The position numbers were made by a program, and so were the translations under genes. The notes under the pieces were generated by a model. It was not told where the DNA came from. It saw only the letters and a program-made list of their open reading frames with translations, and made no database searches. From Pseudomonas xantholysinigenes (GTDB taxonomy: Bacteria; Pseudomonadota; Gammaproteobacteria; Pseudomonadales; Pseudomonadaceae), in NCBI RefSeq assembly GCF_014268885.2, contig NZ_CP077095.1, positions 587,001 to 651,000 on the forward strand: a stretch of DNA of 64,000 nt, given 5' to 3'. This document shows, one piece after another, positions 1 to 64,000 of this stretch. Position 1 is the first letter of the stretch, and each line of letters starts with the position of its first letter.

Positions 1-434
1 CCATCGAGCAGACGATCGATGATGATCCAGACCTGCGCAAGCGACGTGAGCTGATTACCTCGATTGATGGTTTGGGTGACACCACTGCTACGTTGCTGCT
101 CGCCGAACTGGGCGATCCACTGAAATACCAAAGCCCTTCTGCGATTGTCGCGTTTTCAGGCTTAAACCCAGTGGTGCAGCAATCGGGAGAGTTCATAGGT
201 AAGAGCACTATTTCGCGTACAGGCGCCTCAAGGCTGCGTGCAGGCTTGTGGATGTCAGGCACTGTCTCAATCAGACATAACCCTGTTGTGAAGGAACTGG
301 CAGAGCGGTTGAGCAGCCGGCACAAAGCTTACAAACAGATCGTCTGCGCGGCGATGCGCAAGCTGCTGCACCTGGTTTACGGGGTGGTGAAGTCGGGGAT
401 ACCGTTTGACCCCAAAATCCCTCTTGCGGGGTGA
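1..434 (+). CDS. IS110-family transposase, 3' end (cut by window edge)
   Basis: The reading frame is open from base 3 and ends at TGA 432-434, so only the C-terminal ~143 residues are present. They contain the transposase-20 (IS116/IS110/IS902) signature: a helix-hairpin-helix region beginning SIDGLGDTTA, then AFSGLNPVVQQSG, GASRLRAGLW and a KAYKQIVCAAMRKLL tail. In IS110 elements this domain carries the conserved serine and sits beside an N-terminal RuvC-like DEDD domain, which here lies outside the window. A TTG at 72 could be mistaken for a start, but the frame is plainly open upstream of it. IS110 elements have no long terminal inverted repeats, so the element's right end cannot be fixed; it lies between 434 and the hxlR-type gene ending at 476. 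Confidence 0.9.
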   Translation, partial: IEQTIDDDPDLRKRRELITSIDGLGDTTATLLLAELGDPLKYQSPSAIVAFSGLNPVVQQSGEFIGKSTISRTGASRLRAGLWMSGTVSIRHNPVVKELAERLSSRHKAYKQIVCAAMRKLLHLVYGVVKSGIPFDPKIPLAG

Positions 435-475
435 GGGTCAAGACGGTATCTACAGGGGGCGCGTATGGTCGAGTA

Positions 476-916
476 TCACCCATGCCGCACCACTCGCCGC
501 CGGCAATTCTCCGGGCCCAGCACCCGCCCATCCTTGGCCCTTACCTGTAGCGTCTCCAGGGGTTGTTCGCGATCATCCACCAGCTGCGAGCGTGTCTCTC
601 CCGCCTCGAACAGAAATCGCTCCCCCCACTGACGCAAGCCGACCACGATCGGAAACACCGACCGCCCCTTCTCCGTCAGCACGTATTCCTTGTAGGCACT
701 GCCATCCGAGGCAGGTTGCTGTGCCAGCAGGCCAGCCTCCACCAGCAGCTTCAGCCGCGAGGCGAGGATGTTTTTCGCCAGCCCCAGGTTTTTCTGCAGC
801 TCACTGAAGCGCCGCAGCCCGTCGAAGGAGTCGCGCAGGATCATCAGCGCCCAGCGATCGCCGAGTACCTCCAGTGCGCGAGCCACCGGGCATTGTTGAT
901 TGTGGTCATCGAGCAT
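476..916 (-). CDS. HxlR-family winged-helix transcriptional regulator
   Basis: A 146-residue protein that opens with the HxlR motif, a cysteine (Cys9) followed by PVARALEVLGDRWALMIL, then the winged helix (FSELQKNLGLAKNILASRLKLLVEAGLL, about residues 37-64) and a wing ending YVLTEKGRSVFPIV. HxlR proteins are small dimeric repressors or activators, several of which sense electrophiles or quinones through the N-terminal Cys. The gene is divergent from an MFS exporter gene with 98 bp between the starts, and AAACYAGTTT repeats lie in that gap. It therefore probably controls the exporter and itself. The effector cannot be read from the sequence. Confidence 0.9.
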   Translation of the reverse strand: MLDDHNQQCPVARALEVLGDRWALMILRDSFDGLRRFSELQKNLGLAKNILASRLKLLVEAGLLAQQPASDGSAYKEYVLTEKGRSVFPIVVGLRQWGERFLFEAGETRSQLVDDREQPLETLQVRAKDGRVLGPENCRRRVVRHG

Positions 917-947
917 CGTCTGTCTCCAGTCAATCTGGTTGCAGATT

Positions 948-999
948 AAAACTAGTTTTGCTAGAAATCCACTTTGTGGTTTTAAATTGAAACCAGTTT
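948..999. promoter_or_regulatory. Putative HxlR operators between regulator and exporter
   Basis: AAAACTAGTTTT at 948-959 is a perfect 12-bp palindrome. A close relative, AAACCAGTTT, lies at 990-999. The two copies are 42 bp apart centre to centre and sit in the 98-bp gap between the divergent hxlR-type and MFS genes. HxlR-type regulators commonly bind paired palindromes in such gaps, so these are the likely operators. This is inference from position and symmetry. Confidence 0.5.
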
Positions 1000-1014
1000 G
1001 ACGAGGTAGTCCTG

Positions 1015-2205
1015 ATGACCTGCCGTTGCGTGCCCCCTCAATCGCTCAGCCCTGGCCTGACCCTGTTGCTGGCGACAGCTTGCGCCCTGGCCGTTGCCAC
1101 CGTGTACCTGGCCCAGCCGTTGCTGGGCTCGATGGCGGTCAGCTTCGGTATCGACCCCGCCCATGCCGGCCTGGTGGTTGGCGCGACCCAGGCGGGCTAC
1201 GCCCTGGGCTTGGTGTTGATCGTGCCGCTGGGTGATCTGTTCGACCGCCGTCGTCTGATCCTCGGCCAACTGCTGCTGGCGGCCATGGCCTTGCTGGCCG
1301 TGGCGCTGGCCGCGCAGTGGGCGATGCTGCTCGGTGCCGTGGCCCTGGTCGGGCTGGTGGCGGTAGTCGTGCAGGTGCTGGTGGCGCATGCCGCCACCCT
1401 GGCCAGCCCGGCGCAGCAAGGCCAGGCCGTGGGCACAGTCACCAGCGGCGTGGTGCTGGGGATCCTGCTGGCCCGCTTGATCTCGGGGCTGGTGGCCGAC
1501 TGGCTGGGCTGGCGCAGTGTCTACTTCGGCGCCGCCGCGCTGACGTTGCTGATGGTCGGGCTACTGGCCTGGCAGCTTCCCGCCGCTCGGTCGCAGGGCC
1601 GACGGCAAGGGTACTGGACGCTGCTGGGCTCGGTGTTTGACCTGTACCGACACGACCGGCTGTTGCGCCAGCGTGGCTTGCTCGCGTTGCTGGTGTTTGC
1701 CGCTTTCAGTGTGCTCTGGAGCGCGATGGTGCTGCCGTTGAGCGGCGCACCGCTGGCCCTTGATCACACCCAGGTCGGCCTGTTCGGCCTGGCCGGGGTC
1801 GCTGGCGCCCTGGCGGCGTCGAGGGCCGGGCGTCTGGCCGACCAGGGGCAGGGGCGGCGCACCACTGGCCTGGCGTTGGGGTTGCTGACGGGGTCATGGC
1901 TGCCGACTGCGTTTCTCGAGCAATCGCTGGTGGCACTGGTGATCGGCGTGGTGTTGCTCGACTTGGCGGTGCAGGCGGTGCATGTCACCAACCAGAGCCT
2001 GCTGTTGGCAGGACGACCCGAGCGGGCCAGCCGCTTGATCGGCGCTTACATGTGCTGCTATTCGCTGGGCAGTGGACTGGGCGCCGTGGCGGCGACCTGG
2101 GTGTACGGGCAGTGGGGATGGCCGGCGGTGTGCGGGCTGGGGGCGGGGATCAGTGCCTTGGCCTGGGGCTGCTGGTGGTTTCAGCAGCCCCATGGACGCC
2201 AGTAG
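1015..2205 (+). CDS. MFS transporter (drug/metabolite exporter type)
   Basis: A 396-residue hydrophobic protein with about 12 membrane segments. The loop between segments 2 and 3 carries the MFS motif A variant PLGDLFDRRR (about residues 71-80), and GTVTSGVVLGILLARLISG resembles the motif C region of proton-driven exporters. The size fits the 12-TM bacterial efflux group. The start ATG at 1015 follows a GAGGT ribosome site at about 1003. It is transcribed away from the HxlR regulator, so expression probably responds to that regulator's signal. The substrate is unknown. Confidence 0.9.
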   Translation: MTCRCVPPQSLSPGLTLLLATACALAVATVYLAQPLLGSMAVSFGIDPAHAGLVVGATQAGYALGLVLIVPLGDLFDRRRLILGQLLLAAMALLAVALAAQWAMLLGAVALVGLVAVVVQVLVAHAATLASPAQQGQAVGTVTSGVVLGILLARLISGLVADWLGWRSVYFGAAALTLLMVGLLAWQLPAARSQGRRQGYWTLLGSVFDLYRHDRLLRQRGLLALLVFAAFSVLWSAMVLPLSGAPLALDHTQVGLFGLAGVAGALAASRAGRLADQGQGRRTTGLALGLLTGSWLPTAFLEQSLVALVIGVVLLDLAVQAVHVTNQSLLLAGRPERASRLIGAYMCCYSLGSGLGAVAATWVYGQWGWPAVCGLGAGISALAWGCWWFQQPHGRQ

Positions 2206-2220
2206 GGTGGGCGTCCATGG
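2190..2220. terminator. Hairpin between convergent MFS gene and ompW
   Basis: CCATGGACGCC (2190-2200) and GGCGTCCATGG (2210-2220) form a perfect 11-bp stem with a 9-base loop that overlaps the MFS stop codon. It sits between two convergent genes and may act in both directions. There is no T-run on either side, so a strong intrinsic terminator is not certain. Confidence 0.5.
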
Positions 2221-2232
2221 GCAGGCGTTGAA

Positions 2233-2916
2233 TCAGAACTTGTAGCCGATACCGACCATGTAGACCCAGGGGTCTACATCCACATCGACCTTGGTCTTGC
2301 CGACGCCCAGGGCGCTTGGGCCGTTGATGCTGGCCTTGGTGTCGATGTCGACGTACCAGACCGCGGCGTTGACCAGCAGTTTGTCGGTGATCATGTAGTC
2401 CATGCCCAACTGGCCGGCGAAGCCGATCGAGTCCTGCAGTTTCATGTTGCTGAAGCCCTGCTGCTTGCGGGTGCTGCTCAGCTCTTCATCGAAGAACAGG
2501 GTGTAGTTGATACCCACGCCAGCGTAGGGCTGGAACTTCGAGGACGGCTCCATCGGGTAGTACTGCAGCGACAAGGTCGGTGGCAGTTGCTTGATGTCGG
2601 CCAGCTTGCCATCCAGGCCAGGGCCAAGGCCCTTGACGCCTACGGTGTGCTTGAACGGCGTGGCGGCCAGCAGCTCGAGGCCGATATGATCGGTGAGCAT
2701 GTAGGCGAAGGCCAGGCCCAGCTGGGTGTCGCTGTCCAGGGTTGCCTTGGTGCCCGAGACCTTGGCGCCGTCGAGCTTGATGTCGCCGCTGTTTTCGTTT
2801 GGCGCGGTGGTGATGGCGCCGGCACGGAGGATGAAATCCCCCGCCTGGTGGGCGTGGGCAACAGGGGCTGCAAGCGCCAACGCGACGAGCGAGGCACCGA
2901 GCAAGGACTTGTTCAT
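2233..2916 (-). CDS. ompW: OmpW family outer-membrane protein
   Basis: A 227-residue protein with a signal peptide (MNKSLLGASLVALALAAPVAHA) and the OmpW pattern: AGDFILRAGAITTAPNE at the mature N-terminus, a central DHIGLELLAATPFKHTV, and YQPYAGVG-like and TDKLLVNAAVWYVDIDT strands, ending in the aromatic GIGYKF typical of outer-membrane barrels. The family forms an 8-stranded barrel with a hydrophobic channel for small apolar molecules. Length matches the family. It is a single gene convergent with the MFS gene, and an Anr/FNR-like box lies upstream, in line with oxygen-dependent control of ompW in other gammaproteobacteria. Confidence 0.92.
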   Translation of the reverse strand: MNKSLLGASLVALALAAPVAHAHQAGDFILRAGAITTAPNENSGDIKLDGAKVSGTKATLDSDTQLGLAFAYMLTDHIGLELLAATPFKHTVGVKGLGPGLDGKLADIKQLPPTLSLQYYPMEPSSKFQPYAGVGINYTLFFDEELSSTRKQQGFSNMKLQDSIGFAGQLGMDYMITDKLLVNAAVWYVDIDTKASINGPSALGVGKTKVDVDVDPWVYMVGIGYKF

Positions 2917-2981
2917 GGAAGCTCCCAGAGGACGTGAGTAATCGAGTAGTCCAATGGTACGAAGCTGACTAAACAGAAAGT

Positions 2982-2995
2982 TTGACCCAGCTCAA
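2982..2995 (-). promoter_or_regulatory. Anr/FNR-type box upstream of ompW
   Basis: Read on the minus strand the site is TTGAGCTGGGTCAA, matching the FNR/Anr pattern TTGAN-N4-NTCAA with both half-sites intact. It lies 66 bp upstream of the ompW start. Activation of ompW under low oxygen is known for FNR in enteric bacteria; the assignment here rests on motif and position only. Confidence 0.5.
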
Positions 2996-3025
2996 CGAAG
3001 CCGCGCTATCGGGGTGACGCAGTGC

Positions 3026-3646
3026 TCACTTTAACTCATAAGCGTAGATTTTTTCTGCTTCCATCTGGTAGCCGGCATCCGCCAGTTCGCTGCTGCTGGC
3101 CTTGACCTGCAGCGTGCCCTCGATCCAGTAGGGCTGGTACAGGTCTTCGATGCGCACGCCCATCTCGCTGAAGATGTGCACGATCTGGTTCGAGGGTGGC
3201 GGTGGCACGTGGATGCAGGCGCCGTAGTAAGGCACCAGGAGGAACTCGGTGGTACGGCCTTCGTCACTCACCTCCAGCGGCACGATGTAGCCGGGGATTT
3301 TCACCGCCTGGCCGTCCAGGGCCTTCACCACCGGAGCGTTGGGCGCTTGCTGGCGCGCGGCGGGTGCCGCCTCGGCCGACAGTGCGTCGCTGATCTGCGA
3401 CAGGTCGTGCAGGGGCGTGAGCTGCGGTGGAATGATCGGGGCACCCTCGGGGATCAGGGCGGGCCAGTCCAGTTCGCGAGGCTCGGCGGCCCAGAGCGGC
3501 AACGAAGCCATGAGCATGATCGTGAGCAGGGCATACCGAACGATCGGTGTTGCCTTCTTCGCGGGTGAACCCGCTCCTACAGGAGGCGAGGCGATCCCTG
3601 TGGGAGCGGGTTTACCCGCGAAGAGGGCGGTAAGGTCTAGGGTCAT
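3026..3646 (-). CDS. DUF3299 protein, last gene of Zur-type zinc operon
   Basis: The core protein begins near MLMASLPLWAAEP (a short secretion signal) and carries the DUF3299 motifs IPGYIVPLE, FLLVPYYGACIHVPPPP and YWIEGTLQV. The GACIHVPPPP segment, with Cys and His, suggests metal handling in the periplasm. The start is doubtful: the first ATG (3646) lies 10 bp after the permease stop but would translate two REP sequences into about 30 residues, while the in-frame ATG at 3520 gives a very short signal sequence. No better start lies between. It follows the DUF2796-ATPase-permease genes in the same order as P. aeruginosa PA4063-PA4066, a Zur-regulated locus (recalled from the literature). Confidence 0.8.
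   Translation of the reverse strand: MTLDLTALFAGKPAPTGIASPPVGAGSPAKKATPIVRYALLTIMLMASLPLWAAEPRELDWPALIPEGAPIIPPQLTPLHDLSQISDALSAEAAPAARQQAPNAPVVKALDGQAVKIPGYIVPLEVSDEGRTTEFLLVPYYGACIHVPPPPSNQIVHIFSEMGVRIEDLYQPYWIEGTLQVKASSSELADAGYQMEAEKIYAYELK
3556..3625. repeat. REP pair between permease and DUF3299 gene
   Basis: Two inverted REP copies face each other: TTCGCGGGTGAACCCGCTCC (from 3558) and, in opposite orientation, GGAGCGGGTTTACCCGCGAA (from 3603). They fall inside the longest open frame of the DUF3299 gene and may separate its translation from the upstream genes. Confidence 0.85.
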
Positions 3647-3655
3647 GTCTGTCTC

Positions 3656-4921
3656 TTAAAGATGAATCGACAAACCATCGGCCAATGACTGCCGGTAGGC
3701 GCGCCAGGCCGGCACGCTGCCCATCAGCAGCGCCGCGCCGAGGATGATCGCCAGCAGCGTCCATTCGTGGGCGCTGGGCCATGCCAGAGGCAGATACAGC
3801 CCGTAGTTGGCCTGCACATAGCCCTGGGCCAGGGCTATGCCCGCATACAGCAGCCCCAGCCCGGCAGCGACGCCGGCCAAGGCCAGGGCCAGCGCCTCGA
3901 GCACCAGCAGCCCGGCGATATGCCAGGGTCGCGCGCCCACCGAGCGCAGGATGGCCATTTCCCGGCGGCGTTCGTTGAGGCTGGTGAGGATCGCCGTGAG
4001 CATGCCGATCAAGCCGGTCAGCACAACGAACAGCGATACCACGAACAACGCCTGTTCGGCGGTGCCCATCAGGCTCCACAGCTCCTGCAGGGCCACGCCC
4101 GGCAGGATTGCCAGCAAGGGCTCGCCACGGAACTCGTTGATTTCGCGTTGCAGGCTGAAGGTGGCGATCTTGTTGTTCAGGCCGAGCATGAAGGCAGTGA
4201 TGGCCGTGGGTTGCAGGTCCATGGTGCGCGCCTGCTCGGCGCTGATGCGCCCGGCGCCGCGGGCCGGCACGCCGTTGTGCCAGTCGATGTGGATCGCTTC
4301 CATGCCGCCCAGGCTGATGTGCAAGGTGCGGTCCACCGGGGTGCCGGTGCGCTTGAGCACGCCGACCACGGTGAAGGGCTTGTCGTCGTGCTTGACCAGG
4401 CTGATGGCGGCGACACCATGGGCCAGCACCAACCGATCGCCGAGCTTGTAGTGCAGCGCCTCGGCGACTTCGGCGCCCAGCACTACCTCGAAGGGGTCGT
4501 CGGCGAACGGACGGCCCTGGCTCAGTTCAAGGTGCTGACGGCGACCGTACTGGTAATGGCTGAAGTAGTCGCCGGTGGTGCCCATCACCCGGTAGCCGCG
4601 GTGCGAGTCGCCCAGTGAGATGGGGATCGCCCACTTCACCCGGGGATCCTGGGCGTAATGCTGGTAGCTGTCCCAACGGATATTGTTGGTGGCATTGCCG
4701 ATGCGGAACACCGAGTACAGCAACAGGTTCACCGAGCCCGAGCGCGCGCCGACGATCAGGTCGGTGCCGCTGATGGTGCTGGCGAAGCTGGCGCGGGCCT
4801 CAGTGCGCACGCGTTCCACCGCCAGCAGCAGGCACACCGACAAGGCGATGGCGAATGCGGTGAGCAGGGCGGTGAAGCGGCGGTTGGCCAGGCTGGCCAG
4901 GGCAAGGCGGAACAGGTACAT
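3656..4921 (-). CDS. ABC transporter permease, FtsX/MacB fold
   Basis: A 421-residue protein with one N-terminal membrane helix (about residues 13-36), a large periplasmic domain (about 40-285), and three C-terminal helices (about 300-410), the type VII ABC permease (FtsX/MacB) layout. Conserved pieces are SLNERRREMAILRSVGARPWHI in the cytoplasmic loop and VVLGAEVA in the MacB-like domain. Its ATG shares one base with the stop of the ATPase gene (TGATG), so the two are translationally coupled. Frame extension upstream of 4921 runs inside the ATPase gene and is not coding. Probably a mechanotransmission-type partner in zinc acquisition. Confidence 0.9.
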   Translation of the reverse strand: MYLFRLALASLANRRFTALLTAFAIALSVCLLLAVERVRTEARASFASTISGTDLIVGARSGSVNLLLYSVFRIGNATNNIRWDSYQHYAQDPRVKWAIPISLGDSHRGYRVMGTTGDYFSHYQYGRRQHLELSQGRPFADDPFEVVLGAEVAEALHYKLGDRLVLAHGVAAISLVKHDDKPFTVVGVLKRTGTPVDRTLHISLGGMEAIHIDWHNGVPARGAGRISAEQARTMDLQPTAITAFMLGLNNKIATFSLQREINEFRGEPLLAILPGVALQELWSLMGTAEQALFVVSLFVVLTGLIGMLTAILTSLNERRREMAILRSVGARPWHIAGLLVLEALALALAGVAAGLGLLYAGIALAQGYVQANYGLYLPLAWPSAHEWTLLAIILGAALLMGSVPAWRAYRQSLADGLSIHL

Positions 4922-5631
4922 CAGGCCTCCCGAGGCGTGGCGGCGCGGTTGAGTTCGGCCAGGGACAGGTGGCGGTCGAACAATGGCGCCAGGCTCTGGT
5001 CGTGGCTGACGAACAGCAGGCTGGCACCGGCCGCCCGGCATTCGTCGAACAGCAGGCGGATAAAGGCCTCGCGGTTATCGGCATCGAGCGCCGAGGTGGG
5101 CTCGTCGGCGATCACCAGCTCCGGCTGGCCGATCAGCGCGCGAGCGGCGGCTACCCGTTGCTGTTGGCCGATCGACAGGCTGTCGGCGCGGCGTGCGAGC
5201 AACGCCGGATCATCCAGGCCAAGGTGGGCCAGCAACTGGGCGGCGGCCCGGTCGATACTGCCATGGCGTTGGCCGGCCCGTGTCGCCCGGCTTTTCGAGA
5301 AGCGACAAGGCAGCTCGACGTTCTCGCGCACCGAGAGAAACGGCAGCAGGTTGAACTGCTGGAAAATGTAGCCGGTATGATCGACCCGGAAGCGGTCGCG
5401 CGCACCCTGGCCCAAGCTCGCCAAGTCCTGGCCGAGCAGGTGGATGCTGCCCTGGCCTGGGCGGTTGACGCCGCCGAGCAGGCCCAGCAGGGTAGTCTTG
5501 CCACTGCCGCTGGGGCCCTTGAGGAACAGCGCTTCGCCGGCCTCCAGGCGCAGTGCCGGAATATCCAGCAGCGGCGCCTGGTCGGGCCAGGCGAACACCA
5601 GGTCACGCAGTTCGATCAGCGCCTGGCTCAT
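4921..5631 (-). CDS. ABC transporter ATP-binding protein (LolD/MacB class)
   Basis: A 236-residue nucleotide-binding domain. Walker A is GPSGSGKTT (about residues 39-47), the Q-loop lies in GYIFQQFNLLPFLSV, the signature is LSIGQQQR, Walker B is LVIADEPTSALD, and the H-loop is FVSHDQ. It closely resembles LolD/MacB ATPases, which pair with FtsX-type permeases such as the next gene. The start is one base after the DUF2796 stop. Part of the four-gene operon downstream of the Zur-like box. Its job is probably to power a periplasmic zinc-related process and not classical import. Confidence 0.92.
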   Translation of the reverse strand: MSQALIELRDLVFAWPDQAPLLDIPALRLEAGEALFLKGPSGSGKTTLLGLLGGVNRPGQGSIHLLGQDLASLGQGARDRFRVDHTGYIFQQFNLLPFLSVRENVELPCRFSKSRATRAGQRHGSIDRAAAQLLAHLGLDDPALLARRADSLSIGQQQRVAAARALIGQPELVIADEPTSALDADNREAFIRLLFDECRAAGASLLFVSHDQSLAPLFDRHLSLAELNRAATPREA

Positions 5632-6174
5632 TCAGAAGTCGACCACGGCCTTGGCGGGCGTTGCATCCAGGCCTTTCTGGCCGTTCGGGCCGATCAGTTG
5701 CACAGTGATCTTCTGGGTTTGCGGGAAGGTCTTGAAAAACGGTGCGAGGTCGATGCGGGTGAGCTTGTCGGGGTTGGCGCAGGTCAGTTGGTAGTGGGCG
5801 TCGACGTCGGCGTGCTGATGGCCGTGGGCTTGCTTGGCGCTGGCCTCGAACAGTGGGCTCTCCAGTTCCTGGTTTTCTTCCGTGCAACCGGCGGCCTGGT
5901 CCAGGCCGAACAGCTTCAGCGGTTGTTCCAGCTGCTGGCGGGCAGCGTTGACCTTGGTTTTGTCGGCATCGGTGCTGGCCGCGTGCTCGAAGCCCACCAG
6001 GTTCATCGCCGGGCTATCCAGCCCCAATTCGAGGGTGTTGCCGTCGAGCACCACGTTGAGCTTGGCCACGCCGTGCTCGTGGGCGCCGAGGCTATCGTGA
6101 TCATGGTCGTCGTGGGCATGGGCCACGGCCAGGGGCAGCAGGGCGAAGGGCAGGGCGAGCAACAGACGACGCAT
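5632..6174 (-). CDS. DUF2796 (ZrgA-like) periplasmic zinc-binding protein
   Basis: A 180-residue protein with a signal peptide (MRRLLLALPFALLPLAVAHA) followed at once by a His/Asp cluster (HDDHDHDS…HEHG, about residues 21-35), and a second His cluster HGHQHADVDAHY near residue 117. DUF2796 proteins, including V. cholerae ZrgA, are periplasmic zinc-binding components. It is first in an operon with an ATPase, a permease and a DUF3299 protein. A Zur-type palindrome lies 36 bp upstream of the ATG. Longer frame upstream of 6174 has no protein-like character. Confidence 0.88.
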   Translation of the reverse strand: MRRLLLALPFALLPLAVAHAHDDHDHDSLGAHEHGVAKLNVVLDGNTLELGLDSPAMNLVGFEHAASTDADKTKVNAARQQLEQPLKLFGLDQAAGCTEENQELESPLFEASAKQAHGHQHADVDAHYQLTCANPDKLTRIDLAPFFKTFPQTQKITVQLIGPNGQKGLDATPAKAVVDF

Positions 6175-6210
6175 GGGCGACTCCACAGGCGGCTTGGATT
6201 GATTTGGTAA

Positions 6211-6220
6211 TGTTATAACA
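6211..6220 (-). promoter_or_regulatory. Zur box in front of the zinc operon
   Basis: TGTTATAACA at 6211-6220 is a perfect 10-bp palindrome inside GTAATGTTATAACAACTT, close to the Pseudomonas Zur core (ATGTTATAACAT). It sits 36 bp upstream of the His-rich DUF2796 gene, where a Zn-loaded Zur repressor would block the promoter. The other gene starting near it, at 6310, lies on the opposite strand 90 bp away. Confidence 0.75.
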
Positions 6221-6309
6221 ACTTTTATTTGCGCCGCCAGCCTGCCTGGCGCAGGTTTCATGTTCGTGGGAGCATGGCTGCATTCAAGCCCGGGATCGAG
6301 GAAAACAGC

Positions 6310-6654
6310 GTGAGAATTCGTGGACAGATCGGTGACTGGCCGGTGGACCTGACTATCGAGCTGGCGCCTGATGAGTGGGCGCAGCTTGGGCATCGGCTGG
6401 CGGCGCCGGCCGTGGTCGAGGCCGTTCAGGCCAGCGCCGGTCCGGCGCCGCGCCAGGATGATGGGCAGTGGCTGGCCGCGCGCGAGGTACTGCGCCAGGC
6501 GGGGCACATGAGTGGGCCGGAGTTGCTGGAGCGTCTGGAAGGGCTGGCGGGCAGCGTCGCGGCAGGCAAGCGATTGCTGGTGCGCTTGCGCCACAGCAGC
6601 GAGGTGAAGGTGCAAAGTGGCGTGGATGCGCCGGTGTATCACTGGGTGGGATGA
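6310..6654 (+). CDS. Conserved hypothetical protein, 114 residues
   Basis: I do not recognise a family. The chosen start is GTG 6310, preceded at 7 bases by GAGGA (6298-6302); an upstream ATG at 6274 lacks such a site. The protein begins VRIRGQIGDWPVDLTIELAPDEWAQL, then has a low-complexity Ala-rich linker and a helical region (WLAAREVLRQ…LLERLEGLAG), ending VRLRHSSEVKVQ…YHWVG. No signal peptide or membrane segment is seen. It is transcribed divergently from the zinc operon. Codon use looks like that of its neighbours, so it is probably real. Confidence 0.6.
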   Translation: MRIRGQIGDWPVDLTIELAPDEWAQLGHRLAAPAVVEAVQASAGPAPRQDDGQWLAAREVLRQAGHMSGPELLERLEGLAGSVAAGKRLLVRLRHSSEVKVQSGVDAPVYHWVG

Positions 6655-6655
6655 G

Positions 6656-6752
6656 GGGCCGCTGTGCGGCCCTTTCGCGGCACAAGGCCGCTACAGGGGG
6701 CGGCCGTCTGTAGGAGCGGCCTTCTGCCGCGAAAGGGCTGCAAAGCAGCCCC
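6656..6752. repeat. REP pair between 6310 gene and cnoX
   Basis: Two inverted copies of the GGAGCGGCCTTNTGCCGCGAAAGGGC type of REP, one reading left (GCCCTTTCGCGGCACAAGGC from 6668) and one right (from about 6713). They fill the gap between convergent genes. A terminator-like role for this pair is only inferred. Confidence 0.8.
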
Positions 6753-6759
6753 AACAACC

Positions 6760-7647
6760 TCAGAACAGCGCAGCGGACAGCTTGCGACGGTACACGCCGA
6801 CCAGCGGATGCTCGTTGCCGAGCAGTTCGAACACCTGCAGCAAGGCTTTCTGCGGCAAGCCATTCTCATAACCGCGATTGCGCTGGAACAGCTTCAGCAG
6901 CCCGTCCAGCGCCGCTTCATATTGCTGGCGCGCCAACTGCTGGATGCACAGCTGGTAGGCGGCTTCATCGTCCTGCGGGTTCTGCGCCAGGCGGCTTTTC
7001 AGCTCGGCGGCTTCCGGTAGCGTGGCGGCCTGGCGCAGGAAGGTCAGCTGGGCCTTGGCGCCGGCCAGGGCGGCCTTGTGCTCGTCGGTCTTGACCGCGT
7101 CCAGCACCACCTGGGCCTCGCCCAGTTCACCGCGCTCGGCCAGGCAGCGGGCATACAGAATCAGTGCCTCGGCGTTGCTGTTGTCTTCACCCAGCAGCAC
7201 CTGCAGCAGGGCTTCGGCTTCGCTGAAGCGGCTTTCGGCGAACAGCGCCTTGGCCTGTTCCAGCGGCGCGGCGACAGGCGCGGCGGGCATCTGCACGTGG
7301 GGCTCGAGCATGGCACGGATGGCTGATTCGGGCTGGGCGCCGGCAAAGCCGTCGACTGGCTGGCCGTCCTTGAACAGCACCACGGTCGGCAGGCTGCGGA
7401 TGCCGAACTGGGCCACCACCTGCTGCTCGACGTCGCAGTTGATCTTGGCCAGCAGCAGCTCGCCCTGGTAGCCCTCGGCGATCTTCGCCAGCAGCGGCAT
7501 CAGCGCCTTGCATGGCGCGCACCACTCGGCCCAGAAGTCCACCAGCACCGGCTTGTGGAAGGAGTTCTCGATGACCAGCTGCTGGAAGGTGGCATCTGTG
7601 GCATCGAAGATGTACGGCAGGCTTGTGTTAACAGGGACTTGGCTCAT
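6760..7647 (-). CDS. cnoX: Chaperedoxin CnoX (YbbN), thioredoxin-TPR protein
   Basis: A 295-residue protein. The N-terminal thioredoxin fold (about 1-115) holds FWAEWCAPCK with both cysteines (Cys43, Cys46) and the cis-Pro loop SLPTVVLF. The C-terminal part (about 125-295) is made of TPR-like helices (ALFAESRFSEAEALLQ, ALILYARCLAERGELGEAQ). CnoX protects substrates of GroEL and DnaK during oxidative stress. E. coli CnoX lacks the CXXC pair; the intact CAPC here suggests real thiol-disulfide activity, as in alphaproteobacterial CnoX. The start at 7647 removes a weakly supported 10-residue extension. The methyltransferase gene lies 29 bp upstream on the same strand. Confidence 0.9.
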   Translation of the reverse strand: MSQVPVNTSLPYIFDATDATFQQLVIENSFHKPVLVDFWAEWCAPCKALMPLLAKIAEGYQGELLLAKINCDVEQQVVAQFGIRSLPTVVLFKDGQPVDGFAGAQPESAIRAMLEPHVQMPAAPVAAPLEQAKALFAESRFSEAEALLQVLLGEDNSNAEALILYARCLAERGELGEAQVVLDAVKTDEHKAALAGAKAQLTFLRQAATLPEAAELKSRLAQNPQDDEAAYQLCIQQLARQQYEAALDGLLKLFQRNRGYENGLPQKALLQVFELLGNEHPLVGVYRRKLSAALF

Positions 7648-7676
7648 CGTGACTCTCGCAAACGTGAATGCCCCCA

Positions 7677-8336
7677 CTATAAAGGCTCGCGACTGGCGTG
7701 GTACAGGCTGACCCGGCGGAATTCGTGCGGCTCGGCCAGGTCCGGCAGGGTCAGTGCCTCGAGCACCCCGAGCGGGCGATATAGCGGGTGGCTGAAGTCG
7801 CGGACCCGCGAATCGGCGACCAGTGCCTCGCGGCCGCGGCTGAGAAACGCGTCCAGCAGCGGCAGGTTGGCGCGGTCGTACAGCACATCGGCCACCAGGA
7901 TCAGGTCGAAGCGGTCGGCCTCGGCGAAGAAATCGCGGCTATAGCCCAGTTCGACACCGTTGAGCGCCGCATTGGCGCGGCAGGCGTCGAGGGCCAGCGG
8001 GTCGAGGTCGCAGGCCACCACCTCCCGCGCGCCGGCATGGGCGGCGGCGATCCCGGCAATGCCCGAGCCGGCGCCGAAATCCAGCACCCGCTTGCCGCGC
8101 ACCCACTGCGGCTGCTGCGCCAGGTAGCGCGCCATGGCCAGGCCGCTGGCCCAGCAGAAGCTCCAGTAGGGCGGCTCTTCGAGGATGCGCCGGGTTTCTT
8201 CGCTGCTGAACGCCCGGTCCATGTTCTGATCGTCGATCAGCCAAAGCTTCAGCTCGCAGTCGGGCAGTTCGCTGACCACCAGCCGCGCTTCGCCGATCAG
8301 GCTGCCGAGGGCCTGTTGCAGGGCGTGCGGCGCCAT
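7677..8336 (-). CDS. Class I SAM methyltransferase, COG3897/ETFB-KMT-like
   Basis: A 219-residue Rossmann methyltransferase. Motif I is [13 protein letters not shown] (about residues 84-96), motif II is [14 protein letters not shown] and the post-motif is [11 protein letters not shown]. The order and the [18 protein letters not shown] segment match COG3897, often named nicotinamide N-methylase, whose studied members (METTL20 type) methylate lysines of the electron-transfer flavoprotein beta subunit. That substrate is a reasonable guess, not shown here. The gene abuts a lipoprotein gene upstream (stop at 8337) and is probably cotranscribed with it. Confidence 0.8.
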
Positions 8337-8789
8337 TTATGGCGCCTTTTCGAAGCGCAGCGGGCCGGTGGCCTGGGTCTGGGCCTGGGCAATGCGCACT
8401 GGCTGCAGGTGCAGGATCAACTGGCCGGAGCGGCTGGCGCGGCCACGCAGTTCGACCCGGGCACCGGCGGGGAAGGCCTCGGGGTTGAAGCGCAATTGGT
8501 AGGGCAGGGCCTGGCCGGTGCCGGTCAGATTGCTGCTGGCCAGCAGGCGTTGCGGGCGGCCACGTTCGTCGATGACCAGCAGGGCCAGCTCGACGTCGGC
8601 GCCGGCGGGGATGTCCATCAGGGTGCCGCTGAGTTCACGCTGGTAGGCCGGCAGTGGCCCCAGGGGCTGGGCTTTCTTCGCTACTTTGGCCGGCGTGGGC
8701 GCTGGAGTCTGTTCGGGCTTGGGCCGGTCGCTGCCGCAGGCGGTGAGCAGGGCGACGCAGCACAGCACGGCGAGCGCTCGATAGTGCAT
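8337..8789 (-). CDS. YbaY-family lipoprotein
   Basis: A 150-residue protein with a lipobox (LLTAC, Cys at about 18) after a short signal peptide, a Pro/Lys/Ala linker and a beta-rich domain ([23 protein letters not shown]…[21 protein letters not shown]) typical of the YbaY/YscW-like family. The start 8789 is chosen because AAGGAT lies 7 bases upstream. The function of the family is unclear; it is predicted to be anchored in the outer membrane. It is divergent from nrdR, with 105 bp between the starts. Confidence 0.8.
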
Positions 8790-8894
8790 GGGATGATCCT
8801 TCACGGGCAGATTTGCATGGATGGTAAACCCTTTGGCTTGTCTTGCCAGTGCAATGCGCTACCATGGCCCTCCCTTTTTTTGTTGCCTGCCACC

Positions 8895-9359
8895 ATGCAC
8901 TGTCCCTTTTGCGGTGCCAACGACACCAAGGTCATCGACTCGCGGCTGGTCGCCGAGGGCGAACAGGTGCGTCGCCGCCGTGAGTGCGTCGCCTGCGGCG
9001 AGCGCTTCACCACCTTTGAAACCGCCGAGCTGGTCCTGCCCCGGCTGATCAAGCAGGACGGTACCCGCCAACCGTTCGACGAAGACAAACTGCGTGCCGG
9101 CATGCAGCGCGCGCTGGAAAAGCGCCCGGTCAGCGTCGAGCGCCTGGAAGCGGCGCTGGCGCATATCAAGAGCCGCCTGCGCGCTACCGGCGAGCGCGAG
9201 GTGAAGTCGCTGGTGGTCGGCGAGATGGTCATGGCCGAGCTGCGCAAGCTCGATGAAGTCGCCTATATCCGTTTCGCCTCGGTCTACCGGCGCTTCCAGG
9301 ACCTCGACGAATTCCGCGAAGAAATCGACCGCCTGGCCCGCGAGCCAGCCAAAGAGTAG
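8895..9359 (+). CDS. nrdR: Transcriptional repressor NrdR
   Basis: A 154-residue protein, the normal length. The zinc ribbon uses Cys3, Cys6, Cys31 and Cys34 (MHCPFCG … ECVACG), and an ATP-cone domain follows from about residue 49 ([24 protein letters not shown]). NrdR senses (d)ATP and represses ribonucleotide reductase operons. It is the first gene of a run nrdR-ribD, separated from ribD by 2 bp, as in many gammaproteobacteria. The longer open frame upstream is not coding. Confidence 0.97.
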
Positions 9360-9361
9360 AC

Positions 9362-10489
9362 ATGTCCAGCCAAGCCATTCTCGACGCCCACTACATGGCC
9401 CGGGCCGTGGAACTGGCCCGCAAGGGCCTGTACAGCACCCACCCCAATCCGCGCGTAGGCTGTGTGATCGTGCGCGACGGCGAGGTGGTCGGCGAGGGCT
9501 GGCACATGCGTGCCGGCGAGCCGCACGCCGAGGTGCATGCCCTGCGCCAGGCCGGTGAGCGCGCCCGTGGCGCCTGCGCCTATGTGACCCTCGAACCCTG
9601 CAGCCACCATGGCCGCACGCCGCCGTGCGCCGAGGCGCTGGTCAAGGCCGGCGTGGCGCGGGTGGTGGCGGCCATGCAGGACCCCAATCCGCAGGTGGCT
9701 GGCAATGGCCTGCGCCGCCTGCGCGACGCTGGCATCGAGGTCGCCAGCGGTGTGCTCGAGGCCGAGGCTCGCGCGCTCAACCCGGGGTTCCTCAAGCGCA
9801 TGGAACAGGGCCTGCCGTTCGTGCGCGCCAAGCTGGCCATGAGCCTGGACGGCCGCACTGCCATGGCCAACGGCGAGAGCCAGTGGATCACCGGCCCGGC
9901 GGCGCGGGCCGCGGTGCAGCGCTTGCGCGCCCGCTCCAGCGTGGTGCTGAGCAGCGCCGAGAGTGTGCTGTTCGACAAGGCCCGGATGACCGTGCGCGCT
10001 GATGAGCTGGGTCTGGATGAGGCATCCACCGCCTTGGCCCTGTCGCGGCCACCGCTGCGCGTGCTGGTCGACGGACGCCTGCGCCTGCCGCTGGATGCGC
10101 CGTTCTTCCAGGCCGGGCCGGCGCTGGTGGTTACCGCCGCGAGCGACGATCCGCGCTACGCTGCCGCTGGTCATGAATTGCTGCGCTTGCCCGGCGCGGA
10201 CGGTCGCGTCGACCTGGCGGCCCTGCTGCAGGCCCTGGCCGCGCGTGGCGTCAACGAAATCCTGCTGGAGGCCGGTGCCGGCCTGGTCGGTGCCTTCGCC
10301 CGCCAGGGCCTGGTCGACGAGTACCAGCTGTTCGTCGCTGGCACCTTCCTCGGCTCCGAGGCGCGTCCGCTGCTGGACTGGCCGTTGTCGAAAATGAGCG
10401 AGGCACCACGGCTGAAAATCACCGAAATGCGCGCGGTCGGCGATGACTGGCGAGTCACGGCCATCCCCTTGCCGGTCGCCGGCGTATAA
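9362..10489 (+). CDS. ribD: Riboflavin biosynthesis deaminase/reductase RibD
   Basis: A 375-residue bifunctional enzyme that deaminates and then reduces the pyrimidine made from GTP. The N-terminal deaminase carries the zinc site His55-Ala-Glu57 and Cys80/Cys89 (PCSHHGRTPPC). The reductase domain follows from about residue 148 (VRAKLAMSLDGRTAMANGESQWITG, then EILLEAGAGLVGAF). Length is normal. It starts 2 bp after nrdR and leads the riboflavin operon. Confidence 0.97.
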   Translation: MSSQAILDAHYMARAVELARKGLYSTHPNPRVGCVIVRDGEVVGEGWHMRAGEPHAEVHALRQAGERARGACAYVTLEPCSHHGRTPPCAEALVKAGVARVVAAMQDPNPQVAGNGLRRLRDAGIEVASGVLEAEARALNPGFLKRMEQGLPFVRAKLAMSLDGRTAMANGESQWITGPAARAAVQRLRARSSVVLSSAESVLFDKARMTVRADELGLDEASTALALSRPPLRVLVDGRLRLPLDAPFFQAGPALVVTAASDDPRYAAAGHELLRLPGADGRVDLAALLQALAARGVNEILLEAGAGLVGAFARQGLVDEYQLFVAGTFLGSEARPLLDWPLSKMSEAPRLKITEMRAVGDDWRVTAIPLPVAGV

Positions 10490-10531
10490 TGGCTGGCTTG
10501 CCGCGCGCAGCCCGTATCTGAGGAGAACACC

Positions 10532-11197
10532 ATGTTCACCGGCATCATCGAATCCATCGGCACCATCCGTAGCCTCACCCCCAAGGGCGGTGACGTGCGC
10601 GTCTACGTCGAAACCGGTAAGCTCGACCTGGGCGACGTCAAGCTCGGCGACAGCATCGCCGTCAACGGCGTGTGCCTGACCGCCGTCGAGCTGCCCGGCA
10701 ACGGCTTCTGGGCCGACGTCAGCGTCGAAACGCTCAAGCGCACCGCCATGGTCGACCTCAAGAGCGGCAGCCGGGTCAACCTGGAAAAGGCCCTGACCCC
10801 AACCACCCGCCTGGGCGGCCATCTGGTCAGCGGCCATGTCGACGGCGTCGGCGAGATCGTCGCGCGTGCCGATAACGCCCGCGCCATCCAGTTTCGCGTG
10901 CGCGCGCCGAAAGAACTGGCCAAGTACATCGCCCACAAGGGCTCGATCACCGTCGACGGCACCAGCCTGACGGTCAACGAGGTCGACGGCGCCGAATTCG
11001 AGCTGACCATCGTCCCGCACACCCTGTCCGAAACCATCATGGCCGACTACCGTCCCGGGCGTCGGGTCAACCTTGAGGTCGATCTGCTGGCCCGCTACCT
11101 GGAGCGCCTGCTGTTGGGCGACAAGGCCGCCGAACCAAGCAAGGGCAGTGGCATCACCGAAAGCTTCCTGGCCGCCAACGGCTTCTTGAAATCCTGA
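10532..11197 (+). CDS. ribE: Riboflavin synthase alpha subunit
   Basis: A 221-residue enzyme that dismutates two lumazine molecules into riboflavin. It has the internal duplication of the family: MFTGIIESIG at the N-terminus with SIAVNGVCLTAV, and a second barrel with GHLVSGHVDGVG and SITVDGTSLTVNEV. Length is normal for the trimeric enzyme. The ATG is preceded by GAGGAGAA. It lies 42 bp after ribD. Confidence 0.97.
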   Translation: MFTGIIESIGTIRSLTPKGGDVRVYVETGKLDLGDVKLGDSIAVNGVCLTAVELPGNGFWADVSVETLKRTAMVDLKSGSRVNLEKALTPTTRLGGHLVSGHVDGVGEIVARADNARAIQFRVRAPKELAKYIAHKGSITVDGTSLTVNEVDGAEFELTIVPHTLSETIMADYRPGRRVNLEVDLLARYLERLLLGDKAAEPSKGSGITESFLAANGFLKS

Positions 11198-11215
11198 TTG
11201 AGAAGGGGGTGCCGC

Positions 11216-12307
11216 GTGGCGCTCAACAGCATCGAAGAACTGGTCGAAGACATCCGCCAGGGCAAAATGGTCATCCTCATGGACGACGAAGACCGTGAGA
11301 ATGAAGGCGACATCATCATGGCCGCCGAGTGCTGCCAGGCCGAGCACATCAACTTCATGGCCAAGCATGGCCGTGGCCTGATCTGCATGCCGATGACCCG
11401 CGAGCGCTGCGAAACCCTCAAGCTGCCGCTGATGGCGCCACGCAACGGCTCGGGCTTCGGCACCAAGTTCACCGTGTCGATCGAGGCGGCCGAAGGCGTC
11501 ACCACCGGCATCTCCGCCGCCGACCGCGCGCGTACCGTGCAGGCCGCCGCGGCCAAGGACGCCAAGGCCGACGACATCGTCAGCCCCGGCCATATCTTCC
11601 CGCTGATGGCCCAGCCCGGCGGCACCCTGGCCCGTGCCGGCCACACCGAGGCCGCCTGCGACCTGGCGCGCATGGCTGGTTTCGAGCCGAGCGGAGTGAT
11701 CTGCGAGGTGATGAACGACGACGGCACCATGTCGCGTCGCGCCGAGCTGGAAGTGTTCGCCGCCGAGCACGGCTTGAAGATCGGCACCATCGCCGACCTG
11801 ATCCACTACCGCATGATCCACGAACGCACCGTGCAGCGCGTCTCCGAGCAGCCGCTGGACAGCGAGTTGGGCCAGTTCAACCTGGTCACCTACCGCGACG
11901 CGGTGGAAGGCGATGTGCACATGGCCCTGACCCTGGGCAAGATCTGCGCCGAGGAGCCGACCCTGGTGCGGGTGCACAACATGGACCCGCTGCGCGACCT
12001 GCTGATGGTCAAGCAGCCGGGCCGCTGGAGCCTGCGCGCGGCGATGAGCGCCGTGGCCGAGGCCGGCAGCGGCGTGGTGCTGCTGCTGGGCCACCCGCTG
12101 GACGGCGACGTGCTGCTGGCGCACATCCGCGAAAGCGCGGGCGATGCACCGACCAAGACGCCGACCACCTACAGTACCGTTGGCGCGGGTTCGCAGATCC
12201 TGCGCGACCTGGGTGTGCGCAAGATGCGCCTGATGAGTTCGCCCATGAAGTTCAATGCGATATCCGGATTCGATCTGGAAGTTGTAGAATACGTGCCCTC
12301 CGAGTGA
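11216..12307 (+). CDS. ribB: DHBP synthase with degenerate GTP cyclohydrolase II domain (RibBX type)
   Basis: A 363-residue two-domain protein from GTG 11216, which follows AGAAGGGGG at about 6 bases. The N-terminal domain (about 1-200) is a complete 3,4-dihydroxy-2-butanone 4-phosphate synthase ([32 protein letters not shown]). The C-terminal domain aligns with GTP cyclohydrolase II but lacks the zinc motif C-x10-C-x-C and most catalytic residues, reading instead [14 protein letters not shown]…[13 protein letters not shown]. It should therefore make only the butanone phosphate; active cyclohydrolase comes from ribA at 15883. Such RibBX hybrids are known in other proteobacteria. Confidence 0.92.
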
Positions 12308-12351
12308 CTTGAGGCGGCCTGATCGCCCTCCCGCTCGAGTCCAAACCCTCC

Positions 12352-12375
12352 CGAGGCCGCCGCAGCGCGGCCTCG
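12352..12375 (+). other. Hairpin between ribBX and ribH
   Basis: CGAGGCC (12352-12358) and GGCCTCG (12369-12375) form a 7-bp GC stem with a 10-base loop in the 91-bp gap before ribH, followed by CTCTT but no longer T-run. It could stabilise the processed mRNA or weaken read-through. It is not a clear terminator. Confidence 0.35.
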
Positions 12376-12398
12376 CTCTTGAAGATGAGAATATCGGA

Positions 12399-12875
12399 AT
12401 GACCCTGAAGACCATCGAAGGTACCTTCATCGCCCCCAAAGGTCGCTATGCTTTGGTGGTTGGCCGCTTCAACAGCTTCGTCGTCGAAAGCCTGGTAAGC
12501 GGCGCCGTTGATACCCTGGTACGCCACGGTGTCAGCGAAAGCGACATCACCATCATCCGTGCCCCGGGCGCGTTCGAAATCCCGCTGGTGGCGCAGAAAG
12601 TCGCCCAGCAAGGCGAATACAACGCGATCATCGCCCTGGGCGCAGTGATCCGTGGCGGTACCCCGCACTTCGAATACGTGGCGGGTGAATGCACCAAGGG
12701 TCTGGCCCAGGTGTCCATGGAGTTCGGTGTACCGGTGGCCTTCGGCGTACTGACCGTCGACTCCATCGAGCAGGCCATCGAGCGCTCCGGCACCAAGGCT
12801 GGCAACAAAGGCGGTGAAGCTGCCCTGTCCGCCCTGGAAATGGTCAGCCTGCTGGCGCAGTTGGAGGCCAAGTGA
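12399..12875 (+). CDS. ribH: 6,7-dimethyl-8-ribityllumazine synthase
   Basis: A 158-residue enzyme joining the pyrimidine and butanone-phosphate branches. Family motifs: [55 protein letters not shown] and [23 protein letters not shown]. Length fits the icosahedral enzyme. The ATG at 12399 replaces a spurious frame extension. Its stop overlaps the GTG of nusB, a conserved pairing in this group. Confidence 0.97.
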
Positions 12876-13372
12876 TTAGCGACGAAAGCGATCGTTTCAA
12901 CCCGCGCGATCCAAAACCTGCGGATGCCGGCAAGCCATCGAAGAGCGCCAAGCGTCGCGAAGCCCGCAAGCTCGCCACGCAAGCGCTGTATCAGTGGCAC
13001 ATGGCCAAGCACTCGCTGAACGAAGTGGAAGCGCAGTTCCGGGTCGATAACGATTTCTCCGACGTGGATGGCGCCTACTTCCGCGAGATCCTGCACGGGG
13101 TCCCGGCGAAGAAGGTCGAAATCGACGAAGCGCTCAAGCCCTGCCTGGACACCCCGCTGGAAGAGCTCGACCCGGTCGAGTTGTCCGTGCTGCGCCTGTC
13201 GGCCTGGGAATTCATGATGCGTGCCGACGTACCGTACCGCGTGGTGATCAACGAAGGTGTGGAACTGGCCAAAGTCTTCGGCGCCACCGACGGGCACAAG
13301 TTCGTCAATGGCGTGCTGGACAAGCTGGCGCCGCGCCTGCGTGAAGCGGAAGTCAAGGCGAACAAGCGCTGA
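12872..13372 (+). CDS. nusB: Transcription antitermination factor NusB
   Basis: A 166-residue all-helical protein. After a charged N-terminal extension (about residues 1-25) comes the NusB fold: [28 protein letters not shown]-like helix, [21 protein letters not shown] and [34 protein letters not shown]. It binds boxA RNA with NusE during rRNA transcription. The GTG start at 12872 overlaps the ribH stop (GTGA). Confidence 0.96.
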
Positions 13373-13390
13373 TCGCAGCGCTGACCAGCC

Positions 13391-14347
13391 ATGGGTGAGT
13401 TCGAGCTGATCCGCCATTACTTCGCCGCCGCGCCTTGTGCGCAGGGCGGCGAGGGCGTGGCCCTGGGGATTGGTGACGACTGCGCCCTGCTGGACCTTCC
13501 CGCCGGTGAACAGCTGGCGATTTCCACCGACACGCTGGTGGCCGGTGTGCATTTCCCCACTGTCTGTGACCCGCTGCTGCTTGGCCAGCGCTCGCTGGCC
13601 GTGGCGGCCAGTGACCTGGCGGCCATGGGCGCCACGGCGATCGGTTTCACCCTGGCCCTGACTTTGCCCGTAGTCGGTCCCGACTGGCTGGCGGCCTATG
13701 CCGATGGCCTTGGGCGCATGGCCCAGCGTTGCGGCATGGCGCTGATCGGTGGTGACACCACGCGCGGCCCATTGAGCATCACCGTGACTGTATTCGGCCG
13801 TGTGCCGACAGGCCTGGCGCTACGTCGTAGTGGCGCGAGAGTCGGCGACCTGTTGTGCGTAGGGGGCTACCTGGGCAGCGCGGCGGGTGCCTTGCCACTG
13901 GTGCTTGGCCAGCGCGAGGCGCCTGCCGAGGTGGCTGCGCCGTTGCTCGAACACTACTGGTCGCCCTTGCCGCAGTTGCACCTGGGCGAGCGCTTGCGCG
14001 GCCTGGCCACGGCGGCACTGGATATTTCCGACGGCCTGCTGGCCGATTGCGGGCATATCGCCAAGGCGTCCGGCGTGGCGCTGGAGGTGAACCTGGCGCA
14101 AGTCCCCGTGTCTGCTCCTTTGCAGGCATTCCTGGGGCAGGAAGCCGCACAGCATGCGGCACTCACCGGTGGCGACGACTACGTGCTGGCATTCACCCTG
14201 CCGGAACGCGCATTGTCTTCCCTGGCCAGCCAGGTGCACGTGATTGGCCGTGTGCTGGCAGGCCAGGGCGTGACCCTGCGGGACCCACAGGGCCGGGACA
14301 TCACCCCCGTGCAACGGGGCTATCAACATTTTAGGGAGACACCGTGA
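13391..14347 (+). CDS. thiL: Thiamine-monophosphate kinase
   Basis: A 318-residue enzyme making thiamine diphosphate. Motifs: GDDCALL near the N-terminus, STDTLVAGVHF, LAVAASDLAAMGA, GGDTTRGPLSITVTVFG and ALDISDGLLADCGHI, all typical of the ThiL/PurM fold. It lies 18 bp after nusB and overlaps pgpA by 4 bases. The order nusB-thiL-pgpA is widely conserved in gammaproteobacteria. Confidence 0.96.
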   Translation: MGEFELIRHYFAAAPCAQGGEGVALGIGDDCALLDLPAGEQLAISTDTLVAGVHFPTVCDPLLLGQRSLAVAASDLAAMGATAIGFTLALTLPVVGPDWLAAYADGLGRMAQRCGMALIGGDTTRGPLSITVTVFGRVPTGLALRRSGARVGDLLCVGGYLGSAAGALPLVLGQREAPAEVAAPLLEHYWSPLPQLHLGERLRGLATAALDISDGLLADCGHIAKASGVALEVNLAQVPVSAPLQAFLGQEAAQHAALTGGDDYVLAFTLPERALSSLASQVHVIGRVLAGQGVTLRDPQGRDITPVQRGYQHFRETP

Positions 14348-14847
14348 CCGACCACCCCAACCAGGTGCCTGCGGAGTTCGTTCCGCCTTCGGTCTGGCGC
14401 AACCCGTGGCACTTCATCGCCTTTGGCTTCGGTTCCGGCACCTTGCCCAAGGCGCCGGGCACCTGGGGCTCGCTGGTGGCGCTGCCGTTCATCCCGTTGT
14501 GGCAAATGCTCCCCGACTGGGGCTACTGGCTGCTGCTGGGCATCAGCATGCTGTTCGGCGTGTGGTTGTGCGGCAAAGTGGCGAACGACTTGCGTGTGCA
14601 CGATCATGAAGGCATCGTCTGGGACGAGATCGTCGGCATGTGGATCACCCTGTGGCTGGTGCCGGAGGGTTGGCAGTGGCTGTTGGCAGGGTTCTTGATG
14701 TTCCGTTTCTTCGACATCCTCAAGCCCTGGCCGATCCGCTGGGTCGACCGCCATGTGCATGGCGGCTTCGGCATAATGCTCGACGATATCCTGGCCGGTG
14801 TGTTCGCCTGGCTGGGCATGCAGGTGCTGGTGTGGGCGGTGGCCTGA
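14344..14847 (+). CDS. pgpA: Phosphatidylglycerophosphatase A
   Basis: A 167-residue integral membrane phosphatase for phosphatidylglycerol synthesis. Motifs: GFGSGTLPKAPGTWGSL and VWDEIVGMWITL, then FFDILKPWPIRWVDRHVHGGFGIMLDDILAG with the acidic residues needed for activity. GTG start at 14344 overlaps the thiL stop. Four hydrophobic segments are visible, as usual for PgpA. Confidence 0.95.
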   Translation: MTDHPNQVPAEFVPPSVWRNPWHFIAFGFGSGTLPKAPGTWGSLVALPFIPLWQMLPDWGYWLLLGISMLFGVWLCGKVANDLRVHDHEGIVWDEIVGMWITLWLVPEGWQWLLAGFLMFRFFDILKPWPIRWVDRHVHGGFGIMLDDILAGVFAWLGMQVLVWAVA

Positions 14848-14863
14848 TACAGGGAGCGTGGCG

Positions 14864-15607
14864 ATGGGCCTGAGGACTGTAGTGCTGGCATTGATGCTGT
14901 ACATCGCAGGCCCGGGCGTGATGGCCCAGGAGGCGCCGACACAGGTGCGCCTGGTCAGCGAGGCGTGGATCGACTACACCAACGCCGACGGTACCGGGCT
15001 GGCCTGGGACGTGCTGCGCAAGGTGTTCGAACCCGCTGGGGTCAAGGTCGTGGCGCAAAGCGCTCCTTACAGCCGCGCCGTCGGCCTGGTGAAGCGCGGC
15101 GAGGCGGACGCCTGGGTTGGTTCGTACAAGGACGAGAACGACGACAACCTCTACCCGCGCTGGTACTTCGACCAGGATCATATCTATGCCCTGGGCCTGG
15201 CGGGCAAGCCGGTGCCCACGCGTGAAACCCTGGGCCAGTACCGCCTGGCCTGGGTGCGCGGCTATGACTACGCCAGCTACCTGCCCAATATCCACAATTT
15301 CCGCGAGATCCAGCGCCGCGAGGGCATCCTGCCGATGCTCGAGCATGATCGGGTCGACTTCTACATCGATGCGCTGGCCGAGGTCGACTATGTGCTCGGC
15401 CAGGCGCCCGACCCCGCGCGCTTGCGCCGTACCCATGTGGCCGAGTTGCCGTTGTACCTGGCGTTCGCCCGCAGCGAGCAGGGCAAGGCCCTGCGCGAGC
15501 TGTTCGACCAGCGCATGGAGGTGCTGGTGCGCAGCGGCGAGCTGAAGCCGATCTTCGAGCGTTGGAAGCAGCCGTATCCGTTTACAGCGGATAGTCAGCC
15601 GCATTGA
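14864..15607 (+). CDS. Periplasmic solute-binding protein (PBPb-like)
   Basis: A 247-residue protein with a signal peptide (LALMLYIAGPGVMAQ) and a small type-2 substrate-binding fold: VRLVSEAWIDYTNADGTGLAWDVLRKVFEPAGVKV, YSRAVGLVKRGEADAWVGSY and a C-terminal RSGELKPIFERWK. It resembles extracellular solute-binding family 3 proteins that occur without a permease. No transporter genes lie next to it; it is 16 bp after pgpA. The ligand is unknown, and a sensory or chaperone role is possible. Confidence 0.75.
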   Translation: MGLRTVVLALMLYIAGPGVMAQEAPTQVRLVSEAWIDYTNADGTGLAWDVLRKVFEPAGVKVVAQSAPYSRAVGLVKRGEADAWVGSYKDENDDNLYPRWYFDQDHIYALGLAGKPVPTRETLGQYRLAWVRGYDYASYLPNIHNFREIQRREGILPMLEHDRVDFYIDALAEVDYVLGQAPDPARLRRTHVAELPLYLAFARSEQGKALRELFDQRMEVLVRSGELKPIFERWKQPYPFTADSQPH

Positions 15608-15625
15608 GGCTTGTGTCGCTGTTCT

Positions 15626-15758
15626 TGTAGGAGCGGCCTTGCCGAGGCGTCGGACCGGTCGGAAAGGGCCGCATAGCGGCCCCGGCAATATCAGCTTGAT
15701 GCGTAGATTTGGGGGGCGCTTCGCACCCCTTTCGCGACACAAGGCCGCTCCTACAGGA
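15626..15758. repeat. REP pair between solute-binding protein gene and ribA
   Basis: Two inverted REP copies: TGTAGGAGCGGCCTTGCCGA (from 15626) with a GGGCCGCATAGCGGCCC hairpin, and the mirror copy CACAAGGCCGCTCCTACAGG ending near 15758. Together with the following 120 bases they make up the 275-bp space before ribA. Confidence 0.85.
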
Positions 15759-15882
15759 TTTGGGCACTTCCCATAAGCATCGAACTTTTCGATCTTAAGC
15801 CGCGATATTCAGCCTGCGCACCTGTGCCGGGCTGCTGATACAATCGGCCGATCTGAATATTCCTACTTTCCAGGAGCACAAC

Positions 15883-16500
15883 GTGCCCGTCGTCTTTGTT
15901 GCCGCCTCTAAACTCCCGACTCCCTTTGCGATCTTCACCATGCATGGCTTCCTCGACGAAGCCACTGGCCGCGAGCACGTGGTGCTCAGCCTGGGTGACA
16001 TCGCCGATGGCGAGCCGGTGCTGGGGCGCCTGCATTCCGAGTGCCTGACCGGCGACGCGCTGTTCAGCCAGCGCTGCGATTGCGGTTCGCAGCTGGAAGC
16101 CGCGTTGCAGGCCATCGCCCGTGAAGGCCGTGGCGTGCTGCTGTACCTGCGCCAGGAAGGCCGTGGCATCGGCCTGCTGAACAAGATCCGCGCCTACGAG
16201 CTGCAGGACGGCGGTGCCGACACCGTCGAGGCCAACGAGCGCCTGGGTTTCGCCGCCGACCAGCGCGACTACGGCATGTGCCTGCCAATGCTCGAGCATC
16301 TGGGCGTGAAGTCGCTGCGGCTGATGACCAACAACCCGCGCAAGGTCAAGGCGCTCACCGACATGAACATCAAGGTTGCCGAGCGCGTGCCGCTGCACAC
16401 CGGCCACAACCCGCACAACCGTCTGTACCTGGCCACCAAGGCCGACAAGCTCGGCCACATGATGGGCAACAAGCACCAGGGCGAGGTGCCCCAGGCGTGA
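15883..16500 (+). CDS. ribA: GTP cyclohydrolase II
   Basis: A 205-residue enzyme for the first step of riboflavin synthesis. The zinc ligands Cys54, Cys65 and Cys67 are present ([18 protein letters not shown]), followed by [17 protein letters not shown], the GTP-binding and Arg nucleophile region, and [19 protein letters not shown]. Starts at GTG 15883 after AGGAG; a possible extended -10 (TGATACAAT) lies about 40 bases upstream. It supplies the activity missing from the ribBX protein. Confidence 0.97.
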
Positions 16501-16916
16501 CCCGGGGCGAGGTGAAGCGTCGGTTGGCCCTGGCCTGGTGGCAGTACCTGGCCGTGGGCCTGGTGCCATTGCCGGTGATGGCCTGGGCGTTCGGCGGCGG
16601 CGAGCCGTTGATCCCGGTGCTGGCCATGCCGCTGTTCATCGCCGGGGCCGCGACCATGTTCCTCAGCCTGCCGCGTTTCGGCGCCTACAAACGGACACTG
16701 ATCGCCACCGACAAGCAACTGGGCACACCGGAAGAACCCGGTGCCTGGATCGAGCTGGCCCGGGTGCGACGCCTGGCCATGTTGTTCGCTTGCTTCCCGG
16801 CCTGGGTGGCGGCGTTGTCGGTGTTGGTGGGGCTGGAGGCGGTGCCGCAGATCTTGCTGGCGCTGGCCAGCGTGGTGATCTTGTACCTCTACCGCATTCC
16901 GCGTCAGCTGGGCTGA
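16497..16916 (+). CDS. Small membrane protein, unknown function
   Basis: A 139-residue protein starting at GTG 16497, which overlaps the ribA stop. I do not recognise a named family. Four hydrophobic stretches are visible, in two pairs: [56 protein letters not shown] and [14 protein letters not shown], with a basic loop between them (RFGAYKRTL). Tight coupling with ribA upstream and btuF downstream (3-bp gap) suggests one transcript. Confidence 0.65.
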
Positions 16917-16919
16917 TTG

Positions 16920-17732
16920 ATGCGGGCGCTTCTCGCCGCTGTCGCTTTACTGTGTTGCGGCGCCTTGGCCGAAGCCCAGCCGCGCGTGATCAGCCTGGCG
17001 CCGTCGATGACCGAGATCATGCTCGAGCTTGCGGCCGGCGACCTGCTGGTCGGCGTGCTCGACGGTGGTGAGCGACCGCAGGCATTGGCCAGTCTTCCCT
17101 CCGTCGGTCGCCATGGCCAGCTCGACATGGAGCGCCTGCTCAGCCTCAAGCCCGACCTGCTGCTGCTCTGGCCTGGAAGCGTGGCACCTGCGCAACGCGA
17201 CCAGCTCAGGCGTCTGGGCATCGCCACGTACAGTGGCGAGCCCGGTGACCTGGACCAGCTGATCGAGCAGATCGAAGCCATCGCTCAGCGCATCGGACGT
17301 GACACGCAAGGCCACGCCTATGCCGCCAGACTGCGCGGGCGGCTGCATGGGCTGCGGGAACATTACCGGCGTGAAGTGCCCCTGCGGGTGTTCTACCAAG
17401 TCTGGGACAAGCCGCTGTACACCCTGGGTGGGCGCCAGGTGGTCAGCGATGCCTTGCGTGTCTGCGGAGCGCGCAATGTGTTCGATGACCTGACCCAGCC
17501 CGCACCGCAAGTCAGTGTGGAGTCAGTGCTGTTGCGCGACCCCGAAGTGATCCTGGCGGGTGATGCGGCGCAGTTGGCCAGCTGGCGCCACTGGCCGCGG
17601 CTGAGCGCCGTGAAAGGAGAGCGTTTGCTGGTGGTGCCAGACAAAGGCCTGGAGCGACCGAGCGGGCAGATGATCGAGGCCACCGCCCGCTTGTGCGCGT
17701 TGCTTGAGGCTAGAGCGCCGGTGTCCAGGTAA
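16920..17732 (+). CDS. btuF: Cobalamin-binding periplasmic protein BtuF
   Basis: A 270-residue protein with a signal peptide (LLAAVALLCCGALAEA) and the class III binding-protein fold: RVISLAPSMTEIMLELAAGDLLVGV, LDMERLLSLKPDLLLLWPG, YQVWDKPLYTLGGRQVVSDALRVCGARNVF and VSVESVLLRDPEVILAG. It should carry vitamin B12 to a BtuCD permease, which is not in the window. ATG 16920 is preferred over TTG 16917. Its 3' end overlaps the end of convergent btuB by 23 bp. Confidence 0.88.
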   Translation: MRALLAAVALLCCGALAEAQPRVISLAPSMTEIMLELAAGDLLVGVLDGGERPQALASLPSVGRHGQLDMERLLSLKPDLLLLWPGSVAPAQRDQLRRLGIATYSGEPGDLDQLIEQIEAIAQRIGRDTQGHAYAARLRGRLHGLREHYRREVPLRVFYQVWDKPLYTLGGRQVVSDALRVCGARNVFDDLTQPAPQVSVESVLLRDPEVILAGDAAQLASWRHWPRLSAVKGERLLVVPDKGLERPSGQMIEATARLCALLEARAPVSR

Positions 17733-19560
17733 CGCTCAGCAGCCAGGTGCGGCCCTCTTCGCGATAGCCGTAGTCATGCCCCTGGTAGGTGTAGAGATTG
17801 CGGCTGTAACGCTTGTCCAGCAGGTTGTCGAGCTTCAGGTCGAGCTTCACCTCGCCGGTGGCCGCCCAGCCGCCGCGAAGGCCCAGTAGCCCGTAACCAC
17901 CGATGGGGGCATTGTTGGCTTCGTCGTTGTAACTGCCGCTGACGGCCTGCCAGCTGGCACCAACATTGAAACGCTCGTATTGACGGTCGATATCCAGGCT
18001 CAGTGTGCGGCGTGCGCGCCGGGCAAGGGTGTGGCCGCTCTTCTGGTCACGCGGGTCGATCAACGCCAGCCCCAGTTGCGATGTCCATGCCCCCCACTGC
18101 TGGTCCAGCGCCATCTCGAAGCCGTTGATGCGGGCCCGGGCGACGTTGCCCATGTTGTTGGTCTCTGCGTCGTAGCTGATGGCATCTCGCAAGTCGGTGC
18201 GATAGAGCGAAGTTTCCAAGCGACTGCTGTCGGTCAGTTGGCTGCGCCATTGCACTTCGTAGGACTTCGAATGCTCCGGTTTGAGGTCGGGGTTGCTGAA
18301 GTTGGGGTAGTAGAGGTCGTTGAACGTCGGGGCACGGAAGCCCTCGCTGTAGGACAGCAGTAGGTCGTTGCGGGTGTCCAGCGGCAGGGTCAGGCTGCCG
18401 CTCCAGGTGGTCTGGCCGCCGAACTGCTGGTTCTTGTCGTGGCGCACGCCAAGCTCGGTCGAGAAGTGCTCGCCCTGGAAGCGATGCTGGGCGAACACGG
18501 CGCGGTTCCAGCGGCTGTCCTCGTTGAAGTCGGTGGCCGCGTGGACTCGGTCCTCATACCAGTCAGCACCGAGCAGCACGCTGTTGTCGTCATCCAGGGT
18601 CAGATCGTTCTGCCAGGTGACCTGGTCGCGGTAGGTGTTGAACGGTGTGCTCTGGTGCGTGAGCTTGTCGCGGCTGTCGTCGCGGTTCTCGCTGTGGGCC
18701 ACCTCCAGCCTGGAGTGCCACCGATCGGCAAGCTGGGCATCGAGGTAACTGCCCAGGCTGCTGACGGCAAAGTTCGAGTAGGGCACCTGCGGGCTGCTGC
18801 CGCGAGGCTCGTCGAACTCATGACGCCCACGGCTCTCGAGCAGGTTCAGGCCCGCTTCGAAGCGCTCGTTGAAGGTGTGGCTCAGGCTCAGGTTGAGCGC
18901 GCGATTGCGATAGGCGTCATGGTCGGCATCGCTGGCATATGACGGCCCGGTCGAGTCGATACCTGCCGTCTCGTCCAGGCTGGCGCCGAGGTTGAAGCGC
19001 GTTGCGCCATTGCCACCGGACAGGCCAAGGCTACGTTGCCAGGTCTGGTTGCTGCCGGCGGCCAGGCGCAGGCGTGGTTGCAGGCCTTGGCCGTTGCCAC
19101 GTCGGGTGAAGATCTGGATTACCCCGCCAATGGCATCGCTGCCATACACCGCCGAGCGTGAGCCGCGCAGCACTTCCACCCGCTCGATCTGGTCGACGTC
19201 GAGAAACTGCAGGCCGCTGTCGCCGGAGGTCGCGTTTGCGATGCGCACGCCGTCGACCAGCACCAGGGTCTGGGCGGCCTTGGTGCCGCGGATGAAGATG
19301 CCTGGCAGGCTGCCGCGACCACCGCTGGGGGCCACTTGCACACCGGGTACGCGGGTGAGCAGATCGGTGACGCTGGACGGTTGCAGGCGGTCGATGTCGC
19401 TGCGAGTGAATACCGTGTTGGCGGCACTGGTGGCAGCGCGCGACTCGACCTGGCGGCTGGCGCTGATCAATACGTCGGGGAGCTTGAGAGCGTCGTCGCG
19501 TTCGGCGGCCAGCAGGAATGTAGGGGCGCAGAGGAGTGCGGCACAGGCGGTTTTTTTCAT
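17710..19560 (-). CDS. btuB: TonB-dependent vitamin B12 receptor
   Basis: A 616-residue outer-membrane receptor. Signal peptide MKKTACAALLCAPTFLLAA, a TonB-box-like segment (DVLISASR), a plug domain (VTDLLTRVPGVQVAPSGG…IFIRGTKAAQTLVLVDGVRI, VEVLRGSRSAVYGSDAIGGVI) and a 22-strand barrel ending RTWLLSVTWTPAL. The length and the paired BtuF gene support cobalamin as substrate. No cobalamin riboswitch is visible in the 104 bp to dxs upstream, which is filled by a REP pair, so it may share dxs transcripts or be controlled elsewhere. The first 21 codons of the longest frame are REP-derived and excluded. Confidence 0.88.
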   Translation of the reverse strand: MKKTACAALLCAPTFLLAAERDDALKLPDVLISASRQVESRAATSAANTVFTRSDIDRLQPSSVTDLLTRVPGVQVAPSGGRGSLPGIFIRGTKAAQTLVLVDGVRIANATSGDSGLQFLDVDQIERVEVLRGSRSAVYGSDAIGGVIQIFTRRGNGQGLQPRLRLAAGSNQTWQRSLGLSGGNGATRFNLGASLDETAGIDSTGPSYASDADHDAYRNRALNLSLSHTFNERFEAGLNLLESRGRHEFDEPRGSSPQVPYSNFAVSSLGSYLDAQLADRWHSRLEVAHSENRDDSRDKLTHQSTPFNTYRDQVTWQNDLTLDDDNSVLLGADWYEDRVHAATDFNEDSRWNRAVFAQHRFQGEHFSTELGVRHDKNQQFGGQTTWSGSLTLPLDTRNDLLLSYSEGFRAPTFNDLYYPNFSNPDLKPEHSKSYEVQWRSQLTDSSRLETSLYRTDLRDAISYDAETNNMGNVARARINGFEMALDQQWGAWTSQLGLALIDPRDQKSGHTLARRARRTLSLDIDRQYERFNVGASWQAVSGSYNDEANNAPIGGYGLLGLRGGWAATGEVKLDLKLDNLLDKRYSRNLYTYQGHDYGYREEGRTWLLSVTWTPAL

Positions 19561-19576
19561 GGGCAGTTCCATCGCA

Positions 19577-19662
19577 TTCGCGGGTAGACCCGCTCCCACA
19601 GGATCTCCACAGATCTTGAACACTGTGCAGTCCCTGTGGGAGCGGGTTTACCCGCGAAAGGG
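19577..19662. repeat. REP pair between dxs and btuB
   Basis: Inverted copies TTCGCGGGTAGACCCGCTCC (from 19578) and GGAGCGGGTTTACCCGCGAA (from 19639) occupy nearly the whole gap between dxs and btuB. They could act as an mRNA boundary between the two genes. Confidence 0.85.
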
Positions 19663-19664
19663 CC

Positions 19665-21560
19665 CTAGAGGCCGAGCTTGGCCATCCGGGCTTTGACCGA
19701 GGCTTCGATCCCGGCCGCATCCAACCCGCATTCAGCCAGCATTTGCGCCGGCTTGGCGTGCTCGACGTAGATATCCGGCAGCCCCAGGTGCAGCAGCGGT
19801 TTGACCACGCCCTCGCGGGCCAGGAACTCGCCGACCGCGGCGCCAGCGCCGCCCATGATGGCGTTCTCCTCGATGGTGACCAGCAACTCGTGGCCGGCAG
19901 CCATCTCCAGCACCAGCGCCTCGTCCAGCGGTTTGACGAAGCGCATGTCGACCACCGTGGCGTCGAGCTGTTCGGCGACTTGCAGGGCTTCAGTCAACTG
20001 CACGCCGAATACCAGCAGGGCGACCTTGCTGCCCTGGCGGCGGACCACGCCCTTGCCGATTTCCAGCGGCTCGAGGTCGCCGCTGATTGGCGCATTCGGG
20101 CCGGTGCCGCGCGGGTAGCGCACGGCGGCGGGGCCTTTGTAGTGGTGGCCGGTGCTGAGCATCTTGCGCAGCTCGTTTTCATCGCTTGGGGTCATCACCA
20201 GCATGCCGGGGATGCAGCGCAGGTACGACAGGTCGTAGGCCCCGGCGTGGGTCGGGCCGTCCTCGCCGACCAGGCCGGCGCGGTCGATGGCGAACAATAC
20301 ATCGAGGTCCTGCACCGCGACGTCGTGGATCAGCTGGTCATAGGCGCGCTGCAGGAAGGTGGAGTAGATCGCCACCACCGGCTTGGCGCCTTCGCAGGCC
20401 ATGCCCGCGGCCAGGGTCACCGCATGCTGCTCGGCAATGGCCACGTCGAAGTAGCGCTCCGGGTAGCGTTCGCTGAAGGCGATCAGGTCCGAGCCTTCCT
20501 TCATCGCCGGGGTGATGCCCACCAGGCGGTTGTCGGCGGCGGCCATGTCGCACAGCCACTGGCCGAACACCGAGGCGTACTTCGGCCCGCTGGCCTTCTT
20601 CGGCGCGACCGGCTTGTCGGCCGGCTCCAGCTTGGTGATGGCGTGGTAGCCGATCGGGTCGATCTCGGCCGGGGCGAAGCCCTTGCCCTTCTTGGTCACC
20701 ACATGGAGGAACTGCGGGCCCTTGAGGTCGCGCATGTTGCGCAGGGTGGCGATCAGGGTCGGCAGGTCGTGGCCGTCGATCGGGCCGATGTAGTTCCAGC
20801 CCAGCTCTTCGAACAGGGTGCCGGGGACCAGCATGCCCTTGGCGTACTCCTCGGTGCGGCGGGCGATTTCCCAGGCGCCGGGCAGGCGCGACAGCACTTT
20901 CTTGCTGCCTTCGCGCATGCTGGCGTAGGTGCGGCTGGAGAGGATCTTGGCCAGGTAGTTGGACAGACCGCCGACATTGCGCGAAATCGACATGTCGTTG
21001 TCGTTGAGGATCACCAGCATGTCGGCGTTCACTTCCTGCGCGTGGTTCAGCGCCTCGAAGGCCATGCCGGCGGTCAGCGCGCCGTCGCCGATCACCGCGA
21101 TCGACTTGCGCGGGTCGTTCTGCAGGCGGGCGGCGATGGCCATGCCCAGCGCTGCGCTGATCGAGGTGCTGGAGTGGCCGACGCCGAAGGTGTCGTACTC
21201 GCTCTCGCTGCGGCGCGGGAAGGCGGCGATGCCGTCTTTCTGGCGCAGGCTGAGCATGCGCTGGCGGCGCCCGGTGAGGATCTTGTGCGGGTAGGCCTGG
21301 TGGCCGACATCCCACACCAGCCGGTCATCCGGGGTGTCAAAGACGTAGTGCAGGGCGATGGTCAGTTCGATGACGCCCAGGCCTGCACCGAAATGCCCAC
21401 CGGTCTGACCAACGGTGTAGAGCAGCTCCTGGCGCAGCTCGTCGGCCAGGGTCTCCAGGTCGGCTTCGGCCAGCCGGCGCAGGCCGGCGGGCGTGTCGGC
21501 GCGGTCCAGCAACGGCGTGACCGGGCGTTCGCGGGGGATCTCTTGAAACGTCGTGGGCAT
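19665..21560 (-). CDS. dxs: 1-deoxy-D-xylulose-5-phosphate synthase
   Basis: A 631-residue thiamine-diphosphate enzyme for the first step of the MEP isoprenoid pathway. Seen: [39 protein letters not shown], the ThDP/Mg motif [17 protein letters not shown], the second ThDP region [15 protein letters not shown], and [18 protein letters not shown] 21560 gives the usual N-terminus ([13 protein letters not shown]); longer frame upstream runs into REP sequence. ispA and xseB lie upstream on the same strand, an isoprenoid cluster. Confidence 0.97.
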
Positions 21561-21661
21561 CAGGCGTGTCGTTATAGGTGTGAAGACGCGGCAGTTTACC
21601 CCATTGTGGGAAAAGCTGCCCATTCGGACGGGTGTATGAGGGCCACCGGTGCGGCAGAGAT

Positions 21662-21783
21662 CCTGTAGGAGCGGCCTTGTGTCGCGAAAGGGCCGCAAAG
21701 CGGCCCCGGTAATCTTTGCGTCAACGCTGAAATCAAGGGGCTGCTGCGCACCCCTATCGCGACACAAGGCCGCTCCTACAGGG
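21662..21783. repeat. REP pair between dxs and ispA
   Basis: Inverted copies CTGTAGGAGCGGCCTTGTGT (from 21663) and ACACAAGGCCGCTCCTACAG (ending near 21781), each with an adjoining GGGCCGCAAAGCGGCCC-type hairpin. They separate ispA from dxs. Confidence 0.85.
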
Positions 21784-21798
21784 GGGATGTGTCAGGCC

Positions 21799-22686
21799 TT
21801 AGTGGCGGCGCTCGACGATGTAGCGGGCCAGCGCCCGCAGCGGCTCGGCGTTGTCGCCGAAGCCTTGCAGCGCGGCCAGGGCCTGGTCGCGCAGTTCCAG
21901 GGCATAGGCCTTGGCCGCGTCGAGGCCGAGCAAGGCCGGGTAGGTCGGTTTGTCGCGGGCGATGTCGGCGCCCTGGCGTTTGCCCAGGGTGGCGGTATCG
22001 CTCTCGACGTCGAGGATGTCGTCCTGCACTTGGAAGGCCAGGCCGATGGCCTGTGCATAAACTTGCAGGGCATCAAGCTGGGCCGGTTCGGCGCGGGCAC
22101 TGGCCAGGGCGCCAAGGCGCACACTGGCTTCGATCAGCGCGCCGGTCTTGTGCCGGTGCATGTATTCCAGGGCCTGCTGGTCGAGCTTGACGCCCACCGA
22201 GCCCAGGTCGATGGCCTGGCCACCGACCATGCCGGCCGGGCCGGCGGCCTTGGCCAGGGCCTGGACCATCTGCAGGCGAATGGCGTCGGCCTGAGGGCTC
22301 AGACGCGCATCGAGCAGGGCGCTGAAGGCCAGACTTTGCAGGCCGTCGCCGGCGAGGATCGCGCAGGCTTCGTCGAAGGCCTTGTGGGTGGTCGGCTGGC
22401 CGCGACGCAGGTCGTCGTCGTCCATTGCTGGCAGGTCGTCGTGCACCAGCGAGTAGGCGTGGATCAGCTCCACCGCGCAGGCCGCGCCGTTGGCCTGTTC
22501 GGCCGGGACGCCGAAGGCTTCGCAGGCGGCGTAGGCGAGCAGCGGGCGCACACGCTTGCCGCCATTCATCACGCTGTAGCGCATGGCGGCGTAGAGGCGT
22601 TCGAGCTCCTTCGACGGCGCCTGGAACAGCGGTTCGAGGGCCGCGTCGACCCGTGCCTGGGCGCTCTGCTGGTACTGGGCGATCAT
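21799..22686 (-). CDS. ispA: (2E,6E)-farnesyl diphosphate synthase
   Basis: A 295-residue prenyltransferase. The first Asp-rich motif is [15 protein letters not shown], the second [17 protein letters not shown], with GGKRVRPLL near the N-terminus and [10 protein letters not shown]. Small residue spacing before the first motif fits a farnesyl (C15) product. Its ATG overlaps the xseB stop by 4 bases, a conserved arrangement. Confidence 0.95.
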
Positions 22687-22925
22687 GCCTCGGGCTCCGC
22701 GTCGAACGGCTGCGCGGCCAGTTCGCCGTCGCGCTCCAGCAGGATCTGCACCTTCTGCTCGGCCTGGGCCAGGGCGCCCTGGCAATCGCGGGTCAGGGCG
22801 ATGCCTTGCTCGAAGGCGGCCAGCGACTCTTCCAGCGACAACTCGCCGTTCTCCAGGCGCTCGACCAGGGCTTGCAGGTCGGCGAGGGATTGTTCGAAAT
22901 CGATGGAGGCTTTTTTGCGGGCCAT
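22683..22925 (-). CDS. xseB: Exodeoxyribonuclease VII small subunit
   Basis: An 80-residue protein with the XseB signature [40 protein letters not shown]. It binds the large subunit XseA (not in this window) and is needed for single-strand exonuclease activity. First gene of the xseB-ispA(-dxs) group. Confidence 0.95.
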
Positions 22926-23066
22926 GGCGACAGTCTCGGTGGTGTTCAGAACGGCGCGACACTAGCAGAGCGGGGCAGGGGGAGCAAATGAGCGGCTGCC
23001 GTCGTTCGTCTTATTTTGTTGCACTTGTGCAGTCGCGACCATCTTGCATTCTGCGCAGCAGTCGGA

Positions 23067-23095
23067 TTGTGGGGGGTAGGGCCCTCTGCCATAAT
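23067..23095 (+). promoter_or_regulatory. Sigma-70-like promoter for the MBOAT cassette
   Basis: TTGTGG (23067-23072) and CATAAT (23090-23095) are separated by 17 bases, an acceptable sigma-70 match, 45 bases upstream of the MBOAT start codon. The gap of 214 bp to the divergent xseB must also hold the xseB promoter. Confidence 0.45.
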
Positions 23096-23139
23096 CCGCG
23101 CGCTCTGGCCCGCGGGCCAGCCCTTCCCGACGTCATGTA

Positions 23140-24555
23140 ATGGACTACGTTGTGAGCTTCCTCTCGATCGAATTCGGCCTCTGCTTCACGCTTTTCTTCG
23201 TTGTCTACTGGAGCCTGTGCTGGAGCGTGCGGCTACAAAATGCCCTGTTGCTGGCGGCCAGCTATGGCCTGGTGGCCAGTTTCAGCCTGCAGTCGTTGTA
23301 CATCCTGCTCGGCTACAGCCTGTTGGTGTACCTGCTGGGTCTGCTGGCCGGGCGTTATCCGGGCCGCTGGTTCAGCCGTGTGTTGTTGCTGGTGCTGGTG
23401 CTTGGCTGCTTCTACCTGTTCAAGTACCAGGAGTTCTTCGTCGGCGGGGTGCAGGGCGCCTTGGCCGCGGCCGGGCTGGAAGTGTCGCTGCCAGTGCTGG
23501 AAGTGCTGGTGCCGATCGGCCTGTCGTTCTACACCTTCCACTCGGTCAGCTACCTGGTGTCGATCAACCGCGGCGAGCTGACGCCAGCGGCGCCACTGGA
23601 CCTGGCCCTGTACCTGGCGTTCTTCCCCAGCCTGGTGGCCGGGCCGGTCAACCGCGCCTTGCACATGCTCCCGCAGATCCGCCCGACGGCCATGCGCCAG
23701 GTGCTGGAGCCGCAGCGGGCGCTGGGGCTGATCGCGATGGCGGTGGTCAAGTTGTTCTTCCTCAGTGCCTGGCTGGGCAGCGAGTGGGTCGACCCGGTGT
23801 TCGACACCCCGGGCAGCGCCACCCCCGAGCAGGTGCTGCTGAGCGTGTACGGCTACAGCTTTCTCATCTACTTCAACTTCAGCGGCTACACCAACCTGGT
23901 GACCGGCATCGCCTTGCTGCTGGGCTTTCGTCTGCCGGACAACTTCGATGCGCCCTACGCCGCGCACAACCTCAAGGAGTTCTGGGGGCGCTGGCATATC
24001 AGCCTGTCACGCTTCATCCGTGACTACGTCTATATCCCGCTGGGCGGCAACCGCAAGGGCGTGTGGCGCGGCAACCTGAACATGCTGCTGGCCATGCTGG
24101 TGTCGGGGCTTTGGCATGGCGCGAGCGTCAACTTCATCATCTGGGGCGCGCTGCATGGCGTCGGCCTGGCCGTGTCCAAGCTGTTCAGCCAATGGCTGCC
24201 GGGCTTCGCGCGCCTGCCGGGGGCTGGCTTGCTGGCGCGCTTGATGACCTTCCACTACGTGGCGTTCGCCTGGATTTTCTTCCGTAGCCCAACCCTGGAT
24301 GGCGCCGTCGAGATGCTTGACGACATCACCGAGCTGAGCCTGGCCGGGTTGCACAGCGCCACCGGCCTGATGCTCCTGGCCTGTGTGCTGGCGGTGGCCA
24401 GTTATCCACAGTGGCTGGCGCTGTTGCGCGGCAGTGGCGCGGCCTTCCAGCGCCTGCCCTGGCCGTTGTATCCGATCCCGCTCGGGGTTGGGGTGTCGCT
24501 GGTGATTTTCGCTTCGCAGTCGGGCGTGCCGGGGTTCATCTATGCAAGCTTCTGA
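23140..24555 (+). CDS. MBOAT family O-acyltransferase
   Basis: A 471-residue polytopic membrane protein of the AlgI/DltB/PatA type. Seen: VPIGLSFYTFHSVSYLVS, YLAFFPSLVAGPVNRA, YGYSFLIYFNFSGYTNLVTGIA, NLKEFWGRWHISLSRFIRDYVYIPLGGNRKG and the catalytic-His segment MLVSGLWHGASVNFIIWG. Such proteins take acyl groups across the inner membrane for transfer to alginate, peptidoglycan, teichoic acid or other surface polymers. Two SGNH genes follow with a 14-bp overlap and a 1-bp gap, suggesting a transmembrane donor plus periplasmic transferases. The target polymer is unknown; no alginate genes are nearby. Confidence 0.9.
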   Translation: MDYVVSFLSIEFGLCFTLFFVVYWSLCWSVRLQNALLLAASYGLVASFSLQSLYILLGYSLLVYLLGLLAGRYPGRWFSRVLLLVLVLGCFYLFKYQEFFVGGVQGALAAAGLEVSLPVLEVLVPIGLSFYTFHSVSYLVSINRGELTPAAPLDLALYLAFFPSLVAGPVNRALHMLPQIRPTAMRQVLEPQRALGLIAMAVVKLFFLSAWLGSEWVDPVFDTPGSATPEQVLLSVYGYSFLIYFNFSGYTNLVTGIALLLGFRLPDNFDAPYAAHNLKEFWGRWHISLSRFIRDYVYIPLGGNRKGVWRGNLNMLLAMLVSGLWHGASVNFIIWGALHGVGLAVSKLFSQWLPGFARLPGAGLLARLMTFHYVAFAWIFFRSPTLDGAVEMLDDITELSLAGLHSATGLMLLACVLAVASYPQWLALLRGSGAAFQRLPWPLYPIPLGVGVSLVIFASQSGVPGFIYASF

Positions 24556-25651
24556 TAGCAAACAGCTGTTCCGGGTGCAGGTCGGCGCGGCCCGTGCGTT
24601 GTATGCGATCGTGGTGACCACTCTGTTGCTGTTCTGGCTGAACCAGGACTCGATCAAGCTCTATTGCCAGCAGAAGTACCACCAGGGTTGCGACATCCCG
24701 TTGCTTGGCCAGGCACCGGCGTGGCGCTTCGGCGCGCAACTGACCCAGGCGTTGGAGCAGCAGCGCGACAGCCTGCTCGCCCAACTGCAACCTGAGCAGC
24801 CTGTGGTACTGCCTGAACCGGTGCCGGTGCTGACGGTGAACCTGGAAACCCCGGCGGTGCTGGCCCGGCCGCTAGCGCACAAACCCGAGCCGACGCATCG
24901 GGCAGCAGCGCCGATGTCGGCGCCGACGGCGGTCGTCGTGGCGCATCCGGAGGTCGCGGCGACTGCGCCGACACGGCTGCAGCCGGGCACCGTCGCCGCC
25001 CTGGCCACGGGCGACGAAGTGTTCCTGGTGGGCGATTCGCTGATGCAGGGCGTTGCCCCGCACCTGGCCAACAGCCTGCGCAAGCGCTACCAGATCCGCA
25101 CCGTCAACCTCAGCAAACAGAGCACCGGGCTGGCCTATCCGGGCTTCTTCAACTGGCCGAAGACCGTGGCCGAGACCCTCGAGCACGGGCCGAATATCCG
25201 CCTGATGGTGGTGTTCCTCGGCCCCAATGACCCCTGGGACATGCCCCAGGGCAAGGGCAAGCCGTTCCTACGTTTCAAGTCGCCAGAATGGGAGACGGCC
25301 TATCGCGCCCGCATCGACTCGATCCTCGAACAGGCCCGCGCCCACCAGGTGCAAGTGCTCTGGGTCGGCCCGCCGAACATGGAGAAGGCGCGGCTTTCCA
25401 ATGCCATGGGCTACCTCAGCGGGCTGTACCGGGAGCAGACTGCGCTGTACGGCCAACACTATGTGTCGGCCAACCCGATCCTGGGCTACGCCGACGACGG
25501 TTTCTCGTACACGACCCAGACGCCCGAGGGCAGGCGGGTCAAGGTGCGGGTCGACGACGGCATCCATTTCACCATCACCGGCCAGAAGCTGATCGCCGAA
25601 CAGGTATTGTCGATGATCAGCTTTCCGGGCCTGACCGTTACAGGACATTGA
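24542..25651 (+). CDS. Membrane-anchored SGNH/DUF459 hydrolase or acyltransferase
   Basis: A 369-residue protein with one N-terminal membrane anchor (LYAIVVTTLLLFWL, about residues 20-33), a Pro/Ala-rich linker (about 90-150) and a periplasmic SGNH domain. Block I is FLVGDSLMQG (Ser167); the Gly/Asn blocks lie near NLSKQSTGL and FLGPNDPW; block V is DDGIHF (Asp339, His342). DUF459 proteins often sit next to MBOAT genes. By analogy to PatB it may transfer an acetyl group to a glycan, or remove one. The start overlaps the MBOAT end by 14 bp. Confidence 0.82.
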   Translation: MQASDSKQLFRVQVGAARALYAIVVTTLLLFWLNQDSIKLYCQQKYHQGCDIPLLGQAPAWRFGAQLTQALEQQRDSLLAQLQPEQPVVLPEPVPVLTVNLETPAVLARPLAHKPEPTHRAAAPMSAPTAVVVAHPEVAATAPTRLQPGTVAALATGDEVFLVGDSLMQGVAPHLANSLRKRYQIRTVNLSKQSTGLAYPGFFNWPKTVAETLEHGPNIRLMVVFLGPNDPWDMPQGKGKPFLRFKSPEWETAYRARIDSILEQARAHQVQVLWVGPPNMEKARLSNAMGYLSGLYREQTALYGQHYVSANPILGYADDGFSYTTQTPEGRRVKVRVDDGIHFTITGQKLIAEQVLSMISFPGLTVTGH

Positions 25652-25652
25652 G

Positions 25653-26846
25653 ATGCGCCAATGGCATCACGTGCTGGGCCTGGCCCTGCTGATCAGCGCC
25701 ATGCCCGGTTGCAGCACCGGCGCCAATAGCGTGGCCACCCAGCCTTCTACACGGCCCGCCGCCGTCTCGGGCATGCGTGATGACGGCAATCTCGCACTGC
25801 TTGCCGGCAAGTTGCGCAACGCCAGCCGCGCGCCGGTCGCCATCGTCCAGCTCGGCGACTCGCACACTGCCGCCGACCTGTTCAGCGGTGAGCTGCGGCG
25901 CTTGTTGCAGGCACGCTACGGCGATGGCGGCATCGGCCTGGTTCCGGCCTCACCGGTGCCGGGGATTCGCAACGACCGGGTGATCATCAAGAGCGAGCAG
26001 CGCCAGTGGCAACTGGTGTCGGCGCGCAACCAGCAAAGCGCGCAGTTCCCGCTGGGCGGCTACCTGTCGTTGCCACAGGCCAATCGCGCCAGCGTGCTGT
26101 TGCAGGCGCGCGACGAGGATCGCCAGCGCTACAAGATTTCGGCGCTTTACCAAGCCCGCGGCAATGCCACCTTGCTGGTCAATGGCGGCCAGCGGCGCAT
26201 GCTGCCGGCGAGCAATGGCCTGTGGCGCTTCAGCCCGGCCTTCAGCAACATCGGTTTGCCGGTGCAATTGAGCGTGGAGGGCGGCCAAGGGCTCGCCTTG
26301 GGCGGTTGGTACCTCCAGGGCCAGAAGAATGCCGGCGTGACCTATTCGACACTGGGTATCAACGGTGCGCGGCTGGAGGTGGTGGACAAGTGGCAGGCCG
26401 GTTGGCGCGATAGCCTCAAGGCGGTGCGCCCGGACTTGGTGATCCTCGCCTATGGCACCAACGAGGCATTCGACGACAAGCTCGACCTGGTGCTGTACCA
26501 GGCGCAACTGGACGCGACCCTCAGCGGGCTACGCAAGGATTTGCCAGGTGCGGCGATCCTGCTGGTCGGTCCGCCGGACTCGATCAAGCAGCGCAAGGCG
26601 CGTAGCTGCGCGGCTCGCCAGCCGCAGCCGTTGGCGGCGGTGATTCGCGTGCAGAAACAGATGGCGCAGAAGCACAAGGCGTTGTTCTGGGATTGGCAGG
26701 CCTTCATGGGCGGGCCTTGCGCGATTGCCGGCTGGCAGGCCAGTGGGCTGGCGCGGCCGGACCTGGTGCACTTGACGGCCGATGGCTATCGCAAGAGTGC
26801 GGCGGGGTTGTATGAGTTCTTGAAAGGGCCGTTGGGCTTGCGTTGA
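25653..26846 (+). CDS. SGNH/GDSL lipoprotein
   Basis: A 397-residue protein with a lipobox ending in Cys20 (ISAMPGC) and a split SGNH domain: VQLGDSHTAADL (Ser70) is block I, VILAYGTNEAF holds the Gly/Asn, and DLVHLTADGY (Asp370, His373) is block V. Between them a beta-rich insert of roughly 150 residues (about 100-250) may bind a carbohydrate. It is the third gene of the MBOAT cassette, 1 bp after the second. The lipid anchor places it at the envelope, consistent with action on peptidoglycan or surface polysaccharide. Confidence 0.82.
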   Translation: MRQWHHVLGLALLISAMPGCSTGANSVATQPSTRPAAVSGMRDDGNLALLAGKLRNASRAPVAIVQLGDSHTAADLFSGELRRLLQARYGDGGIGLVPASPVPGIRNDRVIIKSEQRQWQLVSARNQQSAQFPLGGYLSLPQANRASVLLQARDEDRQRYKISALYQARGNATLLVNGGQRRMLPASNGLWRFSPAFSNIGLPVQLSVEGGQGLALGGWYLQGQKNAGVTYSTLGINGARLEVVDKWQAGWRDSLKAVRPDLVILAYGTNEAFDDKLDLVLYQAQLDATLSGLRKDLPGAAILLVGPPDSIKQRKARSCAARQPQPLAAVIRVQKQMAQKHKALFWDWQAFMGGPCAIAGWQASGLARPDLVHLTADGYRKSAAGLYEFLKGPLGLR

Positions 26847-26853
26847 CCGTCGC

Positions 26854-26876
26854 AGGAGCCGGCAAGGCCGGCTCCT
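26854..26876. terminator. REP-like hairpin between convergent SGNH gene and ribB
   Basis: AGGAGCCGG (26854-26862) and CCGGCTCCT (26868-26876) form a perfect 9-bp stem with a 5-base loop. It lies between the convergent cassette end (26846) and the ribB end (26894). The sequence resembles a truncated REP. It lacks a T-run, so termination is inferred from its place. Confidence 0.45.
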
Positions 26877-26893
26877 GTGGGGCTGGGGCCGGG

Positions 26894-27544
26894 TCAGGCC
26901 GGCTCGGCCTCGAGCTCGACCATCGCTTCGCGATAGCGCGCCAGTTCCTCGATGGTCAGCACCGGCAGGTTGTACTGGCGGGCATACACCGCCACCTGCT
27001 CGCCGCGGGCCATGCTGCCGTCAGGGTTCATCAGTTCGCACAGCACCGCCGCCGGGCGCAGGCCGGCCAGGCGCGCCAGGTCCACCGAACCTTCGGTGTG
27101 GCCGCGACGGGTCAGCACGCCGCCATCACGAGCGCGCAGCGGGAACACATGGCCGGGGCTGACGATGTGGCGCTCTTGCGCGGTGGAGCGCAGTGCGGCT
27201 TCGATGGTGGTGATGCGGTCCTGGGCCGACACGCCGGTGCTGACGCCTTGCGCCGCCTCGATGGTGACGGTGAAGCCGGTGCCGTGGCGGGCCTGGTTGT
27301 TTTGCACCATCGGTGCCAGTTCCAGGGCGTCGACGGTGGCTTCGTCGAGGCACAGGCAGACGATGCCGCTGCAGTCGCGGATCATCATGGCCATGGTTTG
27401 CAGCGAGAGGTTTTCGGCGGCGGCGACGATGTCGGCTTCGTCTTCGCGGTCATCATCGTCGAGCAGCAGCACGGGACGCCCGGCCTGGTAGGCGGCGATG
27501 GCGGCGGCGACGTTGGGGAATTGCTTGTGCAGTGGGGTGGACAT
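26894..27544 (-). CDS. ribB: 3,4-dihydroxy-2-butanone-4-phosphate synthase (stand-alone)
   Basis: A 216-residue single-domain enzyme. Seen: [15 protein letters not shown] (acidic metal loop), [34 protein letters not shown] and [30 protein letters not shown] 27544 follows AGGAG by 7 bases. This is the second butanone-phosphate synthase in the window, besides the one in the rib operon. It is preceded by an FMN riboswitch, so it is the flavin-responsive copy. Confidence 0.95.
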
Positions 27545-27629
27545 GAAACGCTCCTCGTGAATGATCGATGAACGTCTCGGGGCGAACAAAATGCGCGCGC
27601 AGAGGCGCCCTGTTGGCCCCTGCCTGACG

Positions 27630-27768
27630 CCTTCTTTCATCCGGACTATGACCGTCGGCCCTGGAATCTCACCAGATCTGCTGACCCCCGGCATGGCCGG
27701 GGCGCTCGCGGGCTCATCTTTCGATTTACCGCCGGTGGGGACTTTCACCCCGCCCTGAAGACCGGGCA
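27630..27768 (-). ncRNA. FMN riboswitch (RFN element)
   Basis: Read on the minus strand the region shows the near-invariant RFN blocks in order: GGGCGGGGTGAAAGTCCCC, CACCGGCGGTAAA, AGCCCGCGAGCGCC, GGTCAGCAGATCTGGTGAGA, TTCCAGGGCCGACGGTCATA, and GTCCGGATGAAAGAAGG. The paired ends (CTTGCCCGG… with …GAAGGC) close the junction. About 85 bases of expression platform separate it from the ribB ATG, with GC-rich segments that could pair to form a terminator or mask AGGAG. It should turn ribB down when FMN is abundant. Confidence 0.95.
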
Positions 27769-27932
27769 AGCATACAACACAGTGGCTGGATGCTGGCAAC
27801 CCCCTACGACTTTGGTCGATGCCGGCCAAGGTTTCAGGCAAATCGATAGACATGTACCACCGAGGCGCTGGCGGGTGGTTCTACTTTGCGGGTCCACCCT
27901 GCTTAGGGTAGTCACCATCAAGGAAATTCTGC

Positions 27933-28844
27933 ATGACTGAGCAATACCCCTTTACCGACGCTGATGTAACTTCTGCATTCGAGATTTTGCAAGAGACTCG
28001 GTTCAAAAAGGCCCGACGCGATATTGGCGACAACGGCCTGCCGAGCCCCAAAGTGCTTATCGTTGCGGGAGCCCAGGGCTCCGGCAAGACCTATCTTCTG
28101 AAAAACCGACTGCAGACAAGCGGCCGTTATGATCATTACGTCAGTCTTTATGAAACAGGCGACCGCGAGTTGCACCCGCGTTACCCGGAGATGATCGAGC
28201 ACGGCGCCCAGCATGCCTACGCCCATACCGAATCGTTCATCTGGGCATTGGGCGCCAAGGTATTTACCTACTGCCTGCAAAATCAGTACAACTTCATCAT
28301 GGAGACTGCCCTGGACTCGCTGGCCTTCGCCCAAGGGACGCAAGCGATACAGCGTGCCGGCTACCAGTTCGAGGTGCACTTGATTGCTTGTCACAAGCAC
28401 TTCGGGCATTGGTCCTCGTTGCGCCGTCTGGTCAAGAGTGTTGCGAAAGGGGAGCTTGAACGTTACGTTTCGTTGGCCGATATCGAAGCTTCCCAGGCGA
28501 ATGCCTGCTCGATCATCGCGGCTATCCTGAATGCTTGTCAGCACGCTCCAGGCTCCAGTTGTGTCTTCTACAAGCGAGGCTTGGACACGGCTCAGGATAG
28601 TGTCGAGTTCGGTCGGGTGCGCTATCCGCATGATCCTCTGGAACTGTCGTATGGCTACACCAATTATCATCATGTGGTGACAAGCGAGCCGACTGACCTA
28701 CGTGTACGCCAGAGCATGGTCGAAGTATGCCGTGCCACCCTGACTGCCGCCGAACCGCTGCGTGGCGAACTGCCGAGCGCAGTCTTCGCGGACCTGCAAC
28801 GGTATATCGACCTCTATCAAATGGCGCCTGACGAGGCACCTTGA
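27933..28844 (+). CDS. Zeta-toxin-like P-loop kinase
   Basis: A 303-residue protein. Walker A is AGAQGSGKT (residues 45-53) after a beta strand KVLIV. Next come features of zeta toxins: GDRELHPRYPEMIEHGAQ (Asp-Arg-x-x-His-Pro pattern of the substrate site), NFIMETALDSL and FEVHLIACHKHFG. Zeta toxins phosphorylate UDP-N-acetylglucosamine and block wall synthesis. No small antitoxin gene precedes it (the gap from the riboswitch is about 165 bp) and none follows. The 45-residue N-terminal extension may inhibit in cis, as reported for chromosomal relatives. GC content is visibly lower than in flanking genes, suggesting transfer. Start supported by AAGGAA. Confidence 0.75.
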   Translation: MTEQYPFTDADVTSAFEILQETRFKKARRDIGDNGLPSPKVLIVAGAQGSGKTYLLKNRLQTSGRYDHYVSLYETGDRELHPRYPEMIEHGAQHAYAHTESFIWALGAKVFTYCLQNQYNFIMETALDSLAFAQGTQAIQRAGYQFEVHLIACHKHFGHWSSLRRLVKSVAKGELERYVSLADIEASQANACSIIAAILNACQHAPGSSCVFYKRGLDTAQDSVEFGRVRYPHDPLELSYGYTNYHHVVTSEPTDLRVRQSMVEVCRATLTAAEPLRGELPSAVFADLQRYIDLYQMAPDEAP

Positions 28845-28853
28845 GCAACAGCC

Positions 28854-29786
28854 TCAGGGGCTTATGAGCACGTGCCTGCCCTCGTGGCGCATGCGTACGC
28901 GGTAAGTCTGCGCCAGCATTGCCAAGGCCAGCGGCAGGTCGTCCAGCGGATAGGTGCCGGACACCGGCAAGTCAGCCAGCGACGGTTCGCATGCCACGGC
29001 TTGGTCGGTGTGGCGCATCAGTTCCTGTATCCATTGCCACAGTGGCATGTCCTGGGCCAGCAGCAGGCCATTGCGCCAGGCCAGCTGGCCCTCGCTGGCC
29101 GGCTCCGGCGGGCCGACGCGGGCCTGGCTGAAGCGGACTTGCTGGCCGGCCTGGACGACGGTCGGCTGGGCGCCTTGCACCTGCACGGCCCCTTCGTGGA
29201 CCGTCAACAGGGTTTCCCGAGGCAACTGGCGCACGCTGAAACGGGTGCCCAGCGCCTGCATGATCCCTTGCTCGGTCTGGACTCGCAGGGGGCGGGCAGG
29301 GGCTTGTGGGTCCGGCGCGGTGACGATGTAGATCTCACCCTGTTCCAGGTGCAGCAGGCGTTGCTTGGCGTCGAACCTCAGCGCCAGGGCGGTGGCACTG
29401 TTGAGCGAGACCTGGCTGCCGTCGACCAGCAGCACATCGCGACGCTCACCCACGTTGGTCTGGTAATCGGCGCGGTATTCGCCGCGGCGTGACAGCCACC
29501 AGCCCAGTGGCGCGACCGCAAGCAGCACCGCCAGCCCGCGCAGGACCGCGCGACGGCTGTTGCCTCCTGTTCGTTCCAGGGTGTGCCGGGCCAGGGTCGG
29601 CGGCAGGCCGCCGAGGCGCACCAGCAGGCGTTGCGCGCGTTTCCAGGCACGTTCGTGCTGTGGATCGGCGTTGCGCCAGCGCTCCAGCTCGGCCCGTTGC
29701 GCCGGGGTCAACGGGCCTTCCTGGAGCAACAGCAGCCAGGCGGCGGCCTGGGCCAGTACTGCCTGGGCAATGGGTTGGTCAGTCAT
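28854..29786 (-). CDS. fecR: FecR-family anti-sigma regulator
   Basis: A 310-residue protein. The cytoplasmic part (about 1-80) has the DUF4880-like WLLLLQEGPLTPAQRAELERWRNADPQHERAWKRAQ pattern; one membrane helix (LAVLLAVAPLGWWL, about 84-97) follows; the periplasmic FecR domain contains VLLVDGSQVSLNSATALALRF, HLEQGEIYI and LGTRFSVRQ. It should pass the signal from the TonB receptor to the sigma factor gene upstream, whose end overlaps its start by 8 bp. Confidence 0.92.
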   Translation of the reverse strand: MTDQPIAQAVLAQAAAWLLLLQEGPLTPAQRAELERWRNADPQHERAWKRAQRLLVRLGGLPPTLARHTLERTGGNSRRAVLRGLAVLLAVAPLGWWLSRRGEYRADYQTNVGERRDVLLVDGSQVSLNSATALALRFDAKQRLLHLEQGEIYIVTAPDPQAPARPLRVQTEQGIMQALGTRFSVRQLPRETLLTVHEGAVQVQGAQPTVVQAGQQVRFSQARVGPPEPASEGQLAWRNGLLLAQDMPLWQWIQELMRHTDQAVACEPSLADLPVSGTYPLDDLPLALAMLAQTYRVRMRHEGRHVLISP

Positions 29787-30306
29787 CGAGCATCTGGCTC
29801 AGGCAGGCGAGGTAACCCTCGTGGATGTATTTCTTCACGGTGGGCAGGGCGATGTTCAGGGCCTGGGCGATGTCCTTCTGTTTCATGCCGTCCAGCGTCG
29901 CCATCAGGAATGCCTGGCGTACGCGTGGGCGCAAGCTGTCGAGCACGGCGTCGACCTCGTGCAGGGTCTCGAGGATGACCGTCTGCAATTCCGGCGATGG
30001 ATGTGCTGTCGGTGGCACAGTGGCCAGGGCTTCGAGCCAGGCCTGCTCCAGTGAGTGACGACGGCGCCAGCTGACCAGCACGCAATTGGCGATGCGCGTG
30101 AGATACGCCCGAGGCTGGCGGATGCTTTCCGGCTGTGCGGCCTCGCGGCTGAGCAGCACGCGCAGGAAGATATCCTGGGCCAGGTCGTCGGCCACGCCAT
30201 GTCCCCATGAGCGCAGGCGATAGGCCAGCCAGTTGCGCAGCCAGGCATGGTTCTCGAGGTACAGCGTGGTCACGGCGCAGTGCGGGGGTGTTTCAAAGGC
30301 AGTCAT
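29779..30306 (-). CDS. fecI: FecI-type ECF sigma factor
   Basis: A 175-residue sigma factor. Region 2 is WLRNWLAYRLRSWGHGVADDLAQDIFLRVL and region 4 is FLMATLDGMKQKDIAQALNIALPTVKKYIHEGYL. The start ATG 30306 gives the normal size; a longer frame upstream overlaps the Fur-like box and is rejected. It is divergent from the receptor gene and forms a classic iron cell-surface signalling trio with the FecR protein and receptor. Confidence 0.92.
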   Translation of the reverse strand: MTAFETPPHCAVTTLYLENHAWLRNWLAYRLRSWGHGVADDLAQDIFLRVLLSREAAQPESIRQPRAYLTRIANCVLVSWRRRHSLEQAWLEALATVPPTAHPSPELQTVILETLHEVDAVLDSLRPRVRQAFLMATLDGMKQKDIAQALNIALPTVKKYIHEGYLACLSQMLDD

Positions 30307-30332
30307 GGGCAGTGGCGTCGGCAGGACAGGTC

Positions 30333-30351
30333 GCAAATGCAAACCATTATC
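30333..30351. promoter_or_regulatory. Fur box between fecI-type gene and TonB receptor
   Basis: The 19-mer at 30333-30351 (GCAAATGCAAACCATTATC) matches 14 of 19 positions of the Fur consensus GATAATGATAATCATTATC. It lies 26 bp upstream of the sigma factor start and 132 bp upstream of the receptor start. Iron repression of the sigma factor is the simplest reading. A possible -10 (TATACC) for the receptor lies near 30402. Confidence 0.6.
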
Positions 30352-30483
30352 AACGGTTTTGCGTAGATCACAAGACGATGTGAAAATACGAATCGATTGC
30401 ATATACCTTTTTCGATTTCGAGCGACAGAGGGAATGACAGCCCGCCGCGAGTGCCGGGCGCCAACCCTTCGAGCGAGAGAAGC

Positions 30484-33402
30484 ATGCCCGCAACCCATCG
30501 GCTTTCCCCTGTTTCGCGCCCCACGTCTCCCCTGCGTTTTGCCGTGCATTGCGCGCTGCTTGGCTGCCTGGTGGCGGGCGCCGCCACCCAGGCCCAGGCC
30601 GCCAGTGCGGCGCCTGGCGTGGCCACCCGGCTGGATGACGCGACGCTGCGCGACTACGACATCGCCCAGGGTGCCCTGGGCACCTCGCTGGGGCTGTATG
30701 CCAATCAGTCCGGGCTGTTGCTGTCCTATGATTCGGAGCTTACCCGCGGGCGTAGCGCGCCAGCGCTCAAGGGCCGCTACACGGTACTGGAGGCTGCGCG
30801 GCGGCTACTGGCGAACACCGGCTTGCAACTGCTGCCGGGGGCTCGTGGGGCTTACTTGCTCGCACCACAAGGCAAGGCCTCCGCGAACGCGACCGAGTTG
30901 TCGGCGACCGTTGTCGACGCCGCGCTGGACGACCCGCAACGGGACACCTATCGAGCACCACGTTCCACCGTGCACCTGACCCGCGCGGACCTCGACCGCT
31001 TCGCCACGGTGTCGGTGGGCGACATGCTCAAGGGCGTGGCCGGGGTGCAGGTCGGTGACAGTCGCAACGGCGGCGCGCTGGACGTGAATATTCGCGGCAT
31101 CCAGGGGCAGAGCCGGGTGGCTGTGCGGGTCGATGGCTCCGAGCAGGCGCTGGACGTATACCGCGGTTATGGCGGCACCCAGCAGCGCAGCTACATCGAC
31201 CCCGACCTGCTCAGCAGCGTGACCGTGAACAAAGGCCCCAGCACCCGCTCCGGGGCGATCGGCGGCTCGGTGGAAATGAAGACCCTGGGCGTCGATGACA
31301 TTCTGGTGGACGGCAACAGCGTGGGCGTGCGCCTGACCGGCAATCTGTGGAACAACGGTGTCGAGCCGGCCAATCGCAGCCGCCATTCCAAGGACCAGGA
31401 CCTGAGCACGGTGCCCCGCGACAGCCGCCCTGGCCTGTTCGGTTCGCAGGCTGAGTCCGGCAGTGCCGCGTTTGCCTATAGCCATGAGCGATTCGACCTG
31501 GTGGCCGCCTATGCGCACCGCAACCAGGGCAACTATTTCTCCGGCAAGAAAGGCCAGGATCGCTATCGCCTGTACGACCGTTGGGGCGACGAACAGCCAA
31601 GCGTGGCCAATACCTACAACGCCGGCGAGGAGGTGCTCAACTCGTCGTCGGAAACCGACTCCTACCTGTTCAAGACCACCTGGCGCCTGGCCGACGATCA
31701 TACCCTGGACCTCGGCTACCGCCGTTTCGACGGCCAGATGGGCGAGATCATGCCGTCGGACATCTTCCGCTACGGTACCGCGGGGATCTACCAGTACCCC
31801 ACGAGCGAAGTGCGGCTGGATGCCTACACCGCCCGCTATCACTACCTGCCCGCAGGCAATCCGCTGGTGGACCTGACCAGCACCCTGTGGCTGACCGACG
31901 CCAACACCAGCACCTTGACCGCCGCCTGGATGGCGCCCAAGTCGCAGCTGTTCCGCACCGACCGTGGCTGGACGCGCCAGGACAACCGCCGCATCGGCGG
32001 CGACCTGAACAACGTGTCGCGTTTCAGCACTGCCCACGGCGACTTCAAACTCGACCTGGGCGGCGCGTTCCAGCTCGAGGACCTGCAGCCGCAGAAGGGC
32101 GTGCTGACCACCCAGCACGACATCAATGCCAATCGTATGCTGCGTGACGCCTCGCGCCAGGAATTCAGCTTCAACGGCAAGCTGGAGTACCAGCCCATCG
32201 AGCAGGTGACGCTGTGGGGCGGTGGGCGCTACGCCCATTACCAGACCAAGGACAACACAGTTCTGGCCGAGGCCCGGCGTGAGGACCGCAAGCTGCGCTG
32301 GATCACCGCCAGCAGCCCGGGGCACTGGGGCAGCATGACCTGGTTCCCGGACCAGAACGGGCAATACACCGACGCCACCGACCCGCGACTGAACAACGGC
32401 ATCGTCTTCGAAAACAGCAACGAGCCGTTCAACGGCGTGCCTTTCAACGAGGCCGGCGCGACCAGCGTGACGGTGCATCCGGAAAGCATCAGCAATGTGG
32501 TCACCGGCTACGACTACACTCCCCAGGGCAAGAGCAGCGGTGGAGGCTTCTCTCCAGCGTTCGGCATCAACGTCGAGTTCCTGCCCGACACCTTCGTGTA
32601 CGCCTCCTACACCCAGGGCCTGCGCCTGCCTTCGCTGTTCGAGACCAGCCAGGGCACCCAGCAGGTGACCCCGGGCAAGCACCTCAAGCCCGAGCGTTCG
32701 CGCAGTTGGGAGTTCGGTGTCAGTGCCTTGCGCGACAACCTGCTGCGCAACGGCGACGAGGCCTCGATCAAGCTGGCGTACTTCGACAACCAGATCAAGA
32801 ACTACATCACCCGCTACTACGACCCAAGCCCAGGCCTGTGGGGGCAGATGACCTTCAGCAACACCGACAGCTTCAGCACCCGTGGGCTGGAGTTGCAGTC
32901 GCACTATGACGCCGGACGTGTATTCGCCGATCTCTCGGCCACTTACTACCTGAAGACCGAAACCTGTGACGCGGCGTTCGCCAGCACGCTGCGCAGCACG
33001 GCCAACCGCTACCAGCGTACCCAGGACACCCCGGACTGCACTGCAGGCAGCTATATGGGGTCCTACACCAACACCCAGAATCCGCCGCGTTTCTCGGCCA
33101 ACCTGGTCAGCGGCCTGCGTTTCTTCGACCAAGCACTGACCCTGGGCGGGCGCATGACCTACACCTCGGGGCCCACCGCGCAGATGGACAAGCCCTGGCA
33201 GACCGGGGCCACCACGCCGCAGATCGACTACCGCTCGGTGGCGTTGTTCGACCTGTTTGCCCGTTACAAATTGCTCGAGCACACCGAGGTGAACCTATCG
33301 GTGCAGAACCTGACCGATCGTTACTACCTGGACCCCTTGGCCCAGAGCTTCATGCCTGCGCCGGGGCGCACCTGGCGAGTGGGGGTGGTGACGCGCTTCT
33401 AG
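30484..33402 (+). CDS. TonB-dependent receptor with STN signalling domain (heme/siderophore type)
   Basis: A 972-residue outer-membrane receptor. Signal peptide to about residue 40 (ending QAQA), STN domain (about 55-125: DIAQGALGTSLGLYANQSGLLLSYDSEL … YTVLEAARRLL), plug (about 165-280: VGDMLKGVAGVQVGDS … IRGIQGQSRVAVRVDGSEQALDV … VTVNKGPSTRSGAIGGSV) and a long barrel with C-terminal LTDRYYLDPLAQSF…WRVGVVTRF. The STN domain and the divergent fecI/fecR genes show it senses its ligand and induces its own synthesis. The plug resembles heme/hemoglobin receptors more than ferric-citrate receptors, but the ligand is not certain. Start 30484 follows GAGAGAAG. Confidence 0.88.
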   Translation: MPATHRLSPVSRPTSPLRFAVHCALLGCLVAGAATQAQAASAAPGVATRLDDATLRDYDIAQGALGTSLGLYANQSGLLLSYDSELTRGRSAPALKGRYTVLEAARRLLANTGLQLLPGARGAYLLAPQGKASANATELSATVVDAALDDPQRDTYRAPRSTVHLTRADLDRFATVSVGDMLKGVAGVQVGDSRNGGALDVNIRGIQGQSRVAVRVDGSEQALDVYRGYGGTQQRSYIDPDLLSSVTVNKGPSTRSGAIGGSVEMKTLGVDDILVDGNSVGVRLTGNLWNNGVEPANRSRHSKDQDLSTVPRDSRPGLFGSQAESGSAAFAYSHERFDLVAAYAHRNQGNYFSGKKGQDRYRLYDRWGDEQPSVANTYNAGEEVLNSSSETDSYLFKTTWRLADDHTLDLGYRRFDGQMGEIMPSDIFRYGTAGIYQYPTSEVRLDAYTARYHYLPAGNPLVDLTSTLWLTDANTSTLTAAWMAPKSQLFRTDRGWTRQDNRRIGGDLNNVSRFSTAHGDFKLDLGGAFQLEDLQPQKGVLTTQHDINANRMLRDASRQEFSFNGKLEYQPIEQVTLWGGGRYAHYQTKDNTVLAEARREDRKLRWITASSPGHWGSMTWFPDQNGQYTDATDPRLNNGIVFENSNEPFNGVPFNEAGATSVTVHPESISNVVTGYDYTPQGKSSGGGFSPAFGINVEFLPDTFVYASYTQGLRLPSLFETSQGTQQVTPGKHLKPERSRSWEFGVSALRDNLLRNGDEASIKLAYFDNQIKNYITRYYDPSPGLWGQMTFSNTDSFSTRGLELQSHYDAGRVFADLSATYYLKTETCDAAFASTLRSTANRYQRTQDTPDCTAGSYMGSYTNTQNPPRFSANLVSGLRFFDQALTLGGRMTYTSGPTAQMDKPWQTGATTPQIDYRSVALFDLFARYKLLEHTEVNLSVQNLTDRYYLDPLAQSFMPAPGRTWRVGVVTRF

Positions 33403-33417
33403 GTGACGAATCCTCGA

Positions 33418-33450
33418 CCAGCCCCGAGGCTGCAATGGCATCTGGGCTGG
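33418..33450 (+). terminator. Possible hairpin terminator after the TonB receptor
   Basis: CCAGCCC (33418-33424) and GGGCTGG (33444-33450) can pair across a 19-base loop, 16 bp after the receptor stop. No T-run follows, so confidence is low. The rest of the 195-bp gap holds a perfect palindrome (33501-33512) and no gene. Confidence 0.3.
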
Positions 33451-33500
33451 TCTGCAAGGGGGGCTTCACTATGTAGCATGCCTTACGTGGCGCAGAGAAA

Positions 33501-33512
33501 GCATACGTATGC
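33501..33512. promoter_or_regulatory. Palindromic putative operator upstream of the luxE-type operon
   Basis: GCATACGTATGC is a perfect 12-bp palindrome, 86 bp upstream of the first gene of the LuxE/LuxC-like operon. A binding site for a dimeric regulator is plausible; the HTH gene at 39609 is one candidate. No clear -35/-10 pair was seen beside it. Confidence 0.35.
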
Positions 33513-33597
33513 ATGCGAGATTCTTCCTATCAAAGTTCGCTGCGCATCGGCATAGAGTCTGCCTCTCTGAAGGTCTGGAACCTACCCGAGACGCTCA

Positions 33598-34722
33598 ATG
33601 GCTCTTACGCATACAGAAGCACTCTGCGCGCTGGCTGACCCCTATCGCGCCGATGCGCACGCCAATCATCTGTTCGACATGGCGATGCGGGAAATCACGG
33701 TCTACCACCAACGGCACACCCCCGGCTATGCCAATTGGCTGCGTCAGCAGCGCTTCGACCCGACGGACCTGGACTTGCCCAATTGGGGGACGCTGCCCCC
33801 CATTTTCGCCAACTACCTGAAGCGGAACCTGCTGTTCAGCGAGGCCGGGCGCGACGCCTTGGAGCTGACGTCCTCAGGGACTTCCGGGCAGAAAAGCCGG
33901 ATGCGTTATGACGAGCGAAGCCTTGGAGCCGCCCAGGGCATGATCGACCGGATCTTCCGTTATTACGGCTGGGAGACCTTGCAGACACCCTGCAATTACC
34001 TGCTCCTGGGCTATGAACCCGCCGAGCACGCTACGCTCGGTACGGCCTACACCGACAACTTCCTGTGCAAGTACGCACCGGTCAAGCAGTCGTTCCATGC
34101 CCTGCGCCACAACGGCAAAGGCAGCGAATTCGATCCGTTCGGCGTGATCGGCGCGTTGCAGCGTTTTGCCGACGACGGTGCGCCCCTGCGTATCCTGGGT
34201 TTTCCTGCGTTCATGTGGTTCGTGCTCGAACGCATGCGTGAAATGAAACTGCCCGCCTTGTCGTTCGATGCCAACTCGCTCGTGCTGTTCGGCGGCGGCT
34301 GGAAAACCCATGCCGACCAGCAGGTGCCCAAGTCGCAACTGTATGCCCGTATCACCGAGCAGTTGGGTATTCCGACGCCGCGTTGCCGGGACGGCTACGG
34401 TGCCGTCGAGCATTGCGTGCCGTACATCGAATGTGCGCACCACCACCTGCATGTTCCCACCTATGCCCGGGCTTTTACCCGCGACCCGCGCACCTTTGCC
34501 TTGCAAGAGTACGGCCTGCCCGGGTTGCTGCAGTTCGTTTCCCCCTACATCACCTCGAGCCCGGCCCACAGCATCGTGATGAGTGACCTGGCCGTGCTGC
34601 ACCGCGCCGCGACCTGTGGCTGCGGCCTTGCCACCGACTGGTTCGAGATTCTTGGGCGCGCCGGTACCGGCAAGAGCCGCAGTTGCGCACTGGCCGCCTC
34701 TGAACTGATAAGGGAGCCCTGA
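33598..34722 (+). CDS. LuxE-type acyl-protein synthetase
   Basis: A 374-residue member of the LuxE family (related to PaaK). The adenylate loop is TSSGTSGQKSRMRYDE (about residues 91-106); DGYGAVEHCVPYIEC contains the aromatic/acid motif of this superfamily; near the C-terminus GRAGTGKSRSCALAASE holds Cys363, matching the acyl-accepting Cys of bacterial luciferase LuxE. LuxE activates a carboxylic acid as acyl-AMP, loads it on its own Cys and hands it to LuxC for reduction. No luciferase genes are present. The start has a weak ribosome site, so the N-terminus could differ slightly. First gene of a four-gene run with gaps of 2, 27 and -4 bp. Confidence 0.85.
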   Translation: MALTHTEALCALADPYRADAHANHLFDMAMREITVYHQRHTPGYANWLRQQRFDPTDLDLPNWGTLPPIFANYLKRNLLFSEAGRDALELTSSGTSGQKSRMRYDERSLGAAQGMIDRIFRYYGWETLQTPCNYLLLGYEPAEHATLGTAYTDNFLCKYAPVKQSFHALRHNGKGSEFDPFGVIGALQRFADDGAPLRILGFPAFMWFVLERMREMKLPALSFDANSLVLFGGGWKTHADQQVPKSQLYARITEQLGIPTPRCRDGYGAVEHCVPYIECAHHHLHVPTYARAFTRDPRTFALQEYGLPGLLQFVSPYITSSPAHSIVMSDLAVLHRAATCGCGLATDWFEILGRAGTGKSRSCALAASELIREP

Positions 34723-34724
34723 TC

Positions 34725-37133
34725 ATGTACCTCATACATGGACAACACCTGGCAGACCTGACGCTGGAGCAGGCATTGCAACGGTTGACCGCTGGATTGG
34801 CGCACACCTTGAGCCAGCCTTGCCGCCTGGATAGCGTGCTTGCTTGTACCGGGCGTTTCGCTGAAAAGTTGCTGGACCAAAGCTTCCTGGCCGAGCTCGA
34901 TGCCGCCAGCCGCGAAGAGCTCCGGGCGTTCTGCCAGGCCGATGTGCTGCGCGCCAAGCTGGAGCACGAACTGGGGGACAACCCGTTCTCCCTGCGCCGT
35001 ATCGACTACCAGGCCGCTCACTTCGAAAGCTGGCGTCCCTTGGGGGTCGTCGTGCACATCACGCCAGCCAATGCTCCGCTGTTGCCGTTTTTCGCCGTCC
35101 TCGAAAGCCTGCTGGTGGGAAACATCAATTGGTTGCGACCGAGTGAGCGCGAGCAGGGTTTGAACACCCGGTTGCTGCAGGCATTGCTCGAGTGTGACGA
35201 GTCTGGCCAGCTTGCCAGCCACGTCGCCGTGCTACCGGTGGCCAAGGCTGAACTGCCCAAGTTGCTGGCGCATGCCGACGGAGTTTGCGCCTGGGGTTCG
35301 AACGAGACGCTGAAGGCCATTCGCGATCAACTGCCCGATGGCTGTCGCTGGATACCCTGGGGGCACAAGATCAGCTTTGCCTGGCTAGTGCCGGATGCCG
35401 TGGATGGCCCGGCGCTGGACGCGCTGGTCGATGAGGTCTGTCGCCTCGACCAGCAGGCCTGCTCCAGCCCCCAGGTGGTGTTTGTCGACAGCGACGATAC
35501 GGCCACGCTGCATGCCATCGGTGAACAACTGGCTATGGCGCTGCAACGTCGTCAGGCCTGTTGGCCTGCGTTGCGACCCAACCTGCAGGAAGCTGCGCAG
35601 ATCACCACGACCCTGGCCCTCGCCGAGCTGGACCAGGCCTTTTCCGACAGGCCCGGGCAGGTCTGGAGAGGTGACGGTTGGCAGATCGTTCTCGAGCACA
35701 GGATGACCCTCGAGCCCTCACCGTTGTTTCGTAGCCTGTTGCTGCGACCGCTACCACGGCATGCGCTGATCCAGGCTTTGCGCCCCTGGCGGACCCGCCT
35801 GCAAAGCTGCGGCCTGATCTGCTCAGCCCAGGCGTTCGCCGGGCTCGGCCAGCTGTTGCTGGCGGCCGGGGTCGACCGGGTGACTGCCATTGCGCAGATG
35901 CAAGCCGGCTACAGTGGCGAACCTCACGACGGTGTGTATGCCTTGAGCATGCTGGCTCGCCGAGTATCGGTGAGCCTCGCGGCGGATTGCCTCGCCGGGC
36001 AGGCGACCCTCGATCCGCTGGAGCCGGCCCCGATGAGTGCCGTCGGCCTGCCGATCATGGATCGCAGGGCGTTTCTGGAAGACTCGATGAGCGAGCGTGC
36101 GCAGTTGTTCTTCCGCTCCGGCGGCAGCAGTGGCGCGCCTAAGCTGGCCGGTTTTACCTACCGTGACTATCACCGGCAGATGCAAGCGGCGGCCGATGGC
36201 CTGTTCGCCGCGGGGCTGGACCCGGCGACGGATAACGTGCTCAACCTGATGTATGGCGGCAATCTCTATGGCGGGCTGCTGAGTTTCTTCACCGTGCTGG
36301 ACAAGCTGGGGGCCAGGCATTACCCCATGGGCGGTCCGCAGGACGACGATTACAGCGAGATCGCCCGGTTCATCGTCAGCCAGGGGATCGACACGCTGAT
36401 CGGCATGCCCACCACCGTGCATCAGCTGTTCCTGCGCGAGGCACGCACCCTGCGGGCTTATGGTGGGATCCGCAAGGTCCTGCTGGGTGGCGAGCATCTT
36501 GGCGCGGCCCAGCGCACCTTCATCCAGGGCTTCGGCGTCCAGACCATTCGCTCGGTGCTCTATGGCTCGGTGGATGCCGGCCCGTTGGGCTACAGCTGCG
36601 CTGCCAGTCCGGATGGGGTGTTCCACCTGATGAGCGATATCCAGTGGCTGGAAATCGTCGACCTGGCACGTGATGAGCCTGTGGCGGTTGGAGAGATCGG
36701 GCGATTGCTGATCACCTCCCTGGCCCGCGAGGGCCAGCACCTGGCTCGCTATGACATCGGCGATACCGGACGCTGGGTGAGTGGGAGGTGCGCATGTGGT
36801 TCCCCCGCGCCGCGCTTCGAACTGTTGGGGCGTCATGGTGGCCTGGTGCGGATCGGTTCCCTGTTCATCCAGCCGCAGCGCTTGGCTGAACTGGCCGAAG
36901 CACCGGTGCAACTGCACCTTGAGCACGATCCCGAAAACGGCATCGAGCGCATTCGGCTATGGGTCGACGCTGATCCGGAGATCGTCAAGGCCAAGGTATG
37001 CCGCGATACGGAGCTGAACATGGCCTTGGAGCTTGGCGTGCTGGACCTGCAGGTTGCGCAGTTGGCGCAGCGGCATTTCGAGCGCCATCCGCAGTCGGGA
37101 AAAACGCCGCTTGTGCTGGATAAACGTCTTTAG
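34725..37133 (+). CDS. LuxC-type acyl reductase fused to PaaK-type AMP-forming ligase
   Basis: An 802-residue fusion. Residues about 1-430 are a LuxC acyl-CoA/acyl-protein reductase: WRPLGVVVHITPANAPLLPFFAVLESLLVGN, NWLRPSE, and the catalytic-Cys segment LDQQACSSPQVVF (Cys246). Residues about 440-802 are a PaaK-like adenylate-forming enzyme: FFRSGGSSGAPK (464-473), GGNLYGGLLSFFTVLDKLG, YGSVDAGPLGYSC, RYDIGDTGRW and a C-terminal GKTPLV with the catalytic Lys. No acyl carrier domain lies between. The fusion could activate an acid and reduce it to an aldehyde, with LuxE or CoA as the thiol. ATG 34725 follows AAGGGAG. Confidence 0.85.
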   Translation: MYLIHGQHLADLTLEQALQRLTAGLAHTLSQPCRLDSVLACTGRFAEKLLDQSFLAELDAASREELRAFCQADVLRAKLEHELGDNPFSLRRIDYQAAHFESWRPLGVVVHITPANAPLLPFFAVLESLLVGNINWLRPSEREQGLNTRLLQALLECDESGQLASHVAVLPVAKAELPKLLAHADGVCAWGSNETLKAIRDQLPDGCRWIPWGHKISFAWLVPDAVDGPALDALVDEVCRLDQQACSSPQVVFVDSDDTATLHAIGEQLAMALQRRQACWPALRPNLQEAAQITTTLALAELDQAFSDRPGQVWRGDGWQIVLEHRMTLEPSPLFRSLLLRPLPRHALIQALRPWRTRLQSCGLICSAQAFAGLGQLLLAAGVDRVTAIAQMQAGYSGEPHDGVYALSMLARRVSVSLAADCLAGQATLDPLEPAPMSAVGLPIMDRRAFLEDSMSERAQLFFRSGGSSGAPKLAGFTYRDYHRQMQAAADGLFAAGLDPATDNVLNLMYGGNLYGGLLSFFTVLDKLGARHYPMGGPQDDDYSEIARFIVSQGIDTLIGMPTTVHQLFLREARTLRAYGGIRKVLLGGEHLGAAQRTFIQGFGVQTIRSVLYGSVDAGPLGYSCAASPDGVFHLMSDIQWLEIVDLARDEPVAVGEIGRLLITSLAREGQHLARYDIGDTGRWVSGRCACGSPAPRFELLGRHGGLVRIGSLFIQPQRLAELAEAPVQLHLEHDPENGIERIRLWVDADPEIVKAKVCRDTELNMALELGVLDLQVAQLAQRHFERHPQSGKTPLVLDKRL

Positions 37134-37160
37134 TCCGTTTGCAGGAAGAGGAAGTGAAGC

Positions 37161-38450
37161 ATGCATGACAACTGCCCCCCCCTTGAACTGACACGGCTGG
37201 TCAACCATGTCCGTGCACATTCTCCCTATTATGCCGAGCTGTGGCGAAAGGTCCCCCAGGCAGGGTGGACACTTGCAGACCTGCCTTTGGTCGATCTTCG
37301 TCACTACTGGGCGGCCGGCCTCGACCTGGATAGCTGGCCAGTGCTGACCGGGCCGATGAGCGGCGCGGTGGTCTACAAGACCGGCGGCACGACCGGTAGC
37401 GCCAAGCACTCGGTATTCACCCAGGCCGAGTGGGAGCAGTTCGTTGCTACATTCGGGCGTAGCCTGTCCTCTTTGCTGGCGCCAGGTGACCGAGTGGCCA
37501 ACCTGTTCTTTGCTGGCGACCTGTACGCCAGTTTCCTGTTCATTCAGGGCGCGCTGGCCCGTGCGCAAGTGCCCATCTGCGTGTTCCCCTTCACCGGCGC
37601 GGTCGAACCGCAGGTATTGACCGAGCAAATCGAGCTACACCAGATCAACGTGCTGGCCGGGGTGCCGGGAAAGTTGCTGCAGTATGCCTCGCTGCTTGAG
37701 CAGCAAGGTGTGCGTTTGCCCGGGGTCAGGATGGTGTTGTATGGCGGTGAAAGCCTGTTCGTCGAGCAGCTTCAGCTGTTCAGGGCCGTGCTGCCCAATG
37801 CCCGGGTGGTTTCGATTGGTTGCGCCAGCGTGGACGCGGGCTTGATTGGCGCGAGTACCCCCGATTGCCTGCCGGGCGAGCATCGCGCGTTCGAACCTGA
37901 GACCCTGGTCGAGATTGTTGATGAAGCCTCGGGGCTGCCGATCCATGAGGCGCACTGCGCCGGTTTGCTGGTCGTGACCAATCTGACGCGGACTCTGATG
38001 CCGATCATCCGCTACCCCGTGGGCGATCTGGCGGAGTGGACCGAAGCGCCCGGACGCGCGGGGCGCAAGTTCAGGCTGATGGGCCGTAGCAGCCAGGGCA
38101 ACCGGGTAAGGGTCGGTTACGCGACACTGTTCCCTGACGATCTGGCGCAAGTGATCCTCGCACGCCTTGGTCCGCGCCAGTGGCAACTGACTATCGATCA
38201 GGTCAATGGGGTCGATCATATCGTGCTGCGCATCGCTCATGACAAGGATCCGGCAGCGGCCAGCGCGTTACTGCAAGCCATCGGGCGCAAGGACCCTGCG
38301 GTCGTGGAGCTCATGGCCGAAGGCGCGCTGAGGATTGCGATCGAGTGGTGTCGACCGGCGCAGTTGGCGACGCATCGACGTACCGGAAAGCTGCAGCGTG
38401 TCGTTGATCGCCGCGACTATTGCGGCCCTGCAGGACGGTTGCCGCGATGA
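37161..38450 (+). CDS. PaaK-like adenylate-forming enzyme
   Basis: A 429-residue protein related to phenylacetate-CoA ligase. Seen: LTRLVNHVRAHSPYYAELW (typical N-terminus), the nucleotide loop VYKTGGTTGSAKHS, LFFAGDLYASFLFIQG, VLAGVPGKLLQYASLL, VRMVLYGGE, MPIIRYPVGDLAEW and a C-terminal TGKLQRVVDRRD with the expected Lys. It differs from true PaaK in substrate-pocket segments, so the acid it activates is unknown. It lies 27 bp after the fusion gene and overlaps the GNAT gene by 4 bp. Confidence 0.82.
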   Translation: MHDNCPPLELTRLVNHVRAHSPYYAELWRKVPQAGWTLADLPLVDLRHYWAAGLDLDSWPVLTGPMSGAVVYKTGGTTGSAKHSVFTQAEWEQFVATFGRSLSSLLAPGDRVANLFFAGDLYASFLFIQGALARAQVPICVFPFTGAVEPQVLTEQIELHQINVLAGVPGKLLQYASLLEQQGVRLPGVRMVLYGGESLFVEQLQLFRAVLPNARVVSIGCASVDAGLIGASTPDCLPGEHRAFEPETLVEIVDEASGLPIHEAHCAGLLVVTNLTRTLMPIIRYPVGDLAEWTEAPGRAGRKFRLMGRSSQGNRVRVGYATLFPDDLAQVILARLGPRQWQLTIDQVNGVDHIVLRIAHDKDPAAASALLQAIGRKDPAVVELMAEGALRIAIEWCRPAQLATHRRTGKLQRVVDRRDYCGPAGRLPR

Positions 38451-39361
38451 TCGTCGTGCGAGGTTTCGAAGTACAGGATGCGCAGCCGATCAGCGACTTG
38501 TTCATGCGGGTGTACGGGGAGCATTACTTCTACCCGCAGATCTACCTGCCGTCGGTCATCTGCCACCATAACCGTACCCAGCAATGGCAGTCGGTGGTTG
38601 CGTTGCGCGGGGAGCGTATCGTCGGCCACGCCCTGTTGTGGCGTTCTGCCGATGACGCAAGTTGTGCGGAACTGGCGATGATCGTGGTCGATCCGCAACT
38701 CCGGGGGCGGGGCATCGCGGGGCGCATGGGGCGCTACCTGTGCGATCACGCGCGGCGGCAGGGCATGTCGGTACTGACGATCAAGATGGTTGCCAGCCAT
38801 GAGTGGTCGCAACGGCTGGGTGACTCGCTGGGCTTCCAGGTGACCGGGCTGCTGCTCGACTACGTGGATTCGGCGCTGTGCCCACGTCAACGGGAAAGTG
38901 CCATTCTGGGCGTACTGGCGTTCCAGGCTCAGCCTATTCCATTGACGTATACGCCAGTAAACGCGCCCGAGTGGATTGGGCCGTTGCAGGAACACTTCGG
39001 TACCGTAGCGCCGGGCTTTGCAGTGCCGGGCGCGGAGCCGACCCTGACCACCATCCGCGAGAATCGCCTGGATGTGACCCTCGAGCATCCCACCAGCGGC
39101 GATGCCATCGAACTCATGCGCTTGCCGTCCAAGTGGTTGACCCATGTGCAGGTGCGGATGGACATGAACCTGCCCTCGGTGTTGCCTGTGCTGCATCGCT
39201 GTGGCTTCGTTGACACGGGCCTGACCCTGGGGACCGGGCGGCAATGGTACTGGCTGTTGCAGCGAGGCTTTTCCAACAGCTCGTTACAACTGCACTGCCC
39301 CATGGCGCGTGCTTTACAGCATGCCGCCCAGCAGCGCATGGCATTGGCGAAAAGTGGTTGA
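38447..39361 (+). CDS. GNAT-family acyltransferase, probably tandem domains
   Basis: A 304-residue protein. The first GNAT domain (about 1-150) has LAMIVVDPQLRGRGIAGRMGRYL, the acyl-CoA binding loop, and MVASHEWSQRLGDSLGFQVTG. The rest (about 160-304) looks like a second, divergent GNAT fold (VRMDMNLPSVLPVLHRCGFVDTGLTLG). ATG 38447 overlaps the upstream stop (ATGA), so it is translationally coupled to the ligase gene. It could acylate an amine product of the pathway or modify one of the enzymes. A terminator follows directly. Confidence 0.78.
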   Translation: MIVVRGFEVQDAQPISDLFMRVYGEHYFYPQIYLPSVICHHNRTQQWQSVVALRGERIVGHALLWRSADDASCAELAMIVVDPQLRGRGIAGRMGRYLCDHARRQGMSVLTIKMVASHEWSQRLGDSLGFQVTGLLLDYVDSALCPRQRESAILGVLAFQAQPIPLTYTPVNAPEWIGPLQEHFGTVAPGFAVPGAEPTLTTIRENRLDVTLEHPTSGDAIELMRLPSKWLTHVQVRMDMNLPSVLPVLHRCGFVDTGLTLGTGRQWYWLLQRGFSNSSLQLHCPMARALQHAAQQRMALAKSG

Positions 39362-39386
39362 AGGCTGGAAGTCGACAGGCATTAAA

Positions 39387-39407
39387 AAGCCGGCTTGTGG
39401 CCGGCTT
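39387..39407 (+). terminator. Intrinsic terminator of the luxE-type operon
   Basis: AAGCCGGC (39387-39394) pairs perfectly with GCCGGCTT (39400-39407) across a TTGTG loop, 26 bp after the GNAT stop, followed by CTT. An A-run precedes it, so it may also work on the opposite strand for the HTH gene. The 190 bases to 39608 hold no convincing gene. Confidence 0.75.
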
Positions 39408-39608
39408 CTTGGGGACGGTCTTGGTTTATTTTTGATAAACCGCAACCGCCTTAAACGGTTGGCAACATGGCCTTGAAAAGATGGCGGACGGCTGTGTCGG
39501 ACGTCGCCAGGGCCTCTGGGATGCGGCTTGCATCCGCTTGGGCGGGATGTGCGGCGTAGCATACTCGGGCAGCCCGGCGATGCCCAGCAAAAAATAGTGC
39601 CAGTTGTT

Positions 39609-40307
39609 TCAAGCGGGGCGTTCCGGGCGCAGGCTCGACCACCAGAAAACCCAGCCGAGGACTTCCAGGCCCTGAACTCTGCGCTGGTAGGCGGTATAGC
39701 GTTCGCTGGGGTGGTTGAGGCGATCATGGCTGTGCAGGCACAGCGTGCCGTTGTGGCCGAGGCTGAGGTAGTGCACCCGCAGTCGGCCATTATGCAATAG
39801 CGCGTAGCACTCGCCGTCGACCACCCGGGTGAGGCTCCTGTCGATACCCAGAAGGCTGCCCTGGGGCAGCAACGGTGTCATGTTGGCGTGCGGCATGCTC
39901 ACGCAGATGGCGGCGTGTGGCGGCACCTGCAAGGCGTCCAGCGCCTGTCGCGGGATGGCCTGGCAGTGGCCCGGCAGCGCTTGCAGCGTACTCTCCAGAA
40001 GGCGATGAAAGGGCAGGCTGGAATGCTCCGTGCCTTGTGCGAGCAAGGGCGACAGCGCGCCATTGAGCGGCATGGGGGGCAATACGGCGGCAAGTGGCGC
40101 CGGGTGCTTCGAGCCTTCGCCGCTGCGCAGCCAGCGCCTGTTCACACAAAACAGATCGGCGAGTTCATCCAGGCGTGACAACGGCACGCCGCGTTTGAAC
40201 CAGTTGTTGACGTGCTGGGGCGTGACGTTGCGTTGGGCGGCAAAATCGGAAGGGGTCAGGTTGCACTCCAGCAGGAGGGCTTTGAGACGGTCACCGGAAG
40301 TGTTCAT
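39609..40307 (-). CDS. HTH repressor with degenerate S24 (LexA/CI-like) domain
   Basis: A 232-residue protein. The N-terminal HTH (about 5-50) reads RLKALLLECNLTPSDFAAQRNVTPQHVNNWFKRG. The C-terminal domain (about 128-215) follows the phage-repressor S24 layout (MTPLLPQGSLLGIDRS, DGECYALLHNGRLRVHYL, LCLHSHDRLNHPSERY). The autocleavage Ser is replaced by Asn142 (expected GDSMxP, found HANMTP) and the Lys by His179, so self-cleavage is unlikely and the domain may only dimerise or bind a ligand. It converges on the luxE-type operon end and may regulate it. Confidence 0.78.
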   Translation of the reverse strand: MNTSGDRLKALLLECNLTPSDFAAQRNVTPQHVNNWFKRGVPLSRLDELADLFCVNRRWLRSGEGSKHPAPLAAVLPPMPLNGALSPLLAQGTEHSSLPFHRLLESTLQALPGHCQAIPRQALDALQVPPHAAICVSMPHANMTPLLPQGSLLGIDRSLTRVVDGECYALLHNGRLRVHYLSLGHNGTLCLHSHDRLNHPSERYTAYQRRVQGLEVLGWVFWWSSLRPERPA

Positions 40308-40517
40308 GAGGTGAGTCTATCGACCCGAGATTTGTGTGGGTATCAACCGGATGTAGAGGCGTTTTGTAGGAAGTGGTGGTTTTTGTAGGCGGGGGCTTAG
40401 GAGTGCGTGTGAAATATTCGGGGCTTGAGCACTGGGCGATCAAGGTGGCGCTCAATATCATCGTGGCTGAGATGCCTGGATGAACACCGGCTGCCGCGCT
40501 GCCAGCCCCGCGCCAAT

Positions 40518-40541
40518 AAAAAACCCCGCCGAAGCGGGGTT
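40518..40541 (-). terminator. Intrinsic terminator of ppa
   Basis: AAAACCCCGC (40518-40527) pairs with GCGGGGTTTT (40532-40541) across a CGAA loop. On the minus strand the hairpin lies 16 bp after the ppa stop and is followed by a T-run (from the A-run at 40516-40520). A standard Rho-independent terminator. Confidence 0.9.
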
Positions 40542-40556
40542 TTCCAGTGCCTGGTC

Positions 40557-41084
40557 TCAGCCCTTGTAGGCGGCGACCGACTTGGTGATCGCGGCGCGGG
40601 CGGCGTCGGCGCCTTCCCAGCCTTCGATCTTGACCCACTTGCCCTTCTCGAGATCCTTGTAGTTCGCGAAGAAGTGCTCGATCTGCTGGATCAGCAGGGC
40701 CGGCAGGTCGGTGTATTCCTTCACATCGACGTACAGCTGCGACAGCTTGTCGTGCGGCACGGCGATGACCTTGGCGTCGCCGCCGCCGTCGTCGGTCATG
40801 TTCAGCACGCCGACCGGACGGGCGCGGATCACCGAACCAGGGGCGACCGGGTACGGGGTCACGACCAGCACGTCCAGCGGATCACCGTCGTCGGCCAGGG
40901 TGTTGGGGATGAAGCCGTAGTTGGCCGGGTAGAACATCGGGGTGGCCATGAAGCGGTCGACGAACAGGGTGTCGCTGTCCTTGTCGATCTCGTACTTGAT
41001 TGGCGCGTGGTTGGCCGGGATCTCGATAGCGACGTAGATGTCGTTCGGCAGGTCTTTGCCAGCCGGAATCTTGCTGTAGCTCAT
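40557..41084 (-). CDS. ppa: Inorganic pyrophosphatase
   Basis: A 175-residue family I pyrophosphatase. Seen: [39 protein letters not shown] and the metal site [11 protein letters not shown]. Length fits the hexameric bacterial enzyme. A minus-strand TATAAT lies at 41123-41128, about 40 bp upstream of the start. Single-gene unit ending in a strong terminator. Confidence 0.97.
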
Positions 41085-41177
41085 TGGGCAATGCCCCCGT
41101 GTTTGATCAAAAAAGTGGCGGCGATTATAGGCACATTCCCACCGCGCATGCCACGCCCGGCCTGATGTGCGGGCGCT

Positions 41178-41993
41178 TCAGGCGTGGCTTTCGCGGTAAT
41201 CCGGATGCTCGGCCTGCAGGCGGCTCAGGCGGGCCAGCGGGTCCTGGCGGTAGAACAATGCCAGCTGCCGGTACACCTCGGGGTAGGCCTGGTGCAGCAG
41301 GTCGGGGCCGCTGAAGAAGTACTCGCTGGTGACGGCGAAGAACTCCGCCGGGTTTTCCGCGGCGTAGGGGTCGATGGCCGTTTCGGCGTCCGGGTCGGCA
41401 TCGAGCTGGTGATTCAGGTCGTCGTAGGCCTGCTGCATGGCAGCGGCCCAGTCCTCGACGCGCATGTCGCCGTGCAACGGTGGCAGGCCGTTGGCGTCGC
41501 CGTTGAGCATGTCGAGCTTGTGCGCCAGTTCGTGGATAACCAGGTTGTAGGCCTCCCAGCCACCGCTGGCCAGCACGCCGGGCCAGGCCAGGATCACCGG
41601 GCCCTGCTGCCAGGCCTCGCCGCTGTGCTCGGCGTCCCACACGTGCTCCACGCCACTGGCGTCGCGGTGGCGCTGGGGGCTGACGAAATCGTCGGGGTAG
41701 AGGATCAGTTCGTGAAAGCCCTGGTACCAGTTGAGCGCGCCCAGGTGCAGCAGCGGCAACTGGGCCTGGACGGCGAGGAACAGGCGCTGCTCGTCGTCCA
41801 GCTCGACCCCGGGCAGGGTGGTCAGGTGCTTGTCGTGCAGGAACAGCACGCTGGCTTCACGCAGCCAGCGGTCTTCCTCGGCGCTGATGCCGTCGAGCAG
41901 GGGCAGGCGATCGCGGATCACCTGCCACAGGGCCGCGTCAACCGGGTAGCGGGCCAGGGTGCGCCGGCGGCGCCAGGCGCTGAACGACCACAT
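41178..41993 (-). CDS. mtfA: MtfA-like zinc metallopeptidase
   Basis: A 271-residue cytosolic peptidase of family M90. The zinc motif HELAH lies in NLVIHELAHKLDMLNG (His154, Glu155, His158), with the downstream acidic segment NPAEFFAVTSEYFF. In E. coli MtfA interacts with the glucose-PTS repressor Mlc; Pseudomonas lacks that circuit, so the partner differs here. The gene ends 93 bp upstream of ppa; dedA lies 7 bp upstream on the same strand. Confidence 0.9.
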   Translation of the reverse strand: MWSFSAWRRRRTLARYPVDAALWQVIRDRLPLLDGISAEEDRWLREASVLFLHDKHLTTLPGVELDDEQRLFLAVQAQLPLLHLGALNWYQGFHELILYPDDFVSPQRHRDASGVEHVWDAEHSGEAWQQGPVILAWPGVLASGGWEAYNLVIHELAHKLDMLNGDANGLPPLHGDMRVEDWAAAMQQAYDDLNHQLDADPDAETAIDPYAAENPAEFFAVTSEYFFSGPDLLHQAYPEVYRQLALFYRQDPLARLSRLQAEHPDYRESHA

Positions 41994-42000
41994 GGCGCGA

Positions 42001-42648
42001 TCAGTGGGCCTTGGCCGCGCGACCGAAACGGCCGCGCAGCAGGCCGAGGATCATCGGCACCAGCGACAGCAGGATGATGCCCACCACCATCAGCGACAGG
42101 TGCTGCTTGATGAACGGCACGTTGCCGAAGAAGTAGCCCAGGGTGACCAGGCCGCCCACCCACAACAAGGTGCCGGCCACGCTGAAGGCCAGGAAGCGCG
42201 GGTAGTGCATGTGGGCGATGCCAGCGACGAACGGTGCGAAGGTGCGCAGGATCGGCAGGAAGCGCGCCATGGTGACGGTCTTGCCGCCGTGGCGTTCGTA
42301 GAACTCGTGGGTGCGCTGCAGGTAGTCCTGGCGGAAGATCTTCGAGTTGGGGTTGCGGAACAGCCGTTCGCCGGCGGTGCGTCCGATCACGTAGTTGGTG
42401 CTGTCGCCGAGAATGGCCGCGAGCATCAACAGGCCGGCGAGCAGCACCGGGTCCATGCCGCCCCCGGCGGCCACGGCACCGGCGATGAACAACAGCGAAT
42501 CGCCCGGCAGGAAGGGCATGACCACCAGGCCGGTTTCGCAGAAGATCACGGCGAAGAGGATGGCGTAGATCCACGGACCGTAGTTGTTGACCAGCAGGTC
42601 GAGGTAGGCATCGAGATGCAGGATGAGGTCCAGCGGGTTGAAATCCAT
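42001..42648 (-). CDS. DedA family membrane protein
   Basis: A 215-residue polytopic protein. Seen: FCETGLVVMPFLPGDSLLFIAGAVAAGG, LGDSTNYVIGRTAGERLF, RHGGKTVTMARFLPILRTFAPFVAGIAHMHYPRF, the conserved DedA/VTT elements with the reentrant loop and Arg residues. DedA proteins take part in recycling of undecaprenyl phosphate and other lipids. ATG 42648 is preferred over GTG 42657. It shares a transcript with mtfA (gap 7 bp). Confidence 0.92.
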   Translation of the reverse strand: MDFNPLDLILHLDAYLDLLVNNYGPWIYAILFAVIFCETGLVVMPFLPGDSLLFIAGAVAAGGGMDPVLLAGLLMLAAILGDSTNYVIGRTAGERLFRNPNSKIFRQDYLQRTHEFYERHGGKTVTMARFLPILRTFAPFVAGIAHMHYPRFLAFSVAGTLLWVGGLVTLGYFFGNVPFIKQHLSLMVVGIILLSLVPMILGLLRGRFGRAAKAH

Positions 42649-42850
42649 GTACAGCACCTGTGTTCTTGACCCGCTTCTACGGGCGCGCGATAACGGACAG
42701 CGCCATGGGCATAGGAAGAGTCACCGCTGAGGGGGTAACTATTCGCACATGACAGGAGCGGGGATTATACGGCGAAGTGGCGAAGATGCCCGGAGAGTTT
42801 GTAGCGGAGCGTTACGACAGGGTAATGGGGCTTTCAGAGGGAGTGTCTGT

Positions 42851-43063
42851 GTGTGGGAGCAACTGTCTTGCTTAACTGCTAAAGCTAGCGCGGTCGCTGT
42901 GGGAGCGGCTTCAGCCGCGAACACCGGCACAGCCGGTGCCTGGCACCGCGTCGCCTTCTTCGCGGCGGTGCGGCGGTCCGACAAGCCCGCTCCCACAGGT
43001 ATGGTGCATGCCCTGAGGTCGGCGCGGTCGCTTGCTTCGCGGGTAAACCCGCTCCTACAGAGA
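42851..43063. repeat. REP cluster in the dedA-GNAT gap (42649-43074)
   Basis: The 426-bp gap holds no gene. Its right half is a REP cluster: TGTGGGAGCAACTGTCTTGC (42852), GTGGGAGCGGCTTCAGCCGC (42899), a mirror copy ending GCCCGCTCCCACAGG near 42999, and TTCGCGGGTAAACCCGCTCC from 43036. A 57-bp piece (42852-42908) recurs at 53665-53721. The left half (42661-42850) shows a minus-strand TATAAT at 42764-42769 that may serve dedA. Confidence 0.8.
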
Positions 43064-43074
43064 GCTGCCAGGCA

Positions 43075-43533
43075 TCACTCCTGGCTGATCGGCAGGATGT
43101 AGTTCTCGAACTCGGTATCCTTGCGAAAGCCCATGGATTCGTAGGTCTTGCGCGCCACTTCGTTGTCGCTGCTGGTGGATACGCGCATGCGCACGGCATT
43201 GGACTCCCTGGCCATCTTCTTGGCTTCGCGCATCAGGTGGTCGGCCACCAGCATGCGTCGGGAATCTTCGGCGACGTAGATATCGTTGAGGATCCACACG
43301 CGCTTGAGCGATAGCGACGAGAAGCTTGGATACAGCTGGCAGAAACCCAGCAGGCGGTCGTCGCCGTCATCCGGCAGGGCCAGGTAGATGATCGACTCGC
43401 CACGCTTGAGGCGCTTTTCCAGAAAGCTGCGCGAACTGTCGGGATAAGGCAGCTGGCCGTAGAACTCGCGGTACTTCACGAACAACGGGGTCAGCAGGTC
43501 GAGGTGTTCCAGGGTTGCCTTGATGATGCGCAT
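43075..43533 (-). CDS. GNAT-family N-acetyltransferase
   Basis: A 152-residue single-domain protein: MRIIKATLEHLDLLTPLFVKYREFY, LGFCQLYPSFSSLSLKRVWILNDIYVAEDSRRMLVADHLM and NEVARKTYESMGFRKDTEFENYIL. The acyl-CoA loop (SRRMLVADHLM) departs from the usual RxxGxG/A. The gene lies downstream of eutC on the same strand with a 107-bp gap; in P. putida a GNAT gene sits at the same place (recollection). Substrate unknown. Confidence 0.85.
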   Translation of the reverse strand: MRIIKATLEHLDLLTPLFVKYREFYGQLPYPDSSRSFLEKRLKRGESIIYLALPDDGDDRLLGFCQLYPSFSSLSLKRVWILNDIYVAEDSRRMLVADHLMREAKKMARESNAVRMRVSTSSDNEVARKTYESMGFRKDTEFENYILPISQE

Positions 43534-43640
43534 GGGCGGGCCTCTGAGTCCATTGGGGAGACGGCGGATTGCCAGCAGCGTCCTCTGGCATGCTGCCTAA
43601 AGCAGGCTAGAAGCGCAATCCGCCTTCTGTGACATGTTTT

Positions 43641-44459
43641 TTACCCGTCACCGAGCAGGAAGTTCCCGGTTTTGCCCGTGGAGCCTTCACTGTCGATGCT
43701 ATGGACCTCGGCTTCGTCCTTCAAATTCACCCCTGACAGCTGGCGCCGGCAGGCTTCGCGCATCAGGTACAGCAGGCGATGGGCGGCCATGCCGTAGCTC
43801 AGGCCCTCCAGGCGCACGTTGGAGATGCAGTTGCGGTAGGCGTCGGTCAGGCCGACTTTGGGCGCATAGGTGAAATACAGCCCCAGGCTGTCCGGCGAGC
43901 TCAGGCCCGGACGTTCGCCGATCAGCATCACCGTCATGCGCGCACCAAGCAGTTCGCCCACCTCGTCGGCCACCGCCACCCGGCCTTGCTCGACCAGCAG
44001 CACCGGGGCGCTGGTCCAGCCGTCGGCGGCGGCCTGTTCTTCGAAACGGCTGAGGAAGGGCAGGGTATGGCGGTGTACCGCCAGCGCCGAAAGACCATCG
44101 GCGACGACGATGGCCAGGTCGACCCCGCCGGGGTTGGCCTGGGCGTGCTCGCGCAGTGCCTGCACCGAGTCCTGGTGCAGGCGCCGGCCCAGGTCGGGGC
44201 GTTGCAGGTACTGGTGACGATCGCTGGCAGCGCTGTGCAGCAGCAGGCTGTCGCGGCCCCGGTCACGCAGTTGCTGGCGCAGGCCGGCATGATCGAATGG
44301 CAGGTGCACGGCATCGCGGGCCTGGGCGTGGGCGTACTGGAAGTCCAGCTGCGCGCCGGTCGGCAGGCTGATCCCGGTGCGGCCCAGGGCAATGCGCGCC
44401 GGCGTGAGGTTGCGCAGGGCCAGCCAGGGATTGTCCGGGGTGGGGGTGTGTCGTTCCAT
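43641..44459 (-). CDS. eutC: Ethanolamine ammonia-lyase small subunit
   Basis: A 272-residue subunit of the adenosylcobalamin enzyme that turns ethanolamine into acetaldehyde and ammonia. Seen: [79 protein letters not shown] and [17 protein letters not shown], the B12-side motifs. ATG 44459 follows AGAGGTG. The gap to eutB is 8 bp. No microcompartment genes are present, as is usual for Pseudomonas. Confidence 0.96.
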
Positions 44460-44467
44460 GGTCACCT

Positions 44468-45862
44468 CTAGGCCAGATGCCGCAAGGCCTGGCGGAAAGC
44501 CGGCGGCAGGTTGTCGCCGAAGCGGATGCGGCCGTCGGCCTGGGTGAAGATGCCGGTGCGCGCCAGCCACGCTTCGAATTCCGGCCCGGGCTTCAGGCCC
44601 AGGGTCTGGCGGGCATAAAGCGCGTCGTGGAACGAGGTGGTCTGGTAGTTGAGCATGATGTCGTCGGAGCCAGGGATGCCCATGATGAAGTTGATTCCGG
44701 CCACGCCCAGCAGGGTCAGCAGGGTGTCCATGTCGTCCTGGTCGGCTTCGGCGTGGTTGGTGTAGCAGATGTCGCAGCCCATCGGCACGCCCAGCAGCTT
44801 GCCGCAGAAGTGGTCCTCGAGGCCGGCGCGGATGATCTGCTTGCCGTTGTACAGGTATTCCGGGCCGATGAAGCCAACCACGGTGTTGACCAGGAACGGC
44901 TTGAAGTGCCGGGCCACGGCGTAGGCGCGGGTTTCGCAGGTCTGCTGGTCGACGCCATGGTGGGCGTTGGCCGACAGCGCGCTGCCCTGGCCGGTCTCGA
45001 AGTACATCAGGTTCTGCCCGACCGTGCCGCGCTTGAGCGACAGGCCGGCCTCGTAGCCTTCCTGCAACACATTGAGGTTGATGCCGAAGCCGGCGTTGGC
45101 CGCCTCGGTGCCGGCGATGGACTGGAACACCAGGTCCAGCGGCACGCCGCGGTTGATCGCCTCGATCGAGGTGGTGACGTGGGTCAGTACACAGGACTGG
45201 GTGGGGATGTCGTAGCGCTGGATGATCGCGTCGAGCATTTCCAGCAGTGCGCAGATCGAGGCGATGCTGTCGGTGGCCGGGTTGATGCCGATCATGGCGT
45301 CGCCATTGCCGTAGAGCAGGCCGTCGAGAATGCTGGCGGCGATGCCGGCCGGCTCGTCGGTGGGGTGGTTGGGCTGCAGCCGGGTCGACAGCCGCCCGCG
45401 CAGGCCCATGGTGCCGCGGAACTGGGTGACCACGCGGATTTTCTGCGCCACCAGCACCAGGTCCTGGACGCGCATGATCTTCGACACCGCCGCGGCCATT
45501 TCCGGGGTCAGGCCCGGGGCCAGGGCGCGCAGGCTGTGCTCGTCGGCGTGCTCGCCCAGCAGCCAGTCGCGCAGGCCGCCGACGGTCAGGTGGCTGACCG
45601 GGGCGAAGGCCTGCTTGTCGTGGCTGTCGATGATCAGCCGGGTGACTTCGTCGCTTTCATAGGGGATCAGCGCCTCGTCCAGGAAGTGCTTGAGCGGGAT
45701 GTTGGCCAGGGCCATCTGCGCGGCGACCCGCTCGCCGTCGTTGCTGGCGGCGACGCCAGCCAGGTAGTCGCCGGAGCGTGCCGGACTGGCCTTGGCCATC
45801 ACGTCCTTGAGGCTGTCGAAGCGGTAGACCTGGTGGCCTACGGTGTGGGTGAAACTTGCCAT
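44468..45862 (-). CDS. eutB: Ethanolamine ammonia-lyase large subunit
   Basis: A 464-residue catalytic subunit. Seen: [104 protein letters not shown] and [19 protein letters not shown]. Normal length. It lies between the permease eat (49 bp upstream) and eutC. Product acetaldehyde would be oxidised by the aldehyde dehydrogenase gene nearby. Confidence 0.97.
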
Positions 45863-45911
45863 ACAGAATCTCCAGAGCGCCGCAGGCCTGGCCTGCGGCG
45901 TAAGTCGGCGA

Positions 45912-47360
45912 TCAGTGCAGGGCCTCTTCGGCCTTCTGGATCGCGGCGAATTCTTCTTCCGGGGTACCGGCCACCAGGTGGTGACGGCTGTAGAAAGCAA
46001 AGTAGGCAATCAATACTGCATAGATCACCGCAGCGCCAATCACCACCCGTGGGTCGACCAGGAACCCGGCGACCACGGCGACGCAGGCCAGCACCAGGGC
46101 CAGGCCCGAGGTGAAGATGCCGCCAGGGGTGCGGTATGGACGCTCCATTTTCGGCCGACGAATGCGCAGGGTAATGTGCGCGGCCATCATCAGCACATAG
46201 GACAGCGTGGCGCCGAACACCGCCACCAGGATCAGCAGGTCGCCCTGGCCGGTCAGTGACAGGGCGAAGCCAATGATCCCGGGGATCACCAGGGCCAGCA
46301 CCGGCGCCTTGCTCTTGTTGGTTTCCGACAGTTTGCGTGGCAGGTAGCCGGCACGGGACAGCGCAAAGATCTGCCGCGAATAGGCGTAGATGATCGAGAA
46401 GAAGCTGGCGATCAGGCCGGCCAGGCCGACCAGGTTGACGAAACCGCCCATCCAGGTGGAACCACCGTAGGCCTTGGCCAGCGCCTCGACCAATGGGTTG
46501 CCCGAGGCCTTGAGGGCTTCGGAGCCGGCGCCGCCGGGGCCGACCACCAGGATCAGCAGGGCGAAGGCCAGCAGCACCAGCATTGCGCCGATCAGGCCGC
46601 GAGGCAGGTCGCGCTTAGGATTCTTGGTTTCCTCGGCGGCCAGTGGCACACCCTCGACGGCGAGGAAGAACCAGATCGCGTAGGGGATTGCCGCCCACAC
46701 GCCGACATAGCCGAACGGCAGGAAGCTGCTGGCACCGGCGGCGTTGGTCTGGGCGATGTCGAACAGGTTGGCGGCATCGAAATGGGGCACCATGCCGATC
46801 AGGAACACCGCCAGGGCGATGGCGGCGACCGCGGTGATGATGAACATCAGCTTGAGCGCCTCGCCCACGCCGAGGATGTGGATGCCGATGAACACCACGT
46901 AGAACGCCAGGTAGATCATCCAGCCGCCGATGCCGAACAGCGATTGGCAATAGGCGCCGATGAAGGTGGCGATGGCCGCCGGAGCGATGGCGTATTCGAT
47001 GAGGATCGCGGTGCCGGTGAGAAAGCCGCCCCAGGGGCCGAAGGCGCTGCGGGCGAAGCCGTAGCCGCCACCGGCGGTGGGGATCATCGACGACAGCTCG
47101 GCCAGGGAGAAGCACATGCACAGGTACATGGTGGCCATCAGCAGGGTGGCGAGGAACATGCCGCCCCAGCCGCCCTGGGCCAGGCCGAAGTTCCAGCCGG
47201 CATAGTCGCCGGAAATCACGTAGGCCACGCCCAGGCCCACCAGCAGGACCCAGCCGGCGGCGCCTTTTTTCAGTTCACGTTGCTGGAAATACTCGGAATT
47301 GACCTTTTCGAAGTCGACGGAGGAGCTCGCCGGCGCGCCGGCGGAGTGATCGCTTGGCAT
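45912..47360 (-). CDS. eat: Ethanolamine permease
   Basis: A 482-residue amino-acid/polyamine/organocation transporter with 12 predicted helices. Seen: GLGVAYVISGDYAGWNFGLAQGGWGGMF, SSMIPTAGGGYGFARSAFGPWGGFLTG, EETKNPKRDLPRGLIGAML and YSRQIFALSRAGYLPRKL, as in Eat/YhfM-type permeases. ATG 47360 follows AGGTG; GTG 47369 is an alternative. A sigma-54 promoter match lies about 60 bp upstream, so it shares control with exaC. Confidence 0.94.
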   Translation of the reverse strand: MPSDHSAGAPASSSVDFEKVNSEYFQQRELKKGAAGWVLLVGLGVAYVISGDYAGWNFGLAQGGWGGMFLATLLMATMYLCMCFSLAELSSMIPTAGGGYGFARSAFGPWGGFLTGTAILIEYAIAPAAIATFIGAYCQSLFGIGGWMIYLAFYVVFIGIHILGVGEALKLMFIITAVAAIALAVFLIGMVPHFDAANLFDIAQTNAAGASSFLPFGYVGVWAAIPYAIWFFLAVEGVPLAAEETKNPKRDLPRGLIGAMLVLLAFALLILVVGPGGAGSEALKASGNPLVEALAKAYGGSTWMGGFVNLVGLAGLIASFFSIIYAYSRQIFALSRAGYLPRKLSETNKSKAPVLALVIPGIIGFALSLTGQGDLLILVAVFGATLSYVLMMAAHITLRIRRPKMERPYRTPGGIFTSGLALVLACVAVVAGFLVDPRVVIGAAVIYAVLIAYFAFYSRHHLVAGTPEEEFAAIQKAEEALH

Positions 47361-47421
47361 GGTGTTCACCTGTTGTTTTTCTTAGGTTGCCGGAGGGACT
47401 GCCGGCCACTGGTGATTCGTT

Positions 47422-47437
47422 TGCAGGAAGCGGGCCA
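47422..47437 (-). promoter_or_regulatory. Sigma-54 promoter upstream of eat
   Basis: On the minus strand TGGCCCGCTTCCTGCA matches the -24/-12 pattern TGGCAC-N5-TTGCW with exact GG/GC spacing. It lies 62 bp upstream of the eat ATG, between eat and exaC. It suits control by the AcoR-like activator encoded at 49327. Confidence 0.65.
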
Positions 47438-47441
47438 GGGG

Positions 47442-47535
47442 GCAGCTGCAAGCTCCAAGCCGCAAGCTTCAAGGAAAGCAGCCTTTCTCAGGCCTGCTTT
47501 TTCTTGTCGCTTGAAGCTTGAAGCTTGAAGCTGCA
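47442..47535. repeat. Imperfect inverted repeat with tandem GAAGCTT units
   Basis: The right arm has three tandem copies of the 7-mer CTTGAAG (CTTGAAGCTTGAAGC…, 47510-47532). The left arm (CAGCTGCAAGCTCCAAGC, 47442-47462, then GCAAGCTTCAAG) is its imperfect complement. Together they can fold into a long hairpin in the 179-bp gap between exaC and eat. It differs from the REPs and could be an exaC transcript end. Confidence 0.6.
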
Positions 47536-47539
47536 GTCG

Positions 47540-49060
<1,521 letters not shown>

Positions 49061-49107
49061 GGGGTATCTCCTGGTCGTTGTGATTGTTGCGGAGTTTCAA
49101 AGCGTAG

Positions 49108-49123
49108 AGCAAAGGTCGGGCCA
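49108..49123 (-). promoter_or_regulatory. Sigma-54 promoter of exaC
   Basis: On the minus strand TGGCCCGACCTTTGCT matches TGGCAC-N5-TTGCW in all but one base of the conserved part, with correct spacing. It is 48 bp upstream of the exaC start. Inverted repeats 58-128 bp further upstream fit activator binding sites. Confidence 0.8.
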
Positions 49124-49180
49124 GTGCCGGTAGGCCCTTGTGAATCAATGACTTGAGTCAAGCCAGAAAGACTTCATGGA

Positions 49181-49236
49181 GTGCCTTGTACCGTGGCTGG
49201 CACGGCGTGAGTGACACTTTGTGCCGTTCTTGGCAC
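49181..49236. promoter_or_regulatory. Upstream activator sites (GTGCC/GGCAC inverted repeats)
   Basis: GTGCCGTTCTTGGCAC at 49221-49236 is a clean inverted repeat. Two more half-sites, GTGCC at 49181 and GGCAC at 49199, precede it at about two helical turns. Three or four half-sites in 56 bp, between a sigma-54 promoter and its activator gene, look like an enhancer array for the AcoR-like protein. It could also repress the activator's own promoter. Confidence 0.6.
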
Positions 49237-49326
49237 GGTCATGACTCGATGGTCAGCCCGCCATTGCAAAGCCTGCGCCGCTGGAGGATGCTGGCGGGAC
49301 GCTCGATCTGCGGAGAACAACAACAT

Positions 49327-51291
49327 ATGCAGAGCAACCCGTTCAGCCGCCATGCCCAGCAAGTGCTCACGGTCGCCCATGGGCAGACCAGCGGGCCGGG
49401 CAGCGACCCGTCCATCGCCCGCTCCTGGCTGCGCTGCCTGGAGGACTACCACCTCGACCCAGCCCGGGCCCAGGCTCCGGTAGTGCTCGAGCACGGCCGC
49501 CTGCTGGAGAGCCGCGAGCGCCTGCAGCAGGTGCTGCAGATCGCCGACACCGAGATGAACAGCCTGCACCAGCAGCTGTCTGGCGCCGGCCATGCGGTAC
49601 TGCTGACCGACGCGCGCGGGGTGATCCTCAACTGCGTCACCGCGCCCAGCGAGCGGCGCATCTTCGAACGCGCCGGGCTATGGCTCGGCGCCGACTGGAG
49701 CGAAGCCCGCGAGGGCACCAATGGCATCGGCACCTGCCTGATCGAACGCCAGGCCCTGACCATTCATCAGGATGAACACTTTCGCGGTCGGCACACCGGG
49801 CTGACCTGCTCGGCCAGCCCGGTGTTCGACCCGCATGGCGAACTGCTCGCGGTGCTCGACGTGTCGTCGGCGCGGCCCGATATGTCGCGCCAGAGCCAGT
49901 TCCACACCATGGCCATGGTCAACCTCTCGGCGAAGATGATCGAGAGCTGCTATTTCCTGCGGCATTTCGAGCAGCAATGGCTATTGCGGTTTCACCTGCA
50001 GGCCGAGTCGGTCGGCTTGTTCAGCGAAGGCCTGCTGGCCTTCGATGGCGACGGGCGGATTTGCGCGGCCAACCAGAGCGCGTTGAACCTGCTGGGCAGC
50101 ATCCGTGGCGGTGTACTGGGCAAATCGGTGGAAAGCTTCTTCGCCTGTGGCCATGACGAGCTGTTCAGCCGCGCAACACCGCAAGGCAGTACCGCTTGGC
50201 CATTGCATACCCGCGATGGCCGGCAGGTGTTCGCCAGCCTGCGGGGCCAGGCGCGTGCGCCGGTCTGGTCGGTGCCGGTGGCATTGCCCCAGGCCAGCGA
50301 CCCCGGCATCTGTCTGCTCGACCCGGCGCTGCAGCATGATTTTCGCCGTGCCGTGCGCGTCTTCGAACGTGACGTGCCGTTGTTGCTGCGCGGCGAGACC
50401 GGCTGCGGCAAGGAGGCTTTCGCCCAGGCCGTGCACCAGGCCAGTGCCCGTCGGCACAAGCCGTTCGTGGCGATCAACTGCGCATCGATCCCCGAGAGCC
50501 TGATCGAGAGCGAGCTGTTCGGCTACCGCGGTGGCAGTTTCACCGGGGCGCGCAAGGAAGGCATGCGCGGCAAGTTGTTGCAGGCCGATGGCGGCACCTT
50601 GTTGCTGGACGAAATCGGCGACATGCCATTGGCGCTGCAGACCCGTCTGCTGCGGGTGCTTGAGGAGCGCCAGGTGGTGCCTATCGGCGGCGAGCCGCAG
50701 GCGGTGGATGTGCGGATCGTCAGCGCCACCCACCGCGACCTGCTGGAGCGGGTGGCGCAAGGCACGTTCCGTGAAGACCTCTATTACCGGCTCAATGGCC
50801 TTGAAGTGGCGCTGCCGGCGCTGCGCGAGCGCAGTGACAAGGGGCAGTTGCTGGATTTCTTGCTGGCGCAGGAGGCCGAGGGCCAGGTCATTGGTCTTGA
50901 GCCCGGCGCTCGCCAGGCGCTGCTGGATTTCAACTGGCCAGGCAACGTGCGGCAGTTGAGGAATGTGCTGCGTACCTTGGTGGCGTTGTGTGACGGTGCG
51001 AATATCGAGTTTTCCGATCTGCCTACCGTTGTCCGCCAAGGCGCGTCCTCCGTAGGAGCGGCCTTGTGCCGCGAAAGGGCCGCAGAGCGGCCCCAGGATC
51101 CTGAAGTCGCCGGGGCTGCCGCGCAACCCTTTCGTGGCATAAGGCCGCTCCTGCACGCCGAACGCGATGCGCTGCTCGCCGTACTGGAGGCAAACCGCTG
51201 GCACCTGACCCGCGTCGCCGAGCACCTGGGCATCAGCCGCAACACGCTCTATCGAAAACTGCGCAAACACGGCATCAACCGAGGCGCCTGA
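49327..51291 (+). CDS. Sigma-54-dependent activator, AcoR/EatR type, with REP-derived insert
   Basis: A 654-residue activator. A GAF-like sensor (about 60-200), a PAS-like segment (about 225-320), the AAA+ domain with Walker A GETGCGKE (356-363), the sigma-54 loop GSFTGA (403-408, instead of GAFTGA), Walker B LLLDEIGDMP, and a C-terminal Fis HTH (626-650, LTRVAEHLGISRNTLYRKLRKHGI). Residues about 573-610 are encoded by a REP pair inserted in frame between AAA+ and HTH. Start 49327 gives the N-terminus MQSNPFSRHAQQV; a longer frame upstream crosses the operators. Probably activates exaC and eat in response to ethanolamine-derived signals. Confidence 0.9.
   Translation: MQSNPFSRHAQQVLTVAHGQTSGPGSDPSIARSWLRCLEDYHLDPARAQAPVVLEHGRLLESRERLQQVLQIADTEMNSLHQQLSGAGHAVLLTDARGVILNCVTAPSERRIFERAGLWLGADWSEAREGTNGIGTCLIERQALTIHQDEHFRGRHTGLTCSASPVFDPHGELLAVLDVSSARPDMSRQSQFHTMAMVNLSAKMIESCYFLRHFEQQWLLRFHLQAESVGLFSEGLLAFDGDGRICAANQSALNLLGSIRGGVLGKSVESFFACGHDELFSRATPQGSTAWPLHTRDGRQVFASLRGQARAPVWSVPVALPQASDPGICLLDPALQHDFRRAVRVFERDVPLLLRGETGCGKEAFAQAVHQASARRHKPFVAINCASIPESLIESELFGYRGGSFTGARKEGMRGKLLQADGGTLLLDEIGDMPLALQTRLLRVLEERQVVPIGGEPQAVDVRIVSATHRDLLERVAQGTFREDLYYRLNGLEVALPALRERSDKGQLLDFLLAQEAEGQVIGLEPGARQALLDFNWPGNVRQLRNVLRTLVALCDGANIEFSDLPTVVRQGASSVGAALCRERAAERPQDPEVAGAAAQPFRGIRPLLHAERDALLAVLEANRWHLTRVAEHLGISRNTLYRKLRKHGINRGA
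51051..51155. repeat. REP pair inside the coding sequence of the sigma-54 activator
   Basis: GTAGGAGCGGCCTTGTGCCG (from 51052), a GGGCCGCAGAGCGGCCC hairpin, and the mirror copy TAAGGCCGCTCCTGCA ending near 51155 have the same layout as the intergenic REP pairs. About 105 bp, a multiple of three, so the frame continues to the HTH without a stop. Confidence 0.85.
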
Positions 51292-51357
51292 GCAAAACAC
51301 CGGGTGCGATTTCCCGCGCCCTGGGCTACCCTGCCTCGACGTTTTGCGAGGTCGATC

Positions 51358-52707
51358 ATGCACATTCATATTCTCGGTATTTGCGGCACTTTCATGGGTT
51401 CGCTGGCCGTGCTGGCCAAGGAACTTGGCCACCGCGTCACCGGCTCCGACGCCAATGTCTACCCACCGATGAGCACCCAGCTCGAAGCCCAGGGCATCGA
51501 ACTGACCCAGGGTTATGACCCGGCCCAGCTGGAGCCGGCACCGGACCTGGTGGTGATCGGCAACGCCATGTCGCGGGGCAACCCGGCGGTGGAGTACGTG
51601 CTGAACAAGGGCCTGCCCTATGTGTCCGGGCCGCAGTGGCTGGCCGACCATGTGCTGCAGGGGCGTTGGGTCTTGGCGGTAGCGGGTACCCACGGCAAGA
51701 CCACCACCAGCAGCATGCTGGCCTGGGTGCTGGAGCACGCCGGCATGAGCCCGGGCTTCCTGATCGGCGGCGTGCCGCAGAACTTCTCGGTGTCGGCGCG
51801 CCTGGGCGGCACGCCGTTCTTCGTGGTCGAGGCCGACGAATACGACAGCGCCTTCTTCGACAAACGTTCCAAGTTCGTCCACTACCACCCGCGCACCGCG
51901 ATCCTCAACAACCTCGAGTTCGATCACGCGGACATCTTCCCCGACCTGGCATCCATCGAGCGGCAGTTCCACCATCTGGTGCGCACCATCCCCAGCGAGG
52001 GCCTGGTGATCCACCCGACCACCGAGCAGGCCTTGGAGCGGGTGATCGGCATGGGCTGCTGGACCCCGGTACAGACCACCGGCGAGGGTGGCCAGTGGCA
52101 GGCGCGCCTGCTCAGCGCGGATGGCTCGCGCTTCGAAGTGCTGTTCGAGGGCCAGGCCCAGGGCGTGGTGGACTGGGCCCTGACCGGCCAGCACAACGTC
52201 GCCAACGCCCTGGCGACCCTGGCGGCTGCGCGCCATGTCGGCGTGGCACCGGCCATGGGCATCGAGGGCCTGAGTGAGTTCAAGAGCGTCAAGCGGCGGA
52301 TGGAGAAGGTCGCTGAAGTCCAGGGCGTGACCATCTACGATGATTTCGCCCACCACCCGACCGCCATCGCCACCACCCTCGACGGCTTGCGCAAGCGGGT
52401 TGGCGAGGCGCCGGTGATCGCGGTGATCGAGCCGCGCTCCAACTCGATGAAGCTTGGTGCGCACCGTGACGGCCTGCCGGAAAGCGTCAACGACGCCGAC
52501 CAGGTGATCTGGTACGCGCCACCCAACCTCGGCTGGGACCTGGCGGGCACCGCCGCGCAGTGCAAGGTGCCGAGCATGGTCGCCGACAGCCTCGAAGCCA
52601 TCATCGAGCGTATCAAGGGGCAGGCCCGTCCCGGTACCCATGTGGTGATCATGAGCAACGGCGGCTTCGGCGGCCTGCACGGCAAGCTGGCCGAGGCCCT
52701 GAAGTGA
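51358..52707 (+). CDS. mpl: UDP-N-acetylmuramate:tripeptide ligase Mpl
   Basis: A 449-residue Mur ligase for recycling murein peptide. Seen: [28 protein letters not shown] (Rossmann start), ATP loop [50 protein letters not shown] and [23 protein letters not shown] 51358 follows GCGAGG. Its stop overlaps the ubiX start by 4 bp, an arrangement common in pseudomonads. Confidence 0.96.
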
Positions 52708-53333
52708 GCGGTCCCGAGCGCATCACCCTGGCCATGACCGGCGCCTCTGGGGCGCAGTACGGCTTGCGCCTGCTCGATTGCCTGGTGCGCGAGGACCGCG
52801 AGGTGCACTTTCTGATCTCCAAGGCCGCGCAACTGGTGATGGCCACCGAGACCGACGTGACACTGCCAGCCAAGCCCCAGGCGATGCAGGCATTCCTCAC
52901 CGAGTACACCGGCGCCGCCGACGGGCAGATCCGCGTGTATGGCAAGGAAGACTGGATGTCGCCGGTGGCCTCGGGCTCCGGCGCGCCGGCGGCGATGGTG
53001 GTGGTGCCCTGTTCCACCGGCACCCTGTCGGCGATCGCCACCGGTGCCTGCAACAACCTGATCGAGCGCGCCGCCGATGTGACCCTCAAGGAGCGTCGGC
53101 AACTGATCCTGGTGCCGCGCGAGGCGCCGTTCTCGACGATTCACCTGGAGAACATGCTCAAGCTGTCGCAGATGGGCGCGGTGATCTTGCCGGCGGCGCC
53201 GGGGTTCTACCATCAGCCGCAGAGCATCGACGACCTGGTCGATTTCGTCGTGGCGCGGATTCTCAACCTGTTGAATATCCCGCAGGACATGCTGCCGCGC
53301 TGGGGTGAGCATCACTATGGGGTCGATGATTGA
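52704..53333 (+). CDS. ubiX: Flavin prenyltransferase UbiX
   Basis: A 209-residue enzyme that prenylates FMN for the UbiD decarboxylase. Seen: [21 protein letters not shown] (FMN-binding start), [72 protein letters not shown] and a C-terminal [17 protein letters not shown] 52704 overlaps the mpl stop. Confidence 0.95.
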
Positions 53334-53617
53334 AGCGCACCCTGACAGGGCTGTTGGTGTTGGCCCTGCTCGGCGGCTGCGCCACGGTGCGCACGCTGGA
53401 TGCCAACAAGCCGGGGGCGCCGGTGGTGTACGCCGGGACCCGGCTTGACCTGTATGTGATGAACGGCGGGTGCTGCCCGGAGGATCGCTTCGGCGCCACT
53501 GCGCCGGCTTACCCAGGGCTGGACCTGCCAGGCAGCGCGTTGCTCGACACCTTGCTGCTGCCGTTGTCGTTACTGACGGCGGCGGGGGTGGGCTTTAACG
53601 CCACGGGCGGTTTGTAG
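53330..53617 (+). CDS. YceK/YidQ-like small lipoprotein
   Basis: A 95-residue protein from TTG 53330, overlapping the ubiX stop. Lipobox LLGGC (Cys17), then [18 protein letters not shown] and [15 protein letters not shown], as in YceK/DUF1411-type lipoproteins, with a hydrophobic C-terminal segment ([14 protein letters not shown]). An outer-membrane role is likely; function unknown. The TTG start is unusual but no in-frame ATG lies nearby. Confidence 0.75.
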
Positions 53618-53619
53618 CA

Positions 53620-53740
53620 GCCCTTTCGCGGGTAAACCCGCTCCCACAGGTTATGCGCGGAGCCTGTGGGAGCAACTGTCTTGCTCAACTGCTAAAGCTA
53701 GCGGGGTCGCTGTGGGAGCGGGTTTACCCGCGAAAGGGCC
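53620..53740. repeat. REP cluster with 57-bp shared spacer
   Basis: CTTTCGCGGGTAAACCCGCT (from 53623), TGTGGGAGCAACTGTCTTGC (53665), and GGAGCGGGTTTACCCGCGAA (from 53716). The 57 bases at 53665-53721 differ at only three positions from those at 42852-42908. This makes a composite element beyond the REP core. Confidence 0.85.
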
Positions 53741-53754
53741 ATAACAGGCCAACG

Positions 53755-54399
53755 CTATTTCTTGCCGAGTTTTCGCAACTCGTCCGATTCGACCACCCGA
53801 ATCCCGTCCTCTTCTTCCAACGCCAGGCGCCACAGCGCCCGGGCCAGGGTGCAGGCCTCGATGCCCCGGTACTTGCCCGGTATCAGGCGGGCGAAGGGCG
53901 CCGCCATGCGTTCACCCAGGCGTGGCTCGATCCGCTCGCCCAGCAACAACGAAGGCCGCACGATGGTCAACTGTGGCCAGTCCTGCTGCTTGAGCGCTTC
54001 TTCCATTTCGCCCTTGACCCGGTTGTAGAAGATCGACGACTTCGCATCGGCGCCCAGCGCGCTGATCACCAGCAGGTGACGGGCGCCCATCTCCCGGGCG
54101 CGCTTGCTGAAGGCCACGACCATGTCCAGGTCGACGGCGCGGAAGGCATTTTCCGAGCCGGCCTGCTTGAGCGTGGTGCCCAGGCAGCAAAAAGCGATAT
54201 CGACGCGACCGGCCAGTTGCGGGAGAAACACCGCCGGGTCGCCCACCGGGTTTTCCAGGTGCGGGTGTTCGGCGAGGGGGCGGCGGGTCGGGGCCAGCAC
54301 GCGGCTGATGGTGGGCTCGTTGAGCAGGCGGTCGAGCAGGTGTTCACCCGTCAGACCCGTGGCACCGGCAAGCAGGACATGTTGAGGCGTCAGGTACAT
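53755..54399 (-). CDS. NAD(P)-binding atypical SDR (TIP30/HTATIP2-like)
   Basis: A 214-residue protein. Dinucleotide loop [19 protein letters not shown] at the N-terminus, [67 protein letters not shown] (Tyr-x3-Lys) and [12 protein letters not shown], all as in short-chain reductases of the NmrA/HTATIP2 group. Substrate unknown. It is 27 bp upstream-of-stop distant from the MORN gene end and on the same strand. Confidence 0.8.
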
Positions 54400-54426
54400 G
54401 ATGTCTCTCCCTCGTTACTACTCAGC

Positions 54427-56160
54427 TTAGTGGGCGCCAGGTGTTTTCGCCTGTTCCCCCGAAGCTGGCTGGGCTTCATTGCGCAAGGCTTGCTCGGCCT
54501 GTTGCCGGCGCAGGCGCTGCCAGTGGTTGACCACCGCTGGCGGCGCCCAGAGCTGCGGCTCAGAGGCTTCGAAGCCTTCCCTTCGTTCTCTTTCGGCAAC
54601 GCTTTGGCGCGCCAGTTCAAACGCTTGTTTCAAATCGTCGGTCTGGTTCAGCGCCTGGGCGAACAGGGCATCGCCGAAATAGGTGAAGTCGGCTTCCTCC
54701 GAGCAACCGAACGATACCCGGTCGGGGCGCGCGGCCGTCATGATCAGGGTGCGATCGTTCTTGAGCGGGGCGATATAGCCCCCGGAATAGCAGGCGGAGA
54801 TGACGATCACCTTGTCGCGGTCCTTCAGCGGCGCCAAGGCGCTGGCCAGTTCGTCGGCGGACAGGTCGGCCAGTTGCAGGCGTGGCTGGTCGAGCACCAG
54901 CTGGTGATCGTGGCTGCCATGGCTGGTCAGGTAGATGAACACCAGGTCTTCCGGGCCGCTGCGCTCGGCCAGGGTGTGCGCGGCGCGGGTGATATTCTCG
55001 CGCGTGGCCATGGGGCGGTCGGCCAGGTGGTCGCGGTGGTTGACCAGGGTGATCTGGCCATGGGCGCCGAAGCGTATCCTGAGCATGTTGCTGACGTAGT
55101 CGGCCTCGCGCAGGAATACGCTCTGCTGGCCGTCGCCGGCCACCACCAGGCTGTACAGCTGCACCGGCGGGCGCGTGGCGGGTACCTTGGCCAGGGCCTC
55201 GTCGAGCAGCTTGCCTTGATTGAGCAGGGCCAGGTCCAGCGGGTCGGGCAGCAACCTGCCTTTTTCGTCGCGAACCCGTACGCCGTTGACCCAGGTACCG
55301 CCCTCGACACGCCCATCCGGATGGGTCAGGCGGCCATCGCCGTGGTAGGCATCATCGGCAAACCCACCTACGTACTGGCCGCCATCGGCCAGTTGCAAAG
55401 TCCCGAGACCGTTGAAGCGCCAATCGCGGAAGCCGCCTTTGTAGCGGCTGCCGTCGCTGCCCAGCAGCTCGCCTTCGCCAACCAGCGAGCCGTCCTTGAA
55501 GTCACCGATCCAGACGTCGCCGTCGTTGTTCTCGTAGCGACCGCGGCCTTCGAGGCGGTTGTCCTTGAATTCGCCGATGTACTGCTCGCCGTCGGCACTG
55601 TCGTAGGTGCCGGCCCCCTGCAACTGGCCATCGATGAAGTGGCCGCTGAACTGATTGCCGCTGGCGTCGCTGCGCACCCCCGCGCCATTGGGCTTGCCCC
55701 GGGCGAACAGCCCCTGGTAGCGGCTGCCGTCGGCCAGTTCCAGCTGGCCGGCGCCGTCGTACTGGTCGTCCTTGAACTGGCCACGGTACGTCTGGTCGTG
55801 CTGCTTGAGCGTGCCTTCGCCGTCGCGCCGGCCATGTCTGAATGTGCCGGCGTAGTGGCTGCCGGGGGTGGTCAGGTCGCCCAGGCCCTGGAACAGGCCT
55901 TCGCTGAACTGGCCACGGTAGACCTCGCCGTTGCTGCCGTGCCATTCCCCTTGGCCGTGCCACTGGCCGTCCTTGAAAGTGCCGGCGTACCAGCTGCCAT
56001 TGGGGTAGTCGATGCGCCCCTCGCCCTGCAACAGGCCGTCGACCACCTGGCCCCGGTAACGGCCGCCGTCGGGCAGGCGCGCGTCGGGTGGCGACAGGGG
56101 TTCACCTTCGCCACAGGCGGCGAGCAGCAGGATCAGGGTCAGGGGCAGCAGTGGGCGCAT
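54427..56160 (-). CDS. Lipoprotein with 11 MORN repeats and a C13 caspase-like domain
   Basis: A 577-residue envelope protein. Signal peptide with lipobox LLLAAC (Cys16); eleven MORN repeats of about 23 residues (about 34-287; for example YAGTFKDGQWHGQGEW); a short linker; then a caspase-hemoglobinase fold of peptidase family C13 (about 335-545) with LVFIYLTSHGSHDH (His414) and VIVISACYSGGY (Cys457), the catalytic dyad. The tail is a charged, helix-prone region. MORN repeats often bind lipids, so the enzyme may be a membrane-associated cysteine protease. No inhibitor or substrate gene is evident. The start 56160 excludes a frame extension through REP sequence. Confidence 0.88.
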   Translation of the reverse strand: MRPLLPLTLILLLAACGEGEPLSPPDARLPDGGRYRGQVVDGLLQGEGRIDYPNGSWYAGTFKDGQWHGQGEWHGSNGEVYRGQFSEGLFQGLGDLTTPGSHYAGTFRHGRRDGEGTLKQHDQTYRGQFKDDQYDGAGQLELADGSRYQGLFARGKPNGAGVRSDASGNQFSGHFIDGQLQGAGTYDSADGEQYIGEFKDNRLEGRGRYENNDGDVWIGDFKDGSLVGEGELLGSDGSRYKGGFRDWRFNGLGTLQLADGGQYVGGFADDAYHGDGRLTHPDGRVEGGTWVNGVRVRDEKGRLLPDPLDLALLNQGKLLDEALAKVPATRPPVQLYSLVVAGDGQQSVFLREADYVSNMLRIRFGAHGQITLVNHRDHLADRPMATRENITRAAHTLAERSGPEDLVFIYLTSHGSHDHQLVLDQPRLQLADLSADELASALAPLKDRDKVIVISACYSGGYIAPLKNDRTLIMTAARPDRVSFGCSEEADFTYFGDALFAQALNQTDDLKQAFELARQSVAERERREGFEASEPQLWAPPAVVNHWQRLRRQQAEQALRNEAQPASGEQAKTPGAH

Positions 56161-56229
56161 GGCGGAGTCCGGACGAAGGATGCGCCGAGTATGCCGCAGA
56201 ATGCCGAGGGGCGTGAATGAGGGGCACCC

Positions 56230-56292
56230 TTGGGAGCGGGTTTGCCCGCGAATCGAGCGAGTCGCATTCGCGGGTAGACCCGCTCCCACAGG
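56230..56292. repeat. REP pair upstream of the MORN-C13 gene
   Basis: GGGAGCGGGTTTGCCCGCGA (from 56232) and the mirror copy TTCGCGGGTAGACCCGCTCC (from 56268) lie between the MORN gene start and the end of the maoC-like gene. Confidence 0.85.
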
Positions 56293-56314
56293 ATTCGAGC
56301 CGCTGTGGGTCAGC

Positions 56315-56770
56315 TCAGACGAAGCAGAGGGAGAGGGGTTCGGCAATGTAGGCGGGCTTCTCTTCGCCTTCGATCTCGAGGGTGACGGTGGCCTTGAGCA
56401 GCCATTGCCCCGGTTTCTTCTCGGTGGCGTCGGTCAGGTCCACCTTCAGCCGCACCTGGCTGTCGACTTTCACCGGCTGGATGAAACGCACGCTGTCCAG
56501 GCCATAGTTGACCACCATCTTCAACCCTTCGGGCAGCACCAGGATGTCTTCCATCAGCTTGGGGATCAGCGAGAGGGTGAGAAAACCATGGGCGATGGTG
56601 GTGCCAAACGGGGTCTTGGCCGCCTTCACCGGGTCGACATGGATGAACTGGAAATCGCCGGTGGCCTCGGCGAACAGGTTGATGCGTTGCTGGTCGATCT
56701 TCAGCCATTCGGAACGTCCCAGTTCCTTTCCAACGTACTGCGAAAGCTCTGCAACAGGTACATAGGGCAT
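56315..56770 (-). CDS. MaoC-like (R)-enoyl-CoA hydratase
   Basis: A 151-residue hotdog-fold enzyme. The hydratase-2 motif is FAEATGDFQFIHVDPVKAAKTPFGTTIAHGFLTLSLI with catalytic Asp39 and His44. ATG 56770 follows GGAGAG. Such enzymes link beta-oxidation to polyhydroxyalkanoate or act in fatty-acid breakdown. It is a single gene; substrate length cannot be read. Confidence 0.9.
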   Translation of the reverse strand: MPYVPVAELSQYVGKELGRSEWLKIDQQRINLFAEATGDFQFIHVDPVKAAKTPFGTTIAHGFLTLSLIPKLMEDILVLPEGLKMVVNYGLDSVRFIQPVKVDSQVRLKVDLTDATEKKPGQWLLKATVTLEIEGEEKPAYIAEPLSLCFV

Positions 56771-56887
56771 CGCGACTCTCCAGGTTGTCATTTGGTACGA
56801 AAGTGCAAGATCAGCACGGCCAGTGGTATCAGTCAAGTTGCCAGCATTTCGCCGAATATCGCCTTATAGACAGTTGCTTAGCGTGCT

Positions 56888-56893
56888 TATAAT
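56888..56893 (+). promoter_or_regulatory. -10 element upstream of lrgA
   Basis: A perfect TATAAT at 56888-56893 lies 28 bases before the lrgA ATG in the 150-bp gap shared with the divergent maoC-like gene. No good -35 was seen at the proper distance, so an activator may be needed. Confidence 0.4.
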
Positions 56894-56920
56894 GGCCGCC
56901 ATGCTCTGAGGGAGGTCTTT

Positions 56921-57283
56921 ATGCTGCTGCGTGGTTTGACCTGGCTGGTGCTGTTCCAGTTGCTGGGGACGGCGATCAATCACCTGTTCCTGCACATCCT
57001 GCCCGGGCCGATCATCGGCCTGTTGCTGCTGCTGGCCTTCCTGATGATCCGTGGCGAGGTTGGGCAGCCGCTCAACGAGGCGGCCAGCAGCCTGCTGCGC
57101 TACCTGCCGTTGCTGCTGGTGCCGCCGGCGGTGGGGGTAATGGTCTATGCCAAGGACATTGCCGCCGACTTCTGGGCCATCGTCGGTGCGCTGTTGATTT
57201 CCTGTCTGCTGACCCTGGTGTTCGTCGGTGTGCTGATGCAAAAACTCATGCACCGCCAGGGCAAGCGCGAGGAGCAGCCATGA
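56921..57283 (+). CDS. lrgA: CidA/LrgA family membrane protein
   Basis: A 120-residue protein with four hydrophobic segments and the family core HILPGPIIGLLLLLAFLMI and SLLRYLPLLLVPPAVGVMVYAKDI. CidA/LrgA proteins are holin-like and work with LrgB; roles in cell lysis and in export of pyruvate or glycolate are described for relatives. GAGGGAGG precedes the ATG. The stop overlaps the lrgB start by 4 bp. Confidence 0.92.
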   Translation: MLLRGLTWLVLFQLLGTAINHLFLHILPGPIIGLLLLLAFLMIRGEVGQPLNEAASSLLRYLPLLLVPPAVGVMVYAKDIAADFWAIVGALLISCLLTLVFVGVLMQKLMHRQGKREEQP

Positions 57284-57996
57284 CCCTCGACTGGCAAGGC
57301 GCGCTCGACGCGGTCATCCACCATCCCTTGTTCGGTATAGGCATCACCCTGGCGGCCTACCAGTTGGTGCTGGCCGCGTTCGAGAAGACCCGCTGGATTT
57401 TCCTGCAGCCGGTGCTGGTGTCGATGCTGGTGGTGATCGGCATCCTGCTGGTCTGCGGCATCGACTATGCCGAGTACCGCAAGAGCACCGAGATCATGAA
57501 CATTCTCCTGGGGCCGGCCACCGTGGCCCTGGCGGTGCCGCTGTATCTCAACCTGCGGCGCATTCGCCAGCTGTTCTGGCCGACATTTACTACGCTGGTA
57601 GTCGGAGGCCTGTTCGCGACCGTGGCTTGCCTGGCGCTGGGCAAGTGGTTCGGCGCCGAGCACATGATCCTGATGACCATGGCGCCGAAGTCGGTGACGT
57701 CGCCGATAGCCATGCTGGTGGCCGAGCAGATCGGCGGGGTGGCGGCCCTGGCGGCGGTGTTCGTGTTGATCACCGGGGTGATCGGGGCGATCTTCGGCCC
57801 TGCGCTGCTCAGCCGCTGTGGCGTGCTCAGCCCCGAGGCCCGGGGCATGGCCCTAGGTGTGACCGCCCATGCGGTGGGCACCTCGGTGGCCTTGCAGGAA
57901 AGTGACGAGTGCGGCGCCTTCGCCGCGCTGGCGATGAGCCTGATGGGGGTGGCCACGGCGGTGTTCCTGCCGCTGGCGGTCAGCCTGGTGGCCTGA
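57280..57996 (+). CDS. lrgB: LrgB family membrane protein
   Basis: A 238-residue membrane protein with the LrgB core GPATVALAVPLYLNLRRIR, LMTMAPKSVTSPIAMLVAEQIGGVAALAAVFVLITGVIGAIFGPALL and GVTAHAVGTSVALQESDECGAFAALAMSLMGVATAVFLPL. It forms a two-gene unit with lrgA. Confidence 0.95.
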   Translation: MTLDWQGALDAVIHHPLFGIGITLAAYQLVLAAFEKTRWIFLQPVLVSMLVVIGILLVCGIDYAEYRKSTEIMNILLGPATVALAVPLYLNLRRIRQLFWPTFTTLVVGGLFATVACLALGKWFGAEHMILMTMAPKSVTSPIAMLVAEQIGGVAALAAVFVLITGVIGAIFGPALLSRCGVLSPEARGMALGVTAHAVGTSVALQESDECGAFAALAMSLMGVATAVFLPLAVSLVA

Positions 57997-58005
57997 GGAG
58001 CAAAG

Positions 58006-58596
58006 ATGACGCTACCGCTGTTTCCCCTCAATACCGTGTTGTTTCCCGGTTGCCTGCTCGACCTGCAGATCTTCGAGGCACGCTACCTGGACATGATCGG
58101 CCGCTGCATGAAACAGGGCGAAGGCTTTGGCGTGGTGTGCATCCTTGAAGGCGAGCAGGTGGGCAAGGCGCCGCCGCTGGTGGCGTCGGTCGGCTGCGAG
58201 GCGCTGATCCGCGACTTCGTGCAGCAGGACAACGGCCTGCTGGGCATTCGGGTCGAGGGCGTGCGGCGTTTTCGCGTCGAGCAGACGGACGTGCGCAAGG
58301 ACCAGTTGCTGGTCGGCCAGGTGCAGTGGTTGCAGGAGCTGGCGGACAGCCCGTTGGTGGAGCAGGACGATGACCTGCTGGCGCTGTTGCTGGCCTTGGG
58401 CGAGCACCCGATGGTCGAGGCGCTGGACATGCCCCGGGATGTCGACGGGCGTCAGGCACTGGCCAACCAGCTGGCGTACCTGTTGCCGTTCATGGAGGAA
58501 GACAAGCTCGACCTGTTGGCGATCGATTCGCCGCAACTCAGGTTGGAGGCCATCCAGACGTTGCTCGAGCGGATCCAGGGCGAGTTGTTCGCCTGA
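58006..58596 (+). CDS. LON substrate-binding-domain protein
   Basis: A 196-residue protein made only of the Lon N-domain: LPLFPLNTVLFPGCLLDLQIFEARYLDMIGRCMKQGEGFGVVCI, then GIRVEGVRRFRVEQT and a helical C-terminus (ANQLAYLLPFMEEDKLDLLAIDS). It lacks the AAA+ and protease domains of Lon. It may bind misfolded or specific substrates; function unknown. It lies 9 bp after lrgB and may share the transcript. Confidence 0.9.
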   Translation: MTLPLFPLNTVLFPGCLLDLQIFEARYLDMIGRCMKQGEGFGVVCILEGEQVGKAPPLVASVGCEALIRDFVQQDNGLLGIRVEGVRRFRVEQTDVRKDQLLVGQVQWLQELADSPLVEQDDDLLALLLALGEHPMVEALDMPRDVDGRQALANQLAYLLPFMEEDKLDLLAIDSPQLRLEAIQTLLERIQGELFA

Positions 58597-58599
58597 AAG

Positions 58600-58655
58600 G
58601 CTTCGCGGGCAAGCCCGCTCCCACAGATTTTGCACAGGCCCTGTGGGAGCGGGCT
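58600..58655. repeat. REP pair between convergent LON-domain and DedA-PAP2 genes
   Basis: CTTCGCGGGCAAGCCCGCTC (from 58601) and CTGTGGGAGCGGGCTTCAAC (from 58641) form an inverted pair four bases after the LON-domain stop. Confidence 0.85.
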
Positions 58656-58661
58656 TCAACC

Positions 58662-59978
58662 TCAATATTGGTAGCGCAGCAGCGCCTTGGGCAGCGCATG
58701 CAGGGCGAAGAACGCCAGCAGCGCGAAGCACGCCGGCAGCACCAGCCACCACACCCGTTGCGACAGCGCCGTGAGCGGCTGGCGATACTGCACCAGGGTC
58801 AGGCTCAACGCGCACACACAGCAGGCCAGCAGCGCGCCGGCGAGGATATCGGTCGGCCAGTGCGCGCCCAGGTACACCCGTGACAGGGCGATGGCCAGGG
58901 CCGGAATGCATCCCAGCAGCACCCAGGTCAGGCGCATGCGCGGCGGTTGACCGCGTCCGGCCAGCAGCGCCAGGACCAGGAAGAACGCAAACGACGCCGA
59001 ACTGTGCCCGCTGGGCATGCTGTAGCTGGTCAGTGGATCGGCCAGGACCTCGGGCCGGGCGCGGGCGAACAGCCACTTGAGCGAGCCATTGGCCAGTGCC
59101 GTGCCGATCAGCGCGGCACCGGCGAACAGCGCGTGGCGCCACTGGCGGGCCAGCAACAGCAGGCCGGTCAGCAGGCCGCCGAGGAAAAACTGGGTACGGA
59201 AGTCGCCCAGCCGGGTCACGATCACCACCGCGCCGTCGATGGCCTGGCTGCGGTGCTCCTGGACCAGGGTCATCACGCCCTGGTCGAACGCGCTCAGATA
59301 GGGCCAGCCGATGAACAGCGCCGCCACTGCCACGCCGCTCAGCGCGGCGATCAGGCGTGTGGCATGGCGCTGGTCGCGGATGCTGCTGGTCAGGCTCAAG
59401 CCGACCAGTACGGCCAGCGAGCCGGCGACGATCCCGGCATCCAGCCAGAAGCCCTCCGGCAGCGGCAGGCGCATGGCCGCGCCCGTGGCCCAGCCTGGCA
59501 GCAGGTAGGCCACCGACCAGCCGGCGCCGGCCACCAGGCTGACGGCGATGAAGCGCGGCAAGGGCATGTCGAACATGCCGGCGACCATCGGCAACATCGG
59601 CCGCAACGGGCCGATGAAACGCCCGACCAGCAGGCTGGCGATACCGTAGCGCTGGAAGTAGGCCTCGGCACTGCCGATCCATTCCGGGTGGCTGCGCAGC
59701 AACGGCAGGCGACGGATGTTCTGGTGGAAGTACTTGCCGACGCCGTAGGAGATCGCGTCGCCGAGCAGGCCGCCGAGGAACCCCAGCAGCAGCGTTTCGC
59801 CCAGGCTGAAGGCGCCGCTGCCGGCCAGCACGGCGACGGCGAACAGCAGCACGGTGCCGGGGACGATGATGCCGGCGATCGCCAGGCATTCGACGCAGGC
59901 CACGATGAAGATGGCCAGGCCCAGCCACTGCGGGTTGGCGCCAAGCCAGGCGGTCAGGCTGTCCAGCCATTGGCCCAT
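58662..59978 (-). CDS. DedA-PAP2 fusion membrane phosphatase
   Basis: A 438-residue fusion. Residues about 1-190 are a DedA/VTT domain (IVPGTVLLFAVAVLAGSG, LGDAISYGVGKYF, VGRFIGPLRPMLPMVAGMF). Residues about 210-435 are a PAP2 phosphatase with the three motifs KWLFARARP (301-309), SMPSGHSS (PSGH 322-325) and SRVYLGAHWPTD (Ser366-His373). Both families act in undecaprenyl pyrophosphate recycling; the fusion may dephosphorylate and flip the carrier. Immediate upstream gene on the same strand is the DNA glycosylase (3-bp gap). Confidence 0.92.
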   Translation of the reverse strand: MGQWLDSLTAWLGANPQWLGLAIFIVACVECLAIAGIIVPGTVLLFAVAVLAGSGAFSLGETLLLGFLGGLLGDAISYGVGKYFHQNIRRLPLLRSHPEWIGSAEAYFQRYGIASLLVGRFIGPLRPMLPMVAGMFDMPLPRFIAVSLVAGAGWSVAYLLPGWATGAAMRLPLPEGFWLDAGIVAGSLAVLVGLSLTSSIRDQRHATRLIAALSGVAVAALFIGWPYLSAFDQGVMTLVQEHRSQAIDGAVVIVTRLGDFRTQFFLGGLLTGLLLLARQWRHALFAGAALIGTALANGSLKWLFARARPEVLADPLTSYSMPSGHSSASFAFFLVLALLAGRGQPPRMRLTWVLLGCIPALAIALSRVYLGAHWPTDILAGALLACCVCALSLTLVQYRQPLTALSQRVWWLVLPACFALLAFFALHALPKALLRYQY

Positions 59979-59981
59979 GGT

Positions 59982-60677
59982 TCAGTTTCCTTGTTCGAGC
60001 ATGAAGAAGTCTTTGCCTTCGACCTGGCCACGGCGCAGCGGGTTGCGGGTGCAGAAGCGCGCGTAGTCGGCATCGACGAAGCGGTAGGGCAGGTGTTCGT
60101 CGCGGCCATGGGGGATGCCCAGGCGGGTAGTCTGGACCACCCGCGGCACGTGGATGGCGCAATCCTCGACGTACAGGCGCGCGGGGTCGAAGCGTTGGGC
60201 ATCCCATTGCGGCACCTTCAGGCCCAGGGCGCGGCACAGCAGGGTCTGGCCGTTGCACAGGCGCTCGGGCGGACGCAGGTTGCCGCTGGCGTCGGGGTTG
60301 TTCAGCTGCATCCGCGCCAGGCTGTTGTCGCCCGAGAGGGCGTCGGTCCAAGGGTAGGCGGACTTGATCAGTACCGCGTTGCCCGGGCCGTGGGCGCTGA
60401 AATTGAGCGAATCACCGCCGCGGGCGTAGTACATGTAGATGTGTCCGCCATCGAGGAACAGTGCCTTGCGCTTCTCGGTGAAGCCGAGGGAGGCGTGGCT
60501 GCCCTTGTCGGTGAGGTAGTAGGCCTCGGTCTCGATGATCCGCGCCGCCAGCCACAGGTCGCCATGGCGATGGCGGATGACCTTGCCCAGCAAATCGCGG
60601 GCGAGGGTCTGGGCGTCGCGGTCGAAGAAGCTGTCGGGCAGGGCGCGGGCCGGGCAGGGGGCTTGGGCGTCGGGCAT
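59982..60677 (-). CDS. DNA-3-methyladenine glycosylase (AAG/MPG family)
   Basis: A 231-residue glycosylase. Seen: LARDLLGKVIRHRHGDLWLAARIIETEAYYLTDKGSHASLGFTEKRKALFLDGGHIYMYYARG, with the general-base Glu in IETEAY, and GNAVLIKSAYP. Family members excise alkylated purines. ATG 60677 is preferred; the longer frame upstream runs into the REP sequence. Confidence 0.92.
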   Translation of the reverse strand: MPDAQAPCPARALPDSFFDRDAQTLARDLLGKVIRHRHGDLWLAARIIETEAYYLTDKGSHASLGFTEKRKALFLDGGHIYMYYARGGDSLNFSAHGPGNAVLIKSAYPWTDALSGDNSLARMQLNNPDASGNLRPPERLCNGQTLLCRALGLKVPQWDAQRFDPARLYVEDCAIHVPRVVQTTRLGIPHGRDEHLPYRFVDADYARFCTRNPLRRGQVEGKDFFMLEQGN

Positions 60678-60758
60678 GCGGGCGGTTCGTGAGGGTAGAG
60701 GCGGGGATGATAGCAATGAATGGCTTAATCGAGGCTGAATCACCAGATCAGTGATTGG

Positions 60759-60826
60759 TCCTTTCGCGAGTAAACCCGCTCCCACAGATTATGTGTGGAG
60801 CCTGTGGGAGCGGGCTTGCCCGCGAA
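60759..60826. repeat. REP pair in the gap before proA (60678-60983)
   Basis: CTTTCGCGAGTAAACCCGCT (from 60761) and GGGAGCGGGCTTGCCCGCGA (from 60806) form an inverted pair. The rest of the 306-bp gap holds no gene; a TATAAT near 60944 may serve proA. Confidence 0.85.
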
Positions 60827-60943
60827 AAAACTGAATTAGGCGCAGGAATTGTCGATACGGGTGGTTACATCTTTCTTGCACATTCCCGCCAGCCATTTTC
60901 TACCATCCGCCACCCGCCGCTGGGCGTACCCGAGCGCTCCAGT

Positions 60944-60949
60944 TATAAT
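60944..60949 (+). promoter_or_regulatory. -10 element of the proA operon
   Basis: TATAAT at 60944-60949 lies 34 bp upstream of the proA start. The hexamer 17 bases upstream (TGGGCG) is a poor -35, so this is a tentative promoter. Confidence 0.4.
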
Positions 60950-60983
60950 CAGCCGATTTCCCCTTTGCCAAGACACCGAGCCC

Positions 60984-62255
60984 ATGACCGAGTCCGTTCT
61001 TGACTACATGACCCGCCTGGGTCGCGCCGCCCGTGAGGCCTCGCGGGTGATCGGCCGTGCCAGCACCGCGCAGAAGAACCGCGCCCTGCAGGCCGCCGCC
61101 GATGCCCTCGACGCAGCCCGCGACGCGCTCACCGCAGCCAATGAACAGGACTTGGCCAATGGCCGCAAGAACGGCCTCGAACCCGCACTGCTCGAGCGCC
61201 TGGCGCTTACCCCGGCGCGTATCGACGGCATGATCACCGGCCTGCGCCAGGTCGCCAGCCTGCCGGACCCGGTCGGGGCCATCCGCGACATGAGCTACCG
61301 TCCGTCGGGCATCCAGGTCGGCAAGATGCGCGTGCCACTGGGGGTGATAGGTATCATCTACGAGTCGCGCCCCAACGTGACCATCGACGCCGCCAGCCTG
61401 TGCCTGAAGTCGGGCAACGCCACCATCCTGCGTGGCGGCTCCGAAGCCATCCACTCCAACCGCGCCATCGCCACCTGCATCCAGCGTGGCCTGGCCGAGG
61501 CCGGCCTGCCGCCAGCGGTGGTGCAGGTGGTCGAGACCACTGACCGTGAGGCGGTCGGCGCACTGATCAGCATGCCGGAGTACGTCGACGTGATCGTCCC
61601 GCGCGGCGGGCGTGGCCTGATCGAGCGCATCAGCCGCGACGCCCGGGTGCCGGTGATCAAGCACCTGGATGGCATCTGCCATGTCTTCGTCGATGCCCAT
61701 GCCGACCTGGACAAGGCCTGGCGCGTGGCCTTCAACGCCAAGACCTACCGTTATGGCATCTGCGGCGCCATGGAAACCCTGTTGGTGGACCAGGCGGTGG
61801 CCGAGCGCTTCCTGCCGGAAATGGCCCGTCGCTTCCAGGAAAAGGGCGTCGAGCTACGTGGTTGCGAGCGTACCCAGGCGATCATCGATGCCAAGCCGGC
61901 CCGCGAGGAAGACTGGCACACCGAATACCTCGACGCGATCCTGTCGATCCGCGTCGTCGATGGCCTGGAACAGGCCATCGAGCATATCAACCACTATGGT
62001 TCGCACCACACCGATTCGATCATCACCGAGCACCAGGGCCAGGCCCGGCGTTTCATGGCCGAGGTCGACTCGGCATCGGTCATGCTCAACACCCCGACCT
62101 GCTTCGCCGATGGCTTCGAATATGGCCTGGGGGCGGAGATCGGCATCTCCACCGACAAGCTGCACGCACGCGGCCCGGTCGGCCTGGAAGGCTTGACCTG
62201 CGAGAAGTACGTGGTGATCGGCGACGGCCAGCTGCGCGGCCAGGAGTCCTGCTGA
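60984..62255 (+). CDS. proA: Gamma-glutamyl phosphate reductase
   Basis: A 423-residue proline biosynthesis enzyme. Seen: [64 protein letters not shown], the catalytic-Cys segment [11 protein letters not shown] and [17 protein letters not shown]. Length normal. It is first in a row proA-nadD-rsfS-rlmH-mrdA, the usual gammaproteobacterial order. Confidence 0.97.
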
Positions 62256-62256
62256 G

Positions 62257-62916
62257 TTGAGCGAGCCTGTGGCCGTCCGCCGCGTCGGCATTCTCGGCGG
62301 GACCTTCGATCCGGTGCATATCGGTCACCTGCGCAGCGCGCTGGAGGTGGCCGAGTTCATGGGTCTGGACGAACTGCGCCTGCTGCCCAATGCCCGGCCG
62401 CCGCATCGCGATACGCCGCAGGTGGCGGCCGAGGATCGCCTGGCCATGGTGCGCGGCGCCGTGCAGGGCGTTGCCTGCCTGAGCGTGGATGCCCGCGAGT
62501 TGGCGCGCGACAAGCTGTCGTACACCATCGACACACTCGAGTCGATCCGTGCTGAACTGAACACGCAAGACCAGCTGTTCCTGGTCCTGGGTTGGGACGC
62601 ATTCTGCGGCCTGCCCAGCTGGCATCGCTGGGAAGAACTGCTGCAACACTGTCACATCCTGGTGCTGCAACGCCCGGATGCCGACGTTGAACCCCCAGAC
62701 GAGCTGCGCAACCTGCTGGCGGCGCGCTCGGAGAGCGATCCCACCGCCATGTCCGGCCCGGCGGGGCACATTTCGTTCGTCTGGCAGACCCCGCTTGCGG
62801 TGTCCGCCACGCAAATCCGACAGCTGCTGGCCAGCGGCAAGTCGGTGCGGTTCCTGGTGCCGGACGCAGTACTGGCCTATATCGAGGCGCACGATCTGTA
62901 TCGTGGGTCCAACTGA
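62257..62916 (+). CDS. nadD: Nicotinate-nucleotide adenylyltransferase
   Basis: A 219-residue NAD biosynthesis enzyme. Nucleotide-binding start [41 protein letters not shown] and C-terminal [31 protein letters not shown] 62257 is the likely start, supported by AGGAG 10 bases upstream; a GTG at 62269 is the alternative. The gap to proA is 1 bp. Confidence 0.95.
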
Positions 62917-62960
62917 CGGCGCCTGTGGGCGCCTCACTTAATGAGTTGAACGAGTTTTAT

Positions 62961-63389
62961 ATGACCAAGCAGAAAATCAATGGCATCAGTGGCGAAGAGC
63001 TGGTCGAGCTGACCAAGGCCGCGCTGGAAGACGTCAAGGCCCAGGACATCCAGATCATCGATGTGCGTGAAAAGCACAGCCTGACCGACTACATGATCAT
63101 CGCCACCGGTACCTCCAACCGCCAGATCAGCGCGATGCTGGAAAAGGTCCGCGAAGCGGTCAAGGCCAAGGGCGTGCAGCCGCTGGGCGAAGAAGGCAAG
63201 GGCGACAGCGACTGGGTGCTGCTGGACCTGAACGACGTCATCGTGCACATGATGACCGCCGCTGCGCGTCAGTTCTACGACCTGGAGCGCCTGTGGCTGG
63301 GCGCCGAGCAGAGCCGTTCGGCCGATGGCAAGCACCACAGCCCGGAGCATGCCCATGAGTATGCCGACAAGCTCAAAGGCCGCGAGTAA
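62961..63389 (+). CDS. rsfS: Ribosomal silencing factor RsfS
   Basis: A 142-residue protein that binds uL14 and blocks subunit joining in poor growth. Seen: ALEDVKAQDIQIIDVREKHSLTDYMIIATGTSNRQISAMLEKV and GDSDWVLLDLNDVIVHMMTAAARQFYDLERLW. The C-terminal His-rich tail is a common feature. ATG 62961 matches the family start. Confidence 0.96.
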   Translation: MTKQKINGISGEELVELTKAALEDVKAQDIQIIDVREKHSLTDYMIIATGTSNRQISAMLEKVREAVKAKGVQPLGEEGKGDSDWVLLDLNDVIVHMMTAAARQFYDLERLWLGAEQSRSADGKHHSPEHAHEYADKLKGRE

Positions 63390-63398
63390 GGTCGCGCC

Positions 63399-63866
63399 GT
63401 GCGTCTGCGCCTGATCGCGGTCGGCTCGCGCATGCCCAAGTGGGTCGAGGAAGGCTGGCATGAGTATGCCAAGCGCCTGCCCCCGGAGCTTGCGCTGGAG
63501 CTGGTGGAAATCCCGCTGAACACCCGTGGCAAGAACGCCGATGTCGCCCGCCTGATCCGTCAGGAGGGCGAGGCGATGCTGAGCAAGGTGCAGCCTGGGG
63601 AACGCATCGTCACCCTCGAGGTCCATGGCAAGCCCTGGAGCACCGAGCAACTGGCGGGCGAGCTGGACCGTTGGCGCCTGGACGCGCGCACGGTCAACCT
63701 GATGGTGGGCGGCCCGGAAGGGCTGGCGCCGGAAGTCTGCGCGCGTAGCGAACAGCGCTGGTCGCTGTCGCCGCTGACATTGCCGCACCCGTTGGTAAGG
63801 ATACTCATCGGCGAGCAGATCTACCGCGCCTGGACTGTGTTGTCCGGGCATCCCTACCACAAATGA
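63399..63866 (+). CDS. rlmH: 23S rRNA (pseudouridine1915-N3) methyltransferase RlmH
   Basis: A 155-residue SPOUT methyltransferase with the knot motif [44 protein letters not shown]. Starts at GTG 63399 ([15 protein letters not shown]). The gap to rsfS is 9 bp. Confidence 0.97.
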
Positions 63867-63883
63867 ACCTGTAAGCCTGTCCG

Positions 63884-64000
63884 ATGCCGCAGCAGATCCG
63901 CCTCAAGGACCACGAGAAAGACGCCCGCCTGGTGCGCAACCGCGTCGTCGTGGGCGCCGTGGCGGTGGTGCTGCTCGTCTGCGTGCTGATCGCCCGGCTG
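63884..64000 (+). CDS. mrdA: Penicillin-binding protein 2, 5' end (cut by window edge)
   Basis: Only the first 39 codons are present: MPQQIRLKDHEKDARLVRNR, then a membrane helix (VVVGAVAVVLLVCVLIARL). This N-terminus and its place 17 bp after rlmH match mrdA (PBP2), the elongasome transpeptidase. The rest lies outside the window. Confidence 0.85.
   Translation, partial: MPQQIRLKDHEKDARLVRNRVVVGAVAVVLLVCVLIARL

Follow-up and report, generated by a model that had tools for sequence, protein, structure and literature searches.

The four genes at positions 33598-39361 of a 64,000-nucleotide stretch of Pseudomonas xantholysinigenes DNA (hereafter, the window) most probably represent a Pseudomonas orthologue of leupABCD that makes leupeptin or a close analogue without a peptide synthetase; from the sequence comparisons described below, we estimate the probability of this at about 90%. 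The leupABCD genes are the leupeptin operon of Klebsiella michiganensis/oxytoca (Li et al. 2020, as cited by PMC8283571 and PMC11480411). The original prediction held that no described pathway has this exact gene set. This claim to novelty fails, because the described leupABCD cluster has the same architecture; judged by its sequence, the operon in the window is the Pseudomonas version of the described leup operon, and its pathway is not new. Among the titles and abstract openings listed in our searches of the leupeptin literature, we found no report of a Pseudomonas leup operon, although one may be in print.

Gene content and conserved residues

The tightly spaced LuxE, LuxC-PaaK, PaaK and GNAT genes of the original prediction were confirmed by the open reading frames and by Pfam matches. 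The genes lie on one strand, separated by gaps of 2 to 27 bases or overlapping (Table 1), and the leupD orthologue most likely starts at the ATG that overlaps the stop codon of the third gene (ATGA), rather than at the TTG at 38420. LeupA matched the LuxE family (PF04443) with 97.7 bits against a cut-off of 24.9, and its adenylate loop reads TSSGTSG. LeupB gave 354.5 bits for LuxC (cut-off, 21) and a borderline 29.9 bits for the AMP-binding family (cut-off, 29.9); its LuxC part occupies about residues 1 to 426 and includes Cys246, and its PaaK-type part occupies residues from about 440 to 802 and includes Lys793. LeupC matched the AMP-binding family with 34.1 bits, and LeupD matched GNAT with 45.4 bits and contains the CoA loop RGRGIA, the second half of this protein being barely reached by fold-search matches. 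No carrier, condensation or NRPS reductase domain was matched in the four operon proteins by Pfam at E 0.1. Lys793 of LeupB and Lys410 of LeupC, which we take to be the adenylation lysines, are invariant in all nine aligned sequences (the window and eight relatives). The same is true of the acceptor Cys363 of LeupA and of Cys246 in the LuxC domain, both of which had been described as intact; they align with the cysteine-bearing stretches KGCSLS (LuxE) and DQQACFS (LuxC) of PDB 7xc6.

Table 1. Positions of the operon genes and flanking elements in the window
Feature	Position	Strand	Description
Hairpin ACCAGCCC ... GGGCTGGT	33417..33451	+	Between the TonB receptor gene and leupA
40-base block upstream of leupA	33519..33558	+	Conserved in the alignment of the window, L029, L030, L036 and L046
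leupA orthologue	33598..34722	+	LuxE-type acyl-protein synthetase, 374 aa
leupB orthologue	34725..37133	+	LuxC reductase fused to PaaK-type ligase domain, 802 aa
leupC orthologue	37161..38450	+	Stand-alone PaaK-type ligase, 429 aa
leupD orthologue	38447..39361	+	Two-part protein, N-terminal GNAT acetyltransferase, 304 aa from ATG 38447
Hairpin AAGCCGGC-TTGTG-GCCGGCTT	39387..39407	+	Downstream of leupD, read by eye

Relationship to the Klebsiella operon and conservation of gene order

To place the leup names on the gene types, we used the PCR primers that PMC8283571 gives for leupA and leupB in the leupeptin cluster of Klebsiella. We matched them to the K. michiganensis DSM 25444 locus (L032) in place of the CAV1374 record. 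The primers leupA_f and leupB_r match this locus with 0 mismatches, in the LuxE and LuxC-PaaK genes, and the predicted product (6924-8158) is 1,235 bp, the same as the published size. Therefore, on the primer sequences, leupA corresponds to LuxE, leupB to LuxC-PaaK, leupC to PaaK and leupD to GNAT. The published cluster (315353-321183) is 5,831 bp; from the LuxE start to the GNAT end, L032 has 5,828 or 5,837 bp, depending on whether LuxE is taken to start at 6872 or 6863, and thus differs from the published length by 3 to 6 bases. The published flank primers match both sides of the transporter-leup block of L032, in which an MFS gene adjoins the leup genes, in agreement with the transporter placed beside leupABCD in PMC8283571.

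The proteins in the window are 66% (LeupA), 64% (LeupB), 58% (LeupC) and 45% (LeupD) identical to the Klebsiella members. In a LeupAB tree (a quick tree without bootstrap, midpoint-rooted for drawing only), the window groups with copies from Klebsiella, Erwinia and Morganella (SH-aLRT 98), and a single clade of all Pseudomonas-titled copies plus the window is rejected (p-AU 3e-6). By this phylogeny, the closest group includes the K. michiganensis copy, from the same kind of organism as the proven producer of leupeptin.

The gene order is strongly conserved in other genomes; its absence elsewhere would have refuted the original prediction. The LeupA gene is present in 60 of 298 Pseudomonas genomes; the full LuxC-PaaK fusion occurs in 8 of 35 genomes of the genus, and all eight have the four-gene order. 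Among named loci, the four genes have the same order and strand in all of the 80 best, out of 181 found, that we examined, with a shortened LuxE or GNAT match in three of them (L042, L044 and L092). Because the fusion-bearing genomes and these loci all keep the same order, the arrangement is not due to chance. Related five-gene sets exist in Streptomyces. We found no plasmid carrying most of the operon at near-identity, and the Klebsiella leup cluster had no near match among 20,395 E. coli records.

In 51 of the 80 loci, including 41 of the 44 titled Pseudomonas, the leup genes are immediately preceded by an MFS gene; the original prediction had mentioned neither this gene nor the described status of the operon. 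There is no linked MFS exporter beside the operon in the window, whose genome has an MFS gene at 55% identity elsewhere, unlinked to the operon. Because none of the 25 Xenorhabdus and Photorhabdus loci has an upstream copy, we did not treat an adjacent transporter as a defining feature of leupABCD.

Genomic setting behind a TonB receptor gene

The operon forms a cassette directly behind a haem-type TonB receptor gene, with FecI/FecR genes adjacent. In four relatives the receptor gene is present and the leup cassette is absent at the same site, and this receptor gene precedes leup in only three of the 80 loci (L029, L030 and L036). We rejected the idea of a siderophore or metallophore operon, given that the receptor occurs without the operon in close relatives and is upstream of so few leup loci. 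Foreign composition was also rejected: the GC content of the operon in 1-kb windows (0.607-0.655) falls inside the range of the stretch examined (0.575-0.687).

Between the receptor gene and leupA, the 40-base block, which is conserved in the window's lineage, is a possible promoter or regulatory region; a matrix built from the window and the four other aligned loci finds it in those four and in 0/76 others. A sigma-70 promoter scan found nothing. The upstream hairpin, which has no T run and has an equivalent in L029, could be a terminator or attenuator; the RNA fold of 33403-33470 has a z of -2.5, and 3 of 200 shuffles were as good. The hairpin downstream of leupD, a possible terminator, was not called by the terminator scan; a stretch matching it lies within 91 bases after the TonB receptor gene in the four leup-less relatives. 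A palindrome upstream of leupA, GCATACGTATGC, was discarded: among 138 loci, the only carriers are the window's stretch and its second copy, and its occurrence is near chance once mismatches are allowed. One might speculate that in this Pseudomonas lineage the cassette was placed between the receptor gene and the terminator belonging to it, with the result that a divergent peptide aldehyde other than leupeptin, or its pyrazinone signal, is made together with haem/iron uptake and serves an iron-acquisition programme, but we regard this as quite unlikely.

Predicted product and comparison with known systems

What might the operon produce? The most likely product is leupeptin (acetyl-Leu-Leu-argininal) or a close analogue, and we infer that this strain produces a compound of this type. 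The gene set, gene order, intact motifs, orthology and kinship of the operon were established here, and the leup products and the ligase and reductase logic are taken from published papers. Leupeptin is an N-acetylated peptide aldehyde, a pyrazinone derived from it serves Klebsiella as a signal, and the leup genes of K. oxytoca/michiganensis yield leupeptin and a lysine analogue (PMC11480411). In Xenorhabdus bovienii SS-2004, leupeptin is the product of a reductase and separate AMP-dependent ligases (PMC11212599); another strain of this species, T228 (L058), carries all four leup genes. In the scheme that we envisage, with each step assigned provisionally to its enzyme, LeupD would acetylate leucine with acetyl-CoA, and the PaaK-type ligases, namely LeupC and the C-terminal part of LeupB, would adenylate Ac-Leu and Ac-Leu-Leu and then make both amide bonds, to Leu and to Arg. 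The presumed aldehyde-forming pair is LeupA and LeupB: LeupA would adenylate the C-terminal carboxylate and load the acyl group onto its own Cys363, from which it would pass to Cys246 of LeupB, where the LuxC domain would reduce it with NAD(P)H to the aldehyde. The peptide aldehyde would trap trypsin- and papain-like proteases at their catalytic Ser or Cys, and cyclised pyrazinones derived from it could serve as signals. Hence the activation, reduction to an aldehyde, N-acylation and small bioactive or signalling product of the original prediction fit leupeptin, even though its novelty does not stand.

Of the four proteins, LeupD and LeupC have diverged most, so the product could differ in its acyl group or residues. 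This divergence, the lysine analogue of K. oxytoca and the homoarginine derivative reported in the literature from Xenorhabdus/Photorhabdus leup operons would all suit a leup-type operon making a different N-acyl peptide aldehyde, with other residues, another acyl group or a lysinal or homoargininal end. We consider this unlikely, since the nearest group holds the K. michiganensis copy and the presumed aldehyde-forming pair is the best conserved of the four. Far less probable is a small-molecule pathway unrelated to leupeptin, as originally proposed: none of the four proteins reaches the cut-off of an NCBIfam equivalog model, but orthology, order and length fit the published leupABCD, and in the tree the window stands next to the copy from Klebsiella. 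The LuxE and LuxC domains, the two acceptor cysteines and the solved-structure matches might instead recall a fatty-acid reductase complex that makes long-chain aldehydes, as in luminous bacteria. That reading is hardly credible, because the equivalog scores are only 65.8 of 550 bits for LuxE and 46.1 of 750 bits for LuxC, none of the eight proteins scanned around the operon (28854 to 40307) is a luxA, luxB or luxD product (genes whose absence the original prediction had stated), and PaaK and GNAT partners accompany these genes throughout the best 80 of the 181 loci. A bioluminescence relic was rejected on the same partner genes and low scores.

Once recognised as leup, a cluster that had seemed novel becomes a protease-inhibitor locus open to testing. 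Because the annotations that we saw give domain names only (acyl-protein synthase, AMP-binding protein/acyl-CoA reductase, phenylacetate-CoA ligase and GNAT), it is easy to overlook operons of the leupeptin type. The LuxC-PaaK fusion would seem to be a naturally occurring enzyme that both activates and reduces carboxylates, assembled from bioluminescence parts. Small new details are a lineage without a linked MFS exporter and the position of the cassette behind the TonB receptor gene.

Among known systems, the LuxC-LuxE fatty-acid reductase (PDB 7xc6) resembles the operon of the window in the fold of its LuxC portion and in having the two acceptor cysteines; in the window, however, LuxC is fused to a PaaK domain, LuxD, LuxA and LuxB were not found alongside, and the substrate is presumably a peptide rather than a fatty acid. 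Peptide aldehydes made by NRPSs, such as antipain and flavopeptin, belong to the same class of N-capped, protease-inhibiting compounds (PMC10548850); unlike their clusters, the four proteins of the window have no carrier, condensation or NRPS reductase matches. The leup operons of Photorhabdus and Xenorhabdus (25 loci) keep all four genes in an identical order and, like the window, no MFS gene directly upstream, whereas LeupB identity is about 55% (L049 and L058) and the neighbouring genes, compared by name and by eye, differ. Finally, although the window lacks the adjacent MFS transporter of Klebsiella leupABCD, lies beside a haem-type TonB receptor gene and has diverged in sequence, the two operons have the same four gene types in the same order and on the same strand, with protein identities of 45-66%.

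Identity of the operon

The taxonomic spread of the four-gene set resembled that of the leupeptin operon reportedly described by Li et al. in 2020, and this link was then tested. PMC8283571 places the leupeptin cluster of strain CAV1374 at nt 315353-321183, gives the locus tags of leupA to leupD, notes a transporter beside them and lists leup primers in Table 1 (see also the corrigendum, PMC10028735). Two of these primers have exact matches in Klebsiella michiganensis DSM 25444 (locus L032): leupA_f lies at 6924-6944, within the LuxE gene, and leupB_r at 8139-8158 of the minus strand, within the LuxC-PaaK gene. The resulting product (6924-8158) is 1,235 bp long, equal to the published size. 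The published flank primers hit at 5004 and 12799, bracketing the transporter-leup block, and the distance from the LuxE start to the GNAT end (12699) is 5,828 or 5,837 bp, depending on the start codon, versus 5,831 bp published. These agreements argue firmly that leupA is LuxE, leupB is LuxC-PaaK, leupC is PaaK and leupD is GNAT, the primers having been matched on DSM 25444 rather than on the CAV1374 record, and the identities of leupC and leupD resting on gene order and length. The operon in the window is a well-conserved member of a described pathway. The chemistry of the original prediction was good; its claim that no described pathway has this set of genes falls, as the leup cluster was already published with the same architecture, and little novelty is left.

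Features of the window and of related leup loci
Feature	Location	Strand	Remark
FecR	28854-29786	-	upstream of operon
FecI-type sigma factor	29779-30549 (ORF)	-	upstream of operon
Haem-type TonB receptor	ends 33402	+	upstream of operon; weak N-terminal STN match
Hairpin	33417-33451		between receptor gene and leupA
Conserved 40-base block			upstream of leupA
Regulator, S24-peptidase domain	39609-40307	-	downstream of operon; weak HTH match
LuxE gene, L032	ATG 6863 or 6872, end 7999		holds primer leupA_f
LuxC-PaaK gene, L032	8001-10409		holds primer leupB_r
leup, Salmonella enterica plasmids	L170:4872-10630; L171:4872-10614
Five-gene sets, Streptomyces/Streptantibioticus plasmids	L168:2857-10298; L167:3124-10484; L169:2899-10577

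Conservation, kinship and the linked transporter

The operon proved to be real and its four genes to be conserved together. Relatives of the fusion in named genomes numbered 181 loci, and in all of the best 80, LuxE, both parts of the fusion (LuxC and PaaK), the stand-alone PaaK and GNAT share order and strand, the LuxE or GNAT match being short in L042, L044 and L092. These 80 loci are titled Pseudomonas (44), Xenorhabdus (19), Photorhabdus (6), Rugamonas (2) and Chromobacterium (2), with single loci titled Klebsiella, Erwinia, Morganella, Burkholderia, Parachitinimonas, Pantoea and an Enterobacterales bin. Among 57 genomes searched (the window's own, 35 same-genus relatives and 21 from other genera), a full-length fusion was found in the window's genome and in 8 of the 35 relatives, all eight keeping the four-gene order, and in none of the 21 other-genus genomes. 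LeupA is encoded, always in single copy, in 60 of 298 genus genomes, the window's included (E 1e-20). A spread-out sample of the phylum gave fusion matches at E 1e-25 or better in 3 of 398 genomes: the window's, another with nearly the whole fusion and a third with the LuxC part alone.

A quick tree of LeupA and LeupB was made from 79 rows (the window and 78 loci, after omission of L044 and L092 from the 80 because of their short LeupA), midpoint-rooted for drawing only, and the program warned of long branches at L035 and L046. The window's nearest neighbours were L029, then L030/L036 and L046, and this group joined Klebsiella, Erwinia and Morganella (SH-aLRT 98). Next out came Parachitinimonas and the Enterobacterales bin, and then a group of 30 that includes Photorhabdus, Xenorhabdus, Chromobacterium, Burkholderia and Rugamonas; the opposite side was made up of 39 further Pseudomonas copies. 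A single clade of the window and the 42 other Pseudomonas-titled rows was rejected (p-AU 3e-6), a result suggesting that leup has been transferred between genera.

An MFS gene lies directly upstream of leup in 51 of the best 80 of 181 loci, including 41 of the 44 from Pseudomonas; none occupies that place in the Xenorhabdus (19/19), Photorhabdus (6/6) or window-lineage loci (L029, L030, L036 and L046; 4/4). The window's genome encodes an unlinked MFS protein (G000:C1:1027775-1028974, locus L153) that shares 55% identity with the exporter linked to leup in another Pseudomonas and may or may not export the operon's product. In fluorescens-type loci (e.g., L021, 1414-7443 by reverse-complement count), genes named by eye from their sequences as FecR-like, acylase-like and small Fur-like winged-helix precede the MFS gene; the FecR-like gene is 24-27% identical to the window's FecR.

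The receptor gene and the empty site

The haem-type TonB receptor is present in 27 of 298 genus genomes (E 1e-150) and is at least 85% identical in eight. Four of these (the window's, G125, G147 and G210) carry leup, by coordinates always adjoining the receptor; the others (G123, G190, G194 and G220) have no LeupA match anywhere in the genome, the same search giving hits in other genus genomes. In all four leup-less relatives, sequence matching the window from 39371 onwards, just 3′ of leupD, begins 8-90 bases after the receptor gene. In L162, L163 and L164 it runs directly into the downstream regulator, constituting an empty site for a cassette at window 33403-39371; in L161 only about 35 bases match, followed by about 2.8 kb of other DNA before the regulator. 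DNA of the S24-type regulator is also found in leup-less relatives. The hairpin that comes after leupD in the window (39387-39407) thus comes after the receptor gene in these relatives. Either leup entered the interval between the receptor gene and this hairpin, or it was lost there. The upstream hairpin and the conserved block suggest that the cassette has its own start region too. According to PMC11480411, a pyrazinone derived from leup upregulates genes for iron acquisition in Klebsiella; a similar link in the window would be speculation.

Probable product, proposed mechanism and known leupeptin producers

Leupeptin producers named in the cited papers are K. oxytoca/michiganensis and Photorhabdus luminescens (PMC11480411) and Xenorhabdus bovienii (PMC11212599). 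The leup products given in PMC11480411 are leupeptin, an analogue with lysine and pyrazinones derived from them. These genera belong to the tree group nearest to the window and to that of 30, a placement that speaks for leupeptin or a close analogue as the operon's product. In the fatty-acid reductase of luminous bacteria, a LuxE-type enzyme activates the substrate onto a Cys, from which it is transferred to the LuxC Cys and reduced. On this model, LeupA would activate its substrate onto Cys363 for transfer to Cys246 of LeupB and reduction. Leupeptin further requires N-acetylation, which would fall to the GNAT, and amide formation, which would fall to the PaaK domains, steps being assigned by protein family. 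PMC11212599 describes amide bonds made by separate AMP-dependent ligases and an aldehyde made by a reductase.

A tblastn survey of plasmids with the fusion returned 60 records, six covering most of it. Two of these (L170 and L171), each from a different Salmonella enterica strain, are conjugative plasmids of the IncFIB/IncFII type that keep the leup gene order; L171 has no annotated GNAT gene, and LeupD is matched there only in part. The other four, two from the same strain, belong to Streptomyces and Streptantibioticus (37.7-42.3% identical), and the three read (L167, L168 and L169) hold a leup-like set in the order PaaK, MFS, GNAT, LuxE, LuxC/PaaK. The set in L168 lies near three I36 peptidase-inhibitor genes. 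Leupeptin was reportedly first described from actinomycetes, by Aoyagi et al. in 1969. No description of these sets was found among the leupeptin literature matches listed, a scope outside which the primary leup paper lies. The Streptomyces route is treated as NRPS-made in PMC10548850, and the five-gene sets are an alternative candidate route to the classical actinomycete leupeptin.
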